From assembly GCF_030246925.1 (NCBI RefSeq), contig NZ_CP126740.1, forward strand, positions 3,162,001 through 3,226,000: a DNA stretch of 64,000 nt, in the 5' to 3' direction. Positions within the stretch are counted from its first letter, which is position 1; every line of letters begins with the position of its first letter. Both the position numbers and the translations under genes were made by a program. The notes under the pieces were generated by a model. It saw nothing but the letters and a program-made list of their open reading frames with translations, was not told the origin of the DNA and did not search any database. The DNA is from Microbacterium sp. zg-Y625 (GTDB taxonomy: Bacteria > Actinomycetota > Actinomycetes > Actinomycetales > Microbacteriaceae). Positions 1 to 64,000 of the stretch are shown piece by piece.

Positions 1-568
1 CGGCGGCGCTGTGATTGGCGTCGTCGCCGGAGTGGCCCTGCGTGGCCATGGGCACGAGCGAGGCGATCGCGAGAATCGCGACGAAGAGGGTCAGAGTCCA
101 CGTGCGCACGGCGAAGGTCAGCACCGTCAGCACGGCGCCGGCCAGCGTGGTCAGCAGCCACGCACGGCCGAGCTCCTGCTCGACGAGGAACCGCCCCAGC
201 TGCTGGCCGAACTGCGCGTCGGGGCTGGGGGTGGAGCCGAGGGCGTTGAGGACGGTGAAGAATCCCGTGATGCCGGCGGAGACGGTGAAGACGGCGGCGG
301 CGACGGATGCCGCGTCCAGCGCGATCTCGAAGGCGCGGGTGCCCGCGCGCAGCGCGTAGAGCGCGACGACCAGAGAACCCACCATGACGGCGGCGGAGAG
401 GTTGACCGTCAGCTTGGCCAGCGGCAGGCCCCAGCGCACGACGGGCCCCGGATCGCCCAACCGCAGCGGCTGCGCGCCGCCGGCGAAGGCGAGCCCGCAC
501 AGCAGCACGGCGACAGCGGCGATCGCGAGGATCGCCGGGCCGGCGTACCGGAGGGCGCGGGAATTCAC
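1..568 (-). CDS. CopD-family copper resistance / cytochrome c oxidase assembly membrane protein (N-terminal part, runs off left edge)
   Basis: About 189 codons are visible and the frame is still open at base 1. The start is GTG at 566-568, with only a weak ribosome site. The protein is a string of hydrophobic segments: one at about residues 9-31, then others around GLPLAKLTVNLSAAVMVGSL, a third near SAGITGFFTVLNA, and a fourth before MATQGHSGDDANH. The short segment WGLPLAKL, the soluble loop ending in ELGRAW and the histidine-bearing MATQGH turn are typical of the CopD half of actinobacterial proteins that fuse CopD to a CtaG-like oxidase assembly domain. The second half would lie outside the window. 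Role inferred from family: copper handling at the membrane for cytochrome oxidase maturation. Confidence 0.8.
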   Translation of the reverse strand, partial: MNSRALRYAGPAILAIAAVAVLLCGLAFAGGAQPLRLGDPGPVVRWGLPLAKLTVNLSAAVMVGSLVVALYALRAGTRAFEIALDAASVAAAVFTVSAGITGFFTVLNALGSTPSPDAQFGQQLGRFLVEQELGRAWLLTTLAGAVLTVLTFAVRTWTLTLFVAILAIASLVPMATQGHSGDDANHSAA

Positions 569-591
569 CTCACAAGCCTACGCGGGCATGC

Positions 592-623
592 AGAAGGGGG
601 ATGCCGCGTGGCATCCCCCTTCT
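592..623 (-). terminator. Intrinsic-type terminator hairpin after the HU gene
   Basis: A perfect 14-bp inverted repeat (592-605 with 610-623, loop GCGT) lies 57 bp past the HU stop codon and ends just before the start of the CopD-like gene. It has no long T run, as is common in high-GC actinobacteria. Confidence 0.8.
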
Positions 624-680
624 GACGACCGAGGTCCCGGGGCGCGCCCGCGCGCGCCGGAACTGGCCTGACCGGCGTCG

Positions 681-968
681 TTACTTGACGGCAGCCTTGA
701 GCTTGGAGCCGGCGGTCACCTTGACGCGCTTGCCCGCGGCGATCTTGATCTCCTCGCCCGTCTGCGGGTTGCGGCCCGTGCGAGCGGCGGTGTCGACCTG
801 CTCGAACGCGATCCAGCCGGGGATCGAGACCTTGCTGCCCTTCGCGACGGCCTCGGAGACGGTCGAGAACAGCGCGTCGAGCACACCGGAGACGGTGGCC
901 TGGCTCTGGCCGGTGGCGCTGGCGATGCTCGAGACGAGCTCGGTCTTCGTGATGGACTTGTCAGCCAT
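681..968 (-). CDS. hup: HU-family DNA-binding protein
   Basis: A 95-residue basic protein of usual HU length. It begins MADKSITKTELVSSIA, has the helix-turn region TGQSQATVSGVLDAL, and carries the HU signature GWIAFEQVDTAARTGRNPQTGEEIKI with the conserved RNP turn of the DNA-inserting arm. It bends and compacts DNA in the nucleoid. The frame stays open far upstream, but ATG at 966-968 is preferred: it has GGAGG at 977-981 and gives the exact family N-terminus. There is no lysine-rich tail as in mycobacterial HupB. It is monocistronic, with its own terminator. Confidence 0.95.
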   Translation of the reverse strand: MADKSITKTELVSSIASATGQSQATVSGVLDALFSTVSEAVAKGSKVSIPGWIAFEQVDTAARTGRNPQTGEEIKIAAGKRVKVTAGSKLKAAVK

Positions 969-976
969 GGGGTTGT

Positions 977-1000
977 CCTCCAAGGCGGCGGCGCCGCCTT
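977..1000 (-). promoter_or_regulatory. HU leader: Shine-Dalgarno abutting a GC-rich hairpin
   Basis: GGAGG (977-981) directly adjoins a perfect 8-bp stem, AAGGCGGC (982-989) with GCCGCCTT (993-1000) and a 3-nt loop. In the mRNA the hairpin ends exactly where the ribosome site begins, so it could affect initiation. Function is inference. Confidence 0.4.
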
Positions 1001-1056
1001 CTTGTCCTTCGGACCGGAGGCTGGCGCCCCCGGGCTGGTCGGTGCGACCGTGCCCG

Positions 1057-1062
1057 AATATA
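1057..1062 (-). promoter_or_regulatory. Putative -10 element of the HU gene
   Basis: TATATT on the minus strand stands out in the GC-rich surroundings, preceded by GTGGG. It lies 89 bp upstream of the HU start. No convincing -35 hexamer is visible at 17-18 bp, so this is a tentative housekeeping promoter. Confidence 0.45.
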
Positions 1063-1180
1063 CCCACGATCCGCGGAATCATGCGGATTTGGGCGCCTTG
1101 CGGGGCAGATTCACCGGCGTGTCGCAGTGAATCGGGGCGGATGCGGCCGTTCCGGGGGTCGCCGGCATCCTCGGGGCTCG

Positions 1181-1255
1181 TCACCGGCCGGGGTCCTCCA
1201 CCCACTGCATCAGCTGAATGAGGATGCCGTCCGGGTCGCGCGGGGGGAGTGCCGC
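1181..1255 (-). pseudogene. C-terminal remnant of a VOC/glyoxalase-type gene
   Basis: One minus-strand frame reads LPPRDPDGILIQLMQW followed by VEDPGR and a TGA stop at 1181-1183. The RDPDGxLIQLxQ pattern is the usual end of glyoxalase/VOC-fold proteins; the intact VOC genes in this window end in comparable RDPAGNLIRIQQ-type motifs. Nothing upstream continues the gene, because the 20-bp repeat array begins exactly where the homology fades, and in this frame the array contains stops. It is best read as a decayed gene tail. The match is short (about 24 codons), so chance is not excluded. Confidence 0.4.
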
Positions 1256-1350
1256 GAATACTCACTCGGCAACCCGAATACTCACTCGGCAACCCGAATA
1301 CTCACTCGGCAACTCGAATACTCACTCGGCAACCCGAATACTCACTCGGG
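1255..1350 (-). repeat. Tandem array A of a 20-bp unit (5 copies)
   Basis: Five copies start at 1255, 1275, 1295, 1315 and 1335 (the last partial). The plus-strand unit is CGAATACTCACTCGGCAACC; one copy differs by a single base near the unit boundary. On the minus strand the core is CCGAGTGAGTATTCG, the same core as array B at 45088. The array lies just beyond the rpsN operon terminator. The period is exactly 20 bp, with no spacers of CRISPR kind. Confidence 0.95.
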
Positions 1351-1357
1351 AATGGGA

Positions 1358-1389
1358 AAGGCCCGCAGTTCCGGGGAACTGCGGGCCTT
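1358..1389 (-). terminator. Terminator of the rpmB-rpmG-rpsN operon
   Basis: A perfect 15-bp inverted repeat (1358-1372 with 1375-1389) has a 2-nt loop and begins 18 bp after the rpsN stop. It is followed on the minus strand by a short TTCCCATTCCC stretch and then by repeat array A. Confidence 0.85.
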
Positions 1390-1406
1390 CGGTCAGCGAC
1401 CGGGTG

Positions 1407-1712
1407 TCACCAGGACGACTTGGTCACACCGGGCAGCTCGCCGCGGTGAGCCATGTCGCGGAAGCGCACACGGGAGATGCCGAACTTTGTGAGGTTTCCG
1501 CGGGGGCGACCGTCGATGACGTCGCGCGAACGCACGCGCACGGGCGACGCGTTGCGGGGCAGCTTCTGCAGGCCCACGCGGGCGGCTTCGCGCTCCTCGT
1601 CGGTGGACTCCGGCGACACGAGCGCCTTCTTCAGCTCAGCGCGCTTCGCGGCGTAGCGTGCCACGACGACCTTGCGCTGCTCGTTGCGCGCGATCTTGCT
1701 CTTCTTAGCCAT
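1407..1712 (-). CDS. rpsN: 30S ribosomal protein S14 (long, zinc-free type)
   Basis: A 101-residue protein beginning [14 protein letters not shown] and ending [15 protein letters not shown]. It carries the S14 signature [23 protein letters not shown]. The length and the lack of any CxxC pair identify the C-minus form, which needs no zinc; the zinc-binding form is about 61 residues. It binds 16S rRNA in the head of the small subunit. The start has GAGAGGAG about 9 nt upstream. It is the third gene of an operon with rpmB and rpmG, a grouping known from Zur-controlled alternative ribosomal proteins, though in some actinobacteria this is the standard set. Confidence 0.97.
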
Positions 1713-1715
1713 GGA

Positions 1716-1886
1716 TCAACGCTCCTCTCGGAATTCGACGTGCTTGCGGATCACCGGGTCGTACTTCTTCAGCACGATGCGGTCGGGGTTGTTGCGGCGG
1801 TTCTTGCGCGTGACGTAGGTGTAACCCGTGCCGGCGGTCGAACGCAGCTTGATGATCGGACGGACGTCCTGAGCCTTCTTGGCCAT
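1716..1886 (-). CDS. rpmG: 50S ribosomal protein L33
   Basis: 56 residues, [19 protein letters not shown] at the start and [16 protein letters not shown] at the end, with the L33 motif [21 protein letters not shown]. It has no cysteines, so it is the zinc-independent form. Its ATG overlaps the rpmB stop by one base (TGATG), so translation is probably coupled. rpsN follows 3 bp downstream. Confidence 0.97.
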
Positions 1887-2122
1887 CAGAGCTTCACACC
1901 CTTCGCGATCATGTCCTTCACAACCGACTCGATGCCACGAACGTCAATCACCTTCATGCCCTTTGCGGACACGTTGATGGTGATCTTCCGGCCGAGCGAG
2001 GGCACGAAGTAGGTCTTCTTCTGCACGTTCGGGTCGAAGCGGCGCTTCGTCCGGCGGTGCGAGTGCGAGATGTTGTGACCGAAGCCGGGAACAGCTCCAG
2101 TCACCTGGCACACTGCTGCCAT
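1886..2122 (-). CDS. rpmB: 50S ribosomal protein L28
   Basis: 78 residues beginning [20 protein letters not shown] and containing [14 protein letters not shown], both diagnostic of L28. Only one cysteine is present, so the four-cysteine zinc site of the C-plus form is absent. ATG at 2120-2122 has AAGGAG 9 nt upstream; the longer open frame upstream is not used. First gene of the operon rpmB-rpmG-rpsN. Confidence 0.96.
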
Positions 2123-2141
2123 GTGATGTCTCCTTAGTACC

Positions 2142-2161
2142 GTGGCACCGGACGGTGCCAC
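2142..2161 (-). promoter_or_regulatory. Perfect inverted repeat in the rpmB leader
   Basis: GTGGCACCG and CGGTGCCAC (9 bp each, 2-bp centre) lie just upstream of the rpmB ribosome site at 2132-2137. It may be an RNA hairpin for control of translation or a DNA operator. It does not resemble the AT-rich Zur box found upstream of znuA. Confidence 0.4.
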
Positions 2162-2262
2162 CCAAGATCCCTTGTCTGCACCCCGCGAACGACCCGGCCC
2201 GTGAAGGCCGGCGATCGAGGGAGGGGTGCGAACTGCGTGCTGGAGTGCGCGCAGACGAAGAG

Positions 2263-2961
2263 TCAGTCTAGCACGGGAGGGCGTGTCGGCTTGACGCCGC
2301 CCGGCTGCGGTCCCGCGCCCCGCCCCCACCGGAACGCCGAGACGGTCGGGTCCCCGGCGATCCAGAACCGCCACGGAAACGCCGCCGTCCCCGCGTCGCA
2401 GGCCACGCCTACGCGGGGACCGGTCGCCGGCTGCGCCACCGGCTGCACCGCCAGCATCAGCCGCGCCACGGCACCGTGCAGCGGCGCGCCCGTGACGGCG
2501 TCGATCCCGTCGTGACGCGGGTGGCGCAGTCCCACCGCGTCGCCGAGGCGGCCCGGCCCACGGGCCAGGTCGCGGTCGACGCGTGCGGCGGGGCGGCGGT
2601 GGCGTGCAGCATCCAGTCCCTCCACCACTTCGCCGCCACGCAGCAGCACACCGCCGGCAACCCCGTCGGGGGCGCAGACGACGTTGACGCAGGAATGGAT
2701 GCCGTGGCTCAGGTAGACGTAGAGGTGTCCAGGCTCGCCCCACATGGTCGCGTTGCGGGGGGTCGGTCCCATGCGGGCGTGCGAACCGGGGTCGGGCACC
2801 TTTCCGGTGCCGCGGCCGTGGTACGCCTCGACCTCGGTGAGGCGCACGGCGACCGTCTCGCCGTCGGCCGTCACCCGCAAGACGCCGCCCAGTAGCCGGG
2901 GCGCCACGTCGAGGGGCAGCCCCACGAAGTCCTCACGTGTCGCGGGGCGCAGCTCGCTCAT
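2263..2961 (-). CDS. mpg: DNA-3-methyladenine glycosylase (AAG/MPG family)
   Basis: 232 residues from ATG at 2959-2961, chosen because it overlaps the upstream stop as ATGA; the frame could start 7 codons earlier. Family features in order are LTEVEAYHG near residue 41 (the conserved glutamate activates water), [23 protein letters not shown], the NVVC strand, and a RGPGRL segment. The enzyme flips out alkylated or deaminated purines and cuts the N-glycosidic bond, starting base excision repair. It is the last gene of the zur operon, an unusual place for a repair enzyme, probably only by transcriptional linkage. Confidence 0.92.
2265..2270 (-). promoter_or_regulatory. Putative -10 element of the rpmB operon
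   Basis: TAGACT on the minus strand fits actinobacterial housekeeping -10 sites and would give a leader of about 135 nt. It overlaps the stop region of the mpg gene. The -35 position holds only a weak match (TCAAGC at 18 bp). Confidence 0.35.
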
Positions 2962-4376
2962 TGCGGCGGCACCTGGCACCACGACGCGTCGAACCCGGTG
3001 AGGGCGACGACCGGCTCACCGTCGGCGAGGGTGACGATGTGGGTCTCGAGCCCCTCGGGCAGCGGCACGTCATACAGGTCGTACGCGTTCGAGACCGCGT
3101 CGGGCGCGACGAGCACGGCGGCGTAGCGGCCGCTCGGCGACACGCAGGTCTGCAGCACGGCGTCGGTGCCGGGTGCCTCGAAGACCGCCCGCGTGCCGCT
3201 CGGCTCGACGACCTCGACCGAGGTGCCGAGCGGGTTCAGGCCGTCGAAGCGGGTGATGGTCTGCAGGGTCCCCCCGCCGGGGAGAGGGAGCACGAGCAGC
3301 GGACGCACCTGCTCGGCGGCAAGCGGCAGCGGCTCCTCCGTGCCGTCGCCGAGGTCGACCAGCACCAACCCGTCCACCCGCTCCACGGCAGCCACCGGCG
3401 TGCCGCGGGCGATGCCGTCGATCGCGATGGCCGTGCCGAGGTCGACCGCGTCGGCCCCCGACGACGCCGACAGCAGCAGCCGGCCGTGGAAGGTCAACAC
3501 GAGCAGCGCCTCGCTGTCGGGGACGAACCTCCAGTCGGTGACCCGCTGCTCGTCGCCGGCGATGGGCACCGCGACCGGCTCGGCATCCGGATCCTTCAGC
3601 GATGCGGTGTACAGCACGCTCTCGACGCCGCCGCCGAGCCCCACGTCGTCGGCGGTGTAGGTGTAGCCGATGAGCTCGCCGCGGTCGGCGCTCTGCAGGT
3701 TCGCGACGCGACCCTCGCCCGGCAGCGCGAGCTCGGTGGGGTTGCCCCCGTCGCGGTCGGTGACGATGAGCGCCGTGCGGTCGTCTTCCCGCACCGAGAT
3801 CACCAGGCGGCTGGAGGTGGCCCGGAAGTCCTCGATGTGGGGGTGCTCGAACACCGGCACACCCTCGCCGGCGAGGTCGGTGCGGAAGACGGTGTCGTCG
3901 CCCTCGGCGGACCGGCGCAGCAGGAACATCTCCAGCGGCGGCGTGCGCATGGTCTCGACCACATCCGAGGTCGGGCCGCCGCCGACGGCCTGCAGCCCTT
4001 CGATGCGCACCGTGTACTCGGTGTCGTCGTACAGCGGCAGGGTGAAGCGCACCCCGACGCTGCGGCCGGAGGTGTCGACCGTGAAGGGGGTCTCCGGGGT
4101 GACGGTCACCTGCGCGGGGTCGACCTCCTGCAGCGACCGGCTGGTCGTCACGATGAACCGCGACCCGGATGCCGCGACCGCCGCCGCTGGATCGGACTGC
4201 ACGTCGGTGACGCGGGGACCCTGCAGGGCGGCGATGCCGGCCCCCGCGAGCCCCACGACCACCAGCAGGCCGACGACGACTGCGAACGCCACCGCGAACG
4301 AGCGGCGGCGCCGGTCGCGGCGCAGGCCGCCGCGCGTGCGCGTGCGCTGCCGACCACCCGTGGCGTCAGTACTCAT
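2958..4376 (-). CDS. Membrane-anchored protein with beta-propeller-like extracellular part, function unknown
   Basis: 472 residues. A basic N-terminus (residues 1-25, many arginines) precedes one membrane segment at about 27-50 (FAVAFAVVVGLLVVVGLAGAGIAAL), giving an N-in, C-out topology. The rest is rich in short beta strands with repeated V-D-R-D-G and S-G-R-Y type turns (RLVISVREDDRTALIVTDRDG, SPSGRYAAVLVAP), as in WD40-like or TolB-like propellers. It has two cysteines in the exported part (TCVSPSG and SWCQVPP near the C-terminus), which might form a disulfide. It overlaps the DUF1980 gene by 11 bp and mpg by 4 bp. I do not recognise a named family. Confidence 0.75.
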   Translation of the reverse strand: MSTDATGGRQRTRTRGGLRRDRRRRSFAVAFAVVVGLLVVVGLAGAGIAALQGPRVTDVQSDPAAAVAASGSRFIVTTSRSLQEVDPAQVTVTPETPFTVDTSGRSVGVRFTLPLYDDTEYTVRIEGLQAVGGGPTSDVVETMRTPPLEMFLLRRSAEGDDTVFRTDLAGEGVPVFEHPHIEDFRATSSRLVISVREDDRTALIVTDRDGGNPTELALPGEGRVANLQSADRGELIGYTYTADDVGLGGGVESVLYTASLKDPDAEPVAVPIAGDEQRVTDWRFVPDSEALLVLTFHGRLLLSASSGADAVDLGTAIAIDGIARGTPVAAVERVDGLVLVDLGDGTEEPLPLAAEQVRPLLVLPLPGGGTLQTITRFDGLNPLGTSVEVVEPSGTRAVFEAPGTDAVLQTCVSPSGRYAAVLVAPDAVSNAYDLYDVPLPEGLETHIVTLADGEPVVALTGFDASWCQVPPQ

Positions 4377-5229
4377 ACGGGTCGTCCGGCTCGTCCACGG
4401 GAGTCACCTCGGTGGCGGCGATCGACAGCGCGCCGTCGGCGCCGGCCCGCACGGTTCCGCTGACGGTCACCCAGCTCCCCGTCTCCGGAACGTCGCCGAC
4501 GGCGACCGGCACGCTCGCCACCTGCGCATCGATGACGCAGTGCGTGATGACGAGTCGCGTGAGGCCGAAGCCGTCGTCGCCGGGGGTGACGAATCCGGTG
4601 AGGGTCACCGCGTCGCCGTCGAAGGCCTCGGGGTTGGTGGCGGTCGCGAAGACCGTCGCCCACTCCCCCACCCCGAACACCGTGGTGTCACCGGTGGTCG
4701 CGAGGTCGAGCGCGTCGGCGCCCTGGAAGAGCGGCGCGGCGCCGGTGTCACGGTCCATCGCGAGCTCCGCCGACAGCGACGCCGGGGGCAGCACCAGGAT
4801 CGCGCCGACGATGCCGGTGGCCAGCACCCCTCCCGCCACGGTGGCGGCGGTCGCCGCGGTGCGGCCGAAGCCCGCAGCCACGACGGCGTCGCGGCGGGCC
4901 TCGCGTTCGGCCGAACGACCGCGACCCGGCTCGCCGCGCGAAGGCACGACGAGCTCGTCGGCATCACCGTGATCGTGCCCGTGGTCCGCCTCGGCACCCA
5001 GCGGGAGCGCGAAGCTCGCGACGGTGCCGACGAGTGCGACGACGGCGAAGGAGACGGCGAACCATGCCGTGTCGGGGTTGATGTACAGCCCCAGGCGGCC
5101 CGTCGCCGCCAGCACGATGGTGAAGGCGGCCACACCGGCGGCCAGCCCGACGCCCAGCCACCGGTTGGCGAGTGCCTGCCCGCGGGTGAGCCCCGTGGAC
5201 TTCTTCGAGCGGGTCGCGGTGTCAGACAA
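4366..5229 (-). CDS. TIGR03943/DUF1980 (YcgQ-like) putative permease subunit
   Basis: 287 residues. There are hydrophobic segments near 28-44 and 53-77, a histidine-rich loop (GAEADHGHDHGDADE), a third membrane segment around 125-150, and then a soluble OB-like C-terminal domain with VTLTGFVTPGDDGFGLTRLVITHCVIDAQ. This C-terminal pattern is typical of the family that always pairs with a DUF318 permease. The family usually shows a Cys-Cys pair here; this protein has His-Cys. The start is a TTG overlapping the permease stop by 8 bp. The transported substrate is unknown; the His-rich loop and the place beside zur suggest a metal. Confidence 0.85.
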   Translation of the reverse strand: MSDTATRSKKSTGLTRGQALANRWLGVGLAAGVAAFTIVLAATGRLGLYINPDTAWFAVSFAVVALVGTVASFALPLGAEADHGHDHGDADELVVPSRGEPGRGRSAEREARRDAVVAAGFGRTAATAATVAGGVLATGIVGAILVLPPASLSAELAMDRDTGAAPLFQGADALDLATTGDTTVFGVGEWATVFATATNPEAFDGDAVTLTGFVTPGDDGFGLTRLVITHCVIDAQVASVPVAVGDVPETGSWVTVSGTVRAGADGALSIAATEVTPVDEPDDPYEY

Positions 5230-6259
5230 GCAGGTTCACCCCCACGCCCATCGCGAAGGCGAACAGCACGACCACCACCGTCATCCCGACGAGCACGGGG
5301 GTGCGGTAGGTGGTGCGCAGCAGGGCCAGCATCTTGATGTCGACGATCGGCCCGACGATGAGGAACGCCACGATCGCCCCGGGCGTGAAGGTCGACGCGA
5401 ACGACAGCGCGAAGAACGCGTCGACGTTGGAGCAGATCGAGACGATCATCGCCAGGGCGATCATGACCGCGATCGACAGGGCGGGGTTCGACCCGATGGC
5501 GACCAGTGCCTCCCGCGGCACCAGCACGTGCACAGCGCCCGCCAGGCCCGATCCGATGACGAGCGCCGGCATGACCGCGCGCAGCTCCACGACGAACTGC
5601 GCGAGGCTGCGCCGGCCCCGACTGCCCGTGTCGGTCGCCGCGAAGTCGCAGGTGTCGCGGAAGCGGTCGGTGATCAGGGCATCCGGGTCGGGATGCAGGC
5701 TGTACAGCCAGCCGACGAGGTTGGCGACCAGGTAGCCGCCCACGAGCCGGGCGATGAGGATGCCGTCGTCGAACCCGAACGCCTGGTGCGTCGTGAGGAT
5801 CACGATGGGGTTCACGATCGGCGCCGCCACGAGGAACGTGAGCGTCTCGGGCACCGAGAACCCACGCATCATCAGACCCCGCGCGAACGGCACATTCCCG
5901 CATTCGCATACCGGGATGAACATGCCCAGCAGCGACAGCACCGCGCGGCGCGCCCACGCGCGTCGCGGCATCCACCGCTCGATCGCGCCGGGCGGAAGCC
6001 ATACCTGGATGACGATCGAGAGCAACACGCCCAGCACCACGAAGGGCAGCGACTCGATGAGCACGCTGATGGCAAGCGTGAGGCCGTCCTGCGCCCTGTC
6101 GGGGAGGGGAGTGGATGCCGGCGTGATCGCCGCGACCACGAGCAGCGCCGCGACCAGCACCCCGCCGAGCCCGAGCGAGGCCAGCAGTCGCGTGCTCCGC
6201 GCGGGTTCCGGGCGCGCGGTGCGCGGCCGACGCGCGCGGCGGGGCTGCACGCTCGTCAC
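5222..6259 (-). CDS. Permease of the DUF318/COG0701 (YcgR-like) family
   Basis: 345 residues with about eight membrane segments. The family signature is the cysteine-bearing turn LLGMFIPVCECGNVPFARGL and, in the second half, ICSNVDAFFALSFA followed by GPIVDIKMLALL. Related proteins include putative ArsP-type permeases. It starts with GTG overlapping the zur stop as GTGA and is followed by its usual DUF1980 partner, so the two probably form one complex. Expression with zur hints at zinc or another divalent metal. Substrate not known. Confidence 0.88.
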   Translation of the reverse strand: MTSVQPRRARRPRTARPEPARSTRLLASLGLGGVLVAALLVVAAITPASTPLPDRAQDGLTLAISVLIESLPFVVLGVLLSIVIQVWLPPGAIERWMPRRAWARRAVLSLLGMFIPVCECGNVPFARGLMMRGFSVPETLTFLVAAPIVNPIVILTTHQAFGFDDGILIARLVGGYLVANLVGWLYSLHPDPDALITDRFRDTCDFAATDTGSRGRRSLAQFVVELRAVMPALVIGSGLAGAVHVLVPREALVAIGSNPALSIAVMIALAMIVSICSNVDAFFALSFASTFTPGAIVAFLIVGPIVDIKMLALLRTTYRTPVLVGMTVVVVLFAFAMGVGVNLLV

Positions 6260-6705
6260 GCGAGCGAATCCTCGGCGGGGACCGCCGGCTCACCGGCGTC
6301 CACGGCGTCGCCCTGGGCGACGGCGGTGCAGGCGGCGCACAGTCCGAAGATGTCGACCACGTGCTCGGCCTGCGTGAATCCGTGCTGGGCGGCCGTGCGG
6401 TGCGCCCACTGCTCGACGTCGGTCGCGGCGATCTCGACGGCGCGTCCGCATCGGCGGCAGATGAGGTGATGGTGGTGACCCGAGGTGGTGCAGGCGCGGT
6501 AGAGCGCCTCGCCGTCGGGGCTCTGCAGCTGGTCGGCGTCGCCGGCGGCGGCCAGGCCCGCGAGCGCGCGGTAGACGGTGGCGAGGCCGATGCCGGTGTT
6601 CTCCTCGCGCAGCGTCGCGTGCAGCGTCTGGGCGCTGACGAAGCCCGGCGCGTCGGCGAGCGCGTCGCGCACGCGCTCCCGCTGCCAGGTGTTCCGCTGA
6701 GCCAT
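6256..6705 (-). CDS. zur: Fur-family zinc uptake regulator
   Basis: 149 residues. The winged helix lies in residues 1-75 (QRERVRDALADAPGFVSAQTLHATLRE, then GLATVYRALAGLAAAGD). The dimerisation half has the metal sites HHHHLICRRCGRAVEI and the second pair CAAC near residue 127. The CxxC...CxxC structural zinc site and the HHHH run fit Fur/Zur proteins. Zur rather than Fur is inferred from the adjacent znuACB operon and the Zur-type operator upstream of it. It heads the operon zur-permease-DUF1980-propeller-mpg, 51 bp after znuB. Confidence 0.9.
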   Translation of the reverse strand: MAQRNTWQRERVRDALADAPGFVSAQTLHATLREENTGIGLATVYRALAGLAAAGDADQLQSPDGEALYRACTTSGHHHHLICRRCGRAVEIAATDVEQWAHRTAAQHGFTQAEHVVDIFGLCAACTAVAQGDAVDAGEPAVPAEDSLA

Positions 6706-6756
6706 GGGTCCGATTCTAGGCGGGCGGCCCGCAGAGCCGGCTGGGAGAGCGGACGC

Positions 6757-7626
6757 TCACGCCGCCTCCCGCAGGCGCGTCACGCGGCCGCGGCGGTTCC
6801 CCACGACGCGACAGACGAGATAGATCACGAACGAGATGGTCGTGATGTACGGACTCACCGGCAGGGTGCCCATGACGGCGAGGAGAATGCCGCCGACCGC
6901 CGACACCACGCCGAAGACGGCCGCCAGCAGCGGCACCGACAGCGGCCCCGATGCCACGCGCATGGCCGCGGCGGCGGGGGTCACCAGCAGCGCCATGACC
7001 AGCAGCGCCCCGATGATGTGCACGGCCACGGCCACGATGAGACCCAGCAGCAGCATGAAGGTCAGCGACACCGCGGTCGTCGGCACACCGCGCGCGGCCG
7101 CGGACTGCGGGTCGAGCGAGTCGAAGCGCAGCGGGCGCCAGATGAGCAGCAGGCCCAGCAGCACGAAGGCGCCGATGGCGATGAGCCACCCGAGCTGTCC
7201 GGACTGCACCGAGACGATCTGGCCGGTCAGCAGGCTGAAGCGGTTGGCGCTGCGTCCGTCGTAGAGCGAGAGGAAGAGGATGCCGAGACCCAGGCCGAAC
7301 GGCATGAGCACGCCGATGATCGAGTTGCGGTCGCGTGCCCGGGCACCGAGCCCGCCGATGATCCCGGCGGCGATGAGGGAGCCGACGATCGACCCCGTGA
7401 CGACGTCGACGCCGATGAGGAGGGCGGCCGCAGCACCGGCGAACGACAACTCGCTGATGCCGTGCACCGCGAAGGCCATGTCGCGCTGCATCACGAAGAC
7501 GCCGATGAGCCCGCCGACGAGGCCGAGCACCGCGCCCGCCCACACCGAGTTCTGCACGAGCGCGAGGATCGCGGTGTAGTCGGCGACTCCGCCGAAGAGC
7601 GCGTCGCCGATGTCGTCCCAGTTCAT
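6757..7626 (-). CDS. znuB: Zinc/manganese-type ABC transporter, membrane permease
   Basis: 289 residues with eight to nine hydrophobic segments and the ABC-3 family core (VWAGAVLGLVGGLIGVFVMQRDMAFAVHGISELSFAG near residue 30). It forms the membrane channel for metal delivered by ZnuA. Its ATG overlaps the znuC stop (ATGA). The tail VGNRRGRVTRLREAA is basic and cytoplasmic. Confidence 0.94.
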   Translation of the reverse strand: MNWDDIGDALFGGVADYTAILALVQNSVWAGAVLGLVGGLIGVFVMQRDMAFAVHGISELSFAGAAAALLIGVDVVTGSIVGSLIAAGIIGGLGARARDRNSIIGVLMPFGLGLGILFLSLYDGRSANRFSLLTGQIVSVQSGQLGWLIAIGAFVLLGLLLIWRPLRFDSLDPQSAAARGVPTTAVSLTFMLLLGLIVAVAVHIIGALLVMALLVTPAAAAMRVASGPLSVPLLAAVFGVVSAVGGILLAVMGTLPVSPYITTISFVIYLVCRVVGNRRGRVTRLREAA

Positions 7627-8453
7627 GCCGATGCCTCGTGGTGGTGGTGATGGTGTGAGTCCTCGGCGTCGGGCGCGCCGACGACGACGAGCCGCCCGCC
7701 CGCGCGCAGCACCTCGACGGGGGCGCCGTACAGGTCGCTGAGCACGCGGGAGGTGAGCACCTCGTCGGGGGTCCCCAGTGTGAAACGTCCGCCCGCGATG
7801 TAGAGGATGCGGTCGACGGCGCCCAGCACCGGGTTGATGTCGTGGGTCACCAGCAGCACGGCGGCATCGGTCCGGCGCCGGTGCGCGTCGATGAGCCCGA
7901 CGACCGCCTGCTGGTTGGCGAGGTCGAGGCTCGTGAGCGGCTCGTCGCAGAGGAGCAGCCGGGGGTCGTCGGCGAGTGCCTGGCCGACGCGCAGGCGCTG
8001 CTGCTCGCCGCCGGACAGCACCCCCACGGGCCGGTCGGCGAAACCGCGCGCGCCGACGGCGTCGACGAGGGCGTCCACCCGCGCCCGGTCGCCGCGGCGC
8101 GGGATCGGAAAGCCGAACCGGTGTCCGTCGATGCCGAGCGCGACGAGGTCGCGTCCGCGCAGCGGCGTCTCGGGGGGAAGGGGCCGCTGCTGGGGGATGT
8201 AGCCGATGTCACGGTTGCCGCGACGGCGCACGGGCCGGCCCAGCGCCTCGATGTGCCCGGCACTCAGCGATTCAAGCCCCAGGATCGCCCGCAGGAGGGT
8301 CGTCTTGCCCGACCCGCTCGGGCCCAGCACCGCGAGGAGCTCCCCGGGCTGCACCTCGAGGTCGAGCCCCGACCAGAGGTCGCGACCGTCGCGGCGGAGC
8401 GCGGCGCCGGTGATGCGCAGCGGCGCTCCGGCGCCGGGCGTGGTCGCGCTCAC
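7623..8453 (-). CDS. znuC: Zinc/manganese-type ABC transporter, ATP-binding protein
   Basis: 276 residues from GTG at 8451-8453, which overlaps the znuA stop as GTGA; longer starts would run inside znuA. Walker A is LGPSGSGKTT, the Q loop is IGYIPQQRPLP, the signature is LSGGEQQRLRVG and Walker B is LLLCDEPLTSLD, followed by the switch histidine in VTHD. The C-terminus ends with a run of six histidines and EASA, which could hold metal. It powers import through ZnuB. Confidence 0.94.
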   Translation of the reverse strand: MSATTPGAGAPLRITGAALRRDGRDLWSGLDLEVQPGELLAVLGPSGSGKTTLLRAILGLESLSAGHIEALGRPVRRRGNRDIGYIPQQRPLPPETPLRGRDLVALGIDGHRFGFPIPRRGDRARVDALVDAVGARGFADRPVGVLSGGEQQRLRVGQALADDPRLLLCDEPLTSLDLANQQAVVGLIDAHRRRTDAAVLLVTHDINPVLGAVDRILYIAGGRFTLGTPDEVLTSRVLSDLYGAPVEVLRAGGRLVVVGAPDAEDSHHHHHHEASA

Positions 8454-9427
8454 GCGTCCAGCGCCGTCGCGAGGGCGCGGATGTTGTCCTGCATCCACTC
8501 AATGTACGTCGCGCCGCCGGGGAGGGTCTCGGTGACCTCCACGACGGGCACGCCGACGTCCTCTGCCGCATCGACCGCCTCGGCCGTCTCGGCGCCGGCG
8601 GTCTGCGCGTTGGTCAGCAGCACGGCGACGTCACCCGACGCGATGACGTCGAGGGCTTCGAGCAGCGTGGCAGGGGGCACGTCCTGGCCCTCTTCGACCG
8701 CTTCACTGAAGGCGGGCGGGGTCAGGTCGACGAGCCCGGCGGCGGCGGCCAGGTACACCGGCGCCGGTTCGGTGACGAAGGCGCCCTCGCCCTGGTGCGC
8801 GGCGGCGAGGCCGGCCAGCTCGGCCTCGAGCTGCGCGATCTGCTCCGAGAACGCCGCAAGGTTCTCTTCGAACATCGCCGCGTCGTCCGGACGCAGCTCG
8901 CTGAGGGCGGCGGCGATGTCCTCGGCCACGTGCTCGACGGTGTGCGGGTCGTACCAGACGTGCTCGTTGAAGCCCTCGACGTGATCGTGATCGCCGTGCT
9001 CGTGCTCGTGCGTCGCGTCGTCCGCGGAGTCGTCGTGCCCCGCGTTCTCGGGCCAGTCGTGCGCGTGCTCGACGGCGGTCACGACGGGCGCGTCGGCACC
9101 GCTCGCGTCGATCAGCGCGTCGACGAAGGGGTCGTAGCCCCCGCCGTTCTCGATGATGAGGTCGGCTCGCTGGATCGTCAGCTGGTCCCGCGCGCTCGCC
9201 TCGTAGGCGTGCGGGTCCTGCGACGCCGACGAAACGATCGAGGTGACGTCGACGGCATCTCCGCCGATCTGCTCGGCGATCTGTCCGTAGACGCTCGTGG
9301 AGGCGACCACCTGCAGCGCGTCGTCGTCCGTCGCGGCGTCGTCCGGGGTCGTGCCGGAGCATCCGGCGAGCAGCAGCACGGATGCCGCACCGAGCGCGGC
9401 GGCGGGGAGCGTCGTGCGGTTCGTCAT
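8450..9427 (-). CDS. znuA: Zinc-binding lipoprotein of ABC transporter
   Basis: 325 residues. The N-terminus is a lipoprotein signal with lipobox LLAGC (Cys at about residue 23), so it is anchored to the outside of the membrane. It belongs to the cluster A-I metal receptors ([17 protein letters not shown] gives the first His ligand, [13 protein letters not shown], then [17 protein letters not shown]). A His/Asp/Glu-rich loop ([19 protein letters not shown]) lies around residue 130, typical of zinc rather than manganese receptors. It heads the operon znuA-znuC-znuB. Confidence 0.95.
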
Positions 9428-9434
9428 GGTGTCC

Positions 9435-9464
9435 AGTGTACGCGCTACTGATAATCGTTCTCAA
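9435..9464 (-). promoter_or_regulatory. znuA promoter, apparently giving a leaderless mRNA
   Basis: On the minus strand TTGAGA (9459-9464) and TACACT (9435-9440) are separated by 18 bp. Only 7 bp (GGACACC) separate the -10 from the znuA ATG, so transcription should start at or next to the A of the start codon. Confidence 0.65.
9449..9463. promoter_or_regulatory. Zur-box-like operator
   Basis: TGATAATCGTTCTCA is an imperfect palindrome with TGA/TCA ends, like the actinobacterial Zur consensus. It sits between and over the -35 and -10 elements of znuA, so bound Zur would block RNA polymerase. Confidence 0.75.
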
Positions 9465-9488
9465 CTTGGCGGGAGATCCCCGGACGAC

Positions 9489-9515
9489 TAACGCGCACGT
9501 TGCCACGGTCGATAG
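9489..9515 (+). promoter_or_regulatory. FliA (sigma-28/WhiG type) promoter of flagellin
   Basis: TAAC at 9489-9492 and GTCGATAG at 9508-9515, with the same spacing as five other sites in the window. The predicted start of transcription is near 9522, directly before the leader hairpins. Confidence 0.7.
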
Positions 9516-9524
9516 CGCAGTTCA

Positions 9525-9585
9525 GGAGTCCACGGATGGACTCCGGAGCCCAGGACGGGCTTCGCAACATCCCCACTCACGGAGG
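9525..9585 (+). promoter_or_regulatory. Flagellin leader with three probable CsrA-binding sites
   Basis: Hairpin 1 is GGAGTCC (9525-9531), loop ACGGAT (9532-9537), GGACTCC (9538-9544). Hairpin 2 is GGAGCCC (9545-9551), loop AGGAC (9552-9556), GGGCTTC (9557-9563), with one G-U pair. Both loops show GGA. A third ACGGAGG (9579-9585) is the Shine-Dalgarno itself. CsrA binds GGA in hairpin loops and over ribosome sites; fliW and csrA are both encoded nearby. Confidence 0.7.
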
Positions 9586-9591
9586 AACACC

Positions 9592-10452
9592 ATGGGAATG
9601 CAGATCACCACCAACGTGTCGGCGCTCAACGCCTACCGCAACCTGTCCAGCACGCAGAACGACCTGTCGAAGTCGCTCGAGAAGCTCTCGAGCGGTCTGC
9701 GCATCAACCGTGCCGCGGACGACGCCGCCGGCCTCGCGATCTCGGAGGGGCTGAAGTCCCAGGTCAGCGGCCTCAACGTCGCCCAGCGCAACGCCCAGGA
9801 CGGCATCTCGGTCATCCAGACCGCGGAAGGCGCCCTGACGGAGGTCCACTCGATCCTCCAGCGTGTGCGCGACCTGGCTGTGCAGGCGGGCAACGACTCG
9901 AACAACGCGGACTCCCGCACGGCGATCACCACCGAGGTGACACAGCTGGTCGACGAGCTGACGCGCATCTCCGACTCGACCAACTTCAACGGCATCAAGC
10001 TGCTGGACGCATCCGCTGGCGCCGCCGAGGACGGCGTCCTGAGCTTCCAGGTCGGTGCCGACGGCGCCGCCTCGAGCCAGATCACGGTCGACCTGGGCAG
10101 CGCCGACATCAAGACGCTGGCGGCCGACCTCAAGACGGCCATCGTCACCACCGACGGGTTCGAGACCCCGGCCCTGGCGGCGACGACCATCACGGCGGTC
10201 GACGCGGCCATCAAGTCCGTCTCGTCGGCCCGCGCCGACCTCGGTGCGGTGCAGAACCGCTTCGAGTCGACGATCAACAGCCTCGCCGTCTCGGCCGAGA
10301 ACCTGTCGGCCGCGAAGAGCCGCATCACCGACACCGACATGGCGTCGGAGATGGTCAAGTACACCGCGTCGAACATCCTGTCGCAGGCCGGCACCGCCAT
10401 GCTCGCGCAGGCGAACCAGTCCACGCAGGGCGTTCTGCAGCTGCTGCGCTGA
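9592..10452 (+). CDS. fliC: Flagellin
   Basis: 286 residues, a short flagellin with almost only the D0/D1 coiled-coil domains. The N-terminus [19 protein letters not shown] plus [25 protein letters not shown] and the C-terminus [24 protein letters not shown]...[11 protein letters not shown] are diagnostic. The central variable part (about 130-190) is small. GGAGG lies 7 nt before the ATG. It is secreted by the flagellar export system, and FliS and FliW in this window are its expected partners. It is monocistronic with its own promoter and terminator. Confidence 0.97.
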
Positions 10453-10465
10453 GCACTCATCACTG

Positions 10466-10501
10466 GGAGGAGCCCCGCGCCGAGTGGCTCGGGGCTCCTC
10501 C
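10466..10501 (+). terminator. Flagellin terminator
   Basis: GGAGGAGCCCCG (10466-10477) pairs with CGGGGCTCCTCC (10490-10501) around a 12-nt loop, 13 bp after the flagellin stop. Confidence 0.85.
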
Positions 10502-10548
10502 TCGTGAGGGGGCCGGCTGACGCCACCCACGACCCCACTGGAGTAACC

Positions 10549-11613
10549 ATGACGTCCGTTCCCCACCTCGGACCCCGCTTGAGCTACCTCGCGGGACGAG
10601 TGCTGCGCGTCGACGTCACTTCGCTGCTCACGCGGGCTCGCGCGGCCGCGTCCCGCCACGGCCGGCGCACCCCCGCCGTCGTACTGGACATGCTGTGGCA
10701 GGCGGGCTTCCGCGGCGTCGGATTTCAGGACTACATCGACTACGACTTCGCGATCCTCACCCGCGAGGAGCGCGCCACCTACATGACCAATCCGGTCTCG
10801 AACCGGCTGTCGCTCACCTTCGACGATCCGGCCTATCGCCACGTGTTCCACGACAAGGTGCAGTTCAACCGCACCTTCGACGCCCACCTGCACCGCGAGT
10901 GGATGGTCATCGAACCCGGCAACGCCGAGGCCCTCCGCACCTTCGCCCTGCGCCACGGCACGATCGTGACGAAGGAGCCCCTCGGGCACCAGGGCCGCGG
11001 CGTGCACCGCTACCACGTGGCCACCGTCGACGACTGGCCGGCGTTTCACCGAGGACTGCTCGCCCGGGGCGAGATCCTCGTCGAGCAGGTCATCCGCCAG
11101 CATGACCAGCTGGCGGCGCTCTGCCCCGGCACCGTCCACACCACCCGGGTCACGGCGTTCTTCGACGGCGAGACGACGCACATCCTCGCGATGGCGCAGA
11201 AGTTCGGCCGCGGCGCCGTCAGCGACCAGAACAGCTTCGGCGGCTTCTACGCCATGCTCGACGAATCCGGCCGGGCCACGGGCGCCGGGTACGACTCCCA
11301 CAACCGGGTCTACGAAACCCACCCCGACAGCGGCATCCGCATCTCCGACTTCCAGCTCCCGATGTTCGACGAGGTGATCGCCTTCGTCGATCGCGTCGCG
11401 CGCATCGTGCCGCAGGTGCGGTACGTCGGCTGGGACATCGCCGTCACGCCTCAGGGCCCCGTGCTCGTCGAGGGCAACTGGGCCGCGGGCGTCTACGAGA
11501 ACAAGCCGAGCGCCACCGGCATCCGCACCGGGCACAAGGGCCGGTACCTCTCGGCGATCAACTCGGCACGGCCCCACACGCGCGACCGTCGCGCCGCGCT
11601 CGTCGCGGCGTAG
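10549..11613 (+). CDS. ATP-grasp protein, sugar-transfer-associated type
   Basis: 354 residues from ATG at 10549 (GGAG 6 nt upstream). A basic helical N-terminal part (1-70) is followed by an ATP-grasp core: VTKEPLGHQGRGVHRYHV (glycine-rich ATP-binding loop), EQVIRQHDQLAALCPGTVHTTRV, then GWDIAVTPQGPVLVEGNW with the metal-binding Asp/Glu/Asn. This matches the sugar-transfer-associated ATP-grasp family, whose members usually sit in cell-surface polysaccharide clusters. Here it stands alone between flagellin and the fliW end, inside the flagellar locus. A role in modifying flagellin or surface glycan is only a guess. The substrate is unknown. Confidence 0.75.
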   Translation: MTSVPHLGPRLSYLAGRVLRVDVTSLLTRARAAASRHGRRTPAVVLDMLWQAGFRGVGFQDYIDYDFAILTREERATYMTNPVSNRLSLTFDDPAYRHVFHDKVQFNRTFDAHLHREWMVIEPGNAEALRTFALRHGTIVTKEPLGHQGRGVHRYHVATVDDWPAFHRGLLARGEILVEQVIRQHDQLAALCPGTVHTTRVTAFFDGETTHILAMAQKFGRGAVSDQNSFGGFYAMLDESGRATGAGYDSHNRVYETHPDSGIRISDFQLPMFDEVIAFVDRVARIVPQVRYVGWDIAVTPQGPVLVEGNWAAGVYENKPSATGIRTGHKGRYLSAINSARPHTRDRRAALVAA

Positions 11614-11619
11614 ACCGCG

Positions 11620-11991
11620 TCAGGCCAGAAGGGCGCGCACGGGCAGATCCTGCCCCTCGAGGATGACCTGCGCGGCATCCCCGGTGTGACGGTTCAGCAC
11701 GACGGGCGCCAGCAGGTTCACGCCCACACCCTCGTCCGTCATGTGCGCGACGACGAAGAGCTGGGCGTCGTCAGACGACCGCAGTCCCAGGCCGGTGGCC
11801 TGGCTGTCGGAGAGCACCGGCGCGTAGTCCGGCACCACCGCGCCCGGGTCGAGGACGAACAGGCGCACGTCGGGGTCCTGCACCGCGCGGAGCGCGAAGA
11901 GCCCGCCCGATTCCGAGACCGGGTCGAGGGTGAACGTCGTGTGCGGCGCGAGGCCCGGAGGGGGCGCGACGAAGCGGACCGCGGCGCTCAT
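11620..11991 (-). CDS. fliW: Flagellar assembly factor FliW
   Basis: 123 residues from ATG at 11989-11991, overlapping the flgL stop as ATGA. It contains the FliW pattern DPVSESGGLFALRAVQDPDVRLFVLDP and ends NLLAPVVLNRHTGDAAQVILEGQDLPVRALL. FliW binds free flagellin and, when released, binds CsrA and blocks it. It is the last gene of flgN-flgK-flgL-fliW, convergent with the ATP-grasp gene 6 bp away. Confidence 0.94.
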   Translation of the reverse strand: MSAAVRFVAPPPGLAPHTTFTLDPVSESGGLFALRAVQDPDVRLFVLDPGAVVPDYAPVLSDSQATGLGLRSSDDAQLFVVAHMTDEGVGVNLLAPVVLNRHTGDAAQVILEGQDLPVRALLA

Positions 11992-12869
11992 CGCAGGAAC
12001 TCCATGAGCGTCGGCTGCAGCACGCGACCGGTCACGGCGAGCGCGGACTGGTAGACGAGCTCCTGCGCGCGGAGCTTGACGAGCACCTCGACGGTGTCGA
12101 CGTCCTCCACCGCTGCGCGTCGCGCCTCGAGCGAGACCGTGGCATCCAATGTGGCCTCCTTGGCCCGCTCGATCTGCGACTGCCGGGCGCCCACCGCGCC
12201 CTGCACCCCGAGCATAGTGTCCAGCCTCGCGTCGACCTCGCCCAGTCGGGAACCCACGTTGACCCCCGAGCGGAGGTCTCCGACGATGGCGTCGACGAGC
12301 GCGAAGACCGAGCCCGCGCCCTCTCCGAAGACCTCGGCCCCGTCCGCGTCGACGCGCACGGTCTGCCCGTCCGAGACCCGGCGGTGCACTTCGGCACCGG
12401 GCGTGCCGGTGAAGGAGTAGTCCGCCGCGAACGCCGGGCGATCCGAGGTGCCGGCGAACACCGAGCGTCCCAGCACCGTCGTGTTGGCCTGGGAGAGCAG
12501 CTCGCTGCGCAGCCCCTCGAGCTCGACGGCGATCGCCTCCCTCGAGGCGGCATCCATCGCTCCGGTGTTGGCGCCCTGCAGCGTCAGGTCGCGCACGCGC
12601 CCGAGGAGCGAGGTGGATGCCGCAATGGCGTTGTCCACCGTCGTCACCCATGCCAGGCCGTCGTCGATGTTGCGCGCGTACTGGTCGGTGCGGCGCTGCG
12701 CGGCGTGCAGATCGAGCGTCGCGGCGGCGGCCGCGGGGTTGTCGGAGGGGGCGGCGAACGCGCGCTGCGACGTCGCCTGCGCCTGCAGCCGGGCGAGGTC
12801 GCCGAGGCCGTTCTGGAGGTTCCGCAGCGCGGTCTGCGTCATCGCCTGCGATGTCACTCGATTGATCAT
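11988..12869 (-). CDS. flgL: Flagellar hook-filament junction protein FlgL (HAP3)
   Basis: 293 residues. The N-terminus MINRVTSQAMTQTALRNLQNGLGDLARLQAQATSQR and the C-terminus VKLRAQELVYQSALAVTGRVLQPTLMEFL are flagellin-like coiled coils, as expected for HAP3. It joins the FlgK ring to the filament. It lies 13 bp after flgK. Confidence 0.94.
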   Translation of the reverse strand: MINRVTSQAMTQTALRNLQNGLGDLARLQAQATSQRAFAAPSDNPAAAAATLDLHAAQRRTDQYARNIDDGLAWVTTVDNAIAASTSLLGRVRDLTLQGANTGAMDAASREAIAVELEGLRSELLSQANTTVLGRSVFAGTSDRPAFAADYSFTGTPGAEVHRRVSDGQTVRVDADGAEVFGEGAGSVFALVDAIVGDLRSGVNVGSRLGEVDARLDTMLGVQGAVGARQSQIERAKEATLDATVSLEARRAAVEDVDTVEVLVKLRAQELVYQSALAVTGRVLQPTLMEFLR

Positions 12870-12882
12870 GCTGCTCCTGGTG

Positions 12883-14286
12883 TCAGCGGCCGACGAGGCC
12901 GGTGCGGTTGATGAGCACGTCGAGGGCTTCGTCGACGGCGGTCATGACGCGAGCGGCCGCCTGGTAGGCGGTCTGGTACATCAGCAGGTTCACCGTCTCC
13001 TCGTCGGTGTCGACGCCGGCGACCGACTGCTGGGCGGCGACGGCGGCCACCGCGCCCGTCTCGGCCCTGGTCGCGCGTCCGACATCGGCGGCCGTGTCCA
13101 CGGCGAGCCGCGAGACCACGTCGGCCCAGAACGCATCCGGTCCGTCCGCGCGCTCCCCGATGCCGGCCAGCGCGTCGGCGTTGCCACCGTCGAGGGCTCC
13201 GGCCCCCGGGGCGGCGAGCGCCAGCTCGCTGCGGCCGGTGGGAACGACGGCGAGGCCCAGCGCGGCGGGAGCGCCCGCCGCCAGCGAGAAGAAGTCGCCG
13301 CCGGGTGCGCCGGCGGCGGTCGTCCCCTGCCGGTGCTGGGCGTTGACGGCTTCGGCGAGCGCCGCCGCCAGGCCGTTGTGCGAGTGCGCGAGACCCGCCA
13401 GCACCCCGCCCTCGTCGGCGGGCGCGATCACCGAGAGCAGGCCCCCCAGCTCGCCGCTGGAGACGACGACGGCCGCGCCGCCCTCCCAGCGGACGGTCGT
13501 CGGCGTTCCGGCCTCGATCGACGGGGGCCCGTCGAGGGTCAGGCGCCGAGCATCGGCCCCCGAGACGAGGGCGTTGCCGTCGAGCCGCAGCGTCATCGTG
13601 CCGTCCTGCTCGATCGTCCCCACGGCCCCCGAGAGCCGGGCGACGCCCTGCGCGAGCACGTTGCGCCGGTCGACGAGCTCGTTCGCCGACGCGCCGGATG
13701 CCAGGGTGTCGCGGATCGCGCCGTTGAGCTCGGCGATCTCCGCGGCGGCCGCGTTGACCTGCGCCACCATGACCCCCGCGGCATCCCGTGCGTCGGACCA
13801 CTGCTTTGCGATGCCGCGGTATCCGTCGGCGATCTGCGCGACCAGCGTCTCGGCGCCGGTGAGCACCACGGCGGCGGCCGCGGTCGAATCCGGCGCGTTC
13901 GACAGGTCCTGCCAGCCGGCCCAGAACGTCGCCAGCCGGTCGGAGAGCCCGTTGACGGTCGGCTCGGCCAGGGTCGCCTCGGCGGAGACCGCCGCGCTGG
14001 CCCGCGTGGACCAGTACCCCGACGAGGCCAGCGTGTCGCGCACGCGGGCGTCGAGCACCCCGTCGCCGAGGCGCGCGATCCCGTCGACCGACACCCCCTG
14101 CCCGGGCTGCACGCCCACCGCGAACTTTCCCGCGACCGCGACCGCGCCGACGGCGGAGGTCTCGAGGCGCTGCCGGGTGTAGCCCTGCGTGGACTGATTG
14201 GCGATGTTCTGCCCCACGAGGTCCATGCCTCGACGCGCCGCGGCCAGCGCGCTGGACGCCGCGTTCAACCCACTGAATGTCGACAT
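12883..14286 (-). CDS. flgK: Flagellar hook-associated protein FlgK (HAP1)
   Basis: 467 residues. The N-terminal rod/hook motif is SGLNAASSALAAARRGMDLVGQNIANQSTQGYTRQR; the C-terminus is VNLLMYQTAYQAAARVMTAVDEALDVLINRTG, the standard HAP1 end. The middle is Ala/Gly-rich and shorter than in enteric FlgK. It is exported and forms the first junction layer above the hook. Confidence 0.95.
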   Translation of the reverse strand: MSTFSGLNAASSALAAARRGMDLVGQNIANQSTQGYTRQRLETSAVGAVAVAGKFAVGVQPGQGVSVDGIARLGDGVLDARVRDTLASSGYWSTRASAAVSAEATLAEPTVNGLSDRLATFWAGWQDLSNAPDSTAAAAVVLTGAETLVAQIADGYRGIAKQWSDARDAAGVMVAQVNAAAAEIAELNGAIRDTLASGASANELVDRRNVLAQGVARLSGAVGTIEQDGTMTLRLDGNALVSGADARRLTLDGPPSIEAGTPTTVRWEGGAAVVVSSGELGGLLSVIAPADEGGVLAGLAHSHNGLAAALAEAVNAQHRQGTTAAGAPGGDFFSLAAGAPAALGLAVVPTGRSELALAAPGAGALDGGNADALAGIGERADGPDAFWADVVSRLAVDTAADVGRATRAETGAVAAVAAQQSVAGVDTDEETVNLLMYQTAYQAAARVMTAVDEALDVLINRTGLVGR

Positions 14287-14296
14287 GGCGCCGTCC

Positions 14297-14779
14297 TCAC
14301 ATCTGCTTGTCCACGATGCGAGCGGTGTCCTCCCGAACCCGCTCGCCGCGTGTGGTGTATTCGCCGGTGCTGGCGGCGAGACCGGCCAGCATCTCCTCCA
14401 CCGCGCGCGCTCCGGCGCGCAGGTGCACTTCGTTGGAGTCCTTGAGCTGGGCGACCTCGGACATGCGGGCGGTCAGTGCCACCCGGTGCTCGGCGAAGAC
14501 CTCGCGCCAGGCGTCCGACGGAGCAGCATCGATCAGCTCTGCCAGCGTCGCGGCATCCGGCACGCCCCACTCGCGTCCGACGGAGGCGACCTCGACGTCG
14601 CGTCCGAGTCCCGACACGCGCAGCTGCTCGAGCACCTGCTCGATCTCGCGGGTGGCGAAATGGATCCACCTCACGCTCCCCGCTTCGAGGAGCAGACGCT
14701 GCTCCTCGAGCTTGAACAGCAGCAGTTCCAGCAGCTCCCGCTCCTGCCAGAGCTGCATCGACAACTCGTTCGCTCCCAC
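14297..14779 (-). CDS. flgN: FlgN-type flagellar export chaperone
   Basis: 160 residues if started at GTG 14777-14779, which has GGGGGA 7 nt upstream and gives MGANELSMQLWQERELLELLLFKLEEQ, the normal FlgN beginning. An upstream ATG (14837-14839) would add 20 residues, but its GGGGAG directly abuts it. The protein is all alpha-helical with leucine-rich coiled coils. It is the expected chaperone for FlgK and FlgL, which follow it, and is the first gene of the flgN-flgK-flgL-fliW operon. Confidence 0.85.
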   Translation of the reverse strand: MGANELSMQLWQERELLELLLFKLEEQRLLLEAGSVRWIHFATREIEQVLEQLRVSGLGRDVEVASVGREWGVPDAATLAELIDAAPSDAWREVFAEHRVALTARMSEVAQLKDSNEVHLRAGARAVEEMLAGLAASTGEYTTRGERVREDTARIVDKQM

Positions 14780-14876
14780 TACATCTCCCCCATCAAATGA
14801 CCGTCGGGCACGTTCCGCGGCTTGCTCCCCAGACTGCATCTCCCCATGATGACCGCAGTCAGCGGCTCGTTTTTCC

Positions 14877-14903
14877 CTATCGGCCGGGATGGCCGTAGCG
14901 TAA
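14877..14903 (-). promoter_or_regulatory. FliA-type promoter of the flgN operon
   Basis: On the minus strand TTAC (14900-14903) and GCCGATAG (14877-14884) have the same spacing as the other flagellar promoters here. It drives leftward transcription towards flgN with a leader of about 90 nt. Confidence 0.7.
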
Positions 14904-15009
14904 TCACGGTTTTCGTGAGAGGTTTCTCATAATCGCCTCATAGGTGATGGACAGGTTTGCTTTCCCGCTTCCCCCGCGCGGTGAGCAGCATCAGCAAGAG
15001 AGGCACGCA

Positions 15010-15798
15010 ATGCGCATGCAGAACCGCGAAGAGCGCAACCGTCTCATCGAAGACAACCTCCCGCTGGTGGGTCACCTGGCCCGCGATCTGCACGCCCGGG
15101 CCACCCACGTCTCGCTGGAAGAGCTCGCGGCGGTGGGCGCCCTCGCCCTCGTCACGGCGGCCGAGGCGTTCGATCCCGCCCTCGGGGTGCCGTTCGGCGC
15201 CTACGCGCGCCGGCGCATCGTCGGCGCCTTCGCCGACGAGATGCGCTCGATGGACTGGGCCAGCCGCGGCATCCGCAAGCGCATCAAGGAAGTCACCGCC
15301 GTTCGCGAGACGCTGACCTCCGCGTTCGGCCGCACCGCCACGCCCGACGAGATCGCCACCACCATGGCGCTGCCGCGGGAATCGGTGGTCGAGTCGCTCC
15401 ACGACGCCGCCCGCACGGTCACGAGCCTCGATGACACGTCGGCACTGAACGTGCCCGCCGCCGTCGCGCTCCCCGAAGAGTCGGCTGTGCTGCAGGAGCG
15501 CCGTGAGGTGCTCACCCGGGCCGTGGACGCGCTCCCCGAGCGCATGCGGGCCATCATCGAAGCGGTCTACGTGCACGAGCGGCCGGTCAAGGAGATCGCC
15601 GAGCAGCTCGGCGTCAGCCACTCCGCGGTCTCGCAGCAGCGCGCCGAAGCCATCCGGCTGCTCCGCGACGCGATGGAGCGCTTCCACCTCGACGAGGGCG
15701 CGGCCCCCACCTCACGGGTCTCCGAAACCACCCGCGAGGCGTACTTCTCGCGCATCGCCGCGACCGGTCCGTCCGGACGCATCCCTGCCGCCGTCTAA
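15010..15798 (+). CDS. fliA: RNA polymerase sigma factor FliA (sigma-28/WhiG family)
   Basis: 262 residues from ATG 15010 (AAGAGAGG 7 nt upstream); the frame opens earlier at 14944. Region 2 reads LIEDNLPLVGHLARDLHARA and GALALVTAAEAFDPALGVPFGAYARRRIVGAFADEMRSMDW. Region 3 includes TATPDEIATTMALP. Region 4 is LPERMRAIIEAVYVHERPVKEIAEQLGVSHSAVSQQRAEAIRLLR, a helix-turn-helix for the -35. It is divergent from flgN and first in line before fliD. It is the probable reader of the six GCCGATAG-type promoters. No flgM anti-sigma gene is visible. Confidence 0.92.
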   Translation: MRMQNREERNRLIEDNLPLVGHLARDLHARATHVSLEELAAVGALALVTAAEAFDPALGVPFGAYARRRIVGAFADEMRSMDWASRGIRKRIKEVTAVRETLTSAFGRTATPDEIATTMALPRESVVESLHDAARTVTSLDDTSALNVPAAVALPEESAVLQERREVLTRAVDALPERMRAIIEAVYVHERPVKEIAEQLGVSHSAVSQQRAEAIRLLRDAMERFHLDEGAAPTSRVSETTREAYFSRIAATGPSGRIPAAV

Positions 15799-15822
15799 CA
15801 GTCCCGCGCTTCCTGCCGATAG
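15796..15822 (+). promoter_or_regulatory. FliA-type promoter of fliD
   Basis: TAAC at 15796-15799 and GCCGATAG at 15815-15822. The TAA of the -35 element is also the stop codon of fliA. Confidence 0.75.
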
Positions 15823-15828
15823 GCATCT

Positions 15829-15858
15829 GCGGACAGCCCGGGTTCTCCCGGCGTCCGC
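15829..15858 (+). promoter_or_regulatory. Stem-loop in the fliD leader / after fliA
   Basis: GCGGAC...GTCCGC encloses CCGGG-TTCT-CCCGG, giving an 11-bp interrupted stem with a tetraloop. It lies downstream of fliA and just after the predicted fliD transcription start, so it may end fliA transcripts or act in the fliD leader. fliD itself has GGAAGGGGAG before its ATG. Confidence 0.5.
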
Positions 15859-15883
15859 ACACCTGCGACAGGAAGGGGAGCGC

Positions 15884-17272
15884 ATGGGCCTCTCGTTCGA
15901 CGGCCTCGCCTCCGGCCTCGACACCACCGCCATCATCGATGCGCTGATGGACGTCGAGGCGATCCCCCGCACGCTGCTGAGCAACAAGTCCGACGACCGC
16001 AAGCTCGTCATCTCGCAGCTGCAGTCGCTCAACACCGCGTTGCAGAAGCTGCTGACCAGCGCGAAGGATGCCACCGGCGCCACCGCGCTCGCTCAGGTGA
16101 AGGCGACCAGCTCCGACCCGTCGGTCACACTCGTCGCGAAGCCGGGGGCCACCGCGGTCTCCACCCAGGTCGTGGTGGATCGCACCGCCACGGCGCACAC
16201 CGTCGTCAGCCGCGCCATGACCGGCTTCACCGCAGACCCGCTCGTGCTCACGGTCGAGAGCGCGTCGGGTGAGCTCGTCGAGGTGCGTCCCGCCTCGTCA
16301 GCCCCCGCCGAGGTCGCCAGAGCCCTCAGCGCCGCCGGCGCCGGCATCGTCGCGTCCGCCGTCTCGGCCGGCGCCGACGGCAGCGGGCAGGCGCTCTACC
16401 GCCTGCAGGTCACCGCCACCGAGACCGGGGCCGCGGCCGCCTTCCGGGTGCACCTCGGCGACGCCGCCGCCGTCGCTGCCGGCACCGCCACCGATCTCGC
16501 GGGCGAAACGGGCGCCGCGGTCGTCACGCAGGGCGCCGACGCGCAGGTGCGGCTGTGGGCGGGCACCGCCGCCGAGCAGGTCGTGACGTCGCCGAAGAAC
16601 ACGTTCACCGAGATGTTCGCCGGCGTGGACGTCACGGTCTCGAAGGCCGACACCGCTCCCGTCACGGTCTCCGTCGCCGCCGATCCCGCCGCCCGAGCCA
16701 AGGCCGCCGGCGATCTCGTCGGCCAGGTCGCCGCCGCACTGTCGGGCATCGCGAAGGGCTCCGCCGCGACCACGCCCACCGGGGCCGGGGGCACGACGAC
16801 CCTCGGCGTGTTCACCGGCGACAGCACCGTGCGCGCCCTCCGACAGGCGCTGACCGACGCGGTGCAGCTCCCGATCGACGGGGTGTCACCCTCGACGATC
16901 GGCATCTCCGTGGACCGGTACGGCGCGCTGTCGTTCGACGAGAAGAAGTTCCTCGCGGCCCTCGAGACCGACCCGGCCGCGGCGGGGGCCCTCTTCGCCG
17001 GCGTCGCCGCCCGCGTGCAGGAGGTCAGCGACCAGTACTCCGACAAGTACGACGGGCTGCTCACCGCCCGCATCACGGGACAGCAGAGCGAGGTCAGCCG
17101 CATGTCCGACCAGCTCGAGCGCTGGGACCTGCGGCTCGACCAGCGGCGGGCGACGCTCGAGCGGACGTACGCGTCGCTGGAGACGATGCTCTCCCGCCTG
17201 CAGGCGCAGTCGTCCTACCTCACCTCGCAGCTGGCGAGCCTGCCCTCGAACTCCGACGGAGGCAGCTCATGA
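15884..17272 (+). CDS. fliD: Flagellar filament cap protein FliD (HAP2)
   Basis: 462 residues from ATG 15884. The N-terminus MGLSFDGLASGLDTTAIIDALM is the FliD signature. The C-terminus has SVDRYGALSFDEKKFLAALETDPAAAGALF and the coiled coil MSDQLERWDLRLDQRRATLERTYASLETMLSRLQAQSSYLTSQL. The middle is Ala/Thr/Val-rich, forming the exposed domains. It caps the growing filament and folds incoming flagellin. fliS overlaps its stop as ATGA. Confidence 0.95.
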   Translation: MGLSFDGLASGLDTTAIIDALMDVEAIPRTLLSNKSDDRKLVISQLQSLNTALQKLLTSAKDATGATALAQVKATSSDPSVTLVAKPGATAVSTQVVVDRTATAHTVVSRAMTGFTADPLVLTVESASGELVEVRPASSAPAEVARALSAAGAGIVASAVSAGADGSGQALYRLQVTATETGAAAAFRVHLGDAAAVAAGTATDLAGETGAAVVTQGADAQVRLWAGTAAEQVVTSPKNTFTEMFAGVDVTVSKADTAPVTVSVAADPAARAKAAGDLVGQVAAALSGIAKGSAATTPTGAGGTTTLGVFTGDSTVRALRQALTDAVQLPIDGVSPSTIGISVDRYGALSFDEKKFLAALETDPAAAGALFAGVAARVQEVSDQYSDKYDGLLTARITGQQSEVSRMSDQLERWDLRLDQRRATLERTYASLETMLSRLQAQSSYLTSQLASLPSNSDGGSS

Positions 17273-17652
17273 ACGCCGCCCTGAAAGCCCAGCAGCGCTA
17301 CCGCGAAGAGGCGATCCTCTCGGCGAGCCCCGAGCGCCTGGTCACGATGCTGTACGACCGGCTGCTGCTGGATGTGGCACGGGCCGAGGCCGCACAGCGT
17401 GCGGGCGCCTGGGAGACGGCGAACGGCGAACTGCAGCACGCGCAGAGCATCGTCACCGAGCTCTCGTCCTCCCTCGCGCCCTCGTGGTCCGGCAGCGCCG
17501 AGCTGCAGGCGGTGTACGCGTACCTGACGCGCACCCTCATCGGCGCCAACATCGGCCGGGACCCCGAGCGCACCCGCGAGTGCCATGAGCTGATCGCGCC
17601 CCTGCACGAGGCATGGCACGCCGCGGCGTCGGCGACGGTGTCGGGATCATGA
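17269..17652 (+). CDS. fliS: Flagellin-specific chaperone FliS
   Basis: 127 residues, helical bundle. It starts MNAALKAQQRYREEAILSASPERLVTMLYDRLLLDVARAE, the FliS hallmark (SPxxLVxMLYD). It prevents early flagellin polymerisation before export. It is translationally coupled to fliD upstream and to the next small gene. Confidence 0.94.
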   Translation: MNAALKAQQRYREEAILSASPERLVTMLYDRLLLDVARAEAAQRAGAWETANGELQHAQSIVTELSSSLAPSWSGSAELQAVYAYLTRTLIGANIGRDPERTRECHELIAPLHEAWHAAASATVSGS

Positions 17653-17924
17653 GATCGGATGCCGCCTGGCTGGCGCTGCTGGAGCGTTTCGAACGGGATC
17701 TCGACGAGACCGCCGGCGACCCGACACCCTGGACCCCGATCCTGCACCGCGCGCCCCTTCCGGCGGAGCTGGTCGACCGCGCGACCCGCCTCGTGCAGCG
17801 GCAGGAGCAGCGCATGGCGCGCCTGCGCGAGGAACTCGCGGTCACCCGCGGGCACCTCGACGCGATCGGCATGGTCCCGCCGCTTCGGGAAGACGGAGCG
17901 GCATACGTCGACGTCAGCGGCTAA
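17649..17924 (+). CDS. Small helical protein in the FliT position
   Basis: 91 residues from ATG 17649, overlapping the fliS stop as ATGA (a longer frame opens inside fliS). It begins MRSDAAWLALLERFERDLDE, has an amphipathic helix LVDRATRLVQRQEQRMARLREELAVTRGHLDAIG, and ends PPLREDGAAYVDVSG. Sequence similarity to known FliT is weak, but the place after fliD-fliS, the size and the helical character fit a FliD chaperone. Its TAA stop is also the -35 of the flgB promoter. Confidence 0.7.
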   Translation: MRSDAAWLALLERFERDLDETAGDPTPWTPILHRAPLPAELVDRATRLVQRQEQRMARLREELAVTRGHLDAIGMVPPLREDGAAYVDVSG

Positions 17925-17948
17925 CGGCGGCGGCGGCGCGGCCGATAG
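17922..17948 (+). promoter_or_regulatory. FliA-type promoter of the flgB operon
   Basis: TAAC at 17922-17925, 15 bp, then GCCGATAG at 17941-17948. The TAA is the stop codon of the FliT-like gene. Confidence 0.75.
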
Positions 17949-17954
17949 GAGTTC

Positions 17955-17994
17955 GTGAGCAGGGATCGCTCACCCCTTCGGCCACGGATCGGCC
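17955..17994 (+). promoter_or_regulatory. flgB leader with two GGA-loop hairpins (possible CsrA sites)
   Basis: Hairpin 1: GTGAGC (17955-17960), loop AGGGATC, GCTCAC (17968-17973). Hairpin 2: GGCC (17980-17983), loop ACGGATC, GGCC (17991-17994). Both expose GGA, and the second shows the same ACGGAT as the flagellin leader. They lie between the promoter and the GTG start of flgB. Confidence 0.5.
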
Positions 17995-18022
17995 ACGTCA
18001 ACCGGCGACGGAAACGGCTTTC

Positions 18023-18364
18023 GTGTTCGATTCAGTGACCACCACCGCGCTCACCAGCGCGCTCGACGGGCTCTCGCAGCGTCAACGCGCCATCGCGGAC
18101 AACATCGCCAACGTCAACACCTCGGGGTATCGCGCGAAGGTCGTGGCCTTCGAAGACGCCCTCGCCGCCTCGGTGGCGCGCGGCGACGGCGACGTCGCCC
18201 CCGCCGTGACCGAGTCCCGGGCCGCGACGCGGCTGAACGGCAACAACGTCAACCTCGACACCGAGACGCTGACCAATATCGAAACGGTGCTGCGCTACCA
18301 GTTCGCCTCCCAAGCGGTGGGCGGAACGTTCAGCTCCGTGCAGACCGCCCTGAGGACGTCATGA
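18023..18364 (+). CDS. flgB: Flagellar basal-body rod protein FlgB
   Basis: 113 residues from GTG 18023. The rod motif is LSQRQRAIADNIANVNTSGYRAKVVAFEDAL, and the C-terminal helix is VLRYQFASQAVGGTFSSVQTALR. It forms the proximal rod. It opens a long run of overlapping flagellar genes: flgB-flgC-fliE-fliF-fliG-fliH-fliI-fliJ-fliK-type. Confidence 0.94.
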   Translation: MFDSVTTTALTSALDGLSQRQRAIADNIANVNTSGYRAKVVAFEDALAASVARGDGDVAPAVTESRAATRLNGNNVNLDTETLTNIETVLRYQFASQAVGGTFSSVQTALRTS

Positions 18365-18753
18365 CCTTCGACGCCATCGGCATCGCCGGCTCGGGGCTCA
18401 CCGCCCACCGCACCTGGCTCGACGCGCTGAGCGACAACATCGCCAACATCAACACGGTGACCTCGACCGACGACGACGCGTTCCGCCAGCGCTACGTCGC
18501 CGTGCAGGCGGACGGCGACGGGGGCGGCGTGCGCGTCGTGGGCGCCGAGCTCGGCGACGGCGAGGGCCGGCTCGTCCACGAGCCCACCCACCCGCTCGCC
18601 GACGCAGACGGCTACGTCCGCTACCCCGACATCGACCTCGGTGAGCAGATGGGCCACCTGATCATGGCCCAGCGCGGCTACCAGGCCAGCGCCGCGGTGG
18701 TCGACCGCGCCAAGACGACCTACGAGGCCGCCCTGCAGATCGGACGCCGCTGA
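18361..18753 (+). CDS. flgC: Flagellar basal-body rod protein FlgC
   Basis: 130 residues, overlapping flgB as ATGA. The N-terminus FDAIGIAGSGLTAHRTWLDALSDNIANIN and the C-terminus YPDIDLGEQMGHLIMAQRGYQASAAVV are standard FlgC. Proximal rod subunit. Confidence 0.95.
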   Translation: MTFDAIGIAGSGLTAHRTWLDALSDNIANINTVTSTDDDAFRQRYVAVQADGDGGGVRVVGAELGDGEGRLVHEPTHPLADADGYVRYPDIDLGEQMGHLIMAQRGYQASAAVVDRAKTTYEAALQIGRR

Positions 18754-19055
18754 TGCCCTCGATCCCCTCCATCGACGCGATCGCGTCGTCGATCCCCCTC
18801 CCCGTCGCACCGCCCGCGCCCTCGCCGGCCGGGGACGGGGCCTTCGCCCAGAGCATCACCGGTGCCGTCGATGAGCTGCGCGCCCTGCAGTCCACGTCGA
18901 ACGAGCTGGCCGTCGCCGCCGTGACGGGCGACCTCGACGACATCCACTCCGCCATGATCGCGTCGTCCCGCGCCTCGGTCACGCTCGAACTCATCTCCGC
19001 CGTGCGCAACAAGGGCGTCGACGCCTTCAACGAGATCATGCGGATGCAGGCCTGA
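18753..19055 (+). CDS. fliE: Flagellar hook-basal body complex protein FliE
   Basis: 100 residues. The C-terminal half VTGDLDDIHSAMIASSRASVTLELISAVRNKGVDAFNEIMRMQ is the FliE signature. It links the MS ring to the rod. Both ends overlap neighbours by one base (TGATG). Confidence 0.94.
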   Translation: MPSIPSIDAIASSIPLPVAPPAPSPAGDGAFAQSITGAVDELRALQSTSNELAVAAVTGDLDDIHSAMIASSRASVTLELISAVRNKGVDAFNEIMRMQA

Positions 19056-20674
19056 TGCCTGCGGCGGTCACCTCCCTCTTCAGCCGCCTGCGTGGCACGG
19101 TGGGATCGTTCACGGTCGCTCAGCGGACGATCGCCGTCATCGGCATCGCCGCACTCACCATGGGAGCCTTCGCCATCGCGAGCTGGCTCGCCCGGCCCAC
19201 CCTCACACCGCTGTTCACCGGGCTGAGCGCCGCCGATGCGAGCGCCGTGGTCGAGCAGCTGCGGGCTTCGTCGGTGGGGTACGAGCTCACCGACGGCGGG
19301 TCGACCGTGCTCGTCCCCGAAGCCGTCGTCTACGAGCAGCGGCTCGCTGCCGCCGTCGCGGGGCTCCCCAGCGCCGGCTCGAACGGCTACACCCTGCTGG
19401 ACGAGATGGGCGTCACCAGCTCGGAGTTCCAGCAGTCGGTCACCTACAAGCGCGCGATCGAAGGCGAACTCGCCCGCACGATCTCGGCGCTGGAGGGGGT
19501 GTCGACGGCCTCGGTGCAGCTCGCGATCCCCGAAGAGAGCGTCTTCGTGTCGGAGACCGTCGACCCCACCGCATCGGTCTTCATCGAGACCGCCGACCGC
19601 GCCACGCTGTCGTCGGCGCAGGTGGATGCCATCATCCACCTCACCTCCGCCTCGGTCAGCGGCATGAAGCCCGAGAACGTCGCCGTCGTCGACCAGGCCG
19701 GGCACACGCTCTCGGCCGTCGGCGCCGGGTCGGGAGGGGGTGCCGGCGAGCAGGCCGGCGCCTATGAGACCCGCCTCACCGCCGGCATCCAGCAGATGCT
19801 CGACACCGTGGTCGGGGCCGGCAACGCCACCGTCACGGTCGCGGCGGAGATGGACCAGGCCACCAGCGAGCGGATCGACGAGACGTACACGCCCGTCGAG
19901 GGCGAGGCGTCGACGAGCGAGCAGACCAGCACCGAGACGTACAGCGGCCCGGCAGCGGGCACGGGAGTGCTGGGGGCCGAGGCCGCCGCGGCCGCCCAGG
20001 GCGGTGCGGGCACATACGAATCCACCCAGTCGACCCGCAACAGCGTCGTCAACAAGTCCGTGGAGAGCACGACCACCCCGGCCGGTTCCCTCCGGCGGCA
20101 GACCGTGGCCGTCGCCGTCGACGCCACCGCGGCCGACGCCGTCGACGTCGACCAGATCGAGGCTCTCGTGGCGTCGGCGGCGGGGATCGTCCCGGGGCGC
20201 GGCGACGATCTGACGGTCGAGCTCGTCACGTTCAGCGACGCCGACGCCGTCGCCGCCCAGGCGGCGCTGGATGCCGCGCGCGCGGCCGAAGAGGCGGAGC
20301 GTCAGGGCGAACTCACCCGCACCGCACTGATCGTGGGCGCGGTCGCCCTGGTGCTCATCCTGGCCGCCGTCACCGGCATCACCGTCGCACGGCGGCGCGC
20401 GAAGGCGGCATGGGCGGCGCAGTCCACCGTCGCGCCGCTGCAGCTCGACCCCGTCGCCGACCCGTTCGGCGCCATCGTGCACGGCACGGCCCCGCAGCTG
20501 GAGGCACCAACGGTGCCGCTGCCGCTGCTCGACCTCGAGCCCGATCCCGAGCCGGAGCCCACCCAGATCACCCTCGACCGCCGCCGCGCCGAGCTCGGCG
20601 ACTTCGCGCGCAGGGACCCCGCCCGCACGGCCGATCTGCTGCGCAGCCTCATGCGGGACAGGCAGGACGCATGA
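19055..20674 (+). CDS. fliF: Flagellar MS-ring protein FliF
   Basis: 539 residues. The first membrane segment is at about 25-46 (AVIGIAALTMGAFAIASWLA). The periplasmic ring-building motifs include LFTGLSAADASAVVEQLRASSVGYELTDGGSTVLVP and VTYKRAIEGELARTISALEGVSTASVQLAIPEES. The second membrane segment is at about 424-445, and the cytoplasmic tail DFARRDPARTADLLRSLMRDR is the FliG-binding end. It is the base plate of the motor and export gate. Confidence 0.96.
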   Translation: MPAAVTSLFSRLRGTVGSFTVAQRTIAVIGIAALTMGAFAIASWLARPTLTPLFTGLSAADASAVVEQLRASSVGYELTDGGSTVLVPEAVVYEQRLAAAVAGLPSAGSNGYTLLDEMGVTSSEFQQSVTYKRAIEGELARTISALEGVSTASVQLAIPEESVFVSETVDPTASVFIETADRATLSSAQVDAIIHLTSASVSGMKPENVAVVDQAGHTLSAVGAGSGGGAGEQAGAYETRLTAGIQQMLDTVVGAGNATVTVAAEMDQATSERIDETYTPVEGEASTSEQTSTETYSGPAAGTGVLGAEAAAAAQGGAGTYESTQSTRNSVVNKSVESTTTPAGSLRRQTVAVAVDATAADAVDVDQIEALVASAAGIVPGRGDDLTVELVTFSDADAVAAQAALDAARAAEEAERQGELTRTALIVGAVALVLILAAVTGITVARRRAKAAWAAQSTVAPLQLDPVADPFGAIVHGTAPQLEAPTVPLPLLDLEPDPEPEPTQITLDRRRAELGDFARRDPARTADLLRSLMRDRQDA

Positions 20675-21675
20675 ACGACCTCAACGGCACGCAGACCGCG
20701 GCGGTCGTGATGATGAACCTCGACCGCGCCCTCGCCATCGAGGTGATGAAGCACCTCACCGAGGAGGAGGCCGAGGGGATCGCCGCCGAGATCATCCGGC
20801 TGAACCGCCTGGATGCCGAGACGACCGCACGTGCCCTGTCGGACTTCCACCGCATCGTGCAGGGGCACCTGCCCCCCGCGCGCGGCGGCCGCGACATCGC
20901 GGCGGGGCTCCTCGAGGCATCCTTCGGCACCGACCGCGCCGCCGGGGTGCTGACGAAGGTCTCGTCGGCGATGACGGGTTCGTCGTTCGACTTCCTCATC
21001 GCGGTCGAACCCGCGCAGATCGCCAGCGCCGTCGACGGCGAGCTGCCGCAGACCATCGCCCTCGTGCTCGCGCACCTCCCCGTCGATCGTGCGGCCGCCG
21101 TGCTGGCGGAGCTGTCGGACCCGGTGCGCACCGATGTCGCCCAGGCCATCGCGAGCATGGGGACGGCGTCGCAGGATGCCGTGGCCATCGTGGCCGAGGC
21201 GCTGCGCGCCCGGTCGGGGGCCTTCGCCACCCGCGACGCCCCCGACGTGCTCGGCGGCGTGCAGCCCCTCGTCGACATCATCAACCGCTCGGACGCCGCC
21301 GTCGAGAAGGCGCTGCTGGCCAACCTCGAGGCACGCGACAGCGACCTCGCCGAAGACATCCGCTCGCGCATGTTCACCTTCGCCGACGTCGTCGTCCTCG
21401 ACGACCGCGACGCGCAGCGGGTGCTGCGCGGCATCGAGATCCGCACGCTGGCGCTGGCGCTCAAGGGCGCCCCGCCCGCCGTGGCTGCAGTCATCCGCCG
21501 CAACATGTCCGAGCGCAACCGCGAGACCCTCGACGAGGAGTCGCAGGCGCTCGGGGCGGTGCGCGTGTCGCAGGTCGAGGAGGCCAGGGCCGAGATCGTG
21601 CGCACGATCCGCGCCCTCGAGGCCACCGGCGACATCCGCGTGGAGCGCGGCGACGAGGAGGAGTATGTCTCCTGA
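20671..21675 (+). CDS. fliG: Flagellar motor switch protein FliG
   Basis: 334 residues, overlapping fliF as ATGA. It starts MNDLNGTQTAAVVMMNLDRALAIEVMKHLTEEEAEGIAAEI (FliF-binding domain) and has the middle EPAQIASAVDGELPQTIALVLAHLP. The C-terminal torque helix is RSRMFTFADVVVLDDRDAQRVLRGIEIRTLALALKGAP, with the charged residues that meet MotA. Confidence 0.96.
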   Translation: MNDLNGTQTAAVVMMNLDRALAIEVMKHLTEEEAEGIAAEIIRLNRLDAETTARALSDFHRIVQGHLPPARGGRDIAAGLLEASFGTDRAAGVLTKVSSAMTGSSFDFLIAVEPAQIASAVDGELPQTIALVLAHLPVDRAAAVLAELSDPVRTDVAQAIASMGTASQDAVAIVAEALRARSGAFATRDAPDVLGGVQPLVDIINRSDAAVEKALLANLEARDSDLAEDIRSRMFTFADVVVLDDRDAQRVLRGIEIRTLALALKGAPPAVAAVIRRNMSERNRETLDEESQALGAVRVSQVEEARAEIVRTIRALEATGDIRVERGDEEEYVS

Positions 21676-22273
21676 CGTCTTCAGCCCGCTGGCGATCCCG
21701 CGGCTGTCCGGGCCCGCGGAGCACACCGAGCGGGAACGCGCACGGCAGCGCGGTCACGCGATGGGGTACGCCGAAGGCATGCGCGCCGCAGGCGAGGCGG
21801 CGGTGCGCGAAGCGGATCGGGCCGCACGCGAGCGCCGTGCGCAGCACGAAGAACTGCGCACGGCGGCCGCGGCCGCCTTTTCCGCGCTCGAGCGCGCCGC
21901 GGCCTCCTTCACCGAACGTGCCGAGGCCGTGGCCGCGCTCTCCGAGGACCACGTGATGCGCCTGGCCGTCGAGCTCGCCGAGACGATCCTCGCCGCCGAG
22001 GTCGCCGAGGCGACGCGATCGGCGCTCACCGCCTCATCACGGGCGCAGGGGATCCTGGCACCCGGCGACGAGGCGACCGTGGTGCTCAGCCCCCGCGACC
22101 TCGCGACGCTCGACCGGCTGGGGGCGCAACGGCCCGACGGCACGCGGTTCGAGGCCTCCCCCGAGCTGTCCCCCGGCGACGCCGTGGTGCGCCTGCGCGA
22201 CGGCGAGGTGGATCTGCGCGTCGCGACGGCCCTGGCGCGGGCGCGGGCGGCCCTGGCGGAGGTCGCGCCATGA
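21665..22273 (+). CDS. fliH: Flagellar export ATPase regulator FliH
   Basis: 202 residues from ATG 21665 (11-bp overlap with fliG). The long alanine/glutamate coiled coil GYAEGMRAAGEAAVREADRAARERRAQHEEL contains the GxxxA-type repeats usual in FliH. The C-terminal domain is VMRLAVELAETILAAEV and ends just before fliI. It binds FliI and restrains the ATPase. Sequence is poorly conserved; the call rests on pattern and position. Confidence 0.85.
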   Translation: MSPDVFSPLAIPRLSGPAEHTERERARQRGHAMGYAEGMRAAGEAAVREADRAARERRAQHEELRTAAAAAFSALERAAASFTERAEAVAALSEDHVMRLAVELAETILAAEVAEATRSALTASSRAQGILAPGDEATVVLSPRDLATLDRLGAQRPDGTRFEASPELSPGDAVVRLRDGEVDLRVATALARARAALAEVAP

Positions 22274-23580
22274 GTCGGTGGTCGGCGGTGCTCGAGGCGG
22301 CGCTCCCGGAACGCTCGGGCAGCGTCTCGCGGATCCTCGGGCTCAGCGTCGAGGTGCGCGGGCTCACCGCGGCGGTGGGCGACGTCGTCACGATCGCCGG
22401 CGAAGTCGCCGCCGGCGAGGTCGACGCCGAGGTGGTCGCCGCCGAGGAGGGAACCCTCCGATGCATGCCGCTGTCGGCGACGAACGGCATGCGGATCGGC
22501 GCGCGCGCGACGGTCGCGTCGGGCAGGCTCCGCGTGCCGGTGGGACCCCCGGTCCTCGGGCGCATCATCGACGGTCTCGGACGCCCCCTCGACGGGCGCG
22601 GCCCGCTCCAGGCCCGCCGCGTCACCCTCGACCACGACGCCCCTCCGGTCATGGAGCGCGCGCGCATCGCCGCGCCGCTGGCATCGGGCGTGCGGGCGAT
22701 CGACACCCTCAGCCCGATGGGCCGCGGCCAGCGCATGGGCCTGTTCGCCGGCTCGGGTGTGGGCAAGTCGTCGCTGCTGTCGATGATCGCCCGCGGCTCC
22801 GCCGCCGACGTGAACGTCATCGCCCTCGTCGGCGAGCGCGGCCGCGAAGTGCGCGAGTTCATCGAGGACGACCTCGGCGAGGCGGGGCTCGCCCGCTCGG
22901 TCGTGGTGGTGTCCACCTCTGACCAGCCGGCTATGGCGCGCCTGCGAGCGGCGTTCACGGCCACCCGCATCGCCGAGGCGTTCCGCGACGACGGCGTCGA
23001 CGTGATGCTCATGATGGATTCCCTGACGCGCGTGGCGATGGCGCAGCGCGAGATCGGGCTGGCCGCCGGTGAGCCGCCGGCGACGCGCGGCTACCCGCCC
23101 TCGACCTTCCCCGTGCTGGCGAAGCTGCTCGAGCGGGCCGGCAACGACCGCCAGGGCTCCATCACCGGGGTGTACACCGTGCTGGTGGACGGCGACGACC
23201 ACAACGAGCCGGTCGCCGACACCGTGCGCTCGATCCTCGACGGCCACATCGTGCTGGACCGCTCCCTGGCCATCACCGGGCATCACCCCGCCATCGACGT
23301 GCTCGCCTCGGTGTCGCGCCTGGCGGGCAAGGTGACATCCGCCGAGCAGCAGCAGCTCGCCGCGACGCTGCGCACCGTGCTCGCGGCACGCCGCGACGCC
23401 CACGACCTCATCGGCATCGGCGCCTATCAGGCCGGTGCCGATGCGCGAGTGGATGCCGCGATCACCCACCAGCGCGCCCTCGATCAGTTCCTCACCCAGT
23501 CGCTGGACGAGCAGGCCTCGGCCGAGGACTCGTGGCAGCGGCTGAGGTCGCTCGTCGCGGCGTTCGGGGACATCTCGTGA
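22270..23580 (+). CDS. fliI: Flagellum-specific ATP synthase FliI
   Basis: 436 residues. Walker A is GLFAGSGVGKSSLLSMIARG near residue 160, Walker B is VDVMLMMDSLTRVAMAQREIGLAAGEPPATRGYPPS, and the C-terminus matches F1/type III secretion ATPases. As a hexamer it unfolds export cargo. It overlaps fliH (ATGA) and fliJ (GTGA). Confidence 0.97.
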   Translation: MSRWSAVLEAALPERSGSVSRILGLSVEVRGLTAAVGDVVTIAGEVAAGEVDAEVVAAEEGTLRCMPLSATNGMRIGARATVASGRLRVPVGPPVLGRIIDGLGRPLDGRGPLQARRVTLDHDAPPVMERARIAAPLASGVRAIDTLSPMGRGQRMGLFAGSGVGKSSLLSMIARGSAADVNVIALVGERGREVREFIEDDLGEAGLARSVVVVSTSDQPAMARLRAAFTATRIAEAFRDDGVDVMLMMDSLTRVAMAQREIGLAAGEPPATRGYPPSTFPVLAKLLERAGNDRQGSITGVYTVLVDGDDHNEPVADTVRSILDGHIVLDRSLAITGHHPAIDVLASVSRLAGKVTSAEQQQLAATLRTVLAARRDAHDLIGIGAYQAGADARVDAAITHQRALDQFLTQSLDEQASAEDSWQRLRSLVAAFGDIS

Positions 23581-23999
23581 GCCGCCCCTTCCGCCTCGCG
23601 GGGCTGCTGCGCGTGCGCGGCCTGCAGGAGCGCGCCGCCGCCGAGCACCTCTCGCGCGCGGCCCTCGAGCACACGCGCACGCAGGCGCGGGAGCGCGAGC
23701 TGCGCGCCGCCCTGTCGAGCACCTCCGACGTCGCCGTCGACGTCCGCGCGCTGGCCGCCCTCGCCGCCTCGCGCGTGGCCTCGCGCGGCCTGCTGGCCGA
23801 CCTCGCCCTGCTCGGCGACCTGCAGCAGACCACCGTCGACGATGCACGGGCGCGCCACGCAGCCACCCGCGTCGATCAGCGCGGACTCGCGCGGCTCGCC
23901 GACGCGCACACCGAGCGCGAGCGCGCCCACGCGCTGCGCGCCGAGCAGGCGGAACTCGACGAGATCGCCGTCAGACCCCCGACCCAGGAGACGTCATGA
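23577..23999 (+). CDS. fliJ: FliJ-like export stalk protein
   Basis: 140 residues from GTG 23577, overlapping the fliI stop. It is almost entirely charged, alanine-rich coiled coil (RLAGLLRVRGLQERAAAEHLSRAALEHTRTQARERELR). Short sequences of this kind after fliI are FliJ, the stalk that couples the ATPase to the FlhA gate. The call rests on position, size and helix pattern. Confidence 0.8.
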   Translation: MSRPFRLAGLLRVRGLQERAAAEHLSRAALEHTRTQARERELRAALSSTSDVAVDVRALAALAASRVASRGLLADLALLGDLQQTTVDDARARHAATRVDQRGLARLADAHTERERAHALRAEQAELDEIAVRPPTQETS

Positions 24000-25342
24000 G
24001 CGTTGTCACGGCGCTTGCGCGCATCGACGAGATCGAGCAGCGGATCAGGTCGCTGTCGGTCGAACCCGCGATCCCCGCAGCGACCGGGGCGACCACCGCC
24101 GGCGCGACCGCGAGCGCCGGGGCGTTCGCATCGGCCGTCGAGCAGGTCCGCAGCACCCTGGCGCTCGGGGACGGCACCGTCACAGGCGAAGACATCGTCG
24201 CCCAGGCCGAGAAGTACCTCGGCGTGCCCTACGTCTTCGGCGGCGAGGATGCCACGGGCATGGACTGCTCCGGGCTCGTGCAGCGGGTGCTCGCCGACCT
24301 CGGCATCGACGCGCCGCGCGTGGTGCAGGACCAGTCCGGCATCGGGGTCGAGGTCCCCTCGCTCGCCGAAGCACGACCGGGTGACCTGCTCGTCACCAAC
24401 GGCGAGAAGCACATCGTCATCTACGCCGGCGACGGCAAGATCATCCACGCGCCGAGCCCAGGCAAGAACGTCGAGCTGCGCAACAACTACCTCACCGACG
24501 CCGACATCCAGACCATCCGCCGCGTCGTCCCCGAGGCCCAGGCGGCCCCCGCAGCGACCGCGGTCGCGCCGGCAGCCCTCTTCGCCTCGGCCCTGTTCGG
24601 CACGGCCTCCGCGCCGGCATCCGCGCCGGCTTTCGCTGCCGCATCGACCCCGGCGTTCACTGGAGCATCCGCCACCGCGTTCGCCGGCCCGACAGCCGCC
24701 GCCTCGTCGGCCGGGGCGCTGCGCTCGGTCCCCGTTGCCGGCACGTCCGCGGCCGCGTCAGCAGGCGCGGCGGGTGCGGGCACCGACTCCACGGCAGCCG
24801 CCGCGAGCGGCGTCACGGCCCCCGGCACCGCCGACCAGGTCGCCGCGCCACCGTCGCCCGCCGCGGCCGCCTCCCCCGCGCGCACCCCCCTGGCCCAGCA
24901 GATCACCGCCCCCGTGCTCTCGCTGGCGCGCGCCGACGACGGGCAGCACACGCTCACCCTGCGGGTGTCGCCCGAGACCCTGGGCCCTGTCACGGTCACC
25001 GCCCAGATCTCCGGCTCATCCCTCACGATCGAGCTCGCCTCGCCGTCGGACATGGGCCGCGAGGCCCTGCGCGCCCTGCTCGTCGATCTGCGTCGCGACC
25101 TGGCGGCGCTCGCCCCGAACGCGTCGATCCTGCTCGCCGCTGCCGACACCGCGGCGGGCGGCGGCCCGCAGAGCCAGACCGGCGCCTGGTCCGGCGGGTC
25201 CGCGTCCGGCTCGGCCTCGTCGGGTCAGCAGGACGCGCGGCCCGAGACGGCGCCGCACGGCAGCCGCCAGCCTGCCGCCGACGCGCCCCCTGCTGCCCCT
25301 CCGCCCCCCGTGCCCGGTTCGGGCATCGACCTGTTCGCCTGA
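23996..25342 (+). CDS. NlpC/P60 peptidase fused to a FliK-type hook-length control domain
   Basis: 448 residues in one frame. Residues 1-60 are helical and Ala-rich without a signal peptide. Residues 65-175 are an NlpC/P60 peptidoglycan endopeptidase: GVPYVFGGEDATGMDCSGLVQ (nucleophile Cys91), GEKHIVIYAGDG (His139) and IIHAPSPG (His151). Residues 180-310 are an Ala/Pro/Ser-rich linker. Residues about 318-381 match the FliK C-terminal (Flg_hook) domain: TLRVSPETLGPVTVTAQISG and LRALLVDLRRDLAAL. The position between fliJ and flgD is the standard fliK slot. It is probably exported through the flagellar gate, measuring hook length and opening the wall for the rod. Confidence 0.88.
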   Translation: MSVVTALARIDEIEQRIRSLSVEPAIPAATGATTAGATASAGAFASAVEQVRSTLALGDGTVTGEDIVAQAEKYLGVPYVFGGEDATGMDCSGLVQRVLADLGIDAPRVVQDQSGIGVEVPSLAEARPGDLLVTNGEKHIVIYAGDGKIIHAPSPGKNVELRNNYLTDADIQTIRRVVPEAQAAPAATAVAPAALFASALFGTASAPASAPAFAAASTPAFTGASATAFAGPTAAASSAGALRSVPVAGTSAAASAGAAGAGTDSTAAAASGVTAPGTADQVAAPPSPAAAASPARTPLAQQITAPVLSLARADDGQHTLTLRVSPETLGPVTVTAQISGSSLTIELASPSDMGREALRALLVDLRRDLAALAPNASILLAAADTAAGGGPQSQTGAWSGGSASGSASSGQQDARPETAPHGSRQPAADAPPAAPPPPVPGSGIDLFA

Positions 25343-25355
25343 CACCGAGGAAGCC

Positions 25356-25769
25356 ATGCCCACCATCGATCCCGTCGCCGCCGTGTCATCGGCGCCCACG
25401 ACCGCGCTCCCCGCCGCCCCCAAGCAGAGCCTCGACAGCGAGGTGTTCCTGCATCTGCTGGTCACGCAGATGAAGAATCAGGACCCCAGCTCGCCGCTGG
25501 ACACCAACGAGATGATGGCGCAGACGACGCAGCTGGCCATGATGGAGCAGCTCACCGCGCTCTCCGACAGCTTCAGCGAGAGCTTCGCGCTGAGCATGCG
25601 CCAGGCCGCGGCCGCGCTCGTCGGGCAGCATGCGTCGTACGTCGACGCCGATGGCGTCACCCAGTCGGGTCTCGTCTCCAAGGTCTCGTTCGAACAGGGC
25701 GTCCCCACCGTCACCATCGGCGACGCCACCGTGCCCCTCGACGCCGTCTCCGGCGTCACCGCTTCCTGA
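25356..25769 (+). CDS. flgD: Flagellar hook capping protein FlgD
   Basis: 137 residues, ATG 25356 with GAGGAAG upstream. The signature LDSEVFLHLLVTQMKNQDPSSPLDTNEMMAQTTQLAMMEQL is the FlgD N-terminal domain. A short beta part with a GLVSKVSFEQG strand follows; the larger C-terminal domains of enteric FlgD are missing, as is usual in Gram-positives. Scaffold for hook assembly. Confidence 0.94.
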   Translation: MPTIDPVAAVSSAPTTALPAAPKQSLDSEVFLHLLVTQMKNQDPSSPLDTNEMMAQTTQLAMMEQLTALSDSFSESFALSMRQAAAALVGQHASYVDADGVTQSGLVSKVSFEQGVPTVTIGDATVPLDAVSGVTAS

Positions 25770-25792
25770 AACCACCTCCAGAAGGGCTTGTC

Positions 25793-26950
25793 ATGCTCCG
25801 TTCGCTCTACGCCGGGATCTCCGGCCTCCGCTCGCACCAGACCATGCTCGACGTCACGGGTAACAACATCGCGAACGTCAACACCGTCGGGTTCAAGGCG
25901 GGTTCCGTCCAGTTCCAGGACACGCTGTCGCAGATCGTGCAGAACTCCCGCACGCCGCAGGCCGACGCCGGCGGCACGAACGCCGCCCAGGTGGGCCTCG
26001 GCACGCAGGTCGCCGGCATCCGCACGAACTTCACCCAGGGCTCCCGGCAGGCCACCGGCGTCGCCACCGACCTGATGATCGCCGGCGACGGGTTCTTCGT
26101 CGTGCGCAACGGCGCCGAGACGCTGTACACGCGCAACGGCGCGTTCTCGTTCGACGCCTCCGGCCGCATGGTGACCGGCGACGGTGCCCTCGTGCAGGGA
26201 TGGACGGCCGCGGACGGCGTCATCACGACCGGCAGCCCGGTCGGCGACATCTCGCTGCCCGTCGGCGCCACCTCCCCCGCCCAGGCTACGAGCTCCGCCA
26301 GCGTGAAGGGGAACCTGCCGTCCGACGCCGCCGTCGGCGAACAGCTCGTCCGCGACATCACGGTCTACGACGCCCAGGGGGCGGCGCGTCAGCTGGCGCT
26401 CACCTTCACCCGCACCGGCGCGGGCTGGGACGTCACCGACGGTGCCGCGACGACGTCGCTCGCCTTCGCCGACGGCAAGCCGACCGGTGCGGCCTCGATC
26501 GTCAGCGGCGGCGTCGCCGTCGACCTCTCGCAGGTGACCGGCTTCGCCGATCTGCGCACGGTCGCGCTCACCGGCCAGGACGGACGCGCCCCCGGCAGCC
26601 TCGTGTCGTACACGATCTCGGCCGACGGCAGCCTGATCGGGTCGTTCAGCAACGGCGCATCGGATGTGCTGGCGCAGGTCGCGCTGGCGACGTTCGACAA
26701 CCCCGAAGGGCTGGAGAAGACCGGCTCGTCGCAGTACCGCTCCGGCGCCAACTCCGGCGCACCCACCGTGGGCGCCGCCGGGGCCGATGGCTTCGGCGAC
26801 CTCGCGAGCGGCTCACTCGAGATGTCGAACGTCGACCTCTCGCAGGAGTTCACGAACCTCATCGTCGCCCAGCGCGGCTTCCAGGCGAACGCGCGCATCA
26901 TCACCACGAGCGACGAGGTGCTGCAGGAGCTGACCAACCTCAAGCGATGA
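25793..26950 (+). CDS. flgE: Flagellar hook protein FlgE
   Basis: 385 residues. The start is MLRSLYAGISGLRSHQTMLDVTGNNIANVNTVGFKAGSVQFQD; the middle is GNLPSDAAVGEQLVRDITVYDAQG; the C-terminus is LEMSNVDLSQEFTNLIVAQRGFQANARIITTSDEVLQEL. It is the universal-joint subunit. No separate flgF/flgG gene appears in the window, so distal rod proteins may be encoded elsewhere or be covered by this one. Confidence 0.95.
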   Translation: MLRSLYAGISGLRSHQTMLDVTGNNIANVNTVGFKAGSVQFQDTLSQIVQNSRTPQADAGGTNAAQVGLGTQVAGIRTNFTQGSRQATGVATDLMIAGDGFFVVRNGAETLYTRNGAFSFDASGRMVTGDGALVQGWTAADGVITTGSPVGDISLPVGATSPAQATSSASVKGNLPSDAAVGEQLVRDITVYDAQGAARQLALTFTRTGAGWDVTDGAATTSLAFADGKPTGAASIVSGGVAVDLSQVTGFADLRTVALTGQDGRAPGSLVSYTISADGSLIGSFSNGASDVLAQVALATFDNPEGLEKTGSSQYRSGANSGAPTVGAAGADGFGDLASGSLEMSNVDLSQEFTNLIVAQRGFQANARIITTSDEVLQELTNLKR

Positions 26951-26967
26951 CGACGACGGGGCGCGGC

Positions 26968-26994
26968 TAACGGATGCGCGCCCCCGGCCGACAG
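26968..26994 (+). promoter_or_regulatory. FliA-type promoter of flbD-motAB
   Basis: TAAC at 26968-26971 and GCCGACAG at 26987-26994, with the common spacing; one base differs from GCCGATAG. It lies in the 125-bp gap after flgE. Confidence 0.65.
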
Positions 26995-27075
26995 TCCCTT
27001 CGACGGCCGACGCCGCACGGCGCCCGGCTGGACGACGCCCGCACCGCCCCGACGCACCCAGAAGGAGGAAGTCGC

Positions 27076-27294
27076 ATGATCGTCCTCACGCGTCTGAATC
27101 GGGTGCGGTTCGCTGTGAACCCCGACCTCATCGAGCGCATCCAGGAGTCGCCCGACACCACGCTCGTACTCGTCGACGGCGCCACTTTCGTCGTGTCAGA
27201 GTCGATGGATGCCGTGATCGAGAGCGTCGTGGAGTTCCGCGCCCGGGTGCTGGCCACCGCTGCGGACCGGCGCACCTCGGAGGGCGAGGACTGA
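27076..27294 (+). CDS. flbD: FlbD/SwrD-family flagellar protein
   Basis: 72 residues: MIVLTRLNRVRFAVNPDLIERIQESPDTTLVLVDG and TFVVSESMDAVIESVVEFRARVL, exactly the FlbD pattern. A perfect AAGGAGGAA precedes the ATG. In Bacillus the homologue SwrD raises motor torque through the stators. Here it directly precedes motA, with a TGATG overlap, which fits that role. Confidence 0.92.
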   Translation: MIVLTRLNRVRFAVNPDLIERIQESPDTTLVLVDGATFVVSESMDAVIESVVEFRARVLATAADRRTSEGED

Positions 27295-28100
27295 TGGACC
27301 CGTCCCTGCTCATCGGCATCGCCATCGCCTTCGGCGCGCTGCTCGCGATGATCAGCCTCGAGGGCGCGCACGTGAGCGCCCTGCTGCTGCCGGCGCCCAT
27401 GGTGCTGGTGTTCGGCGCGACCATCGCGATCGGCATCGCGGGGGGCACGGTCGCCGACGCACGCGAAGCGGTGCGGGCGCTCCCCCGCGCCTTCCGCGGA
27501 CTCAAGGGATCCACCGACGACCTCATCGCGAAGGTCGTCGGCTACGCCGAGACGGCGCGCATGCAGGGTCTTCTCGCCCTCGAGAACGCCGTCGCCGACG
27601 AGAAGGATCCGTTCGTCCGCCAGGCGCTGCAGAACATCGCCGACGGAACGGATGCCGACGACCTGCGCGTCGTCATGGAAGACCAGGTGGCGACCACCGC
27701 CTCGCACCGCCGCACGGCGGCGCGGTTCTACTCGACCCTCGGCGGCTACGCCCCGACGGTCGGCATCGTCGGAACCGTCATCTCCCTCACCCACGTGCTC
27801 GAGAAGCTCGACCAGCCCGACACCCTCGGACCGCTCATCGCCGCCGCCTTCGTCGCCACCCTCTGGGGGCTGCTGTCGGCCAACTTCATCTGGCTGCCGA
27901 TCGGCACCCGGCTGCAGCGTCTGGCCGAGATCGAGATCGACCGGATGACCCTTCTCACCGAGGGGATGCTGGCGGTGCAGTCCGGCAGCCCGCCGCACCT
28001 CGTCGAGGAGCGCATGCGGGCGCTCGCCCCCGAGGCGCCGGCGAAGTCCCGGCGGCGTGCGACCGAGAAGGCACCCGAGAGCGCAGACGAGACAGCATGA
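27294..28100 (+). CDS. motA: Flagellar stator protein MotA
   Basis: 268 residues with four membrane segments: two near the N-terminus (SLLIGIAIAFGALLAMISL and LLLPAPMVLVFGATIAIGIAGG) and two around 155-205 (GGYAPTVGIVGTVISLTHVLEKL, then AAFVATLWGLLSANFIWLPIG). The cytoplasmic loop holds the charged residues that contact FliG. Ion channel half of the stator, coupled to motB (ATGA). Confidence 0.96.
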   Translation: MDPSLLIGIAIAFGALLAMISLEGAHVSALLLPAPMVLVFGATIAIGIAGGTVADAREAVRALPRAFRGLKGSTDDLIAKVVGYAETARMQGLLALENAVADEKDPFVRQALQNIADGTDADDLRVVMEDQVATTASHRRTAARFYSTLGGYAPTVGIVGTVISLTHVLEKLDQPDTLGPLIAAAFVATLWGLLSANFIWLPIGTRLQRLAEIEIDRMTLLTEGMLAVQSGSPPHLVEERMRALAPEAPAKSRRRATEKAPESADETA

Positions 28101-28924
28101 GCGTGCGACCGCGTCGCCGCATTCCGGTCCAGGGCCATGATGGCCCCGACGAGCGCTGGATGGCGTCGTACCTCGACATGGTCACCGTGCTCATGTGCAT
28201 GTTCATCGTCATGTTCGCGATGTCCACGGTGGATCAGGACAAGTTCGAGGCCCTGCGCTCGTCGCTCGCGACCGGCTTCGGCGCCGAGGTGTCCGAAGCC
28301 ACCGACGTCTCTCAGGGCGTCATCGTGCCGCCCGAGCTGCTCGACGAGGCGGGCGAGGGGTTCACCGTGGTGCAGCCCGCGCCCTCAGCCGTCGAGCTCG
28401 GCGCCGAAGCCGAATACGAGGCCCTCGCGGACCTCCGCACCCGTCTGCAGGAGGCGCTGGATGCCCGCGGGCTGGGCGACGCGGCCACCTTCACGATCGA
28501 TGAGCGGGGCCTGACGATCGGGCTGATCAGCGCCGAGACGTTCTTCGCCACGAACAGCGCCGACCTCAGCGACAAGGCACGCGCCGTGCTGGATGCCACC
28601 GGCGGGGTGCTCGCCACGGTCACCCACCAGATATCGGTGGAGGGCCACGCCGACCACCGGCCGCCGATGGCGCCGTTCACCGACAACTGGGAACTCTCCG
28701 GGGCACGATCCACGGGCGTGCTGCGCTACCTCGTCGATCAGCAGGCAGTGGGCGGCGAGCGCATCACCTCCGTCGGCTTCGGGGCCTCCCGGCCGCTGGC
28801 CGAGGGGTGGAGCGAGAGCGCGATGGCCGCCAACCGACGCGTCGACATCGTCGTGCTGTCCGGCGCCGACGACGCGGTGCGGGCCCTCCTGCCACAGGTG
28901 GCGGCGCAGCACTCCCCGCAGTGA
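28097..28924 (+). CDS. motB: Flagellar stator protein MotB
   Basis: 275 residues. A single membrane helix SYLDMVTVLMCMFIVMFAMS carries the ion-binding Asp27. The C-terminal OmpA/MotB peptidoglycan-binding domain is at about 140-265 (FATNSADLSDKARAVLDATGG, ISVEGHADHRPP, NWELSGARSTGVLRYLV). It anchors the stator to the wall. Confidence 0.95.
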   Translation: MSVRPRRRIPVQGHDGPDERWMASYLDMVTVLMCMFIVMFAMSTVDQDKFEALRSSLATGFGAEVSEATDVSQGVIVPPELLDEAGEGFTVVQPAPSAVELGAEAEYEALADLRTRLQEALDARGLGDAATFTIDERGLTIGLISAETFFATNSADLSDKARAVLDATGGVLATVTHQISVEGHADHRPPMAPFTDNWELSGARSTGVLRYLVDQQAVGGERITSVGFGASRPLAEGWSESAMAANRRVDIVVLSGADDAVRALLPQVAAQHSPQ

Positions 28925-28935
28925 CCCGGCCGCCC

Positions 28936-28962
28936 TTACATCCGGCGGCCGTCGCCCGATAG
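28936..28962 (+). promoter_or_regulatory. FliA-type promoter of fliM
   Basis: TTAC at 28936-28939 and CCCGATAG at 28955-28962. Only 8 bp separate it from the GTG of fliM, so the transcript may begin at the start codon. Confidence 0.65.
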
Positions 28963-28970
28963 TCCCTCTC

Positions 28971-29888
28971 GTGCACAACGACGACCGCGCGCACGCCGCG
29001 TCCGAACCGGGGGGCCCGGAGCGCTACGACTTCGGCCGCCCGGCCGCGCTGTCGCGCGAGCACACCCGGGCCCTCGCGGGGGCGTTCGACGTCTTCGCGC
29101 GGCAGTGGGCCATCCAGCTCACCTCCAAGACGCGCCTGCGTGCCCACATCGCCGTCGAGCGGGTCACCCTGGAGACTTACGACGAGTACGTGGCGACGGT
29201 CCCTCCGACGACCACCCTCGTGGTGTGCGCCGCCGAGGGCTCGGACGACCGGGGGATCGTGGAGTTCCCCCTGCACACCGCGCTGTCGTGGATCGTGAAG
29301 ATGCTCGGCGGCGACGCGTCCGGCCGCGTCGAGGCCCGCGCGCTCACCGCGGTCGAGCAGGCGCTGCTGCGCGCACTCATGGACGACACGCTCGGGCACC
29401 TGCGCGGCGCCTTGGGCGCCCTGCTGCCGCATGAGTTCACGGTGAGCACGGTGCAGTACAACGCCACGTTCGCCCAGATCGCCTCGGCGCAGGACCTCAT
29501 CGTCGTCGCCCGCTTCTCGATGCGCTTCGCCGACCGCACCGAAACGGCCAGCGTCGCACTGCCGGCGGCCGCCCTGCTCGAGCGCCTGTCGCACACGGCT
29601 TCGTCGCCCGACGCGGCCGCCGACCCCGCCCTGGTGCGTCGTCATGTCGAGGAGACGCCGGTGGAGCTCACCCTCCGGCTGGCGCCGCGCGGCATGACAC
29701 CCAGCGAGGTGCTGACCCTCGCGGTCGGCGATGTGATCCCGCTTCCCCATGGGCAGGATCGCCCCCTCGACCTCGCCGTCGGCGACCAGGTCGTCGCCGC
29801 CGCCGCGGTGGGTTCCCACGGCGCGCGGCTGGCCTGCGTCGTCACCTCCTCCCCCCTGTCCCACTCCCTCGTCGAGGAAACGAAATGA
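28971..29888 (+). CDS. fliM: Flagellar motor switch protein FliM without CheY-binding N-terminus
   Basis: 305 residues from GTG 28971. It begins MHNDDRAHAASEPGGPERYDFGRPAALSREHTRALAGAFDVFARQWA, reaching the FliM middle domain at once. The usual N-terminal LSQDEIDALL peptide that binds CheY-P is not present, and upstream sequence in frame offers no start or motif. The middle domain is CheC-like (AVEQALLRALMDDTLGHLRGALG) and the end is a SpoA domain (VELTLRLAPRGMTPSEVLTLAVGDVIPL). Part of the C-ring. Confidence 0.92.
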   Translation: MHNDDRAHAASEPGGPERYDFGRPAALSREHTRALAGAFDVFARQWAIQLTSKTRLRAHIAVERVTLETYDEYVATVPPTTTLVVCAAEGSDDRGIVEFPLHTALSWIVKMLGGDASGRVEARALTAVEQALLRALMDDTLGHLRGALGALLPHEFTVSTVQYNATFAQIASAQDLIVVARFSMRFADRTETASVALPAAALLERLSHTASSPDAAADPALVRRHVEETPVELTLRLAPRGMTPSEVLTLAVGDVIPLPHGQDRPLDLAVGDQVVAAAAVGSHGARLACVVTSSPLSHSLVEETK

Positions 29889-30535
29889 CCAGCACCACCG
29901 CCCATGAGTTCGCTGCCGCCGCCGCCTTCGCCGACCGCCTGCCGACGGCCGGCCGCACGACCGTGCGCCCCGGCGCGGTGTCGAGCGAGACCGGCGACGC
30001 CGTCATGGTCTCGTCGGTCGGCGACACCAGCGCCGCCCTGGCGGTGCTGATCCTCGACGAGACCGTCCTCATCGACGGCAGCCCGCATGCGCCCCTGACC
30101 GAGCGCCTGCACGACTCGCTCGAGGCGGCGGCGACCGCATTCGGCCCGTGCGTCCTCGGCGCCCCCGTCATCGGCGACGCGTCAGCGCTGTTCTCGCACC
30201 CCTCCGCGCAGGTGTTCGACCTCGTGGACCAGGGGGACCGCACCATCGGCCGGCTGGCCGTGCGTGTGACGCACTCGCGCACCGCCTCGCCGCGTCGCCT
30301 GCAGCGCATCGCGGGCGTCGAGATGGACCTCACGGTCGAGGTCGGCCACACCCGGATGACGGTGCGGGACGTGCTGGATCTTGAGCCGGGGCGCATCGTG
30401 GAGCTCGACCGCTCCGCAGGGGCGCCCGCCGACGTCAAGCTCAACGGCCGCCTCATCGCGCACGGCGAGATCGTCGTCGTCGACCAGGACTACGCCGTGC
30501 GCATCACGCGCATCATCGAGAACGCCGAGGTCTGA
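29885..30535 (+). CDS. fliN: Flagellar motor switch protein FliN with long N-terminal extension
   Basis: 216 residues, overlapping fliM as ATGA. Residues about 135-212 form the SpoA domain (LQRIAGVEMDLTVEVGHTRMTVRDVLDLEPGRIVELDRSAGAPADVKLNGRLIAHGEIVVVD). The first 125 residues contain a diverged CheC/FliY-like alpha-beta part (LHDSLEAAATAFGPCVLG). No CheY-binding peptide is visible. It is longer than FliN (about 130) and shorter than FliY (about 370). Confidence 0.93.
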   Translation: MTSTTAHEFAAAAAFADRLPTAGRTTVRPGAVSSETGDAVMVSSVGDTSAALAVLILDETVLIDGSPHAPLTERLHDSLEAAATAFGPCVLGAPVIGDASALFSHPSAQVFDLVDQGDRTIGRLAVRVTHSRTASPRRLQRIAGVEMDLTVEVGHTRMTVRDVLDLEPGRIVELDRSAGAPADVKLNGRLIAHGEIVVVDQDYAVRITRIIENAEV

Positions 30536-30536
30536 G

Positions 30537-30980
30537 CTGGACGATCTGCTCCTCGCCCTCCGCGTCGTCGTCTCCCTCGCCGCGGTGCTCGGCGCGCTCT
30601 GGTTCATCCAGCGCCGGGTTACCCGCGGTTCCGCGGGGCGGGCGGTCCTCCAGCCCATTCGCGTCATCGCGAAGCAGACGCTGGGCGCCAAGGCGCAGCT
30701 CGTCGTGGTCGAGGTCGACGACGCACGCTATGTGCTCGGCGTGACCGAGGGCGGCCTGTCGGTCATCGACCGCCTGCCCGCCGCCGCCCTGCAGCAGTCC
30801 ACCGTCACCGCCGATGCGAGCGACCGCACGGACGACCGCGAGCTTCCCGCACCCCTGCCGCTGCGCCGCGCCGAGCTGCGCAGCATGTCGTCGAACACCC
30901 TGTCGGGCCGAGCGATCGGCCGGCACGCCCCGCCGGCCCGCACCGCCGCACAGGCGCTGCGCCGGGCATTGGGCGCATGA
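30537..30980 (+). CDS. fliO: Flagellar biosynthesis protein FliO
   Basis: 147 residues if translation begins at CTG 30537-30539, one base after the fliN stop, with GAGG 6 nt upstream. No ATG, GTG or TTG is available in this frame before the membrane segment (LLALRVVVSLAAVLGALWFIQRR); the first GTG (30585) would cut into it. The cytoplasmic part IRVIAKQTLGAKAQLVVVEVDDARYVLGVTEGGLSVIDRLP is the FliO/FliZ domain. It helps assemble the FliP export channel. Start codon uncertain. Confidence 0.82.
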   Translation: MDDLLLALRVVVSLAAVLGALWFIQRRVTRGSAGRAVLQPIRVIAKQTLGAKAQLVVVEVDDARYVLGVTEGGLSVIDRLPAAALQQSTVTADASDRTDDRELPAPLPLRRAELRSMSSNTLSGRAIGRHAPPARTAAQALRRALGA

Positions 30981-31786
30981 CCGGCATCCGGCGGTCGCCC
31001 TGGTGGCTGCGGTCGCTCATCGCCGTCGCCCTCGTCGCCGCGGGCCTGCTGCTCCCCCTGGGCGGTGCCGCCCCCGCATACGCCGACGTCGTGGAGCCCA
31101 CCCCGCCCGCGACCGGCGGGGTCACCGTCGACATCAACGGCATCGACGGCACGCCCTCGGCGTCGATCCTCACGCTCATCGGCATCACACTGCTGTCGGT
31201 GGCCCCGGCGCTGCTGCTGATGATGTCGTCGTTCACGAAGATCTTCGTGGTGCTCGCGATGACCCGCAACGCGCTGTCCCTGCCCACGATCCCGCCGAAC
31301 CAGGTGCTCTCGGGCCTGGCCCTGTTCCTGTCGCTGTTCATCATGTGGCCGGTGCTCACCGACATCAACGCCGTTGCCGTGCAGCCGTACGTCGACGGCG
31401 GCCTGACGTTCACCGACGCCGTCGCGCTGGGCGCCGATCCGCTGCGCACATGGATGCTCGCCTACACGCGCGAGGAGGATCTCGCGCTCATGACGAGGTT
31501 CGCCGGCTTCGACAACCCCGCGGCCGCCGCGGACGTGCCACTGCAGACGCTCATCCCCGCATTCATGATCTCGGAGCTGCGGGCCGCCTTCATCATCGGC
31601 TTCGTCATCTTCGTGCCGTTCCTGGTGATCGACCTCGTCGTCGCGGCGGCGCTCATGTCGATGGGCATGATGATGCTCCCGCCGGTCATGATCTCGCTGC
31701 CCTTCAAGATCCTGCTGTTCATCCTCGTCGACGGGTGGGGTCTGATCCTGCGCACGCTGGTGGAGAGCTACGGGGGCACCGGATGA
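30977..31786 (+). CDS. fliP: Flagellar export channel protein FliP
   Basis: 269 residues. A cleavable signal peptide ends near residue 37 (LPLGGAAPAYA). Then come TLLSVAPALLLMMSSFTKIFVVLAMTRNALSLPTIPPNQVLSGLALFL and FMISELRAAFIIGFVIFVPFLVIDLVVAAALMSMGMMMLPPVMISLPFKILLF, both FliP signatures. Core of the export gate pore. Confidence 0.97.
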   Translation: MTGIRRSPWWLRSLIAVALVAAGLLLPLGGAAPAYADVVEPTPPATGGVTVDINGIDGTPSASILTLIGITLLSVAPALLLMMSSFTKIFVVLAMTRNALSLPTIPPNQVLSGLALFLSLFIMWPVLTDINAVAVQPYVDGGLTFTDAVALGADPLRTWMLAYTREEDLALMTRFAGFDNPAAAADVPLQTLIPAFMISELRAAFIIGFVIFVPFLVIDLVVAAALMSMGMMMLPPVMISLPFKILLFILVDGWGLILRTLVESYGGTG

Positions 31787-32058
31787 CCCCCGAAGCGGTC
31801 CTCGACATCGCCATGCAGGGCCTGGTCATCGCCGCGAAGCTCGCCGCTCCCCTCCTCGTGACCGCGCTCGTGGTCGGCTTCGCGATCTCGCTGCTGCAGT
31901 CGATCACGCAGATCCAGGAGGTGACGCTGTCGTTCGTCCCCAAGGCGGTCGCCGTCGCCATCGCCCTGGTCGTCTGCGGCAACTGGATGATGTCCGAAGC
32001 GATCGCGTTCACCCTCGGCATGTTCGACCGGGTGCCGCACCTGCTCTCCGGCGGCTGA
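31783..32058 (+). CDS. fliQ: Flagellar export channel protein FliQ
   Basis: 91 residues with two membrane hairpin segments (AKLAAPLLVTALVVGFAISLLQSITQIQEVTLSFVPK and VAVAIALVVCGNWMMSEAIAF). It overlaps fliP as ATGA. Confidence 0.96.
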   Translation: MTPEAVLDIAMQGLVIAAKLAAPLLVTALVVGFAISLLQSITQIQEVTLSFVPKAVAVAIALVVCGNWMMSEAIAFTLGMFDRVPHLLSGG

Positions 32059-32059
32059 C

Positions 32060-32821
32060 GTGTTCATCCCCATCGACTACGCCTGGCTCGAGGCCACCGG
32101 CCTCGCGGCGGTGCGCACGACCGCATTCCTCTTCATCGCCCCGCCCTTCTCGTACGGCGCCTTCCCCGCCCGCATCAAGGCCATGCTGGGGGTGGGGCTC
32201 GCCGTCGTCGTCAGTGGCAGTGTGGCGGCGCCGTACGAGGTGCTCGACACGGCGGGCTTCCTCGGGGCGCTGGTCATCCAGGTGGTCGTCGGGGCGCTGC
32301 TGGGACTGCTCGTGCTGGTCTGCTTCTCGGCGGTGCAGTCCGCCGGCAGTCTCATCGACGTCTTCGGCGGCTTCCAGCTCGCGCAGGCGTTCGATCCCCA
32401 GATGCAGGTGAACGGCGCGCAGTTCACCCGCCTGTTCCAGATCACGGCGCTGGCCCTGCTCTTCGCCTCGAACGGCTACCAGCTGATCCTCGCCGGGCTC
32501 GTCCGCAGCTTCACCGCCGTCCCCGTCACCGGGATGCTGGATCTCAGCCGTCCCGCCGACCTGATCATCGACACCGTCTCGCAGATGATGCTCTCCGCCG
32601 TGCAGATCGCCGGTCCCCTGCTGCTCGTGCTCTTCCTCGCCGACGTGGGACTGGGTCTCATCACCCGCGTCGCCCCCGCGCTCAACGCCTTCGCCATGGG
32701 CTTCCCGGTGAAGATCCTCCTCACCTTCCTGCTGGCCGGCAGCGTCGTCCTCGCTCTGCCCACGATCGTCGGCGCCCTCGCCGAGGACGCCCTCGGCCTC
32801 TTGACGGGGGGCACGCGATGA
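32060..32821 (+). CDS. fliR: Flagellar export channel protein FliR
   Basis: 253 residues, GTG start 1 bp after the fliQ stop. Six hydrophobic segments, with IKAMLGVGLAVVVSG, VFGGFQLAQAFDPQMQVNGAQFTRLFQITALALLFASNGYQLIL and NAFAMGFPVKILLTFLL, all typical of FliR. Pore component. Confidence 0.96.
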   Translation: MFIPIDYAWLEATGLAAVRTTAFLFIAPPFSYGAFPARIKAMLGVGLAVVVSGSVAAPYEVLDTAGFLGALVIQVVVGALLGLLVLVCFSAVQSAGSLIDVFGGFQLAQAFDPQMQVNGAQFTRLFQITALALLFASNGYQLILAGLVRSFTAVPVTGMLDLSRPADLIIDTVSQMMLSAVQIAGPLLLVLFLADVGLGLITRVAPALNAFAMGFPVKILLTFLLAGSVVLALPTIVGALAEDALGLLTGGTR

Positions 32822-33912
32822 GCGGCGGCGGCGACTCCGGGGAGCGCACCGAGAAAGCCACCGACCGGCGGCTGCGCGAGGCACGGCGCAAGGGCAAGCT
32901 GACGCGCAGCCAGGACTTCACCGCCTGGCTCGGCATCGCCGCCGCGGGTGCGATGATGGCGACGGCGATCGGCGCGGCCGCCGACGTCGGCGGCGAGCAG
33001 TTCGTCGCCATCACCTCGGTCATCCGCAATCCCGACCCGCAGGCGGCGGTCGCGGTGATGCAGTCCGCCCTGGCATCCATCGCGTCGGTGCTCGTCCCCC
33101 TGCTCGGGGCGGTCGCGGTCGTGACGCTCATCGGCGCCGTCGCCCAGGGTGGCGTGCACCTGCGCGGCATCCCCGCCCGCTTCGAGCAGTTCAACGTGCT
33201 CAACGGCGTGAAGCGCATCTTCGGCGTGCAGGCCCTCTGGGAGGGGGTCAAGTCGCTGCTGAAGACCGCCGCGATCGGCCTGTCGCTCTACGCGATCATC
33301 GCGGGCCTCGTCCCGGTGCTCACCGCGAGCGGCTCCCATTCGATCGCGCACCTGCTCGAGGTGGCATCCTCGGGCGTCGCCTCGCTGCTGATCACGGCCG
33401 TGGCGGTGGGGATCGCCCTGGCCGTCCTCGACGTGCTCGTCGTCAGGCGCCGCAACCAGAAGCACACCCGCATGACCAAGAAAGAAGCCCGGGACGAGCA
33501 CAAGCGCAGCGAAGGCGACCCGCTCATCCGCGGCCAGCGCCGGGCCCGCCAGCTCGCCCTCAGCCGCAACCGCATGATCGCAGCGGTGGGCGACGCCGAC
33601 GTCGTGCTGGTGAACCCCACGCACGTCGCCGTCGCGCTGCGCTACGAGCCGGGCAAGTCCGCTCCGCGGGTCGTGGCGAAGGGAAGCGGGCTCATCGCCG
33701 AGCGCATCCGCGACCGCGCGACCGAGGCCGGCGTGCCCCTCGTGCGCGACATCCCGCTCGCCCGCGCCCTGCACGGGGCCTGTGCGCTGGGACAGGAGAT
33801 CCCCGCCGATCTGTACACCGCCGTCGCCCAGGTGCTGGTCTTCGTCGACACCCTCAAACGTCGCGGCTCCGCCCGCGGCGTGCACACCCTCCCACAGAGG
33901 AAGAACACATGA
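32818..33912 (+). CDS. flhB: Flagellar export switch protein FlhB
   Basis: 364 residues. The N-terminus GERTEKATDRRLREARRKGKLTRSQDF is the FlhB signature. Four membrane segments are followed by a cytoplasmic domain with the self-cleaving NPTH motif (Asn266). Cleavage switches export from rod/hook to filament proteins once FliK signals hook completion. Confidence 0.97.
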   Translation: MSGGGDSGERTEKATDRRLREARRKGKLTRSQDFTAWLGIAAAGAMMATAIGAAADVGGEQFVAITSVIRNPDPQAAVAVMQSALASIASVLVPLLGAVAVVTLIGAVAQGGVHLRGIPARFEQFNVLNGVKRIFGVQALWEGVKSLLKTAAIGLSLYAIIAGLVPVLTASGSHSIAHLLEVASSGVASLLITAVAVGIALAVLDVLVVRRRNQKHTRMTKKEARDEHKRSEGDPLIRGQRRARQLALSRNRMIAAVGDADVVLVNPTHVAVALRYEPGKSAPRVVAKGSGLIAERIRDRATEAGVPLVRDIPLARALHGACALGQEIPADLYTAVAQVLVFVDTLKRRGSARGVHTLPQRKNT

Positions 33913-35966
33913 AGAACATGCTGAGCATGTCCGCCGTCCCCATCGGCGTGGTGGGCATCATCATGCTCCTGGTGGTCCCCATCCCGCCGTTCCTGCTGGA
34001 TGCGCTGATCATCCTGAACATCCTGTTCGCCCTGCTCGTGCTGCTGACGACGATGTTCGTGAAGAAGCCGCTGGATTTCTCCGTCTTCCCCTCGCTGCTT
34101 CTGGTGGCCACGCTCTTCCGGCTCGGGCTCAACGTCGCCTCGACCAAGCTCGTGCTCGGCGAGGCGCACGCGGGTCAGGTGATCGACGCCTTCGGCGCGA
34201 TCGCCGTCGGCGGCTCGCTCGTCATCGGCATCGTGGTCTTCCTCATCCTCATCGTCATCCAGTTCGTCGTGGTGACCAAGGGCGCCGAGCGCGTCGCCGA
34301 AGTCGGCGCGCGCTTCACCCTCGACGCGATGCCGGGCAAGCAGATGGCGATCGACGCCGACCTGAACGCGGGCCTCATCACCGACGCCGAGGCGCGCCGC
34401 CGCCGCGCCGAGGTCGCCGCCGAGGCGGACTTCTACGGTGCGATGGACGGCGCGTCGAAGTTCGTCAAGGGCGACGCCATCGCCGGCCTCGTGATCATCG
34501 TCATCAACCTCGTCGGCGGCATCGCCATCGGCGCCACGATGCACGGCATGGAGATCGCCGAGGCGATCGACACCTACGCCATCCTCACCATCGGCGACGG
34601 GCTGGTGACGCAGATCCCGGCGTTGCTCATGGCCGTCGCGACCGGCATGATCGTGACCCGCTCGAACGCCGAGGCCGAGATGGGCACCGAGGCGGGGGCG
34701 CAGCTGGGGCAGTCGCGCAACGCCCTGCTCATCGCCAGCGGCGCCGGCGTCGTGATGTCGTTCATCCCGGGGATGCCGATGGTCCCGTTCCTCGTCATCT
34801 CCGCCCTGCTGCTGTTCGCGGCTCAGCGGGTGAAGGCCGCCGAATCCCGGCGGGCCGAGGAGGACGCACCGGCCGCCGACGCCCCCGCGGCCGCCGATGC
34901 CACCGAGGACCTCATCGAGCGCATGCGCGTGCACTCCCTGGAGATCCTGCTGGCCCCCGACATCGTCGACCTCGTCACGGGCGGCGGCCCCGACGACCTT
35001 CTCGCCCGCGTCAAGTCGCTGCGGCGCAAGACAGCCGCCGAGCTCGGCCTGATGGTGCCGCCCGTGCGCACCCGCGACAGCATCGAGCTGCCCGCCTCGA
35101 CCTACGTCATCCGTGTCGCCGGCGTCGACGTCGGAACCGGCGTGGCGCCCCGCGGATCGCTCCTCGCCCTCGGACAGGGGCTCGACGCGTTGCCGGGCAC
35201 GTCGTTCCCCGAGCCGGTGTTCGGCATCGACGGCAAGTGGGTTCCGCTGGAGATGCGCCACAGCGCGGAGCTCGCGGGGGCGACGGTCATCGACCGCGCG
35301 AGCGTCATCATCACCCACCTCTCCAGCGTCATCCAGACGCACGCCGCGCGCCTGCTGAGCCGCGAAGACGTGCGCCAGCTGACCGACGCCCTCCGCCAGG
35401 TGAGCCCCGCGGCCGTGGAGGAGCTGACCCCGGCGCTGCTGTCGCTCGCTGAGATCCAGCGCGTGCTGCAGGGGCTGCTCGCCGAGCGGGTGGCCATCAA
35501 CGACCTCGTGCGCATCTATGAGGCGCTCGCTCTGCGCGCGAAGACCACCACCGAGCCCGAAGCGCTCATCGAGGCGGCGCGCGCGGCGCTGGGTCCGGCC
35601 GTGGCCGCCCGGTTCGCGGAGGGCGGGCGCCTGCGCATCGTCATGATCAACCCGCTGCTCGAGCAGTCGATGCTCGAAGCGCTGCGCCCGGGCGAGGACG
35701 GCGTGCACATCGCCTTCGATCCGCACCGCCTGGAGGCGGTCGTGGAGTCCACCCGGGCGGCGGTGGCCTCGGCCGGTGCGGGGCCGGAGCCGGTGCTGGT
35801 CTGCGCACCCTCGCTGCGCCCGGCCGTCCGCCGGCTCGTGTCGGCGCAGACCGACGGGCTGCCGGTGCTGTCGTACACCGAGGCCACCGCCGGGGGTTTC
35901 ACGATCGACACGGTCGGGGTCGTCCGCGACGCCGCGAACGACTCCCACGCGATCAACGTCGCCTGA
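33909..35966 (+). CDS. flhA: Flagellar export gate protein FlhA
   Basis: 685 residues. Eight membrane segments lie in the first 310 residues, with the conserved FHIPEP loop VAEVGARFTLDAMPGKQMAIDADLNAGLI near residue 140. The large cytoplasmic domain (about 330-685) docks chaperone-cargo complexes. It overlaps flhB as ATGA. The frame opposite it is open for over 1,000 codons but is a GC artefact. Confidence 0.97.
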   Translation: MKNMLSMSAVPIGVVGIIMLLVVPIPPFLLDALIILNILFALLVLLTTMFVKKPLDFSVFPSLLLVATLFRLGLNVASTKLVLGEAHAGQVIDAFGAIAVGGSLVIGIVVFLILIVIQFVVVTKGAERVAEVGARFTLDAMPGKQMAIDADLNAGLITDAEARRRRAEVAAEADFYGAMDGASKFVKGDAIAGLVIIVINLVGGIAIGATMHGMEIAEAIDTYAILTIGDGLVTQIPALLMAVATGMIVTRSNAEAEMGTEAGAQLGQSRNALLIASGAGVVMSFIPGMPMVPFLVISALLLFAAQRVKAAESRRAEEDAPAADAPAAADATEDLIERMRVHSLEILLAPDIVDLVTGGGPDDLLARVKSLRRKTAAELGLMVPPVRTRDSIELPASTYVIRVAGVDVGTGVAPRGSLLALGQGLDALPGTSFPEPVFGIDGKWVPLEMRHSAELAGATVIDRASVIITHLSSVIQTHAARLLSREDVRQLTDALRQVSPAAVEELTPALLSLAEIQRVLQGLLAERVAINDLVRIYEALALRAKTTTEPEALIEAARAALGPAVAARFAEGGRLRIVMINPLLEQSMLEALRPGEDGVHIAFDPHRLEAVVESTRAAVASAGAGPEPVLVCAPSLRPAVRRLVSAQTDGLPVLSYTEATAGGFTIDTVGVVRDAANDSHAINVA

Positions 35967-35985
35967 GCCGAAGTAGGGTGAACGA

Positions 35986-36255
35986 ATGCTGGTGTTGACG
36001 AGGCGGATCGGCGAGCGCGTGCTCATCGGCGACGACATCGAGGTGACCGTGCTGGAGGTCAAGGGCGACAGCGTGCGCATCGGCATCCAGGCGCCCCGCG
36101 AGACGCGCATCCACCGCGCCGAGATCGTCGCCGCCGTCGAGCGCGAGAACGTCTCGGCCGCGCAGGCCGCGCCCGACGCCGAATCGGCGCTGCTGCAGGC
36201 TCTGGCGCGACGGCTGGAGACCCCCACGGCATCCGCGGACGACACCGCGCCCTGA
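35986..36255 (+). CDS. csrA: Carbon storage regulator CsrA
   Basis: 89 residues. Core MLVLTRRIGERVLIGDDIEVTVLEVKGDSVRIGIQAPRETRIHRAEI is CsrA beta-strand order with the RNA-binding ends. It carries a C-terminal extension of roughly 25 residues beyond the usual 61-65, mostly Ala/Glu helix. AGGGTGA precedes the ATG. As in Bacillus, it should bind GGA sites in the flagellin leader and be held off by FliW. Confidence 0.96.
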   Translation: MLVLTRRIGERVLIGDDIEVTVLEVKGDSVRIGIQAPRETRIHRAEIVAAVERENVSAAQAAPDAESALLQALARRLETPTASADDTAP

Positions 36256-36262
36256 GCCGGCG

Positions 36263-37609
36263 TCAGTCCAGCAGCAGCGCGGGCTCCTCGAGCACGGATG
36301 CCACGTCGGCGATGAACCGGCTCATGCCGTCGCCGTCGATCACGCGGTGGTCGAACGACCCCGAGACCGTGGTCACCCAGCGGGGGCGCACCTCGCCGTC
36401 CACCACCCACGGCTTCTGGCGGATGGCGCCCATCGCCACGATCCCGGACTCGCCCGGGTTGATCGTGGGGGTGCCGGCGTCCATGCCGAAGACGCCGATG
36501 TTTGTGATCGTGATGGTGCCGCCCTGCTGGTCGGCCGGGGTGCTCTTGCCCTCGCGCGCGGTGAGGGTCAGCCGCTGCAGCGCCCGGGCGAGCTCGCGCA
36601 TGCTGAGGTCCTGCGCGTCCTTGATGTTCGGCACGAGCAGGCCGCGGGGTGTCGCCGCGGCGATGCCGAGGTTGACGTAGTTGCGCACCCGGATCTCCGC
36701 CCCGCCGTCGGTGTCGACCCAGGCGGCGTTGACCATGGGGGTGCGGCGCACGGCCCAGACGACCGCCCGCGCCATGATCAGCAGCGGCGAGACCTTGACG
36801 TCGGCGAAATCGGGGGATGCCTTCAGGCGCTTGACCAGCTCCATCGTGCGGCTCGCGTCGACGTCGGTCCACACCGAGACGTGCGGGGCGGAGGACGCCG
36901 AGCGCACCATGGCCGAGGCGGTCGCCTTGCGGACGCCCTTGACCGGGATGGTCTCCTCGCGGCCGTCGTCGGACGGCGACGGCGCAGGTGCGACCGGGAT
37001 CGTCTGCTCGCGGACGTCGGGCAGCTCGGGGGTCTGGATGTTGCGGAAGACGCTGGCCTGCGACGCCTGCGCCAGCACGTCGTCGCGGGTGACCTGCCCG
37101 CCGGGGCCGCTGGGGGTCACCGCGGCCAGGTCCACCCCGAGGTCGCGCGCCAGCTTGCGGATCGGCGGCTTGGCGATGATGCCGACCGACGCCCGCACCT
37201 GCTGTTGCGGGTTCGGCGTCCGCACCGGCCGCCGGCGCGAGGCCACCGCGCCTCCGGTGCCGTAGCCGACGAGCACCGCGCCTGCGCCGTCGCCGTCGTT
37301 GGATGCCGCCTGCTCGCCGTGCTCGGACTGGCCCACCACCGCGGGGGTCGCGTCATCGGCGGCGGCGCGGGCGGACTCGATCGTGATGATCGCCGCTCCC
37401 ACCGGCACCGTGTCACCCTCGCCCACCAGCAGCTCGCCGACCGTGCCGGCGAACGGCGACGGCAGCTCGACCAGCGACTTGGCGGTCTCGATCTCCACGA
37501 TCACGTCGTTGACGGCGACCTCGTCGCCCGGGGCGACGTGCCACTGCACGACCTCGGCCTCGGTGAGTCCCTCGCCGACGTCGGGCAGGACGAAGGTCTG
37601 CATGCTCAT
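36263..37609 (-). CDS. 2-oxo acid dehydrogenase E2 component (dihydrolipoamide acyltransferase)
   Basis: 448 residues from ATG 37607-37609 (AAAGGA 7 nt upstream); the frame is open for 26 more codons. Lipoyl domain at 1-80 ([21 protein letters not shown], lysine in ETAKS). A peripheral subunit-binding domain lies near 140-180 ([32 protein letters not shown]). The catalytic domain ends [19 protein letters not shown] with the active His-Asp. It transfers the acyl group to CoA. Substrate (pyruvate or branched-chain keto acids) is not decided by sequence; the E1alpha/E1beta pairing favours the branched-chain type. Confidence 0.93.
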
Positions 37610-37640
37610 GGGTGTTCCTTTCGCAGCGGCCCGGTCGGCC

Positions 37641-38663
37641 TCAGTGGGCGAGAACGCGGTCGACGGCCTCGAGGATGCGGTCGGCATCGGGCAGGTAGAC
37701 GCCCTCGAGCTTGGCGGGCGGGAACGGAACGTCGAAGCCCGATACCCGCAGCACCGGCGCCTCGAGGGCGTAGAAGGCGCGCTCCATGACGGTGGCGGCG
37801 ACCTCCGACCCCACCGAGGTGAAGCCGGGCGCCTCCTGGGCGTAGACCATGCGGCCGGTGCGGCGCACCGAGTCGAGGATGGGACCGTAGTCGATGGGTG
37901 AGAGCGAGCGCAGGTCCACCACCTCGCACGAGGTGCCCTCGCCTTCGGCGAGCGCGGCGGCCTGCAGCAGGGTCGTCACCATCGCGCCGTGGCCGACGAG
38001 CGTGACGTCGGTGCCGCGGCGCACGACGCGCGAGGCGTGCAGCGGCACGGCTCGGGACGACGTGTCGACCTCGCCCTTGGCCCAGTACTTCGCCTTCGGC
38101 TCGAGGAAGACCACCGGGTCGGGTGAGGCGATGGCATCCTGGATCATCCAGTAGGCGTCGTTGGCGGTCGAGGGCGACACCACCCGCAGTCCCGCGGTGT
38201 GCGTGAAGTACGCCTCGGGGCTCTCCTGGTGATGCTCGACCGCGCCGATGTGCCCGCCGTAGGGGATGCGGATGACCACCGGCATCTGCAGCCGGCCCTC
38301 GGAGCGGTTGGTGAGCTTCGCCAGCTGCGTGGTGATCTGGTCGAACCCGGGGAAGACGAAGCCGTCGAACTGGATCTCGACGACGGGGCGGAACCCTGCC
38401 ATCGCCAGCCCGATCGCGGTGCCGATGAGGCCGGACTCCGCCAGCGGAGTGTCGAGCACGCGCTGCTCGCCGAACTCCGCCTGCAGCCCCTCGGTCACGC
38501 GGAAGACACCGCCGAGGCGCCCGATGTCCTCGCCCATCAGCAGCACGTGGTCGTCGGCGGCGAGCGCCGCACGCATGCCGGCGTTGAGGGCCCGCCCGAG
38601 CGGCATGGTCGTGAGGGTGGCGGGCGCGGGCGACGGGCGGGTGGTGGTGGCGGCCTCGGTCAT
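37641..38663 (-). CDS. 2-oxo acid dehydrogenase E1 component, beta subunit
   Basis: 340 residues from ATG 38661-38663, overlapping the E1alpha stop. Transketolase-like fold: [86 protein letters not shown] and [11 protein letters not shown]. It forms the thiamine-diphosphate site with E1alpha. A frame of 507 codons covers it, but the upstream part lies inside E1alpha. Confidence 0.94.
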
Positions 38664-39787
38664 GACGCGCCCTCCTCGAAGGATGCCTCGTAGTCGGCGA
38701 GCCAGCTCCGCTGCTCGTCCACGAGCGGGTGGGGGTCGCTGTAGACGTGCGCGAACATCGCCTCGGCCGGGATGGTGCCCAGTGCGTTCGTGCGTGTGCG
38801 CACATCGTCGGCGAGGGCCTGCGCCTCGGCGTCGACGTCGGCGAAGAAGGCGGCCGCCGCTCCCCGCGCTTCGAGGAACGCCCGCATGCGCACGAGCGGG
38901 TCGCGGCGCGTCCAGGACTGCTCCTCGTCGGAGGTGCGGTACTTCGTCGGGTCGTCGCTGGTGGTGTGCGCGCCCATGCGGTAGGTCATCGCCTCGATCG
39001 CGCGCGGGCCGTCGCCGGCGCGCGCTTCGTCCAGCGCCCGCTTGGTGACCGCGTAGCTGGCCAGCACGTCGTTGCCGTCGACGAGGATCGAGGGCATGTA
39101 GCCGGCGGCCCGCAGGTGCAGCGGCGTGCGCGACTGGGTCGTGACGGGCACCGAGATCGCCCACTGGTTGTTCTGCAGGAAGAAGACCTGGGGGGCGCGG
39201 TAGCTCGCGGCGAACACCATCGCCTCGTGCACGTCGCCCTGGCTCGAGGCCCCGTCGCCGTAGTAGACGATCACGGCTTCGTCGCGCTCGGGCTCACCGG
39301 TGGCGGTGCGTCCGTCGAACGCCAGGCCCATGCCGTAACCGGTCGCATGCAAGGTGTGGGCGCCGAGCACCAGCGTGTAGGGCCGGGTGTTGCCGTTCTT
39401 CGGGTCGGCCGGGTCCCACCCGCCGTGGGTGAGACCGCGCATGAGGCGGATGATGTCGACCGGGTCCACCCCGCGGATGGTGCACACGACGTGCTCGCGG
39501 TACGACGGGAAGATGTGGTCCTGCGCGCGGGCCGCGCGCGCCGACCCGACCTGGGCGGCCTCCTGGCCGAACGAGGGTGGCCAGAGCGCCAGCTGGCCCT
39601 GACGCTGCAGGTGCGTGGCCTGCCGGTCGAAGGCGCGACTCATCGCCATATCGCGGTAGAACCGCTCGAGGTCGGCATCGTCGAGGGCGTCGACCATCTC
39701 GAGGTAGGGCTCGGCGGCGGGCGTCGGCGCGAACGACCCGTCGGCCGCGAGGATGCGCACGAGAGCGGGATCGTCGGGCGGGATCAT
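38660..39787 (-). CDS. pdhA: 2-oxo acid dehydrogenase E1 component, alpha subunit
   Basis: 375 residues. The thiamine-diphosphate motif is YYGDGASSQGDVHEAMVFAASYRAPQVFFLQNNQWAISVP (GDG...NN). Substrate loop residues YRMGAHTTSDDPTKYR are conserved. It decarboxylates the 2-oxo acid. First gene of E1alpha-E1beta-E2; no E3 gene is in the window. Often annotated pdhA, but branched-chain keto acid dehydrogenase is as likely. Confidence 0.93.
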   Translation of the reverse strand: MIPPDDPALVRILAADGSFAPTPAAEPYLEMVDALDDADLERFYRDMAMSRAFDRQATHLQRQGQLALWPPSFGQEAAQVGSARAARAQDHIFPSYREHVVCTIRGVDPVDIIRLMRGLTHGGWDPADPKNGNTRPYTLVLGAHTLHATGYGMGLAFDGRTATGEPERDEAVIVYYGDGASSQGDVHEAMVFAASYRAPQVFFLQNNQWAISVPVTTQSRTPLHLRAAGYMPSILVDGNDVLASYAVTKRALDEARAGDGPRAIEAMTYRMGAHTTSDDPTKYRTSDEEQSWTRRDPLVRMRAFLEARGAAAAFFADVDAEAQALADDVRTRTNALGTIPAEAMFAHVYSDPHPLVDEQRSWLADYEASFEEGAS

Positions 39788-39859
39788 CCCCCTACGCTAA
39801 CGTGCGGCGCGGGGCCCGCCTCGCTGGACATCCCACAACGGATTGCCCGATCCACAGTG

Positions 39860-39877
39860 CCCGGCCTACAGGCCCGG
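39860..39877 (-). terminator. Possible terminator after the aminotransferase gene
   Basis: An 8-bp inverted repeat with one mismatch (39860-39867 with 39870-39877) starts 4 bp after the aminotransferase stop, upstream of the E1alpha gene. Loop of 2 nt, no T run. Confidence 0.4.
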
Positions 39878-39880
39878 TCG

Positions 39881-40990
39881 TCACATCGCTCGCGCGGGGT
39901 GCCCCTCCGGCAGCAGCGACAGGGCGGATGCCGCGGCCTCGAGGATCGCCGGCATCGATGCCTCCTCGCCCACCGAGATGCGCACGCCGTCGCCGGCGAA
40001 GGGACGCACGACGAGGCCGGCGTCCTCGAAGCGCGGCGCCACCTCGAGCGTCTGCTCGCCGGTCGCCAGCCACACGAAGTTGCCCTGCGCGTCGGGGACG
40101 TTCCATCCCCCCGCGCGCAGCCCGGCCGCGAGCCGGTCGCGGCAGTCGGTGATGACGGCCACCCGGGCGATGAGCTCGTCCTCGGCGTCGAGGCTGGCCA
40201 GCGCCGCCTCTTCGGCCTGCGCGGTGACCGACAGCGGGATGCCGGTGGCGCGGGCCGCGTCGAGGATGCGGGGGTGTCCGACGCCGTAGCCGATGCGCAG
40301 CCCCGCGAGGCCGTACGCCTTGGAGAAGGTGCGCAGCACCACGACGTTCTGGTGCCCGTCCGCCAGCACGCGGGCGCCGTCGACGGCTGCCGGGTCGGTG
40401 ACGAACTCGGCGTACGCCTCATCGAGCACCACCAGCACGTCCGCCGGAACCCGAGCCAGGAAGGCCTCGAAATCGTCCTGCCGGACGATGGGACCGGTGG
40501 GGTTGTTGGGGCTGCAGACGAGGATCAGGCGAGTGCGGTCGGTGACGCGCCGCGCCATGGTGTCGAGGTCGTGGGTGCCGTCTGCAGCGAGGGGCACGGG
40601 CACCGCGGTCGCCCCGGCGACGGCGGCCAGGCCCGGGTAGGCCTCGAACGAGCGCCAGGCGTACATCAGCTCGTCGCCCGCGCCGGCCGTGGCGAGCGCC
40701 AGCTGCTGCAGGATCGACACGCTCCCGGCCGCGACGTGCACGCCGTCGATTCCCACGCCGAACCGCGCGGCCAGCCGGGCACGCAGCCGCGACGCCGACG
40801 CGTCGGGGTAGCGGTTGACGGCGGTGGCCGATCGCATCGCCTCGATGACGCTCGGTAGGGGGTCGAACGGGTTCTCGTTGCTGGAGAGCTTGAACGCGTC
40901 GGCGCCCGCCTGCTTTCCCTGCCGGTAGGGCGGGAGGGCGGCGATCTCGGGACGGATCCGCACGGGCGCGGGCGAGGGGGCCTCTGTCAC
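39881..40990 (-). CDS. hisC: Histidinol-phosphate-type aminotransferase
   Basis: 369 residues, GTG start. PLP fold type I: KLSSNENPFDPLPSVIEAM at the N-terminus, LVCSPNNPTGPIV, VVLDEAYAEFV, and the PLP lysine in TFSKAYGLAGLRIGYG. The C-terminus NFVWLATGEQTLEVAPRFEDAGLVVRPFAGDGVRISVG is HisC-like. It transfers an amino group to imidazole-acetol phosphate or aromatic keto acids. It stands outside a his operon, so the aromatic aminotransferase (Pat) function is possible. Confidence 0.9.
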   Translation of the reverse strand: MTEAPSPAPVRIRPEIAALPPYRQGKQAGADAFKLSSNENPFDPLPSVIEAMRSATAVNRYPDASASRLRARLAARFGVGIDGVHVAAGSVSILQQLALATAGAGDELMYAWRSFEAYPGLAAVAGATAVPVPLAADGTHDLDTMARRVTDRTRLILVCSPNNPTGPIVRQDDFEAFLARVPADVLVVLDEAYAEFVTDPAAVDGARVLADGHQNVVVLRTFSKAYGLAGLRIGYGVGHPRILDAARATGIPLSVTAQAEEAALASLDAEDELIARVAVITDCRDRLAAGLRAGGWNVPDAQGNFVWLATGEQTLEVAPRFEDAGLVVRPFAGDGVRISVGEEASMPAILEAAASALSLLPEGHPARAM

Positions 40991-41075
40991 GGTCCGAGCC
41001 TACAAGCGCGGCCGGGCGGCGACGGCATCGGCAGTTCGCGGCGCCGGAGCGCGAGAGCGTGCCACACTGCTGGGC

Positions 41076-41471
41076 ATGCCCTTCATCATCCGCGTCGTCG
41101 TCAACGCCTTCGCGATCTGGGTCGTGACCCTCATGCCTGCGCTGCAGGTCACGGTCATCGCCTTCCCACCCGGCGAGACCCTGCAGCTCGTGCTGACGCT
41201 GCTTGCGGTCGCCGCGATCTTCGCGCTGGTCAACACGATCATCGGCACGGTGGTCAAGATCGTCGCGCTGCCCCTGTACGTGCTCACCCTGGGGCTCATC
41301 TCCTTCATCATCAACGGGTTCCTGCTGTGGCTGACGGGGTGGATCACGTCGTTCTGGCACTGGGGACTGCGCGTGGAGGACTTCTGGTGGGGTGTGGTCG
41401 CCGCCATCGTGATCTCGCTCATCAACTGGATCTTCGGCATCATCCTGCGCCCGCAGCGTCGCCGCGACTGA
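41076..41471 (+). CDS. Small membrane protein of the phage holin 4_2 superfamily
   Basis: 131 residues with four hydrophobic segments (VVVNAFAIWVVTLMPALQVTVIAF, LVLTLLAVAAIFALVNTIIGTVVKIVALPLYVLTLGLISFIINGFLLWLTGWI, WGVVAAIVISLINWIFGIIL). The pattern PLYVLTLGLISFIINGFLLWL is typical of this widespread chromosomal family. There are no phage genes around. Function unknown. Its 3' end overlaps the convergent hydrolase gene by 32 bp. Confidence 0.88.
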   Translation: MPFIIRVVVNAFAIWVVTLMPALQVTVIAFPPGETLQLVLTLLAVAAIFALVNTIIGTVVKIVALPLYVLTLGLISFIINGFLLWLTGWITSFWHWGLRVEDFWWGVVAAIVISLINWIFGIILRPQRRRD

Positions 41472-42777
41472 CCCGCTCCTCCCGGCGGGCCGCGCCCCAC
41501 ACCGTCGTCTCGACGGATGCCGCGGCATCCAGTCCGTCGAGGACCGCACGGATCGGCTGCATGCGGGGATCGGCGCTGCCATCGAGCATCGCCGACGTCT
41601 CGGCGTACGCGGTCATGTGGTGACTCGGCAGCGCGAGGTCGCCGATGTGCGCCCGCGGGTGCGCGACCCGTTCGGCGACGAAGCTCCCGGGGGCACCCAC
41701 GACGGTCGGAAGCCCTCCGTCGGCCAGCGCCGCGACGGGGTCGTCGGCGTGCCGCACGCTGACGCTCAGCGTGTCGGCGCCCACGTCCGCCGCCACAGGG
41801 GAACCGAACGTGACCACCGTGCGCGTGTCGAATCCGCCCTCGGTCGCCAGCCGCGCCGCGATCATGCCGCCCTGGGAGTGACCGAAGGCGTGCACGGCGT
41901 CGCCCTCGCCCGCGCCGGCCGCGCGCAGCGCCTCGACGACGACGGCGTACGACGCGGCGGTCTCCCCGCCGTACAGCTCGAGGTTGGACTGCATGTCGAA
42001 CGGGTCCTCGCCGCCGGCGGTCGGCGTCTGAGTCCCTGCGATGTACACCGCGAACTGCCGGGTGCCGTCGGGCATGGTGTACTTCTCTACCCGTACGCGG
42101 GCGTCACCCTCCCCCGGCATGCGGGCGGCGGCCTCGGCGAGAGTGGCGGGCGCTGATCCCCGCGCCGGCTGCCGAAGCGGCACCGCAGTGACCGGGGGCG
42201 GGTGTCCCGCGAGCCGCTCCCGGGCGTCGACCGTGCCACCGCCGTGCGCGCGCACGGCCTGCCGGAACGCCGGCAGGCCGGCGGCGAGCGCGCTCAGCAC
42301 GAGCGGCCCCGCCTGCACGCCCAGCGCCAGCAGCTGGCCGCCGAAACCGGCCCCCGTCTCGGCTCGCCACTCCCGCATCGCCAGATCCGCTGCCCGGGCA
42401 GCCGCCGGGTCGCTGGTGCGCGCGAGCAGCAGCGCAACGCGCACGCGCATGATCTGCGTGCGGTCACCCCCCGCTTCGGCCGCCATCAGCCGAGCCCGCA
42501 GCTCGACGATCTCGTACACCGCAGAGGCGCGACGCAGCCGCCCCGCGAGGGCCCGCGCCTCGTCGGCCGATGCCGTCAGCTCCCGGCCGAGGGCGCGGGC
42601 GGCACCCGCCTCGGGCTCGGCGAAGACGACGCCCCACAGGTCGGCAGCCGCGGCCGCCAGCTCGGCGGCGGCGTCGTCGAGCGCGGCGGCGACGAGCTCG
42701 AAGCCGCCGGCCGCGGCATCCAATGACGCGGTGTCGACTGCGATCGGCCCGGAACCGCGGATCTCGAGGTCGCTCAC
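41440..42777 (-). CDS. Alpha/beta hydrolase with helical N-terminal domain (lipase-like)
   Basis: 445 residues, GTG start. Residues 1-110 are Ala-rich helices, including ADLWGVVFAEPEAGAARALGREL, recalling WXG/PPE-type helical hairpins. Residues about 230-420 hold a hydrolase core with the nucleophile elbow HAFGHSQGGMIAARLA (Ser301), a strand VVTFGSPVAADVG and a late DDPVAAL/HHMTAY segment giving possible Asp and His. No signal peptide. It overlaps the WXG100-like gene upstream (GTGA), so the two are co-translated. Substrate unknown; it may be a secreted or toxin-like esterase. Confidence 0.78.
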   Translation of the reverse strand: MSDLEIRGSGPIAVDTASLDAAAGGFELVAAALDDAAAELAAAAADLWGVVFAEPEAGAARALGRELTASADEARALAGRLRRASAVYEIVELRARLMAAEAGGDRTQIMRVRVALLLARTSDPAAARAADLAMREWRAETGAGFGGQLLALGVQAGPLVLSALAAGLPAFRQAVRAHGGGTVDARERLAGHPPPVTAVPLRQPARGSAPATLAEAAARMPGEGDARVRVEKYTMPDGTRQFAVYIAGTQTPTAGGEDPFDMQSNLELYGGETAASYAVVVEALRAAGAGEGDAVHAFGHSQGGMIAARLATEGGFDTRTVVTFGSPVAADVGADTLSVSVRHADDPVAALADGGLPTVVGAPGSFVAERVAHPRAHIGDLALPSHHMTAYAETSAMLDGSADPRMQPIRAVLDGLDAAASVETTVWGAARREERVSRGDAAGAG

Positions 42778-43046
42778 GGATCCGGCACCCAGGTGCTCTC
42801 GAGGCGGTCGCGGGTCTGCATGAGACGTTCCCGCAGGTGCTCCATCGGTCGGTCGAGGCGCGCAATGCCCTCGACCCAGCCATCCACCGCGTCACGGAAC
42901 GCCTGCGCGGCGCTCGACTGCCAGTCCGTCTCGCGCGCCAGCCCGATGGCACGCAGCCGCACGTCGCCGAGCCCCGTCTGCACCCGGGAAAGCCTGCCGA
43001 GGGCGGCATCCACCCGGGCGATGTCGTCGCTCAGATCCAGTGTCAC
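42774..43046 (-). CDS. WXG100-like small helical protein
   Basis: 90 residues from GTG 43044-43046; an in-frame ATG at 43149-43151 would add 35 residues but nearly touches the divergent phosphatase gene. The sequence LARETDWQSSAAQAFRDAVDGWVEGIARLDRPMEHLRERLMQTRDRLESTW shows the W-x-S plus helix-hairpin pattern and roughly 100-residue size of WXG100/ESX partner proteins. It overlaps the lipase-like gene. A partner or targeting role for that protein is inferred. Confidence 0.65.
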   Translation of the reverse strand: MTLDLSDDIARVDAALGRLSRVQTGLGDVRLRAIGLARETDWQSSAAQAFRDAVDGWVEGIARLDRPMEHLRERLMQTRDRLESTWVPDP

Positions 43047-43160
43047 GGGTTCGACTCTGGCGGCTGCGGGTGCTGCCGCGGAGCCGTTCGGACGCGTCGG
43101 GGCGCAATCAGCGGAAAACCGACTCTGTGCAGAGCGCGTCGATATCGCCATGATGGGGGG

Positions 43161-43667
43161 ATGACTGTGGCCGTGGACCCGTTCCGCGTCGTCTTCGTCT
43201 GCACCGGAAACATCTGCCGCTCCCCGATGGCGGACATCGTGTTCCGCTCGTACACCCGACGGGCAGGGCTCGACCACCGTGTCTCGTCGTGGAGCGCAGG
43301 AACCGGCGACTGGCACGTGGGCGAACGCGCCGATGCGCGCACCCTCGGCGCCCTCGCCCGGCAGGGGTACGACGGCGAGCGCCACCGCGCCCGGCAGTTC
43401 AGCCAGGAGGACTTCGACCGCTCGGACCTCGTCGTGGCGCTGGACCGCAGCCACGAGCGCATCCTGCTCGAGTGGGCGCGGACGACCGCCGATGCCGACA
43501 AGGTCTCGCTGCTGCGGTCTTTCGACTCCGGCGCGGGCGACCACCTCGACGTGCCCGACCCCTACTACGGCGGGCCGGAGATGTTCGATGAGGTGCTCGG
43601 TATGATCGAGAGCGCGTGCCGGGCCCTCTTCCGGCAACTCGAACCCGCGGTCCGTCAGCCCCGCTGA
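43161..43667 (+). CDS. Low-molecular-weight protein-tyrosine phosphatase
   Basis: 168 residues. The P-loop FVCTGNICRSPMAD (Cys14, Arg20) and the general acid DPYYGG identify the family. It removes phosphate from tyrosine or arginine. ATG 43161 directly abuts a GGGGGG run; GTG 43167 would have better spacing, shifting the start by two codons. Confidence 0.9.
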   Translation: MTVAVDPFRVVFVCTGNICRSPMADIVFRSYTRRAGLDHRVSSWSAGTGDWHVGERADARTLGALARQGYDGERHRARQFSQEDFDRSDLVVALDRSHERILLEWARTTADADKVSLLRSFDSGAGDHLDVPDPYYGGPEMFDEVLGMIESACRALFRQLEPAVRQPR

Positions 43668-43703
43668 GCGATCTGTTCCACCGCGCCGGCGATCGGAGTC
43701 CCC

Positions 43704-45095
43704 GTGCCCACGTCCCTCCCCTCCCAGCCGCTGAGCCCCCTCGACGGCCGCTACCGCGCCGCCGTCGCGGGCCTTGCCGACTACCTCTCCGAGGCCGGCC
43801 TCAACCGAGCCCGGGTGGAGGTCGAGGTGGAGTGGATCATCGCGCTGACCGACCGCTCCCTCTTCGGCACCTCTCCCCTGCAGCCGGGCGACAAAGAAGC
43901 GCTCCGGGCCCTGTACCGCGACTTCGGCCAGGACGAGATCGACTGGCTGGCCGACAAAGAGGCGGTGACCCGGCACGATGTGAAGGCCGTGGAGTACCTC
44001 GTGCGCGACCGCCTGTCGACGCTGGGACTGGATGCCATCGCCGAGCTGGCGCACTTCGCGTGCACGAGCGAGGACATCAACTCCGCCTCGTACGCGCTCA
44101 CCGTGCACCGAGCCGTCGAGCGGGTCTGGCTGCCGAAGCTGCGCGCCGTCATCGAGAAGCTGCGGGCCCTGGCGATCGAGCACAAGGACGCCGCGATGCT
44201 CTCGCGCACCCACGGGCAGCCGGCGACTCCCTCCACCATGGGCAAGGAGCTCGCCGTCTTCGTCTGGCGGCTCGAGCGGGTCGCCGCGCAGATCGCCGGC
44301 GGGGAGTACCTCGCGAAGTTCTCCGGGGCCACCGGCACATGGTCGGCGCACCTCGTCGCCGAGCCCGACGTGGACTGGCCCGAGCTGTCGCGCTCCTTCA
44401 TCGAAGGTCTCGGGATCGGGTTCAACCCGATGACGACGCAGATCGAGTCGCATGACTGGCAGGTCGAGCTCTACGACCGGGCCCGGCACGCCGGCGGCAT
44501 CCTGCACAACCTCGCCACGGACATCTGGACCTACATCTCGATGGGCTTCTTCGCCCAGATCCCCGTGGCGGGGGCCACCGGGTCGTCCACGATGCCGCAC
44601 AAGATCAACCCGATCCGGTTCGAGAACGCCGAGGCGAACCTCGAGATCGCCGGCGGCCTCTTCGCGACGCTCGCCCAGACCCTCGTGACCTCGCGTCAGC
44701 AGCGCGACCTCACCGACTCGACGACGCAGCGCAACATCGGCGTCGCCTTCGGCCACTCGCTGCTGGCACTGGACAACCTCGAGCGCGGCCTCGGCGAGAT
44801 CTCGCTGTCACGCGACGTGCTGCTGGCCGACCTCGACGCGAACTGGGAGGTGCTGGCCGAGGCGATCCAGACCGTCGTGCGCGCCGAGATCGCCGCCGGA
44901 CGCTCGCAGATCACCGACCCGTACGCACTGCTGAAGGACCTCACGCGCGGTCGCCGGGTGGGCGCGGCGGAGCTGGCCGAATTCGTCGACGGCCTCGATA
45001 TCGGCGACGCCGCGAAGGCGCGGCTGCGGGCGCTGACCCCGGCGGACTACACCGGGCTCGCCGAGCGGCTCGTCGACACCCTCATCGCCGAGTGA
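43704..45095 (+). CDS. purB: Adenylosuccinate lyase
   Basis: 463 residues, GTG start. It begins LSPLDGRYRAAVAGLADYLSEAGLNRARVEVEVEW, has SRTHGQPATPSTMGKEL and the fumarate lyase signature GSSTMPHKINP with catalytic Ser. It releases fumarate in two steps of purine synthesis. The last residues A-E and the TGA stop (45093-45095) are written by the first unit of the 20-bp repeat array B. Confidence 0.97.
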   Translation: MPTSLPSQPLSPLDGRYRAAVAGLADYLSEAGLNRARVEVEVEWIIALTDRSLFGTSPLQPGDKEALRALYRDFGQDEIDWLADKEAVTRHDVKAVEYLVRDRLSTLGLDAIAELAHFACTSEDINSASYALTVHRAVERVWLPKLRAVIEKLRALAIEHKDAAMLSRTHGQPATPSTMGKELAVFVWRLERVAAQIAGGEYLAKFSGATGTWSAHLVAEPDVDWPELSRSFIEGLGIGFNPMTTQIESHDWQVELYDRARHAGGILHNLATDIWTYISMGFFAQIPVAGATGSSTMPHKINPIRFENAEANLEIAGGLFATLAQTLVTSRQQRDLTDSTTQRNIGVAFGHSLLALDNLERGLGEISLSRDVLLADLDANWEVLAEAIQTVVRAEIAAGRSQITDPYALLKDLTRGRRVGAAELAEFVDGLDIGDAAKARLRALTPADYTGLAERLVDTLIAE

Positions 45096-45172
45096 GTACT
45101 CGCGCCACCGAGTGAGTACTCGCGTCACCGAGTGAGTATTCGCATCGCCGAGTGAGTACTCGCACCGCCGAG
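45088..45172 (+). repeat. Tandem array B of the 20-bp unit (4 copies plus a partial one)
   Basis: Copies start at 45088, 45108, 45128 and 45148, with a 5-bp remnant at 45168. Unit CCGAGTGAGTACTCGCGCCA with variation in the last 5-6 bases and ACTCG/ATTCG. The core CCGAGTGAGTAYTCG is the same as in array A on its minus strand. It contains the palindrome GAGTACTC. The array fills the gap between purB and the convergent membrane gene. Confidence 0.95.
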
Positions 45173-45183
45173 GGGGCGCGGTG

Positions 45184-45519
45184 TCAGCGCTTGTCGTCCG
45201 CCTCGGGCGCCGTCCCGGCGTCATCGCGATCCGTGCGGTCGTTGCGCATCACCGGTCCGTCGATCGGCTTGGCCACCTGGGCCGGGTCGACCACGAGGAT
45301 CAGCAGCGCCAGCCCCACCAGGGTGACGATGAACGAGACCCCCGCGACGATGAGCGCCACGACGACGGCGCGCTGCGTGTCCTCCGGCGGTCCGGCCTGC
45401 AGCGCGCCCATCGATAGCAGCGTCACGACGCCGGCGAAAGCGGCGGCGGCGAAGGCGAAGCCCAGCAGCTGCACGGGCTTGAGCAGCTCGCGACGGGTGG
45501 GGCGGGTGGGTTCGGTCAC
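45184..45519 (-). CDS. Small membrane protein, unknown function
   Basis: 111 residues from GTG 45517-45519, overlapping the next upstream gene as GTGA. Two hydrophobic segments (LLGFAFAAAAFAGVVTLLSM and VVVALIVAGVSFIVTLVGLALLILVV) lie between a basic N-terminus (TEPTRPTRRELLKPVQ) and an acidic tail. No family recognised; seen as a pair with the membrane gene upstream. Confidence 0.75.
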   Translation of the reverse strand: MTEPTRPTRRELLKPVQLLGFAFAAAAFAGVVTLLSMGALQAGPPEDTQRAVVVALIVAGVSFIVTLVGLALLILVVDPAQVAKPIDGPVMRNDRTDRDDAGTAPEADDKR

Positions 45520-46172
45520 GACATGCCTCCGGAGTGGGTGACGACCGGGGACGCGGTATCGGTCTCGGTGCGCCGCGGCGAGAACCCGGCGATGGCGAGG
45601 TAGACCCCGATCACCGCCGCGTACGCGCCGAAGATGCCGACGCCGATGACGATGCCGGTGAGGGTGAACCATTGACCGGCTTCGTCGACGAAGTAGTCCA
45701 GCTGGTAGCCCGCGGGCACGACCAGCATGCCGAGCCCCAAAAGCAGGGTGATGGCCCCGACGACGATGGCGTCGCGAGCGTCCGAAGCCTGCTGGGTCAG
45801 CGCGACGGCACGACGGCGGGCGGCGATGCCCGCGGCGAGTTCAGCGGCGCCGGTGGTCAGTGCCCAGGCGATGACGAGCACGAAGAACGTCGTGGTGGTG
45901 CGCAGCCCCGGTGCGCCGCCGATCATGCCGGCGACGAGGGTGAGGATGCCGAGCAGCACCGAGGGCCAGCGCTGGCCGGCCGGGAAGACCAGCCATGCCG
46001 ACAGCAGCAGCACGAGGGAGGTCGCGACGGCGAACCCGCTGAAGACCGCCATCCCGATCGCCGCCGAGTGGTCGGGCGAGAAGGTGATCATGACGCCCGC
46101 GGTCAGCGCGAACAGGGCGCGCGCCAATTGCAGGTGTCGCACGTCGAACGTGCGGGGGGTGGTGTCGGACAC
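45516..46172 (-). CDS. Multi-pass membrane protein, HdeD/DUF308-like
   Basis: 218 residues, GTG start, about six membrane segments with short loops (LARALFALTAGVMITFSPDHS, AVFSGFAVATSLVLLLSAWLVF, LLGILTLVAGMIGG, FFVLVIAWALTTGAAELAAGIAARRR, IVVGAITLLLGLGMLVVP, ITGIVIGVG-type). The GAAELAAGI-turn resembles DUF308 proteins. Function unknown. Confidence 0.72.
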   Translation of the reverse strand: MSDTTPRTFDVRHLQLARALFALTAGVMITFSPDHSAAIGMAVFSGFAVATSLVLLLSAWLVFPAGQRWPSVLLGILTLVAGMIGGAPGLRTTTTFFVLVIAWALTTGAAELAAGIAARRRAVALTQQASDARDAIVVGAITLLLGLGMLVVPAGYQLDYFVDEAGQWFTLTGIVIGVGIFGAYAAVIGVYLAIAGFSPRRTETDTASPVVTHSGGMS

Positions 46173-46306
46173 GGCGGAACTCGTCAGCTCAAGAAATGGG
46201 ACGCCTCCAGTCTAGGTCGTCGCCGGCTGGGAGACCTTCGGTGCCCGCCCTGTCGCACCGGGCCGCGGCGCGGGTAGCCTGGCCTCCCGTCCCGCGCGGA
46301 GGCCCC

Positions 46307-47437
46307 GTGAACATCACCGCCCGCAGACCCCACCGGTCCGCACGCGCCGTGCCGGCCGTGATCGCCGTGGTCGCCGTGATGACACTCGTCACCGGGTGTG
46401 GTGGCGGGTCGGTGGCGGCGCCGTCCGCGGCGCCCGTGACGACACCCGCCCCTTCGCCCTCCGCCACGACGGCGCCGAGCCCGCCGTTCGACGTGGTGAC
46501 CGGCCTCGACGCGCCGTGGTCGCTCGCGCCCGTCGGCTCATCGGTGCTCATCAGCGAGCGCGACACCGCCCGCGTGTTCGAGTGGACCGCCACCGGGGAT
46601 CTGCGGGAGCTGGCCGTCATCGACGATGTGACTCACGGCGGTGAGGGCGGGCTGCTTGGGCTGGCCGCCGCAGAGGGCGAGCTCTACGTGTATGCCACGA
46701 CGGCGGCGGGAAACCGCGTGCAGGCGTTCGCCCTGTCGGGAGAGCCCGGCGCGCTTGCACTCGGCACCGCCCGCACGATCATCGACGGCCTCCCGGCTTC
46801 TGGCACGCACAACGCCGGACGCATCGCGTTGGGTCCCGACGGCATGCTCTACGTCCCCGTCGGCGATGCCGGCGATCCGGATGCCGCACAGGACGCGACC
46901 GCGCTGAACGGCAAGATCCTGCGGCTCACCCCCGACGGCGGCATCCCGCCCGACAACCCCACGCCGGGCTCACCGGTGTACAGCCTCGGCCATCGCAACG
47001 TGCAGGGCCTGGCGTGGGCAGAGGACGGACGCCTGTTCGCCAGCGAGTTCGGGCAGAACACGTGGGATGAGCTGAACGTCATCGAGCCGGGCGCGAACTA
47101 CGGCTGGCCGGTCGTGGAGGGCGCGGCATCCGAGCCGGGTTTCATCGACCCGGTGGCGCAGTGGCCGACGGCACAGGCCAGCCCCAGCGGCATCGCGATC
47201 GTCGACGGCACGGTGCTCATGGCCAACCTGCGCGGGGAATCGCTGCGCGCCGTGCCGACGGATGACCCCGCGGCATCCGTCGACCACCTCACCGGTGCGT
47301 ACGGGCGCCTGCGCGACGTGCTGCTCGCCCCCGACGGACGCGTCTGGATCGTCACCAACAACACCGACGGGCGCGGCGACGCGCGGCCCGGCGATGACCG
47401 CATCGTGTCAGTGGATGCCGGCGACGTCGTCCCCTGA
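46307..47437 (+). CDS. PQQ-dependent sugar dehydrogenase-like lipoprotein
   Basis: 376 residues from GTG 46307 (GCGGAGG upstream). Signal with lipobox LVTGC near residue 28. A Thr/Pro/Ser linker is followed by a six-bladed soluble glucose dehydrogenase fold: GLDAPWSLAPVGSSVLISERDTARV, THGGEGGLLGLA (conserved His near the cofactor), LGHRNVQGLAWAEDGRLFASEFGQNTWDELNVIEPGANYGWP. It oxidises sugars outside the cell if PQQ is available; no PQQ synthesis genes are present here. Confidence 0.92.
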   Translation: MNITARRPHRSARAVPAVIAVVAVMTLVTGCGGGSVAAPSAAPVTTPAPSPSATTAPSPPFDVVTGLDAPWSLAPVGSSVLISERDTARVFEWTATGDLRELAVIDDVTHGGEGGLLGLAAAEGELYVYATTAAGNRVQAFALSGEPGALALGTARTIIDGLPASGTHNAGRIALGPDGMLYVPVGDAGDPDAAQDATALNGKILRLTPDGGIPPDNPTPGSPVYSLGHRNVQGLAWAEDGRLFASEFGQNTWDELNVIEPGANYGWPVVEGAASEPGFIDPVAQWPTAQASPSGIAIVDGTVLMANLRGESLRAVPTDDPAASVDHLTGAYGRLRDVLLAPDGRVWIVTNNTDGRGDARPGDDRIVSVDAGDVVP

Positions 47438-47441
47438 CGAC

Positions 47442-48344
47442 TCAGAGGCCGGCGATCACCAGCTTGTGCATGTCGAGCATGCGGGCGTAAGCGCCCGGCC
47501 GCCGCATCAGCTCGCCCATGTTCTCCGGCACGATCTGCCAGCTCAGGCCGAACCGATCGGCCAGCCAGCCGCACTGCTCGGCCTCGGGGACCGCAGACAG
47601 GGCACTCCACAGCCGGTCGATCTCGGCCTGGTCGGGGCAGCTCACCTCGAGCGAGACGCCGCACGTGAAGGAGAAGTCCTGCGGCACGGCGGAGTCCATC
47701 GCCGTGAACCACTGCCCCTCCAGCTGGAAGTCGCAGAACATGATCGCCCCGGCGGGGGCAGGACCGGTCTGCTCGGGGTATTCCGCGATCATGCCGATGC
47801 GGGAGCCCTCGAACAGCGACGTGTAGAAGTCCACCGCCTCACGGGCGCGATTCTGGGCGTCTCCGCCGAACATCAGGCTGGGCATGAGGAAGGGCCGGGG
47901 CTCGTCGCCGGCTTCGTCGAGGATGAGCTGCCAGTTGACGCCGTAGCGGTCCTGCACCCACCCGTAACGAGGGCTGTACGGGTACGCGGCCAGCTCCATC
48001 AGCACCTCGCCCCCGTCGACGAGGCGCTCCCACAGCGCGTCGAGCCGCTCCCGCGCGGCACCCGCGTCCCCGCCGAAGAGCAGGCGGTCGAAGTTGAGCA
48101 TGAACGACACCGACGGGTTGGGCCTGAACTGCGGCCCCGCATTGATGAGAGTGAGCCGGTATCCGTCGATCTCGACGTCGATGGTCAGCTCCGCCCCGGC
48201 GAAGTCGCTCTGAAAGCCCGGCAGCCCTTCATCGGGATAGCGGGCGGTGACGGTCGACGTCGACCCGGGGAACGCCGCCGTGTAGAACTCCGCCGCCTCG
48301 GCGGCGTTGTGGTCGAACCAGAGGTGCGGGACGATTCTCTGCAC
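47442..48344 (-). CDS. Two-domain VOC protein (PhnB/YjdN-like)
   Basis: 300 residues from GTG 48342-48344 with GAGGAGG 6 nt upstream. It is two tandem VOC modules of about 140 residues each, both starting with IVPHLWFD/ MFGGDAQNRAREAVDFYTSLF-type motifs and ending in WQLILDEA and WQIVPENMG. This is the PhnB/3-demethylubiquinone-methyltransferase-like family, whose activity is unclear. Confidence 0.88.
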   Translation of the reverse strand: MQRIVPHLWFDHNAAEAAEFYTAAFPGSTSTVTARYPDEGLPGFQSDFAGAELTIDVEIDGYRLTLINAGPQFRPNPSVSFMLNFDRLLFGGDAGAARERLDALWERLVDGGEVLMELAAYPYSPRYGWVQDRYGVNWQLILDEAGDEPRPFLMPSLMFGGDAQNRAREAVDFYTSLFEGSRIGMIAEYPEQTGPAPAGAIMFCDFQLEGQWFTAMDSAVPQDFSFTCGVSLEVSCPDQAEIDRLWSALSAVPEAEQCGWLADRFGLSWQIVPENMGELMRRPGAYARMLDMHKLVIAGL

Positions 48345-48413
48345 GGAAGACCTCCTCGTCGGGTGCGTCACCGCCCAGCATCCGCCCAGAGCAGAACGGG
48401 CGCAAGAAGGTCG

Positions 48414-48866
48414 TCAGCCTGCCGCCTTCTTCACCAGCGCCCGGACCTTCTCATCCACCGCGTCGGTGTAGTCGATCACGGCGAACGACGTCGCCCAGAA
48501 CTCCCCCTCGTCGAGCGTGGCGTCCTCGTTGAACCCGATCGTGGCGTATCGGGTCTCGAACTTCGACGCCGGCTGCAGGAACGTCACCACCTTGCCGTCC
48601 CGAGCGTACGACGGGAATCCGTACCAGGTCTTCGGGTCGAGGTGCGGCGCCGTCTCGGTCACCGCGGCGTGGAAGCGCTCCGCGATGGTCTTGTCGGGCT
48701 CGGGCAGCGCGGCGATGGCGTCGAGGCAGGCCTGCGCCTCCTTCTGCTTCTTCGCGCTGCCCTTGCCGTTCTTGACCTGGGTCTTGAGCTCGGCGGCGCG
48801 CTGCTTCATCGCGGAGCGCTCGGCGGCGCTGAAGCCGGATTGGTCGGCGGTGCGGGTGTCGGCCAT
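48414..48866 (-). CDS. DUF1801-type small protein
   Basis: 150 residues. The charged N-terminal helix SAAERSAMKQRAAELKTQVKNGKGSAKKQKEAQACLDAIAALPEPDKTIAERFHAAVTETAP precedes the YdhG/DUF1801 core TWYGFPSYARDGKVVTFLQPASKFETRYATIGFN. Often called an iron-chaperone-like fold; function not established. It follows the VOC gene by 2 bp. Confidence 0.82.
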   Translation of the reverse strand: MADTRTADQSGFSAAERSAMKQRAAELKTQVKNGKGSAKKQKEAQACLDAIAALPEPDKTIAERFHAAVTETAPHLDPKTWYGFPSYARDGKVVTFLQPASKFETRYATIGFNEDATLDEGEFWATSFAVIDYTDAVDEKVRALVKKAAG

Positions 48867-48868
48867 GA

Positions 48869-49285
48869 TCAGCCTTCCGGGTTCTGTTGGATGCGGATGA
48901 GATTGCCGGCCGGATCACGGAAGGCGGCGTCGCGCACGCCGTAATCCTGGTCGATGGGTTCCTGCACGACGTCGGCGCCGGCCGCGGCGATCGCGGCGAA
49001 GGTGGTGTCGAGGTCGTCGGTGGCGAGGTTCACGCCGAAGTAGCTGCCCTTGGCGATGATCTCGAGCAGCACCTCGCGCTCCTCGTCGGTCAGATCGCTC
49101 CCGACGCCGGGCGGATGCAGCACGATCGCGGTGTCAGGCTGGCCCACGGGGCCGACCGTGATCCACCGCATGTCGTCATAGCCCACGTCCAGCCGCACCT
49201 CGAACCCGAGCACGTCGCGGTAGAAGGCGACGGATGCCTCAGCGTCGGTGTGCGGCAGAAAACTCGATTGAATCGTGATGTCCAT
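48869..49285 (-). CDS. VOC-family (glyoxalase-like) protein
   Basis: 138 residues, ATG 49283-49285. Single VOC module: SFLPHTDAEASVAFYRDVLGFEVRLDVGYDDMRWITVG, NLATDDLDTTFAAIAAAGADVVQEP, and end FRDPAGNLIRIQQNP. It binds a metal and acts on a small molecule; substrate unknown. It sits between an AraC regulator and a DUF1801 gene in one transcription unit. Confidence 0.9.
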   Translation of the reverse strand: MDITIQSSFLPHTDAEASVAFYRDVLGFEVRLDVGYDDMRWITVGPVGQPDTAIVLHPPGVGSDLTDEEREVLLEIIAKGSYFGVNLATDDLDTTFAAIAAAGADVVQEPIDQDYGVRDAAFRDPAGNLIRIQQNPEG

Positions 49286-49290
49286 GACGG

Positions 49291-49734
49291 TCACGGTACG
49301 AGTGCGGGGGCGTCCTGCGCTTCTCGATTCCTGACCGGTCTGGTGAGGCGCTTGGCGATGCACGGCAACATACCGGCCCGAAACGGTGCACCCTGCTCTC
49401 GGTAGACGCTCGGAGGCACCCCGACGAGCTCGGTGAACCGGGTGCTGAACGTGCCCAGCGACGATGAGCCGACCGCGAAGCACACCTCGGTGACGCTGAG
49501 GTCGCCTCGGCGCAGCAAGGTCATGGCCCGCTCGATGCGCCGGGTCATGAGATAGGCGTAAGGCGACTCCCCGTAGGCGAGCTTGAACTGCCGGCTCAGA
49601 TGACCGGCCGACATGTGCACATCACGGGCGAGGGATGCCACATCCAGCGGCTGCGCGTACTCGCGGTCCATGCGGTCGCGCACGCGCCGCAGCAGCACAA
49701 GCGTCTGCAGATCCCGGGGCGTGCGTGCAACCAC
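49291..49734 (-). CDS. AraC-family transcriptional regulator (DNA-binding domain only)
   Basis: 147 residues, GTG start. Two helix-turn-helix motifs: YAQPLDVASLARDVHMSAGHLSRQFKLAYGESPYAYLMTRRIERAM and LRRGDLSVTEVCFAVGSSSLGTFSTRFTELVGVPPSVYR. It has no effector domain. It lies 5 bp upstream of the VOC gene; together they resemble the AraC plus glyoxalase pairs common in actinobacteria. Confidence 0.93.
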   Translation of the reverse strand: MVARTPRDLQTLVLLRRVRDRMDREYAQPLDVASLARDVHMSAGHLSRQFKLAYGESPYAYLMTRRIERAMTLLRRGDLSVTEVCFAVGSSSLGTFSTRFTELVGVPPSVYREQGAPFRAGMLPCIAKRLTRPVRNREAQDAPALVP

Positions 49735-49791
49735 GGGGAGATGGTCGCACAGGGCGGTACGACGTCGCCAGGGTTGTGAGCCGCAGTCGGG

Positions 49792-51306
49792 TCAGCTCGC
49801 GCGGTCGCGCCGGCGACGCGGGCGCTGCCTCACGCGCCGGCGCAGCCGCTGCGCGCGGCTGGGCGACGCCACAACCGGCACCGGCTGGGTCACGACGGCG
49901 TCGACGGCCATCGATCCGTCGACCGGACCGATCACGGCGATCGGCGTCGTGGGGGTCACCGTGTCGGGCCGCACCGGCATGCCCGCCAGTCGCCGATGCT
50001 CGCGGATGTAGGCCGGAACGAGCAGCACCACCGCTCCAAACCAGGCCAGCGGGTTGCTCCAGGCGACGCCGGCGAAGCCGATGAGCCCGCCCAGCACGAC
50101 GGCGGCGGCCACGCGCATCACCAGCTCGATCGCGCCGGTGACGGTGGGGATGAGGGTGTGGCCGAGGCCCTGCAGGGCGCCGCGGACAACGAAGAGCACG
50201 CCCAGCAGGCTGTAGCTGACGCCGTTGATCACCAGCATGAGCGAGGCGAGGCCGACGACGGCATCCGCCCCCTCCCCGACGAACAGGCGCACCACGCCGC
50301 TGCCGAACACGACGAGCAGCGCACCCACGACGACGGACGCGGCGATCGACATCCACACCGCCTGGACGACTCCGCGGCGGATGCGGTCGGGCCGGCGCGC
50401 GCCGAAGTTCTGCGCGACGTACATCGAGACGGCGAGGCCCAGCGACTGCAGCAGCGCCACGGCGAGGGAGTCGACACGCGATGCGGTGGTGTAGGCCGCG
50501 ACCGCGTCGGCGCCGAGCTCGTTCAGGCGCACCTGCACGGCGAGGGCGCCGATGGCGATGATCGATGCCTGGAAGCCCATCGGAAGGCCCAGTCGCAGGT
50601 GGTCGGCGATGTCCTCCCACGACACCCGCCAGTCGCTGCGCCGCATCTGCAGGGCGGGGACGCGGCGGCGCACGAATTCCACGCACAGCACCACCGACAG
50701 GCCCTGGGCGACCACCGTCGCCAGCGCTGCACCGCCGACCCCCCAGGCGAGGGGTCCGACCATCAGCACGACGAGGCCGACGTTGAGCACGCAGGCGATC
50801 GTGAGGAAGATCAGCGGCGTGCGCGAGTCGCCGATGGCGCGGATGATCGCCGCGAGGTAGTTGAAGAAGAGCATGGCGCCGGACCCGAGGAAGCTCACCT
50901 GGGCGAAGACGGTCGCCTGCGGCATGAGCTCGGCCGGCGTGCGCAGCAGCAGCAGCATGGGCTCCGACAGCAGCGGCCCGGCGATCGTCAGCAGCACGGT
51001 CGCGACCCCGGTGAGCATGGTGCCGGCCGCGACGGAACGGCGCACGCCCGCCGCGTCACGCGCCCCGAACGCCTGCGCGGTGGGAATGGCGAAACCGGTC
51101 GTGAGACCCCATACGAATCCGAGGAGGAAGAAGAAGAGGCTTCCCGTCGCCCCCACGGCGGCGAGCGCCTCGACCCCCAGCCACCGGCCGACGACCACGG
51201 CGTCGGCAAACTGGTACATCTGCTGCACGATGTTGCCGAGCAGCAACGGCACGGAGAAGAGGAGGATGACGCGCCAAGGGCTGCCGGTGGTCAGGGACGT
51301 GGACAT
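49792..51306 (-). CDS. MATE-family efflux transporter
   Basis: 504 residues from ATG 51304-51306. Twelve membrane segments in two six-helix halves, starting SPWRVILLFSVPLLLGNIVQQMYQFADAVVVGRWLGVEALAAVGATGSL, the MATE signature. The second half begins IADHLRLGLPMGFQASIIAIGALAVQ. A long basic tail (residues 445-504) has RRRVRQRPRRRRD. It exports cationic drugs by ion antiport. The upstream region holds two inverted repeats. Confidence 0.94.
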   Translation of the reverse strand: MSTSLTTGSPWRVILLFSVPLLLGNIVQQMYQFADAVVVGRWLGVEALAAVGATGSLFFFLLGFVWGLTTGFAIPTAQAFGARDAAGVRRSVAAGTMLTGVATVLLTIAGPLLSEPMLLLLRTPAELMPQATVFAQVSFLGSGAMLFFNYLAAIIRAIGDSRTPLIFLTIACVLNVGLVVLMVGPLAWGVGGAALATVVAQGLSVVLCVEFVRRRVPALQMRRSDWRVSWEDIADHLRLGLPMGFQASIIAIGALAVQVRLNELGADAVAAYTTASRVDSLAVALLQSLGLAVSMYVAQNFGARRPDRIRRGVVQAVWMSIAASVVVGALLVVFGSGVVRLFVGEGADAVVGLASLMLVINGVSYSLLGVLFVVRGALQGLGHTLIPTVTGAIELVMRVAAAVVLGGLIGFAGVAWSNPLAWFGAVVLLVPAYIREHRRLAGMPVRPDTVTPTTPIAVIGPVDGSMAVDAVVTQPVPVVASPSRAQRLRRRVRQRPRRRRDRAS

Positions 51307-51375
51307 GCAGGACTTCCGGGGAATCTGGGGACGGGTGACGCCGGAGCGGCGAAGGCGACGGGCCATCCTATCGCT

Positions 51376-51397
51376 GGATTCGAATCGATTCGAATCC
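51376..51397. promoter_or_regulatory. Perfect 22-bp palindrome upstream of the MATE gene
   Basis: Two adjacent copies of the self-complementary GATTCGAATC (51377-51386, 51387-51396) flanked by G and C make a perfect palindrome. It is AT-rich against its surroundings and 70 bp from the MATE start, a typical place and size for a TetR- or MarR-type operator. Confidence 0.55.
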
Positions 51398-51419
51398 CGT
51401 GCGCCCGGCCCTCCCTCGC

Positions 51420-51486
51420 CGAGAAACCGCTTCTGGGCTGAGACATCACGCACCGCGTGGTGTCTCGCCCCGAACGTGGTTTCTCG
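51420..51486. repeat. 67-bp imperfect inverted repeat (cruciform-like element)
   Basis: Two 32-bp arms (51420-51451, 51455-51486) around ACC match at 25 of 32 positions without gaps. Outer 9 bp (CGAGAAACC/GGTTTCTCG) are perfect and inner 12 bp differ once (GAGACATCACGC / GCGTGGTGTCTC). It lies in the intergenic gap between the divergent MATE and alcohol dehydrogenase genes. It looks like a dispersed palindromic element rather than a terminator. Confidence 0.7.
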
Positions 51487-51600
51487 CGGGAACCGATGGC
51501 CTCTGATGATCGCGGTCCCCAGCCCCGGGGTCTATCGTGAGCGGCGCCGACCACACGCCCCGGGCGACACCACGGAACGAACGCAACGAAGGAGACGCGC

Positions 51601-52620
51601 ATGCGCGCAGTGATCATGCAGGCCGCAGGAGACGTGCGCGTCGAAGACCGGGAGAACCCCGTGATCATCGAGCCCACCGACGCCATCATCAAGCTCGCGG
51701 CCAGCTGCATCTGCGGCTCGGACCTGTGGCCGTACCGGGGCGCCGACAAGGTGAACCGCACCCCCATGGGGCACGAGTACGTCGGTGTCGTGACCGAGAT
51801 CGGCGGGGACGTCCGCACCGTGAAGGTCGGAGACTTCGTCGTCGGGTCGTTCTTCGCTTCGGACAACACCTGCGAGATCTGCCGCGCCGGCTACCAGTCG
51901 CGCTGCGTGCACAGCGTACCCATGGGCCGCATCGGCACGCAGGCCGAGTACGCGCGCATCCCCCTGGCCGACGGCACGCTCGTGGCGACTCCGGGTCAGC
52001 CGGATGCCGACCTGATCCCGTCGCTGCTGGCGGCATCCGATGTGCTCGGCACCGGCTGGTTCGCCGCCGTCGCCGCAGAGGTCGGCCCCGGAAAGACGGT
52101 GGCGGTCGTCGGCGACGGCGCCGTCGGCCTCATGGGGATCCTGGCCGCCCGGGAGCTCGGCGCCGATCGCATCATCGCGATGAGCCGGCACGCCGACCGC
52201 CAGGCGCTGGCCCGCGAATTCGGTGCGACGGACATCGTCGAGGAGCGTGGCGACGACGGCGTCGCCCGCATCAAGGAGCTCACCGGCGGACTGGGCGCGC
52301 ACTCGGTGATCGAAGCGGTCGGCACCCACGAGTCCATGCTGCAGGCCCTGCGCTCCACGCGACCCGGCGGCCACATCGGGTTCGTCGGGGTATCGCACGA
52401 CGTGGAGCTTCCCGGCCGGGAGCTCTTCTTCTCCCTCGTGCACCTGCACGGCGGACCGGCGCCGGTGCGGCGGTTCCTCCCCGACCTGATCCAGCGCATC
52501 TGGGACCGCGAGATCGACCCGGGCAAGGTCTTCGACCTGACGCTCCCCCTCGAGGATGCCGCAGAGGGCTACCGCGCCATGGACGAGCGCCGGGCGATCA
52601 AGGTGATGCTCACGGTGTGA
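51601..52620 (+). CDS. Zinc-dependent alcohol dehydrogenase family protein
   Basis: 339 residues. Catalytic zinc: ASCICGSDLWPY and MGHEYVGVV. The structural zinc loop reads SDNTCEICRAGYQSRCVH, with three cysteines and an Asp in the first ligand position. Rossmann motif VAVVGDGAVGLMGILAARELGA. It oxidises an alcohol with NAD(P). A GAAGGAG-type site lies upstream. Substrate unknown. Confidence 0.93.
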   Translation: MRAVIMQAAGDVRVEDRENPVIIEPTDAIIKLAASCICGSDLWPYRGADKVNRTPMGHEYVGVVTEIGGDVRTVKVGDFVVGSFFASDNTCEICRAGYQSRCVHSVPMGRIGTQAEYARIPLADGTLVATPGQPDADLIPSLLAASDVLGTGWFAAVAAEVGPGKTVAVVGDGAVGLMGILAARELGADRIIAMSRHADRQALAREFGATDIVEERGDDGVARIKELTGGLGAHSVIEAVGTHESMLQALRSTRPGGHIGFVGVSHDVELPGRELFFSLVHLHGGPAPVRRFLPDLIQRIWDREIDPGKVFDLTLPLEDAAEGYRAMDERRAIKVMLTV

Positions 52621-52655
52621 CGGCCGGAAAACCGCCCTCGCCTGCCCCTTCCCTA

Positions 52656-52666
52656 TGGTCTGACCA
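52656..52666. promoter_or_regulatory. GntR/FadR-like operator
   Basis: TGGTCTGACCA is a palindrome with a single central base, like the TGGTC-N-GACCA core of FadR-type operators. It lies 66 bp upstream of the SDR start in the gap after the alcohol dehydrogenase. Confidence 0.4.
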
Positions 52667-52732
52667 CATGCCATGATGGCAGTGAGCAGCCCGCCACCGT
52701 CGGCGGGACTCACCGAGGAAAGGCAGATCATC

Positions 52733-53515
52733 ATGGCCCGCACAGCCGTCATCACCGGCTCCGCCAGCGGCATCGGAGCGGCAACCGCGCGGTTGCTCAC
52801 CGAGCGGGGCTACCGGGTCATCGGGGTCGACATCGCCGGTGCCGACGTCAACGTCGACCTCACCACGGCCGAGGGCCGCGAGAGGCTCGTCACCGAGGTC
52901 ACCGACCTCTCCGACGGCACGGTCGACGTGGTCATCGCCAACGCCGGGCTGTCGTCGCCGACGGTCGCCACCGCGGCCGTCAACTACTTCGGCGCCGTCG
53001 CGACCCTCGAGGGCCTGCGGCCGCTGCTGGCGGCATCCGCCGCACCGCGTGCCGTCGCCACGGCCTCGATGGCGTCGCTGTTCCCGCCGGACGAGACGCT
53101 GCTCGAGGCATTCCTCACCGGGGACGAGCAGACCGCCCTGGCTCGCGCGGGCGAGCTCGCGGCCGGCACCCCTGAGCAGGCCAGCCTGATCTACGGCACC
53201 TCCAAGCGGGCACTCGCCCGGTGGATGCGGCGCGTGGCGGCGACCCCCGAGTGGGCCGGCGCCGGCATCGCGCTGAACGGCGTCGCACCCGGCGTCGTCG
53301 CCACCCCCATGACCGCCGACCTGACCACGACCGAAGAGGCCAAAGCGGCCCTGCTGCAGCGGGTGCCGATGCCGCTCAACGGCATCTTCGAGCCGCTCGA
53401 CGTGGCCTACCTCATGGCATGGCTGGTCAGCGAGGAGAACGCGCACCTCTGCGGCCAGATGATCTTCATCGACGGCGGCTCGGATGCCGTCATCCGGGGC
53501 GACTCCACCTGGTGA
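52733..53515 (+). CDS. Short-chain dehydrogenase/reductase
   Basis: 260 residues from ATG 52733 (GAGGAAAGG upstream). Cofactor motif TGSASGIGAATARLL, a short D-x-N segment VDLTTAEGR, active-site Tyr-Lys in IYGTSKRALARWM, and the C-terminal LCGQMIFIDGGSDAVIRG. Resembles 3-alpha-hydroxysteroid dehydrogenase-like SDRs, in which part of the middle is shortened. Substrate unknown. Confidence 0.92.
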   Translation: MARTAVITGSASGIGAATARLLTERGYRVIGVDIAGADVNVDLTTAEGRERLVTEVTDLSDGTVDVVIANAGLSSPTVATAAVNYFGAVATLEGLRPLLAASAAPRAVATASMASLFPPDETLLEAFLTGDEQTALARAGELAAGTPEQASLIYGTSKRALARWMRRVAATPEWAGAGIALNGVAPGVVATPMTADLTTTEEAKAALLQRVPMPLNGIFEPLDVAYLMAWLVSEENAHLCGQMIFIDGGSDAVIRGDSTW

Positions 53516-53533
53516 CCGACGCCGCCGCGTGAT

Positions 53534-53568
53534 CGGCTCCCGTCAGCGGATTACGCTGGCGGGAGCCG
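53534..53568 (+). terminator. Hairpin between the two SDR genes
   Basis: Two 15-bp arms (53534-53548 and 53554-53568) with one mismatch and loop GATTA lie 19 bp past the first SDR stop. Probably an intrinsic-type terminator. Confidence 0.7.
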
Positions 53569-53586
53569 ACGCGAGGAGGACCGCAC

Positions 53587-54438
53587 ATGAGCGCAGCGAC
53601 GAGCCGGATGGATGCCGTCCGCGGCGCGACCGTGCTGATCACGGGCGGCGCCCGCGGCATGGGCGAGCTCTTCGCCCGCCGGGCCGTCGCCGGCGGCGCG
53701 CACGCGATCGCCCTGTGGGACATCGACGAGGATGCCGCGAGCGCACTGGCATCCGCGCTCAGCACCTCGGGTGTCGACGTGCGGGCCTACCGCGTCGACG
53801 TCTCTCAGCAGCACGAGATCGTCGCCGCGCTGGAGCGCGTGACCGCCGACATCGGCGCCCCCGACATCCTCGTGAACAACGCCGGCATCGTCCGCGCGGG
53901 GGTCTTCTGGGACAACGACCCGACCCGCGACATCGAGATGACGATGCGGGTGAACACCCTCGCGGCGATGTGGCTGACCCGCGAGGTGCTGCCGGCGATG
54001 ATCGCCGACACCAGCCGACCCAAGCGCATCCTCAACATCGCGTCCGCGGCGGGGACGCTCGCCAACCCCAACATGGCGGTCTACGCGGCATCCAAGTGGG
54101 CGATGATCGGCTGGAGCGACTCGGTGCGACTCGAGCTGCGCGCGCGCGGCCACCGCCACGTCACCGTGACGACGTTCTGCCCGAGCTATGTCTCCACCGG
54201 CATGTTCGCCGGGGCGCGCGGGCCGCTGCTGACCCCGATCATGACCCCGCGCCAGGCGACGCACGCCGCGTGGCAGGGGATGGTGCGCGGCACGCCGATG
54301 GTGCTGCGCCCGTGGACGGTGAAGCTGGCCATGGCGCTGCGCGGCATCCTGCCCACCCGCGTCTGGGACGTCGTTGCCGACAAGGTGTTCAAGGTGTATT
54401 CCTCGATGGACCACTTCACCGGTCGCGGCGGCTCGTAG
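53587..54438 (+). CDS. Short-chain dehydrogenase/reductase
   Basis: 283 residues. Motifs: VLITGGARGMGELFARRA, LVNNAGIVRAGVFWDNDP, ILNIASAAGTLANPNMAVYAASKWAMIGW (Ser, Tyr, Lys). The tail has a long alpha-helical region ending VVADKVFKVYSSMDHFTG, as in SDRs that act on lipids. GCGAGGAGGA precedes the ATG. Confidence 0.93.
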   Translation: MSAATSRMDAVRGATVLITGGARGMGELFARRAVAGGAHAIALWDIDEDAASALASALSTSGVDVRAYRVDVSQQHEIVAALERVTADIGAPDILVNNAGIVRAGVFWDNDPTRDIEMTMRVNTLAAMWLTREVLPAMIADTSRPKRILNIASAAGTLANPNMAVYAASKWAMIGWSDSVRLELRARGHRHVTVTTFCPSYVSTGMFAGARGPLLTPIMTPRQATHAAWQGMVRGTPMVLRPWTVKLAMALRGILPTRVWDVVADKVFKVYSSMDHFTGRGGS

Positions 54439-54460
54439 CCTCGCCGCAGGAGGAGCAGCC

Positions 54461-55075
54461 GTGAAAGTCGACCTCAAGAAGCAGATCGCGACCTACACCG
54501 CTCCGGCGGGCGCGTTCGAGGTGGTCACGGTGCCCCCGCTGCAGTACCTCATGCTCGACGGGCACGGCGATCCGAACACGTCTCAGGCTTACGCCGACGC
54601 GCTGTCGACGCTGTATCCCGTGGCGTACAAGCTGAAGTTCTTCAGCAAGACCACCCTCGACATGGATTACGTCGTCATGCCGCTGGAGGCGCTGTGGTGG
54701 GCACAGGACATGACAGCGTTCACCGCCGCCCGGGACAAGTCCCAGTGGGACTGGACCGTGATGAACCTCGTGCCGCACTGGATCACCGATGACCACGTCG
54801 CCGACGTCATCGCGATGCTGGAGCAGAAGGGCGACGCGCCGTCGCTGGATCTCATCCGGCTGGCCACCCTCGATGAGGGCCTCGCGGTGCAGACGCTGCA
54901 CGTCGGCTCGTACGACGACGAGGCCCCGGTGCTCGCGCGCCTGCACGAGGAGTACCTTCCTGCGAACGGGCTGGTCGCCACCGGCAGGCACCACGAGATC
55001 TACCTCAACGACCCGCGCCACACCGAGGCCGACAAGCTCAGGACGATCCTGCGTCAGCCGGTCGCCCACACCTGA
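54461..55075 (+). CDS. GyrI-like small-molecule-binding domain protein
   Basis: 204 residues from GTG 54461 with AGGAGGAG 5 nt upstream. Core features: KVDLKKQIATYTAPAGAFEVVTVPPLQYLMLDGHGDPNTSQAYADALSTLYPVAYKLKF, DYVVMPLEALWW and LHEEYLPANGLVATGRHHEIYLNDPRHTEADKLRTILRQPV. This is the single-domain GyrI-like/CASH family. It binds drugs or lipophilic ligands; activity unknown. Confidence 0.9.
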   Translation: MKVDLKKQIATYTAPAGAFEVVTVPPLQYLMLDGHGDPNTSQAYADALSTLYPVAYKLKFFSKTTLDMDYVVMPLEALWWAQDMTAFTAARDKSQWDWTVMNLVPHWITDDHVADVIAMLEQKGDAPSLDLIRLATLDEGLAVQTLHVGSYDDEAPVLARLHEEYLPANGLVATGRHHEIYLNDPRHTEADKLRTILRQPVAHT

Positions 55076-55103
55076 GCAGCCCGAGCCACCGGACCGGCGC
55101 CCC

Positions 55104-56069
55104 CTACAGCGCCCGGTGCTCGAGCAGCCGGGCCAGGATCGAGCCTTCTGGGACCGCGGCGGGGTCGTACTTGTAACTGAGCTTCTGCACGATCGACAGG
55201 CGCGCCATGATGTCGGCGACGCCGGGGAACCAGGGCTCCATCATGCTCAGCTGCAGCAGGTGGCTGGCGGTGCTCGAAAGGGAGGGAACCCGCGACCACT
55301 GCCCGCGGAACTCCGGGATCAGTGAGTGAAGGGTCTCGAAGATGCGGTGATAGAGGAAGTAGTCGGGCACGTCGTCGCGCGCCTCCCACCACATCTCGAG
55401 GGCGACCCGCTGCAGCCTGATCACAAGAGAGCCCGGCACGGCGGCGATGAACCAGTTGCCGATCTCGCGATGCGTCCAGCGGGGATAGACGACGCCCGCG
55501 TCGAGGTACGTGAGGATCGCCTCGTCGAGCGGGCCGGGTAGCCAGCAGGTGGCATCCACCCAGATCCCGCCGTACTTCTCCAGCAGCGCCACGCGCACGT
55601 AGTCGGCGAAGTGCGCCGGATGGTGCTCGGCGAGCACCGACGTGACGCGATCCGGAATGGCGATCAGTTCGCGGATGCCGGCGGCGTCGAGCACACGGGC
55701 ATCGGGATGCACCTCGCGCACCCTGTCGATGCAGGCACGCACGAGCTCGGGCGCCTGATCGACGCCCGCATCCCAGTAGCAGTAGACCGCCAGCTCGTCG
55801 GTGCCGACGCGTCCGCCGTCGCGGGCGGCCAGGCGCCTGCCGTGGGACGCACGCCCGCGGCCCGCGGGCAGCCCCGCGGCGGCGCGCAGCTCGGGTACCC
55901 GCGGAGTGAAGAAGTCCGTCACGATGCGCCCGCCCCGCCGGGCGGCGACCGGGTCGACGGCGTCCTTGAACCGCTCCATCCGCGAGAACTGCGATTCCAG
56001 CCCTGCGAGGAAGGCGGCCACGGGGCCGGCAGGCGGAGGCAGGGGCCGGGCGACGCTGTCGTCACTCAT
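55104..56069 (-). CDS. Capsular polysaccharide-type glycosyltransferase
   Basis: 321 residues. It has VYCYWDAGVDQAPELVRACIDRVREVHPDARV, then HFADYVRVALLEKYGGIWVDATCWLPGPLDEAI, which matches the glycosyltransferase family with the sugar-nucleotide-binding DYxRxxLLxxYGGIWxDA motif (capsule synthesis/OCH1-like). Soluble, with no signal or membrane segment. It stands alone, so the acceptor cannot be inferred. Confidence 0.85.
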   Translation of the reverse strand: MSDDSVARPLPPPAGPVAAFLAGLESQFSRMERFKDAVDPVAARRGGRIVTDFFTPRVPELRAAAGLPAGRGRASHGRRLAARDGGRVGTDELAVYCYWDAGVDQAPELVRACIDRVREVHPDARVLDAAGIRELIAIPDRVTSVLAEHHPAHFADYVRVALLEKYGGIWVDATCWLPGPLDEAILTYLDAGVVYPRWTHREIGNWFIAAVPGSLVIRLQRVALEMWWEARDDVPDYFLYHRIFETLHSLIPEFRGQWSRVPSLSSTASHLLQLSMMEPWFPGVADIMARLSIVQKLSYKYDPAAVPEGSILARLLEHRAL

Positions 56070-56226
56070 CGGGCGGCTCGGCTGTCGCGACCGCGGGCGC
56101 CTGGCGTCATGGCCTCATCATGGCGCGCCGACGGCCGCGCAACCACCCCTTCGAGCCGTGCGGCGGCCCGGAGACGCAGGCGAGGTGGGTGCGGCGCGGC
56201 GCCCGACGGCGACGTAATCTTGTCCG

Positions 56227-57948
56227 GTGCTCCTGAACGAAACCCGCGCCTGGAACCGCTTCTACGCCGAAGGCACCCCCGTCGACATCGAGCTGCCGAC
56301 GGGCTCCTTGGTCGACCTGCTCGACGAGCGGGCCGCGCAGTACGCCGACCGCCCCGCCGTGACGTTCTTCGGCGCCTCGCAGACCTACCGGGAACTGGCC
56401 GACCGCGTCTCCCGGGTGGCCGGCGGCCTGGCGGCGCTCGGAGTGAAGGCAGGCGACCGCGTGGCGCTCGTGCTGCCGAATGCACCACAGCACCTCGCCG
56501 CCTTCTACGCCGTGCTGCGCCTGGGCGCGATCGTCGTCGAGCACAACCCGCTGTACACCCGCGACGAGCTCGAGGTGCAGTTCCGCGACCATGGCGCCAC
56601 CGTCGTCATCACCTGGGACAAGATGGCCCCGGTGATCCAGTCGCTGCCCGCCGATCTCGGCATCCGCACGATCGTCTCGGTCGACATCACCCGCGCGATG
56701 CCGCTGACGACCCGTCTCGCGCTGCGCCTGCCGATCGCGAAGGCGAAGGCCTCCCGCAACAAGCTCACCGCTCCCGCGCCCGGCACCATCCCGTTCTCGC
56801 AACTCGAGAAGTCCGCCCCGCTGCCGGCATCCACCCCTCGCCCCTCGGTGACCGACATCGCGTGCCTGCAGTACACCTCGGGCACCACCGGCACCCCCAA
56901 GGGCGCGATCATCACGCACGGCAACCTGTGGGCCAACGCCCGCCAGGGTGGGGCCTGGATGCCGCGCTTCGCACACGGCGAAGGCCGCATCTACGGTCTG
57001 CTGCCGATGTTCCACTCGTTCGGGGTGCTGCTGTCGGTGATCTACGCCGTCGAAACGGGCTCGAACGCGGTGCTCTTCCCCACGTTCGACCCCGAACTGG
57101 TCTCACAGGCGGCGAAGAAGTACCCGCCGACGTTCATCCCCGCCGTGCCCCCGATGTTCGACCGGCTCGCCCGCGTCGCCCGCGACGGCAAGCTCGACCT
57201 CTCCGGCGTCGTCTACGCCATCTCCGGCGCGATGACCCTCACCCCGGCGATCGTGAAGCGCTGGGAGGAGCTGGCCGGCAGCATGCTCAACGAGGGCTAC
57301 GGGCTCACCGAGACGAGCCCTGTCGCCCTTGCGAACCCGTTCAACTCCTCGCGGAAGATCGGCGCCATCGGCATCCCGTTCCCCTCCACCGACATCCGCG
57401 TCGTCGATCCCAACGAGCCCACCCATGAGGTGGAGCAGGGCGAGGTCGGCGAGCTGCTGATCAAGGGTCCGCAGGTGTTCCAGGGCTACTGGAACCGTCC
57501 GGAGGAGACGGCGCAGGCGCTGCTCGAGGGCGGCTGGCTGCGCACCGGCGACCTCGTGATGCAGGACGAAGACGGCTTCGTCACGGTCGTCGACCGCAAG
57601 AAGGAGATCATCATCACGGGCGGCTTCAACGTCGCCCCCAGCGAGGTGGAGAAGGTGCTGAACGCGGTGCCGGGCGTGGCGGCATCCGCCGTCGTCGGCA
57701 TCCCCCGCGGCGGCGGTGCCGAGGTCGTGACGGCCGTCGTCGTGCTCGAGCCGGGCGCGACGTTCGATGAGGATGCCGCCCGCGCCGCGGCCCGCGAGCA
57801 CCTCGCCGAATACAAGCGCCCGAGCGCCTACCGCGTGTGGGAGGAGCTTCCGACGTCGCTCATCGGCAAGGTGCTGCGCCGGCGCGTGCGCGACACGCTC
57901 ATCGCCGACCGCAACGCGGTGCGGGCCACCCCGGTCGACGAGGACTGA
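56227..57948 (+). CDS. Long-chain-fatty-acid-CoA ligase
   Basis: 573 residues, GTG start. AMP-binding motifs: LQYTSGTTGTPKGAIITHGNLWAN (P-loop), GYGLTETSPVALANP, GWLRTGDLVMQDEDGFVTVVDRKKEIIITGGFNVAPSEVE and the C-terminal acyl-transfer Lys in TSLIGKVLRRRVRD. It activates fatty acids with ATP to acyl-CoA. Confidence 0.94.
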   Translation: MLLNETRAWNRFYAEGTPVDIELPTGSLVDLLDERAAQYADRPAVTFFGASQTYRELADRVSRVAGGLAALGVKAGDRVALVLPNAPQHLAAFYAVLRLGAIVVEHNPLYTRDELEVQFRDHGATVVITWDKMAPVIQSLPADLGIRTIVSVDITRAMPLTTRLALRLPIAKAKASRNKLTAPAPGTIPFSQLEKSAPLPASTPRPSVTDIACLQYTSGTTGTPKGAIITHGNLWANARQGGAWMPRFAHGEGRIYGLLPMFHSFGVLLSVIYAVETGSNAVLFPTFDPELVSQAAKKYPPTFIPAVPPMFDRLARVARDGKLDLSGVVYAISGAMTLTPAIVKRWEELAGSMLNEGYGLTETSPVALANPFNSSRKIGAIGIPFPSTDIRVVDPNEPTHEVEQGEVGELLIKGPQVFQGYWNRPEETAQALLEGGWLRTGDLVMQDEDGFVTVVDRKKEIIITGGFNVAPSEVEKVLNAVPGVAASAVVGIPRGGGAEVVTAVVVLEPGATFDEDAARAAAREHLAEYKRPSAYRVWEELPTSLIGKVLRRRVRDTLIADRNAVRATPVDED

Positions 57949-58082
57949 GTCGACGGGGGGCTGCCTTTCCACTGTCCCGGATGAGGGAATCCGCCGAAAC
58001 GCGGATCCCCGCGGCCGAAACGGTCCGCATCCGGGCAGATCCCCGCATTCCGGCAAACCACCGCCCCGGCGCGGTGCCGCGC
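57949..58082. other. Intergenic stretch with short direct repeats
   Basis: 134 bp with no gene. GCCGAAACG occurs twice and GATCCCCGC twice, with related GGAATCCGC and GGTCCGCATCC pieces between. No clear terminator or known element could be assigned. Confidence 0.4.
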
Positions 58083-58463
58083 TCAGCGCGGATCGAGCCG
58101 CAGCGTCGTCTCGTAGGATGCCGGCCCGGTGACCGTGCCGACGATCTGCGGCCCGAAGCGGTCGTACTTGGCGTGGTAGGCGGCATCCACCGCCTGCTGC
58201 GTCGCCTCGTCGCCGGCATCGACCGCGGTGAAGCTCACCGGCCGATCCACCACGTCGGCGCGGATGCGCCCGATGCCGGCACGCCGCGCCCGCCGGTACC
58301 AGGGGTTGTCCGGACCGTACGCCGACCGGATGTACAGGTCGTCGCCGGCACGCACCCCCCAGATGGTGACGAACGGGCGGTCCGTGCCATCGGGGCGGAC
58401 CGAGGAGACCTGCAACTCCTCCGCACCGCCGATCGTCGCGAGGTCATCGGCATCCCACGGCAT
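58083..58463 (-). CDS. DUF2255-family small protein
   Basis: 126 residues from ATG 58461-58463, GAGGGGGAAG upstream. PFVTIWGVRAGDDLYIRSAYGPDNPWYRRARRAGIGRIRADVVDRPVSF is typical of the DUF2255 family, related to F420- and nitroreductase-like beta barrels. Function unknown. Confidence 0.82.
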   Translation of the reverse strand: MPWDADDLATIGGAEELQVSSVRPDGTDRPFVTIWGVRAGDDLYIRSAYGPDNPWYRRARRAGIGRIRADVVDRPVSFTAVDAGDEATQQAVDAAYHAKYDRFGPQIVGTVTGPASYETTLRLDPR

Positions 58464-58614
58464 CTCTTCCCCCTCCGGCTCGCACGGCGCAGGTCGCCGG
58501 GCGGCTGGCTCCGACCGTACGACCGGGCGGGCGAGCGCGCCAGTGTCCCCCTCGACGGCAGCGCGGTCGCGCTCTACGCTGACCGGCATCCGGACGACGC
58601 TGCGAGGTGATGAC

Positions 58615-58953
58615 ATGACCGTGATGGTGGATGCGGCGCGGCGCGATCTGCTCGACCGCGTGCTGCGGCGACTTCCGGCGGGGTCGGTGCGCGAAGTGCC
58701 GATGTTCGGCACCATCGCCGTGATGTTCGACGGATCGATGCTCGTCGCGGCCCGCAAGGACCTGGGACTGCTCGTGCACGTCAGCGCCGACGACGACGCC
58801 GATCTCGTGACGCGGCCCGAGGCCGTGCGCGCCGAGATGGGCCCCGGTCGTTCCATGGGCCCTGGGTGGATCCACATCCACCCCGATGCGGCGCAGGACG
58901 AGGGGACGCTGGACTTCTGGGTCGCGCAGGCGCTGCAGCGCCAGGCCGGCTGA
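58615..58953 (+). CDS. TfoX/Sxy N-terminal domain protein
   Basis: 112 residues from ATG 58615. Pattern VREVPMFGTIAVMFDGSMLVAARKDLGLLVHVSADDDADLVTRPEA matches the TfoX_N fold of small proteins found widely in actinobacteria. It stands alone without the second TfoX domain, so a competence role is unlikely. Confidence 0.85.
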   Translation: MTVMVDAARRDLLDRVLRRLPAGSVREVPMFGTIAVMFDGSMLVAARKDLGLLVHVSADDDADLVTRPEAVRAEMGPGRSMGPGWIHIHPDAAQDEGTLDFWVAQALQRQAG

Positions 58954-58978
58954 TCCGCCGCGTCTCAGGCTGGATGCC

Positions 58979-59824
58979 GTGAGCCCCGGGATCCTGCTGG
59001 CGCTGGCGTCGGCGATCGCGTACGGCACGTCGGACTTCATCGGGGGCGTCGGTGCCCGGCGGTGCTCGCCGTGGCTGATCCTGTTGGTCGGTCAGATCGC
59101 GGGGACCATCGCCCTGCTGGCCGCGGGGCTCCTCCTCGGCGGAACCCCGACGGCGACCGACTTCGGGTGGGGTGTGCTCGCCGGCGTCGGTTCCGCGGCG
59201 GGCGGACTGTTCCTGTATCGAGGGCTGGCGCGCGGTCGCATGGGTCTGGTGGCGCCGCTGTCGGCCGTCGGGGCAGCGGCGCTGCCCGTGATCGCGGGTG
59301 TCGTGCTCGGCGAGCGCCCCGGTCTGCTGGTGTGGGCGGGCATCGTCATCGCCCTCCCCGGGATCTGGCTGGTCTCGCGCGAGACCGGCACCGGCACCGG
59401 CCGCCCGCAGCGGTCGTGGGGTGCGCTCGGCGACGGCGCCCTCGCGGGTGCGGGGTTCGGGCTGCTGTTCGTCTGCCTGGCCCAGATCGGGCCCGATGCG
59501 GGGCTGCTGCCGCTCGCGGCGAACCAGGCCACCGGCGCGGTGCTCGCCGGCATCGGCGTCGCAGCCGTGCGACCCCGCGGGCACAGCATGCGCACGGCCG
59601 TCGGCTGGGGCACCGCGGCAGGACTGACCGGCGCCGCCGGAACGGTCGCCTTCCTGCTGTCCAGCGGAACCACCTCGCTGGCTGTAGCGGCCGTGCTCAC
59701 CTCGCTCTATCCTGCGGTCACCGTGCTGCTGGCCGCCGGCGTGCTCCGCGAGCGACTCAGCGCACCGCAGGGTGCCGGCATCGGCATCTGCACGCTCGCG
59801 ATCATCGCGCTCTCGCTGGACTGA
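58979..59824 (+). CDS. EamA-family (DMT) transporter
   Basis: 281 residues from GTG 58979. Ten membrane segments in two five-helix repeats, starting SPGILLALASAIAYGTSDFIGGVGARRCSPWLILLVGQIAG and ending TSLAVAAVLTSLYPAVTVLLAAGVLRERLSAPQGAGIGICTLAIIALSL, a standard EamA end. It exports or imports a small metabolite. Confidence 0.9.
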   Translation: MSPGILLALASAIAYGTSDFIGGVGARRCSPWLILLVGQIAGTIALLAAGLLLGGTPTATDFGWGVLAGVGSAAGGLFLYRGLARGRMGLVAPLSAVGAAALPVIAGVVLGERPGLLVWAGIVIALPGIWLVSRETGTGTGRPQRSWGALGDGALAGAGFGLLFVCLAQIGPDAGLLPLAANQATGAVLAGIGVAAVRPRGHSMRTAVGWGTAAGLTGAAGTVAFLLSSGTTSLAVAAVLTSLYPAVTVLLAAGVLRERLSAPQGAGIGICTLAIIALSLD

Positions 59825-59906
59825 GCGCCCGGAACACGAAGGACTCCTCGATGGCACTGCTCGCACCGACGGCCGCCCCGAACCCGTCCACCCCCGGGCC
59901 ACGGTC

Positions 59907-60734
59907 ATGCTGACCCCCGTCGCCCCCGGCGTCTTCGCCCACCAGAGCCCGTTGCTGCGCAACAACACCGTCGTCGTGCAGGGCGACGACGACGGTGTGC
60001 TGCTGGTCGATCCCGGCATCACCGAGGCGGAGATGCGGTGCCTCGCCGACGACCTGCGCGCCCTCGGGATGCCGGTGGTCGCCGGCTTCGCCACGCACCC
60101 CGACTGGGACCACGCGCTGTGGCATCCGGAGTTGGGAGACGCCCCACGCTGGGGCACGGCGGCGTGTGCGGCGTTCCTGCGCGACCTGCGGTCGCAGAGC
60201 GACTGGCAGCAGCGCTTCGCCGACGCCCTGCCCCCCGAGATCATCACGGACGTGCCGATAGAGCCGTTCGGCCTGATCGACGCGCTGCCCCGCGACGGGG
60301 CGCGCGTCCCCTGGAACGGCCCCGAGGTGCGGGTCGTCGCCCACCCCGGTCACGCCATCGGGCACGCGGCGCTCGTGGTGGAGGGATGCCGCGTGCTCAT
60401 CGCCGGGGACATGCTGTCGGACGTCTTCGTGCCCATGCCCGACCTCGAGGGCGCTGACGATCCGCTGGGCGACTACCTCGCGGGGCTCGATGCGCTGGCG
60501 TCCGTCGCCGACCAGGTGGACGCGTTCGTCCCCGGACACGGCTCGGCCGGTGACGCCACGCAGCTGCGGCAGCGGCTGGCGCTGGACCGCCGCTACATCG
60601 AGACGCTGCGCGACGGCGGGGTGTTCGAAGACCCCCGGATCGACGCGCCCGAGCCCGGCTGGGAGTGGGTGGCCGACCTGCATGCCGGGCAGGTCGACAG
60701 CGCCGCGCGACGGGGCGGGGCCAGCCCGCGGTGA
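59907..60734 (+). CDS. Metallo-beta-lactamase-fold hydrolase with altered metal motif
   Basis: 275 residues from ATG 59907. The motif is THPDWDHALWH (His64, Asp66, Asp68, His69), so the usual second His of HxHxDH is Asp. Later motifs are VVAHPGHAIGHAALV, LIAGDMLSDV and VDAFVPGHGSAGD. The DxDH core and later ligands are intact, so hydrolase activity is still plausible. Substrate unknown. Confidence 0.87.
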   Translation: MLTPVAPGVFAHQSPLLRNNTVVVQGDDDGVLLVDPGITEAEMRCLADDLRALGMPVVAGFATHPDWDHALWHPELGDAPRWGTAACAAFLRDLRSQSDWQQRFADALPPEIITDVPIEPFGLIDALPRDGARVPWNGPEVRVVAHPGHAIGHAALVVEGCRVLIAGDMLSDVFVPMPDLEGADDPLGDYLAGLDALASVADQVDAFVPGHGSAGDATQLRQRLALDRRYIETLRDGGVFEDPRIDAPEPGWEWVADLHAGQVDSAARRGGASPR

Positions 60735-60774
60735 GGCGGCGAGCGCCAAGCCCCCGCGCGTCCACCCGGCGGCG

Positions 60775-61647
60775 TCACGCGAGCGCGGTGAACACCGGGT
60801 CGGCGCCGCGGGTGAAGACGCCGACCGTGGCGGTGGGGATCTCTTGCCAATGCCGACGCGACCAGTGCAGCTCGAGCGGCTCCGAGACCACGAGCTGCGC
60901 GCCGTCGGGAAGGCGCTCGGTGCGCCCCTCGCCCACATGCAAGGTCTCCGGCCCGACGCTGTGGAAGAGCGACGGCGGCGGCAGCTCGCCGGCATCCGCG
61001 CTCCGCCACCGCGCCACCACCAGGCGCTCACCGTCGGAGGCGCAGAACGCGCCGCGGAACGCCGCGGTGACGCCGTGCGCGGCGCGCGCCGCCTCGACGC
61101 GCTCGACCATGCGGGTCAGAGCCGTCACCGGGTCGGTGGCGAGGCCGTAGGTCAGCGCGAGGAAGAAGCACACTTCGCTGTCGGTGGTGCCCCGGATGTG
61201 CGGGTACAGCTCGGGCGCGACATCCATCGTGAGGTCGCGCTTGAGCGCGGCGAACCCGCCGATCTCGCCGTTGTGCTGGAACATCCACCCGTCGTGCACG
61301 AAGGGGTGGGCGTTCTGCTCGGCGATCGTGCCGCCGGGCGCCGCCCGCACGTGGGCGAGGAAGCAGGGGGACTCGATCTGCGCTGCGAGGTGGCGCAGGT
61401 TGTCGCTGTCCCATGCCGGCGTGACCTGCCGGAACTGTCCCAACGTGCCCGCGCGGCCAGACCAGGCGAGACCGAAACCGTCGCCGTTGGTGGGGAACGC
61501 GTGCTCCCGGAACTGCGACGCCATCGTCGTGCCGGGCAGGTACAGCCGGCGGGCGACCAGGCTCTGGTCTATCAGCGAGTGATCCGGGCGGACGAGAACG
61601 TCCTCAACGGCAAGCGGGGAGCCCAGATACGCGATCCATCGGCACAT
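60775..61647 (-). CDS. Class II glutamine amidotransferase (EgtC-like)
   Basis: 290 residues from ATG 61645-61647, chosen because it puts the nucleophile Cys at position 2 (MCRWIAYLG). Typical motifs: HAFPTNGDGFGLAWSG, FLAHVRAAPGGTIAEQNAHPFVHDGWMFQHNGEIGGF, and GTTDSEVCFFLALTYG. It releases ammonia from glutamine or acts as a gamma-glutamyl hydrolase. No ergothioneine genes are near, so EgtC is not established. Confidence 0.9.
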   Translation of the reverse strand: MCRWIAYLGSPLAVEDVLVRPDHSLIDQSLVARRLYLPGTTMASQFREHAFPTNGDGFGLAWSGRAGTLGQFRQVTPAWDSDNLRHLAAQIESPCFLAHVRAAPGGTIAEQNAHPFVHDGWMFQHNGEIGGFAALKRDLTMDVAPELYPHIRGTTDSEVCFFLALTYGLATDPVTALTRMVERVEAARAAHGVTAAFRGAFCASDGERLVVARWRSADAGELPPPSLFHSVGPETLHVGEGRTERLPDGAQLVVSEPLELHWSRRHWQEIPTATVGVFTRGADPVFTALA

Positions 61648-61684
61648 CTCGGCTCCCCCTCGCAACCCGTCGGACTGCGGCCTG

Positions 61685-62635
61685 CTACTTCATCTCACCG
61701 AAGGTGCGGTCGATGTCCTTCATCTCCATTGCCGCCGTCGCCTCGATGAGCTCCCGCAGGTCGGCGTCGGCACCGGGGGAGAATTCTTCCGGACGCTCGG
61801 GTGCGATCGTCATCGGTACGCCGGCCGGCGCCTGCTCGCTGGCATCCAGCTGGGTGCCATCCTTCGAAGGCGAAAGGCCCTGGAAGATCTTGCCCGCTTC
61901 GGACAGGTTGGTGAGGTCGAAGGAGTACTGCTTGCTCTGCAGGCCCATCTCGAGCAGCCGCGCGACCTCGGGGAACTTCTCCGCGTTTGTCTTGGGGATG
62001 GGCAGTGCAGTGCGCCAGTTGACGCCGAGGGTCTCCAGCGCCCGGGCGAACGCGTTCTCGTGCGCCTGGTCGCGGACGATCAGGTACGAGATGGTGCTGC
62101 GAGCGGTCTTGTTGGAGGTCATCTCGTAGAGGCGGCACTTCTGCAGGCGGCCGGTCGATTCCAGCATGAGGTTGTAGAGCAGGTCGAGCACGAGGTTGCC
62201 CGAGTTGTAGACGTAACTGCCCAGCCACGGGTTGCCGGCGGCATCCACCGGCATCGCTCCCTGCGCACCGACCAGGTAGTGATGGATGTTGCTCTCGGAC
62301 GTCGCTACCTGCAGCGGCGTCGCGCCACCGGCACCGGGGGCGTCGACGGTGTCGCTGGGCTTGCCCTTGTACCCCGGCGATCCGTCGAGCAGGCGTGAGA
62401 TGGTCGTGCCGATGAGCTCGACGTGGCTGATCTCCTCGGTGCCGATGCCCTGGATGAGGTCCTTGTAGGGCTTCGCCGACGGACCGCGGAAGTTGATGCT
62501 CTGGAAGAGGTACTGCATCATCGTGCGCATCTCGCCGAACTGCCCGCCCAGGCCCTCCTGAAGCGCGTTCGCGGCGTCGGGATCGGGCTGATCCTGGTCG
62601 ATTTCGTTGATCAGCTGCTGAACATGGAAGTACAT
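61685..62635 (-). CDS. Manganese catalase
   Basis: 316 residues. A four-helix ferritin-like bundle holds the dinuclear manganese site: GQFGEMRTMMQYLFQSINF (Glu), GTEEISHVELIGTTI (Glu, His), LDLLYNLMLESTGRLQK (Glu) and RDQAHENAFARALETLGVNW (His/Glu). The C-terminal part is extended and flexible. It breaks hydrogen peroxide without haem. Upstream (62636-62786) there is a gap before the convergent-free LuxR gene. Confidence 0.95.
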   Translation of the reverse strand: MYFHVQQLINEIDQDQPDPDAANALQEGLGGQFGEMRTMMQYLFQSINFRGPSAKPYKDLIQGIGTEEISHVELIGTTISRLLDGSPGYKGKPSDTVDAPGAGGATPLQVATSESNIHHYLVGAQGAMPVDAAGNPWLGSYVYNSGNLVLDLLYNLMLESTGRLQKCRLYEMTSNKTARSTISYLIVRDQAHENAFARALETLGVNWRTALPIPKTNAEKFPEVARLLEMGLQSKQYSFDLTNLSEAGKIFQGLSPSKDGTQLDASEQAPAGVPMTIAPERPEEFSPGADADLRELIEATAAMEMKDIDRTFGEMK

Positions 62636-62786
62636 GTTTCCTCCAAAGGGTCGGTGGGCTCAGCCTGCTCGCCCGCGCAGGCCCGCGAACCCCCCTCGCG
62701 CAAGGGCCGTAGGTCGCGTACCCTCCTTCCAGCGAGCAGCCGATCATCACGTGTCCGCTCCGGCCGCCGAGGTGTGTGCACCGTCG

Positions 62787-64000
62787 TCAGAGGTGGAGTT
62801 CCCTGAGTTGGCGTCGGGAGGTGACGCCGAGCTTTCGGAAGATCGTGCGCAAGTGAGCCTCGATCGTTCGCGGACTCAGGAAGAGCATCGCCGCAACCTC
62901 CCGCGACGTGGCGCCGGTCGCGACAGCACGCGCGATCTGCAGCTCGTGCTCGGTGAGCGCGGTGCTGGGAGGCGCGTTGCGAGCACGGGGGTGCTCGCCG
63001 GTCGCGCGCAGTTCCTTCGCGGCGCGCTCTGCAAAACCCACCGCTCCCATGTCGGTCAGCATGTCGTGTGCCGTGCGGAGCTCTTCTCGCGCCTCGCGGC
63101 GACGCCCTTCGCGCCGCAGCCACTCGCCGTACAGCAGGTGGGCTCGTGCAAGGTGGCCGGTCAGGCGTGACTCACCCAGCCGCTCTATGGCCTCCCGGTA
63201 GTCGTCCTCCGCGGCCCCGCCCGGTGTGATCAGAGCCCGCGACCGTGCGGCCAGGCCGAGCGCCCACGGGGTTCCACTCGCGTGGGCACGCGCGACGAGC
63301 TGCGCATGGGCTTCGCGGGCCGCCTGTGCGTGACCTGCGCGGGCGGCCGCTTCGACCAGCTCGGGGAGGGCGACGCTCTGCACGGAGAAATCATCGGATT
63401 CCACGGCGCGCTGAGCTGCGGTCATGGCCGTTGCGAAGCTCCCTGTCGCGTTGTGGAACACCGCGGACGCGTAGTTCGCCACGGCGACCTCGGTACCGGC
63501 GTTCTTGTCCGCCGCCCCGGCGCTGCGTCGATGAAGCTCGGGGAGATCTGATTCCCAGCCTCGCCATGCTGCGAGGAACAGCTCCCCGTGGGGCAGCGGG
63601 ACAGCATCCGTCGCGCGAGCGATCGCCGTGCTCTCAGCCAGCAGCTCCGCGGCACGACTCAACTCACCGCGCAGCGCGTGTGCCGCCGAAAGAGCGATCA
63701 GCGCGACATACAGGGTCGCCACCGCCCCCGCCGTACGCGCGATCGTGACCTTGCGCGCGGCAAGGTCGTACATCAGGTCGTTCTCGAAGAGTGCGACGGC
63801 CGTGCGGCTGGCGAGCCAGAGCCAGCGGTCGCTGTCCGTGCCGCGGTAGACGTCTCGACTGAGCTCTTCATCACGTAACGAGGTGACCGCTCTTCGCAGC
63901 GTGTCCACGCCGGCGACGTATCCCTCCGTGTAGACCGTCACGAGCCCGTCGAGAAGGAGGTCCAGCGGCCGTGGCTGCTCGGGCGGTCGGGGCGCGGCCC
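62787..64000 (-). CDS. LuxR-family transcriptional regulator, large type (C-terminal part, runs off right edge)
   Basis: 404 codons are visible. The C-terminal helix-turn-helix is LTEHELQIARAVATGATSREVAAMLFLSPRTIEAHLRTIFRKLGVTSR. Before it is an all-helical, TPR-like region (AAHALRGELSRAAELLAESTAIARA, AQAAREAHAQLVARAHASG). A GTG at 63939-63941 is only internal: the frame continues to the edge, reading RPLDLLLDGLVTVYTEGY, typical of the middle of MalT/LAL-like regulators. The ATPase domain would lie outside the window. Target genes unknown; manganese catalase is the nearest neighbour. Confidence 0.9.
   Translation of the reverse strand, partial: AAPRPPEQPRPLDLLLDGLVTVYTEGYVAGVDTLRRAVTSLRDEELSRDVYRGTDSDRWLWLASRTAVALFENDLMYDLAARKVTIARTAGAVATLYVALIALSAAHALRGELSRAAELLAESTAIARATDAVPLPHGELFLAAWRGWESDLPELHRRSAGAADKNAGTEVAVANYASAVFHNATGSFATAMTAAQRAVESDDFSVQSVALPELVEAAARAGHAQAAREAHAQLVARAHASGTPWALGLAARSRALITPGGAAEDDYREAIERLGESRLTGHLARAHLLYGEWLRREGRRREAREELRTAHDMLTDMGAVGFAERAAKELRATGEHPRARNAPPSTALTEHELQIARAVATGATSREVAAMLFLSPRTIEAHLRTIFRKLGVTSRRQLRELHL

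Follow-up and report, generated by a model that had tools for sequence, protein, structure and literature searches.

A flagellar NlpC/P60–FliK fusion protein of Microbacterium and a wall-hydrolase slot beside fliK in Actinomycetota

The flagellar cluster of Microbacterium sp. zg-Y625 (Actinomycetota; Microbacteriaceae) encodes a protein of 448 aa in which an NlpC/P60 (C40) peptidase domain and the C-terminal switch domain of the hook-length protein FliK lie in a single open frame. The wider finding is a slot for a wall hydrolase beside fliK in actinobacterial flagellar loci, and the fusion appears to be the fused version of that neighbouring wall-enzyme gene; the unfused neighbour-gene form is much commoner than the fusion. 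What the fusion itself contributes is better described as a probable replacement of the N-terminal half of the ruler at constant length. The analysis started from a window of 64,000 nucleotides (assembly GCF_030246925.1, contig NZ_CP126740.1, positions 3,162,001 to 3,226,000 of the forward strand), which is part of a 3.26-Mb single-contig genome. The features referred to below, in window positions, are:

22270..23580, + strand: fliI (ATP-synt_ab 8.1e-87, T3SS_ATPase_C 3.5e-21)
23577..23999, + strand: fliJ, assigned from position plus a Pfam FliJ match below the cut-off (E 1e-4); its stop overlaps the fusion start
23996..25342, + strand: NlpC/P60-FliK fusion protein, 448 aa; single open frame, both Pfam domains above cut-off
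24002..24058, + strand: predicted N-terminal helix (AlphaFold2), residues 3-21, containing ARIDEIEQRIRSL; common to slot proteins whatever their catalytic domain
24125..24139, + strand: FxxxΦ motif FASAV, residues 44-48, candidate FlhB gate recognition motif
24182..24532, + strand: C40 peptidase domain, about residues 63-179 (Pfam 76-163, match to our own HMM, Foldseek matches to NlpC/P60 structures)
24266..24268, + strand: Cys91, predicted catalytic nucleophile (118/118 aligned slot C40 domains, 39/39 fused proteins)
24410..24412, + strand: His139, predicted catalytic residue (118/118 and 39/39 likewise)
24446..24448, + strand: His151, predicted third catalytic residue (His in 83/118, Asp in 21/118, others in the remaining)
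24536..24889, + strand: disordered Ala/Pro-rich linker, residues 181-298, with FASAL at 196-200 (pLDDT < 50 at 191-282)
24896..25135, + strand: FliK C-terminal switch (T3S4) domain, residues 301-380, with PETLG (Pfam Flg_hook, Foldseek, phmmer)
25356..25769, + strand: flgD, hook cap (Pfam FlgD 2.3e-16)
25793..26950, + strand: flgE, hook (Pfam Flg_bbr_C, LlgE_F_G_D1, Flg_bb_rod)
32818..33912, + strand: flhB, with the NPTH autocleavage motif at residue 266 (single Bac_export_2 match in the window set)

The frame is unbroken from the ATG at 23996 to the TGA at 25342, and its codon GC (0.73, 0.63 and 0.91 at positions 1, 2 and 3) fits a coding frame, since such a pattern is expected in high-GC DNA. 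A Pfam scan of the protein placed NLPC_P60 (PF00877) at residues 76-163 (E 7e-19; 68.2 bits, cut-off 23) and Flg_hook (PF02120) at residues 312-371 (E 5.7e-9; 36.1 bits, cut-off 29.8), and at E 0.01 neither GH73 nor any other glycosidase was among the matches. An earlier, sequence-only reading had described one frame combining an NlpC/P60 peptidase, with Cys91, His139 and His151, and a FliK C-terminal domain, and had proposed a domain search; this search returned both families above the Pfam cut-off, the three residues are exactly where that reading had placed them, and fold matches to 2rrl and 5cuk agree with the FliK assignment. On the side of the C40 peptidases the protein has a profile match above the curated cut-off, a Cys-His-polar triad and a papain-like NlpC fold. 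On the side of FliK it has the Flg_hook switch domain and a gene in the order fliJ-fliK-flgD-flgE; the place of the FliK N-terminus is taken by a helix and the C40 domain, with length alone kept, FliK N-termini being themselves poorly conserved. The switch domain matched 2rrl in phmmer (E 6.2e-5). The NCBIfam model PRK10118, built on enterobacterial FliK, gave E 0.12 (11.8 bits, cut-off 396), and the best NCBIfam match of the fusion was RipC (54.7 bits, cut-off 425). Member proteins already carry the label 'NlpC/P60 family protein', with both Pfam domains, in protein databases.

AlphaFold2, run with 39 fused sequences (mean pLDDT 67.1, pTM 0.39), predicted two confident regions at about residues 64-180 and 299-380 with a disordered linker between them, an N-terminal helix at 3-21, and a second helix at 39-55 that contains the FxxxΦ motif. 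These 39 sequences (set A1) are the window protein together with 38 of the 43 further proteins that have both domains, with four near copies of P0017 and P0053 omitted. In a Foldseek search of the model against the PDB the top matches were mostly NlpC/P60 enzymes; those to the C-domain of Salmonella FliK (2rrl; E 5.8e-5, a poor superposition with rmsd 24.5 over 171 columns) and to the PscP switch domain (5cuk; E 1.3e-3, rmsd 3.6 over 84) were weaker.

The gene order is fliI-fliJ-fusion-flgD-flgE, with motA and motB also downstream, and an ATGA at 23996 forms the overlap of the fusion start with the fliJ stop. The frame thus sits between fliJ and flgD/flgE, in the fliK position that the earlier reading had assigned to it, and FlhB is the expected partner of its switch domain. 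The fusion is the sole NlpC/P60 match of the window genome. The FlgJ rod-binding domain (PF10135) had no match in this genome and was matched in one of the 25 genomes searched, which bears out the claim that a hydrolase other than FlgJ is tied to FliK here.

With the window FliI as bait (E <= 1e-80), positive genomes numbered 74 of 295 in the genus, 115 of 398 in the family, 97 of 396 in the order and 57 of 396 in the phylum, in overlapping sets. From these, 200 regions downstream of fliI were sampled (60 each from genus, family and order, 20 from the phylum) and joined with the window, members of one genus or family being non-independent samples; locus classes were assigned by HMMs seeded from the window, except for the SLT HMM, which was seeded from L159. 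A C40 and/or SLT wall-hydrolase domain lies just after fliJ at 127 of the 201 loci, as C40 alone (77), C40 and SLT in one ORF (33), SLT alone (9) or C40 fused to FliK (8), so that at 119/201 the hydrolase (C40, SLT or both) has a gene of its own. These separate genes mostly begin with an ATGA overlap. The make-up varies with distance from the window: the genus (61 loci with the window) has 7 fused, 4 separate C40, 13 enzyme-less remnants and 37 without a slot gene; the family (60) has 49 C40, 1 fused and 10 without; the order (60) has 27 with C40 and SLT in one ORF, 23 C40, 2 SLT and 8 without; and the phylum (20) has 6 C40 plus SLT, 7 SLT, 1 C40 and 2 without, with four left unclassified. Among the 118 C40 loci, 113 have the C40 domain between matches to fliJ and the FliK switch domain; of the other five, four are without a switch-domain match and one without a fliJ match. 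In a Pfam scan of 42 slot and neighbouring proteins, NLPC_P60 was found in 29 and SLT in 29. At two loci (L233, L236) SLT precedes C40 in the one ORF, the reverse of the other 31 C40 plus SLT loci. A further locus, L301 (WNZI01000007.1), is titled Vibrio cholerae strain 35D and carries an actinobacterial-type flagellar cluster with a separate C40 gene and an FlgE 65% identical to that of the window; this record is probably mislabelled or contaminated.

Most slot proteins begin where fliJ overlaps, and their common N-terminal pattern, MS..a..RI.eIq..i..L, is followed by FxxxΦ; across an alignment of 42, one Arg is more than 90% conserved. In a set of 117 C40 slot proteins, from which L235 is absent because it has no fliJ match, 105 have R[IVM]xx[IL] within the first 45 residues, against a mean of 4.1 and a maximum of 10 after shuffling. 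FxxxΦ lies between residue 21 and the C40 domain in 116 of them, against a mean of 18.6 and a maximum of 30 after shuffling. The same Arg motif and FxxxΦ are found in 9/9 and 8/9 of the SLT-only slot proteins, and in 13/13 and 13/13 of the enzyme-less remnants. Hydropathy averaged over 12 residues peaks, within the N-terminal 40, at 1.53 in C40 slot proteins and 0.98 in the window protein, a modest hydrophobic stretch that argues against a Sec signal in the C40 slot proteins. Salmonella FlgD has 36-FLTLL-40 as its gate recognition motif, and small non-polar residues near the N-terminus are also required; for early substrates of this organism the motif and the upstream small non-polar residues drive export (PMC8983047). 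The FxxxΦ of the slot proteins resembles such a rod/hook export signal. In the window, FASAV is preceded by the N-terminal MSVVTALA, and motifs read by eye in FlgB (FEDAL), FliE (FAQSI) and FlgD (FLHLL) are comparable. FliKs without a hydrolase of their own have FxxxΦ at residues 15-80 as well, in 98/103 separate FliKs (shuffled mean 10.7) and 72/74 C40-less FliKs (shuffled mean 10.6). At the fused loci the hydrolase's FxxxΦ is kept in 8/8 and a linker FxxxΦ is present in 2/8; the fusion therefore most likely leaves by the N-terminal signal of the hydrolase, the signal being assigned here by motif.

The distance from the start to the switch domain is where fused and free proteins can be compared directly. 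In the 39 fused proteins it is 259-365 residues (median 316), like that of related free FliKs: the C40-less FliKs of the genus have a median of 315.5 (quartiles 301-332; 48 loci), and the separate FliKs of genus and family a median of 351.5 (52 loci), or 299.5 for the four of the genus alone. Two loci, L156 (separate) and L056 (C40-less), with an apparent switch position at or below 150, were taken to have misassigned starts and excluded from the counts of lengths and FliK motifs, and L079 and L088, whose FliK start is uncertain, were retained in the length counts. The sum of both separate genes is 461-885 (median 587; 52 loci). Read-through fusion of two whole genes can be rejected, as the largest fused value (365) is smaller than the smallest sum (461; 39 against 52). 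As the fused spacing equals that of free FliK, the N-terminal half of FliK was replaced and not added to, and the C40 module would have taken over roughly 180 residues of this former half.

The same length difference bears on the possibility that a sequencing or assembly frameshift joined two genes, for which we found no support. Both domains occur in 44 of the 120 homologues listed, the window's own included, and the fused architecture stands at 8 of the 201 flagellar loci, window included, in different genomes; the survey across actinobacteria that had been suggested thus found the fusion repeatedly. With this recurrence, and with an N-terminus-to-switch length that is not the sum of two genes, a frameshift or chimera is ruled out and its chance is as good as nil. 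Fused relatives in the protein search, from which alone the species names are taken, include Microbacterium sp. zg.Y909, Sa4CUA7, PA5 and LjRoot45 and M. sediminis, and fused forms at a greater distance come from Gryllotalpicola and Ruicaihuangia; a scan with FlgE classed 0 of 80 named loci as fused and 8 as incomplete. At two other loci a frameshift or assembly error is possible: the L056 frame that continues from the fliJ overlap stops short of the switch domain of FliK, and the C40 tail of L141 resembles a shifted frame.

On a tree of 174 loci built from FliJ, FlgD and FlgE, parsimony gave three changes from separate to fused (SEP to FUS) and one loss within the fused clade, which suggests three separate fusions; in a quick ML tree of 81 loci the fused state requires 4 gains or losses. 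L088 was labelled NONE in both trees, as were the SLT-only L175 and L192 in the parsimony tree. One older fusion that was split later would be an alternative, as trees in which fused groups are joined survive AU tests (p-AU 0.056 for the window clade with L072, 0.12 with L109).

In peptidoglycan, the bond that NlpC/P60 enzymes usually cleave is the one between D-Glu and the diamino acid. The predicted catalytic Cys and His are invariant in all 118 slot C40 domains and all 39 fused proteins, in which the triad is CHH (30/39) or CHE (9/39). The C40 domain of the fusion is under purifying selection: NG86 dN/dS was 0.102, 0.104 and 0.087 in three pairs, and 0.175, 0.262 and 0.344 for the FliK domain of the same pairs. 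In the seven fused genomes searched, the fusion is the one NlpC/P60 match of each. Over the window and 34 congeners, all flagellated, 8 of 35 genomes had an NlpC/P60 match, which in 7 of the 8 is the fusion.

The enzyme is absent at 50 of the 61 sampled fliI loci of the genus, 13 of which keep an enzyme-less remnant. Three loci nested in the fused clade (L044-L046; one of the three in the ML tree) have lost it. Relocation within C40-less congeners was not seen for NlpC/P60: 27 of the 28 flagellated genomes without a slot C40 had no match anywhere in the genome, and the enzyme is therefore dispensable for having a flagellar cluster. Among 67 of the 75 C40-less FliKs no other hydrolase domain was found, Flg_hook being the sole match at E 0.001. 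Other enzyme classes were looked for, among the 25 commonest of 50 families, in the ORFs that a rough gene caller, which overlooked fliK, predicted in two 21-kb C40-less clusters; a replacement hydrolase may be present in C40-less clusters or elsewhere in those genomes. The 13 genus remnants (L075-L080, L082, L083, L085, L086, L088, L092 and L093) are 108-128 aa long and lack the C40 domain, but have the N-terminal motif and FxxxΦ and, towards the C-terminus, an LQTLF segment; homologues are labelled hypothetical, one of them in Microbacterium foliorum (P0129). The LQTLF segment resembles the C-terminal tail of the unfused slot protein, for which AlphaFold2 predicts a C-terminal helix at 226-246. 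In the ML tree the remnant L093 pairs with L090, which has no slot gene, and eight remnants have L084, likewise without one, as their sister. The tree is compatible with an order in which the enzyme was lost first and the slot gene afterwards.

The reading we favour, and hold to be fairly probable, is that a type-III-exported FliK delivers a wall endopeptidase to the tip of the rod and hook, cutting early and measuring later; we infer the export route, the hydrolytic activity, the timing and the place of action. A neighbouring wall-hydrolase gene would have merged with fliK in a Microbacterium-type actinobacterium. The fusion would be made in the cytoplasm and leave through the flagellar type III gate among the early substrates of the rod/hook class, with the hydrolase's N-terminal helix and FxxxΦ as the export signal. 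Copies exported while the rod is still within the wall would refold at the tip, cut peptidoglycan stem peptides and open a path, and later copies, with the hook growing outside, would serve as tape measure, until the C-terminal domain flips FlhB to late secretion and so also ends further release of enzyme. Against this reading stand the loci without C40 (50/61 in the genus, and 10/60 and 8/60 classed 'none' in family and order), and the expectation that, since used FliK is set free, a large part of the enzyme would be lost to the medium. A coupling of wall opening to hook-length sensing, as proposed in the sequence-only reading, is possible but not specific to the fusion; since the unfused form is far commoner (119/201), any coupling probably runs via shared export and needs no fusion.

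Cleavage during or after export would let hydrolase and FliK act separately and make the fusion an economical way of producing equal amounts. This accords with separate genes, mostly joined by an ATGA overlap, being the commoner state around the fusion and with a linker that is long, disordered and poorly conserved in sequence, but the N-terminus-to-switch spacing is held at the free-FliK value, which would be needless if the parts were separated before measuring, and we regard cleavage as rather unlikely. The constant length could instead mean that the C40 domain serves chiefly as tape, as a spacer within the ruler whose enzymatic activity is irrelevant, and the absence of the enzyme at 50/61 sampled congener loci would fit as well. 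Mere filler needs no active site, however, and the Cys and His are invariant in 39/39 fused proteins and the C40 dN/dS is about 0.1, below that of the FliK domain in 3/3 pairs, which leaves the spacer explanation improbable.

The enzyme might also leave by the flagellar route and act elsewhere, on the outer wall face, in cell separation or on other bacteria, as FliK-type proteins are released outside and the enzyme is dispensable in relatives. Yet the sampled loci, which were found through fliI with hydrolase copies elsewhere lying outside the sample, place the enzyme in the hook-basal-body gene order, and SLT, C40 and both together share the slot and the N-terminus across the phylum; different enzymes behind one slot and one N-terminus point to a basal-body function, and action elsewhere is improbable.

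More tentatively, the slot protein could be an actinobacterial stand-in for FlgJ, a possibility we rate as doubtful, with terminal helices at the growing rod tip and a swappable SLT, C40 or both behind the N-terminal helix. The fusion would then unite rod-tip protein, tape and switch in one molecule, the enzyme domain would be part of the tape, and each length probe would also cut wall. This suggestion draws on the single N-terminal signature across enzymes, the predicted C-terminal helix of the unfused form, the 13 remnants that keep both ends, the 24 of 25 genomes without an FlgJ match and the constant ruler length.

FlgJ of beta- and gamma-proteobacteria, a rod scaffold with a glycosidase, likewise combines a wall hydrolase dedicated to the flagellum with a second flagellar function; it is described as a single protein of two domains in some lineages and as a pair of proteins in others (PMC8517470). 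In contrast to FlgJ, the fusion has a C40 peptidase, FliK as ruler and switch partner, a gene between fliJ and flgD and a genome without a PF10135 match. With canonical FliK (Salmonella) and PscP the fusion shares the C-terminal switch domain and the gene position, but its N-terminal half consists of an export-signal-like helix and the C40 enzyme. Borrelia LTase (BB0259) and Rhodobacter SltF are also flagellum-linked wall enzymes, but separate, and an SLT also occurs in the actinobacterial slot; BB0259 has a predicted lipobox signal peptide, whereas none is apparent in the C40 slot proteins. In contrast to flagellar lytic transglycosylases, the C40 enzyme is expected to cut peptides and not glycans. 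The RipA/RipC-type NlpC/P60 hydrolases of actinobacteria have the same C40 fold and catalytic residues, but the fusion is without an apparent signal peptide, lies in a flagellar operon and is joined to FliK.

In a search of mainly open-access literature by title and opening of the abstract, we found no description of a hydrolase-FliK fusion or of a fliK-adjacent hydrolase slot in actinobacteria. A phylum survey of actinobacterial flagella included FlgJ and CwlQ among its queries, found FlgJ missing from three later classes and asks how a simple rod assembles in thick peptidoglycan; the words 'hydrolase', 'transglycosylase' and 'lytic' are absent from its main text (PMC10746217). The fusion provides a test of the physical-ruler model, because an enzyme domain is placed within the tape with the length unchanged, and it may help explain flagellar passage through the thick Gram-positive wall. 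With a hydrolase slot by fliK, a fused form and natural losses in one genus, the wall-crossing question becomes directly testable.
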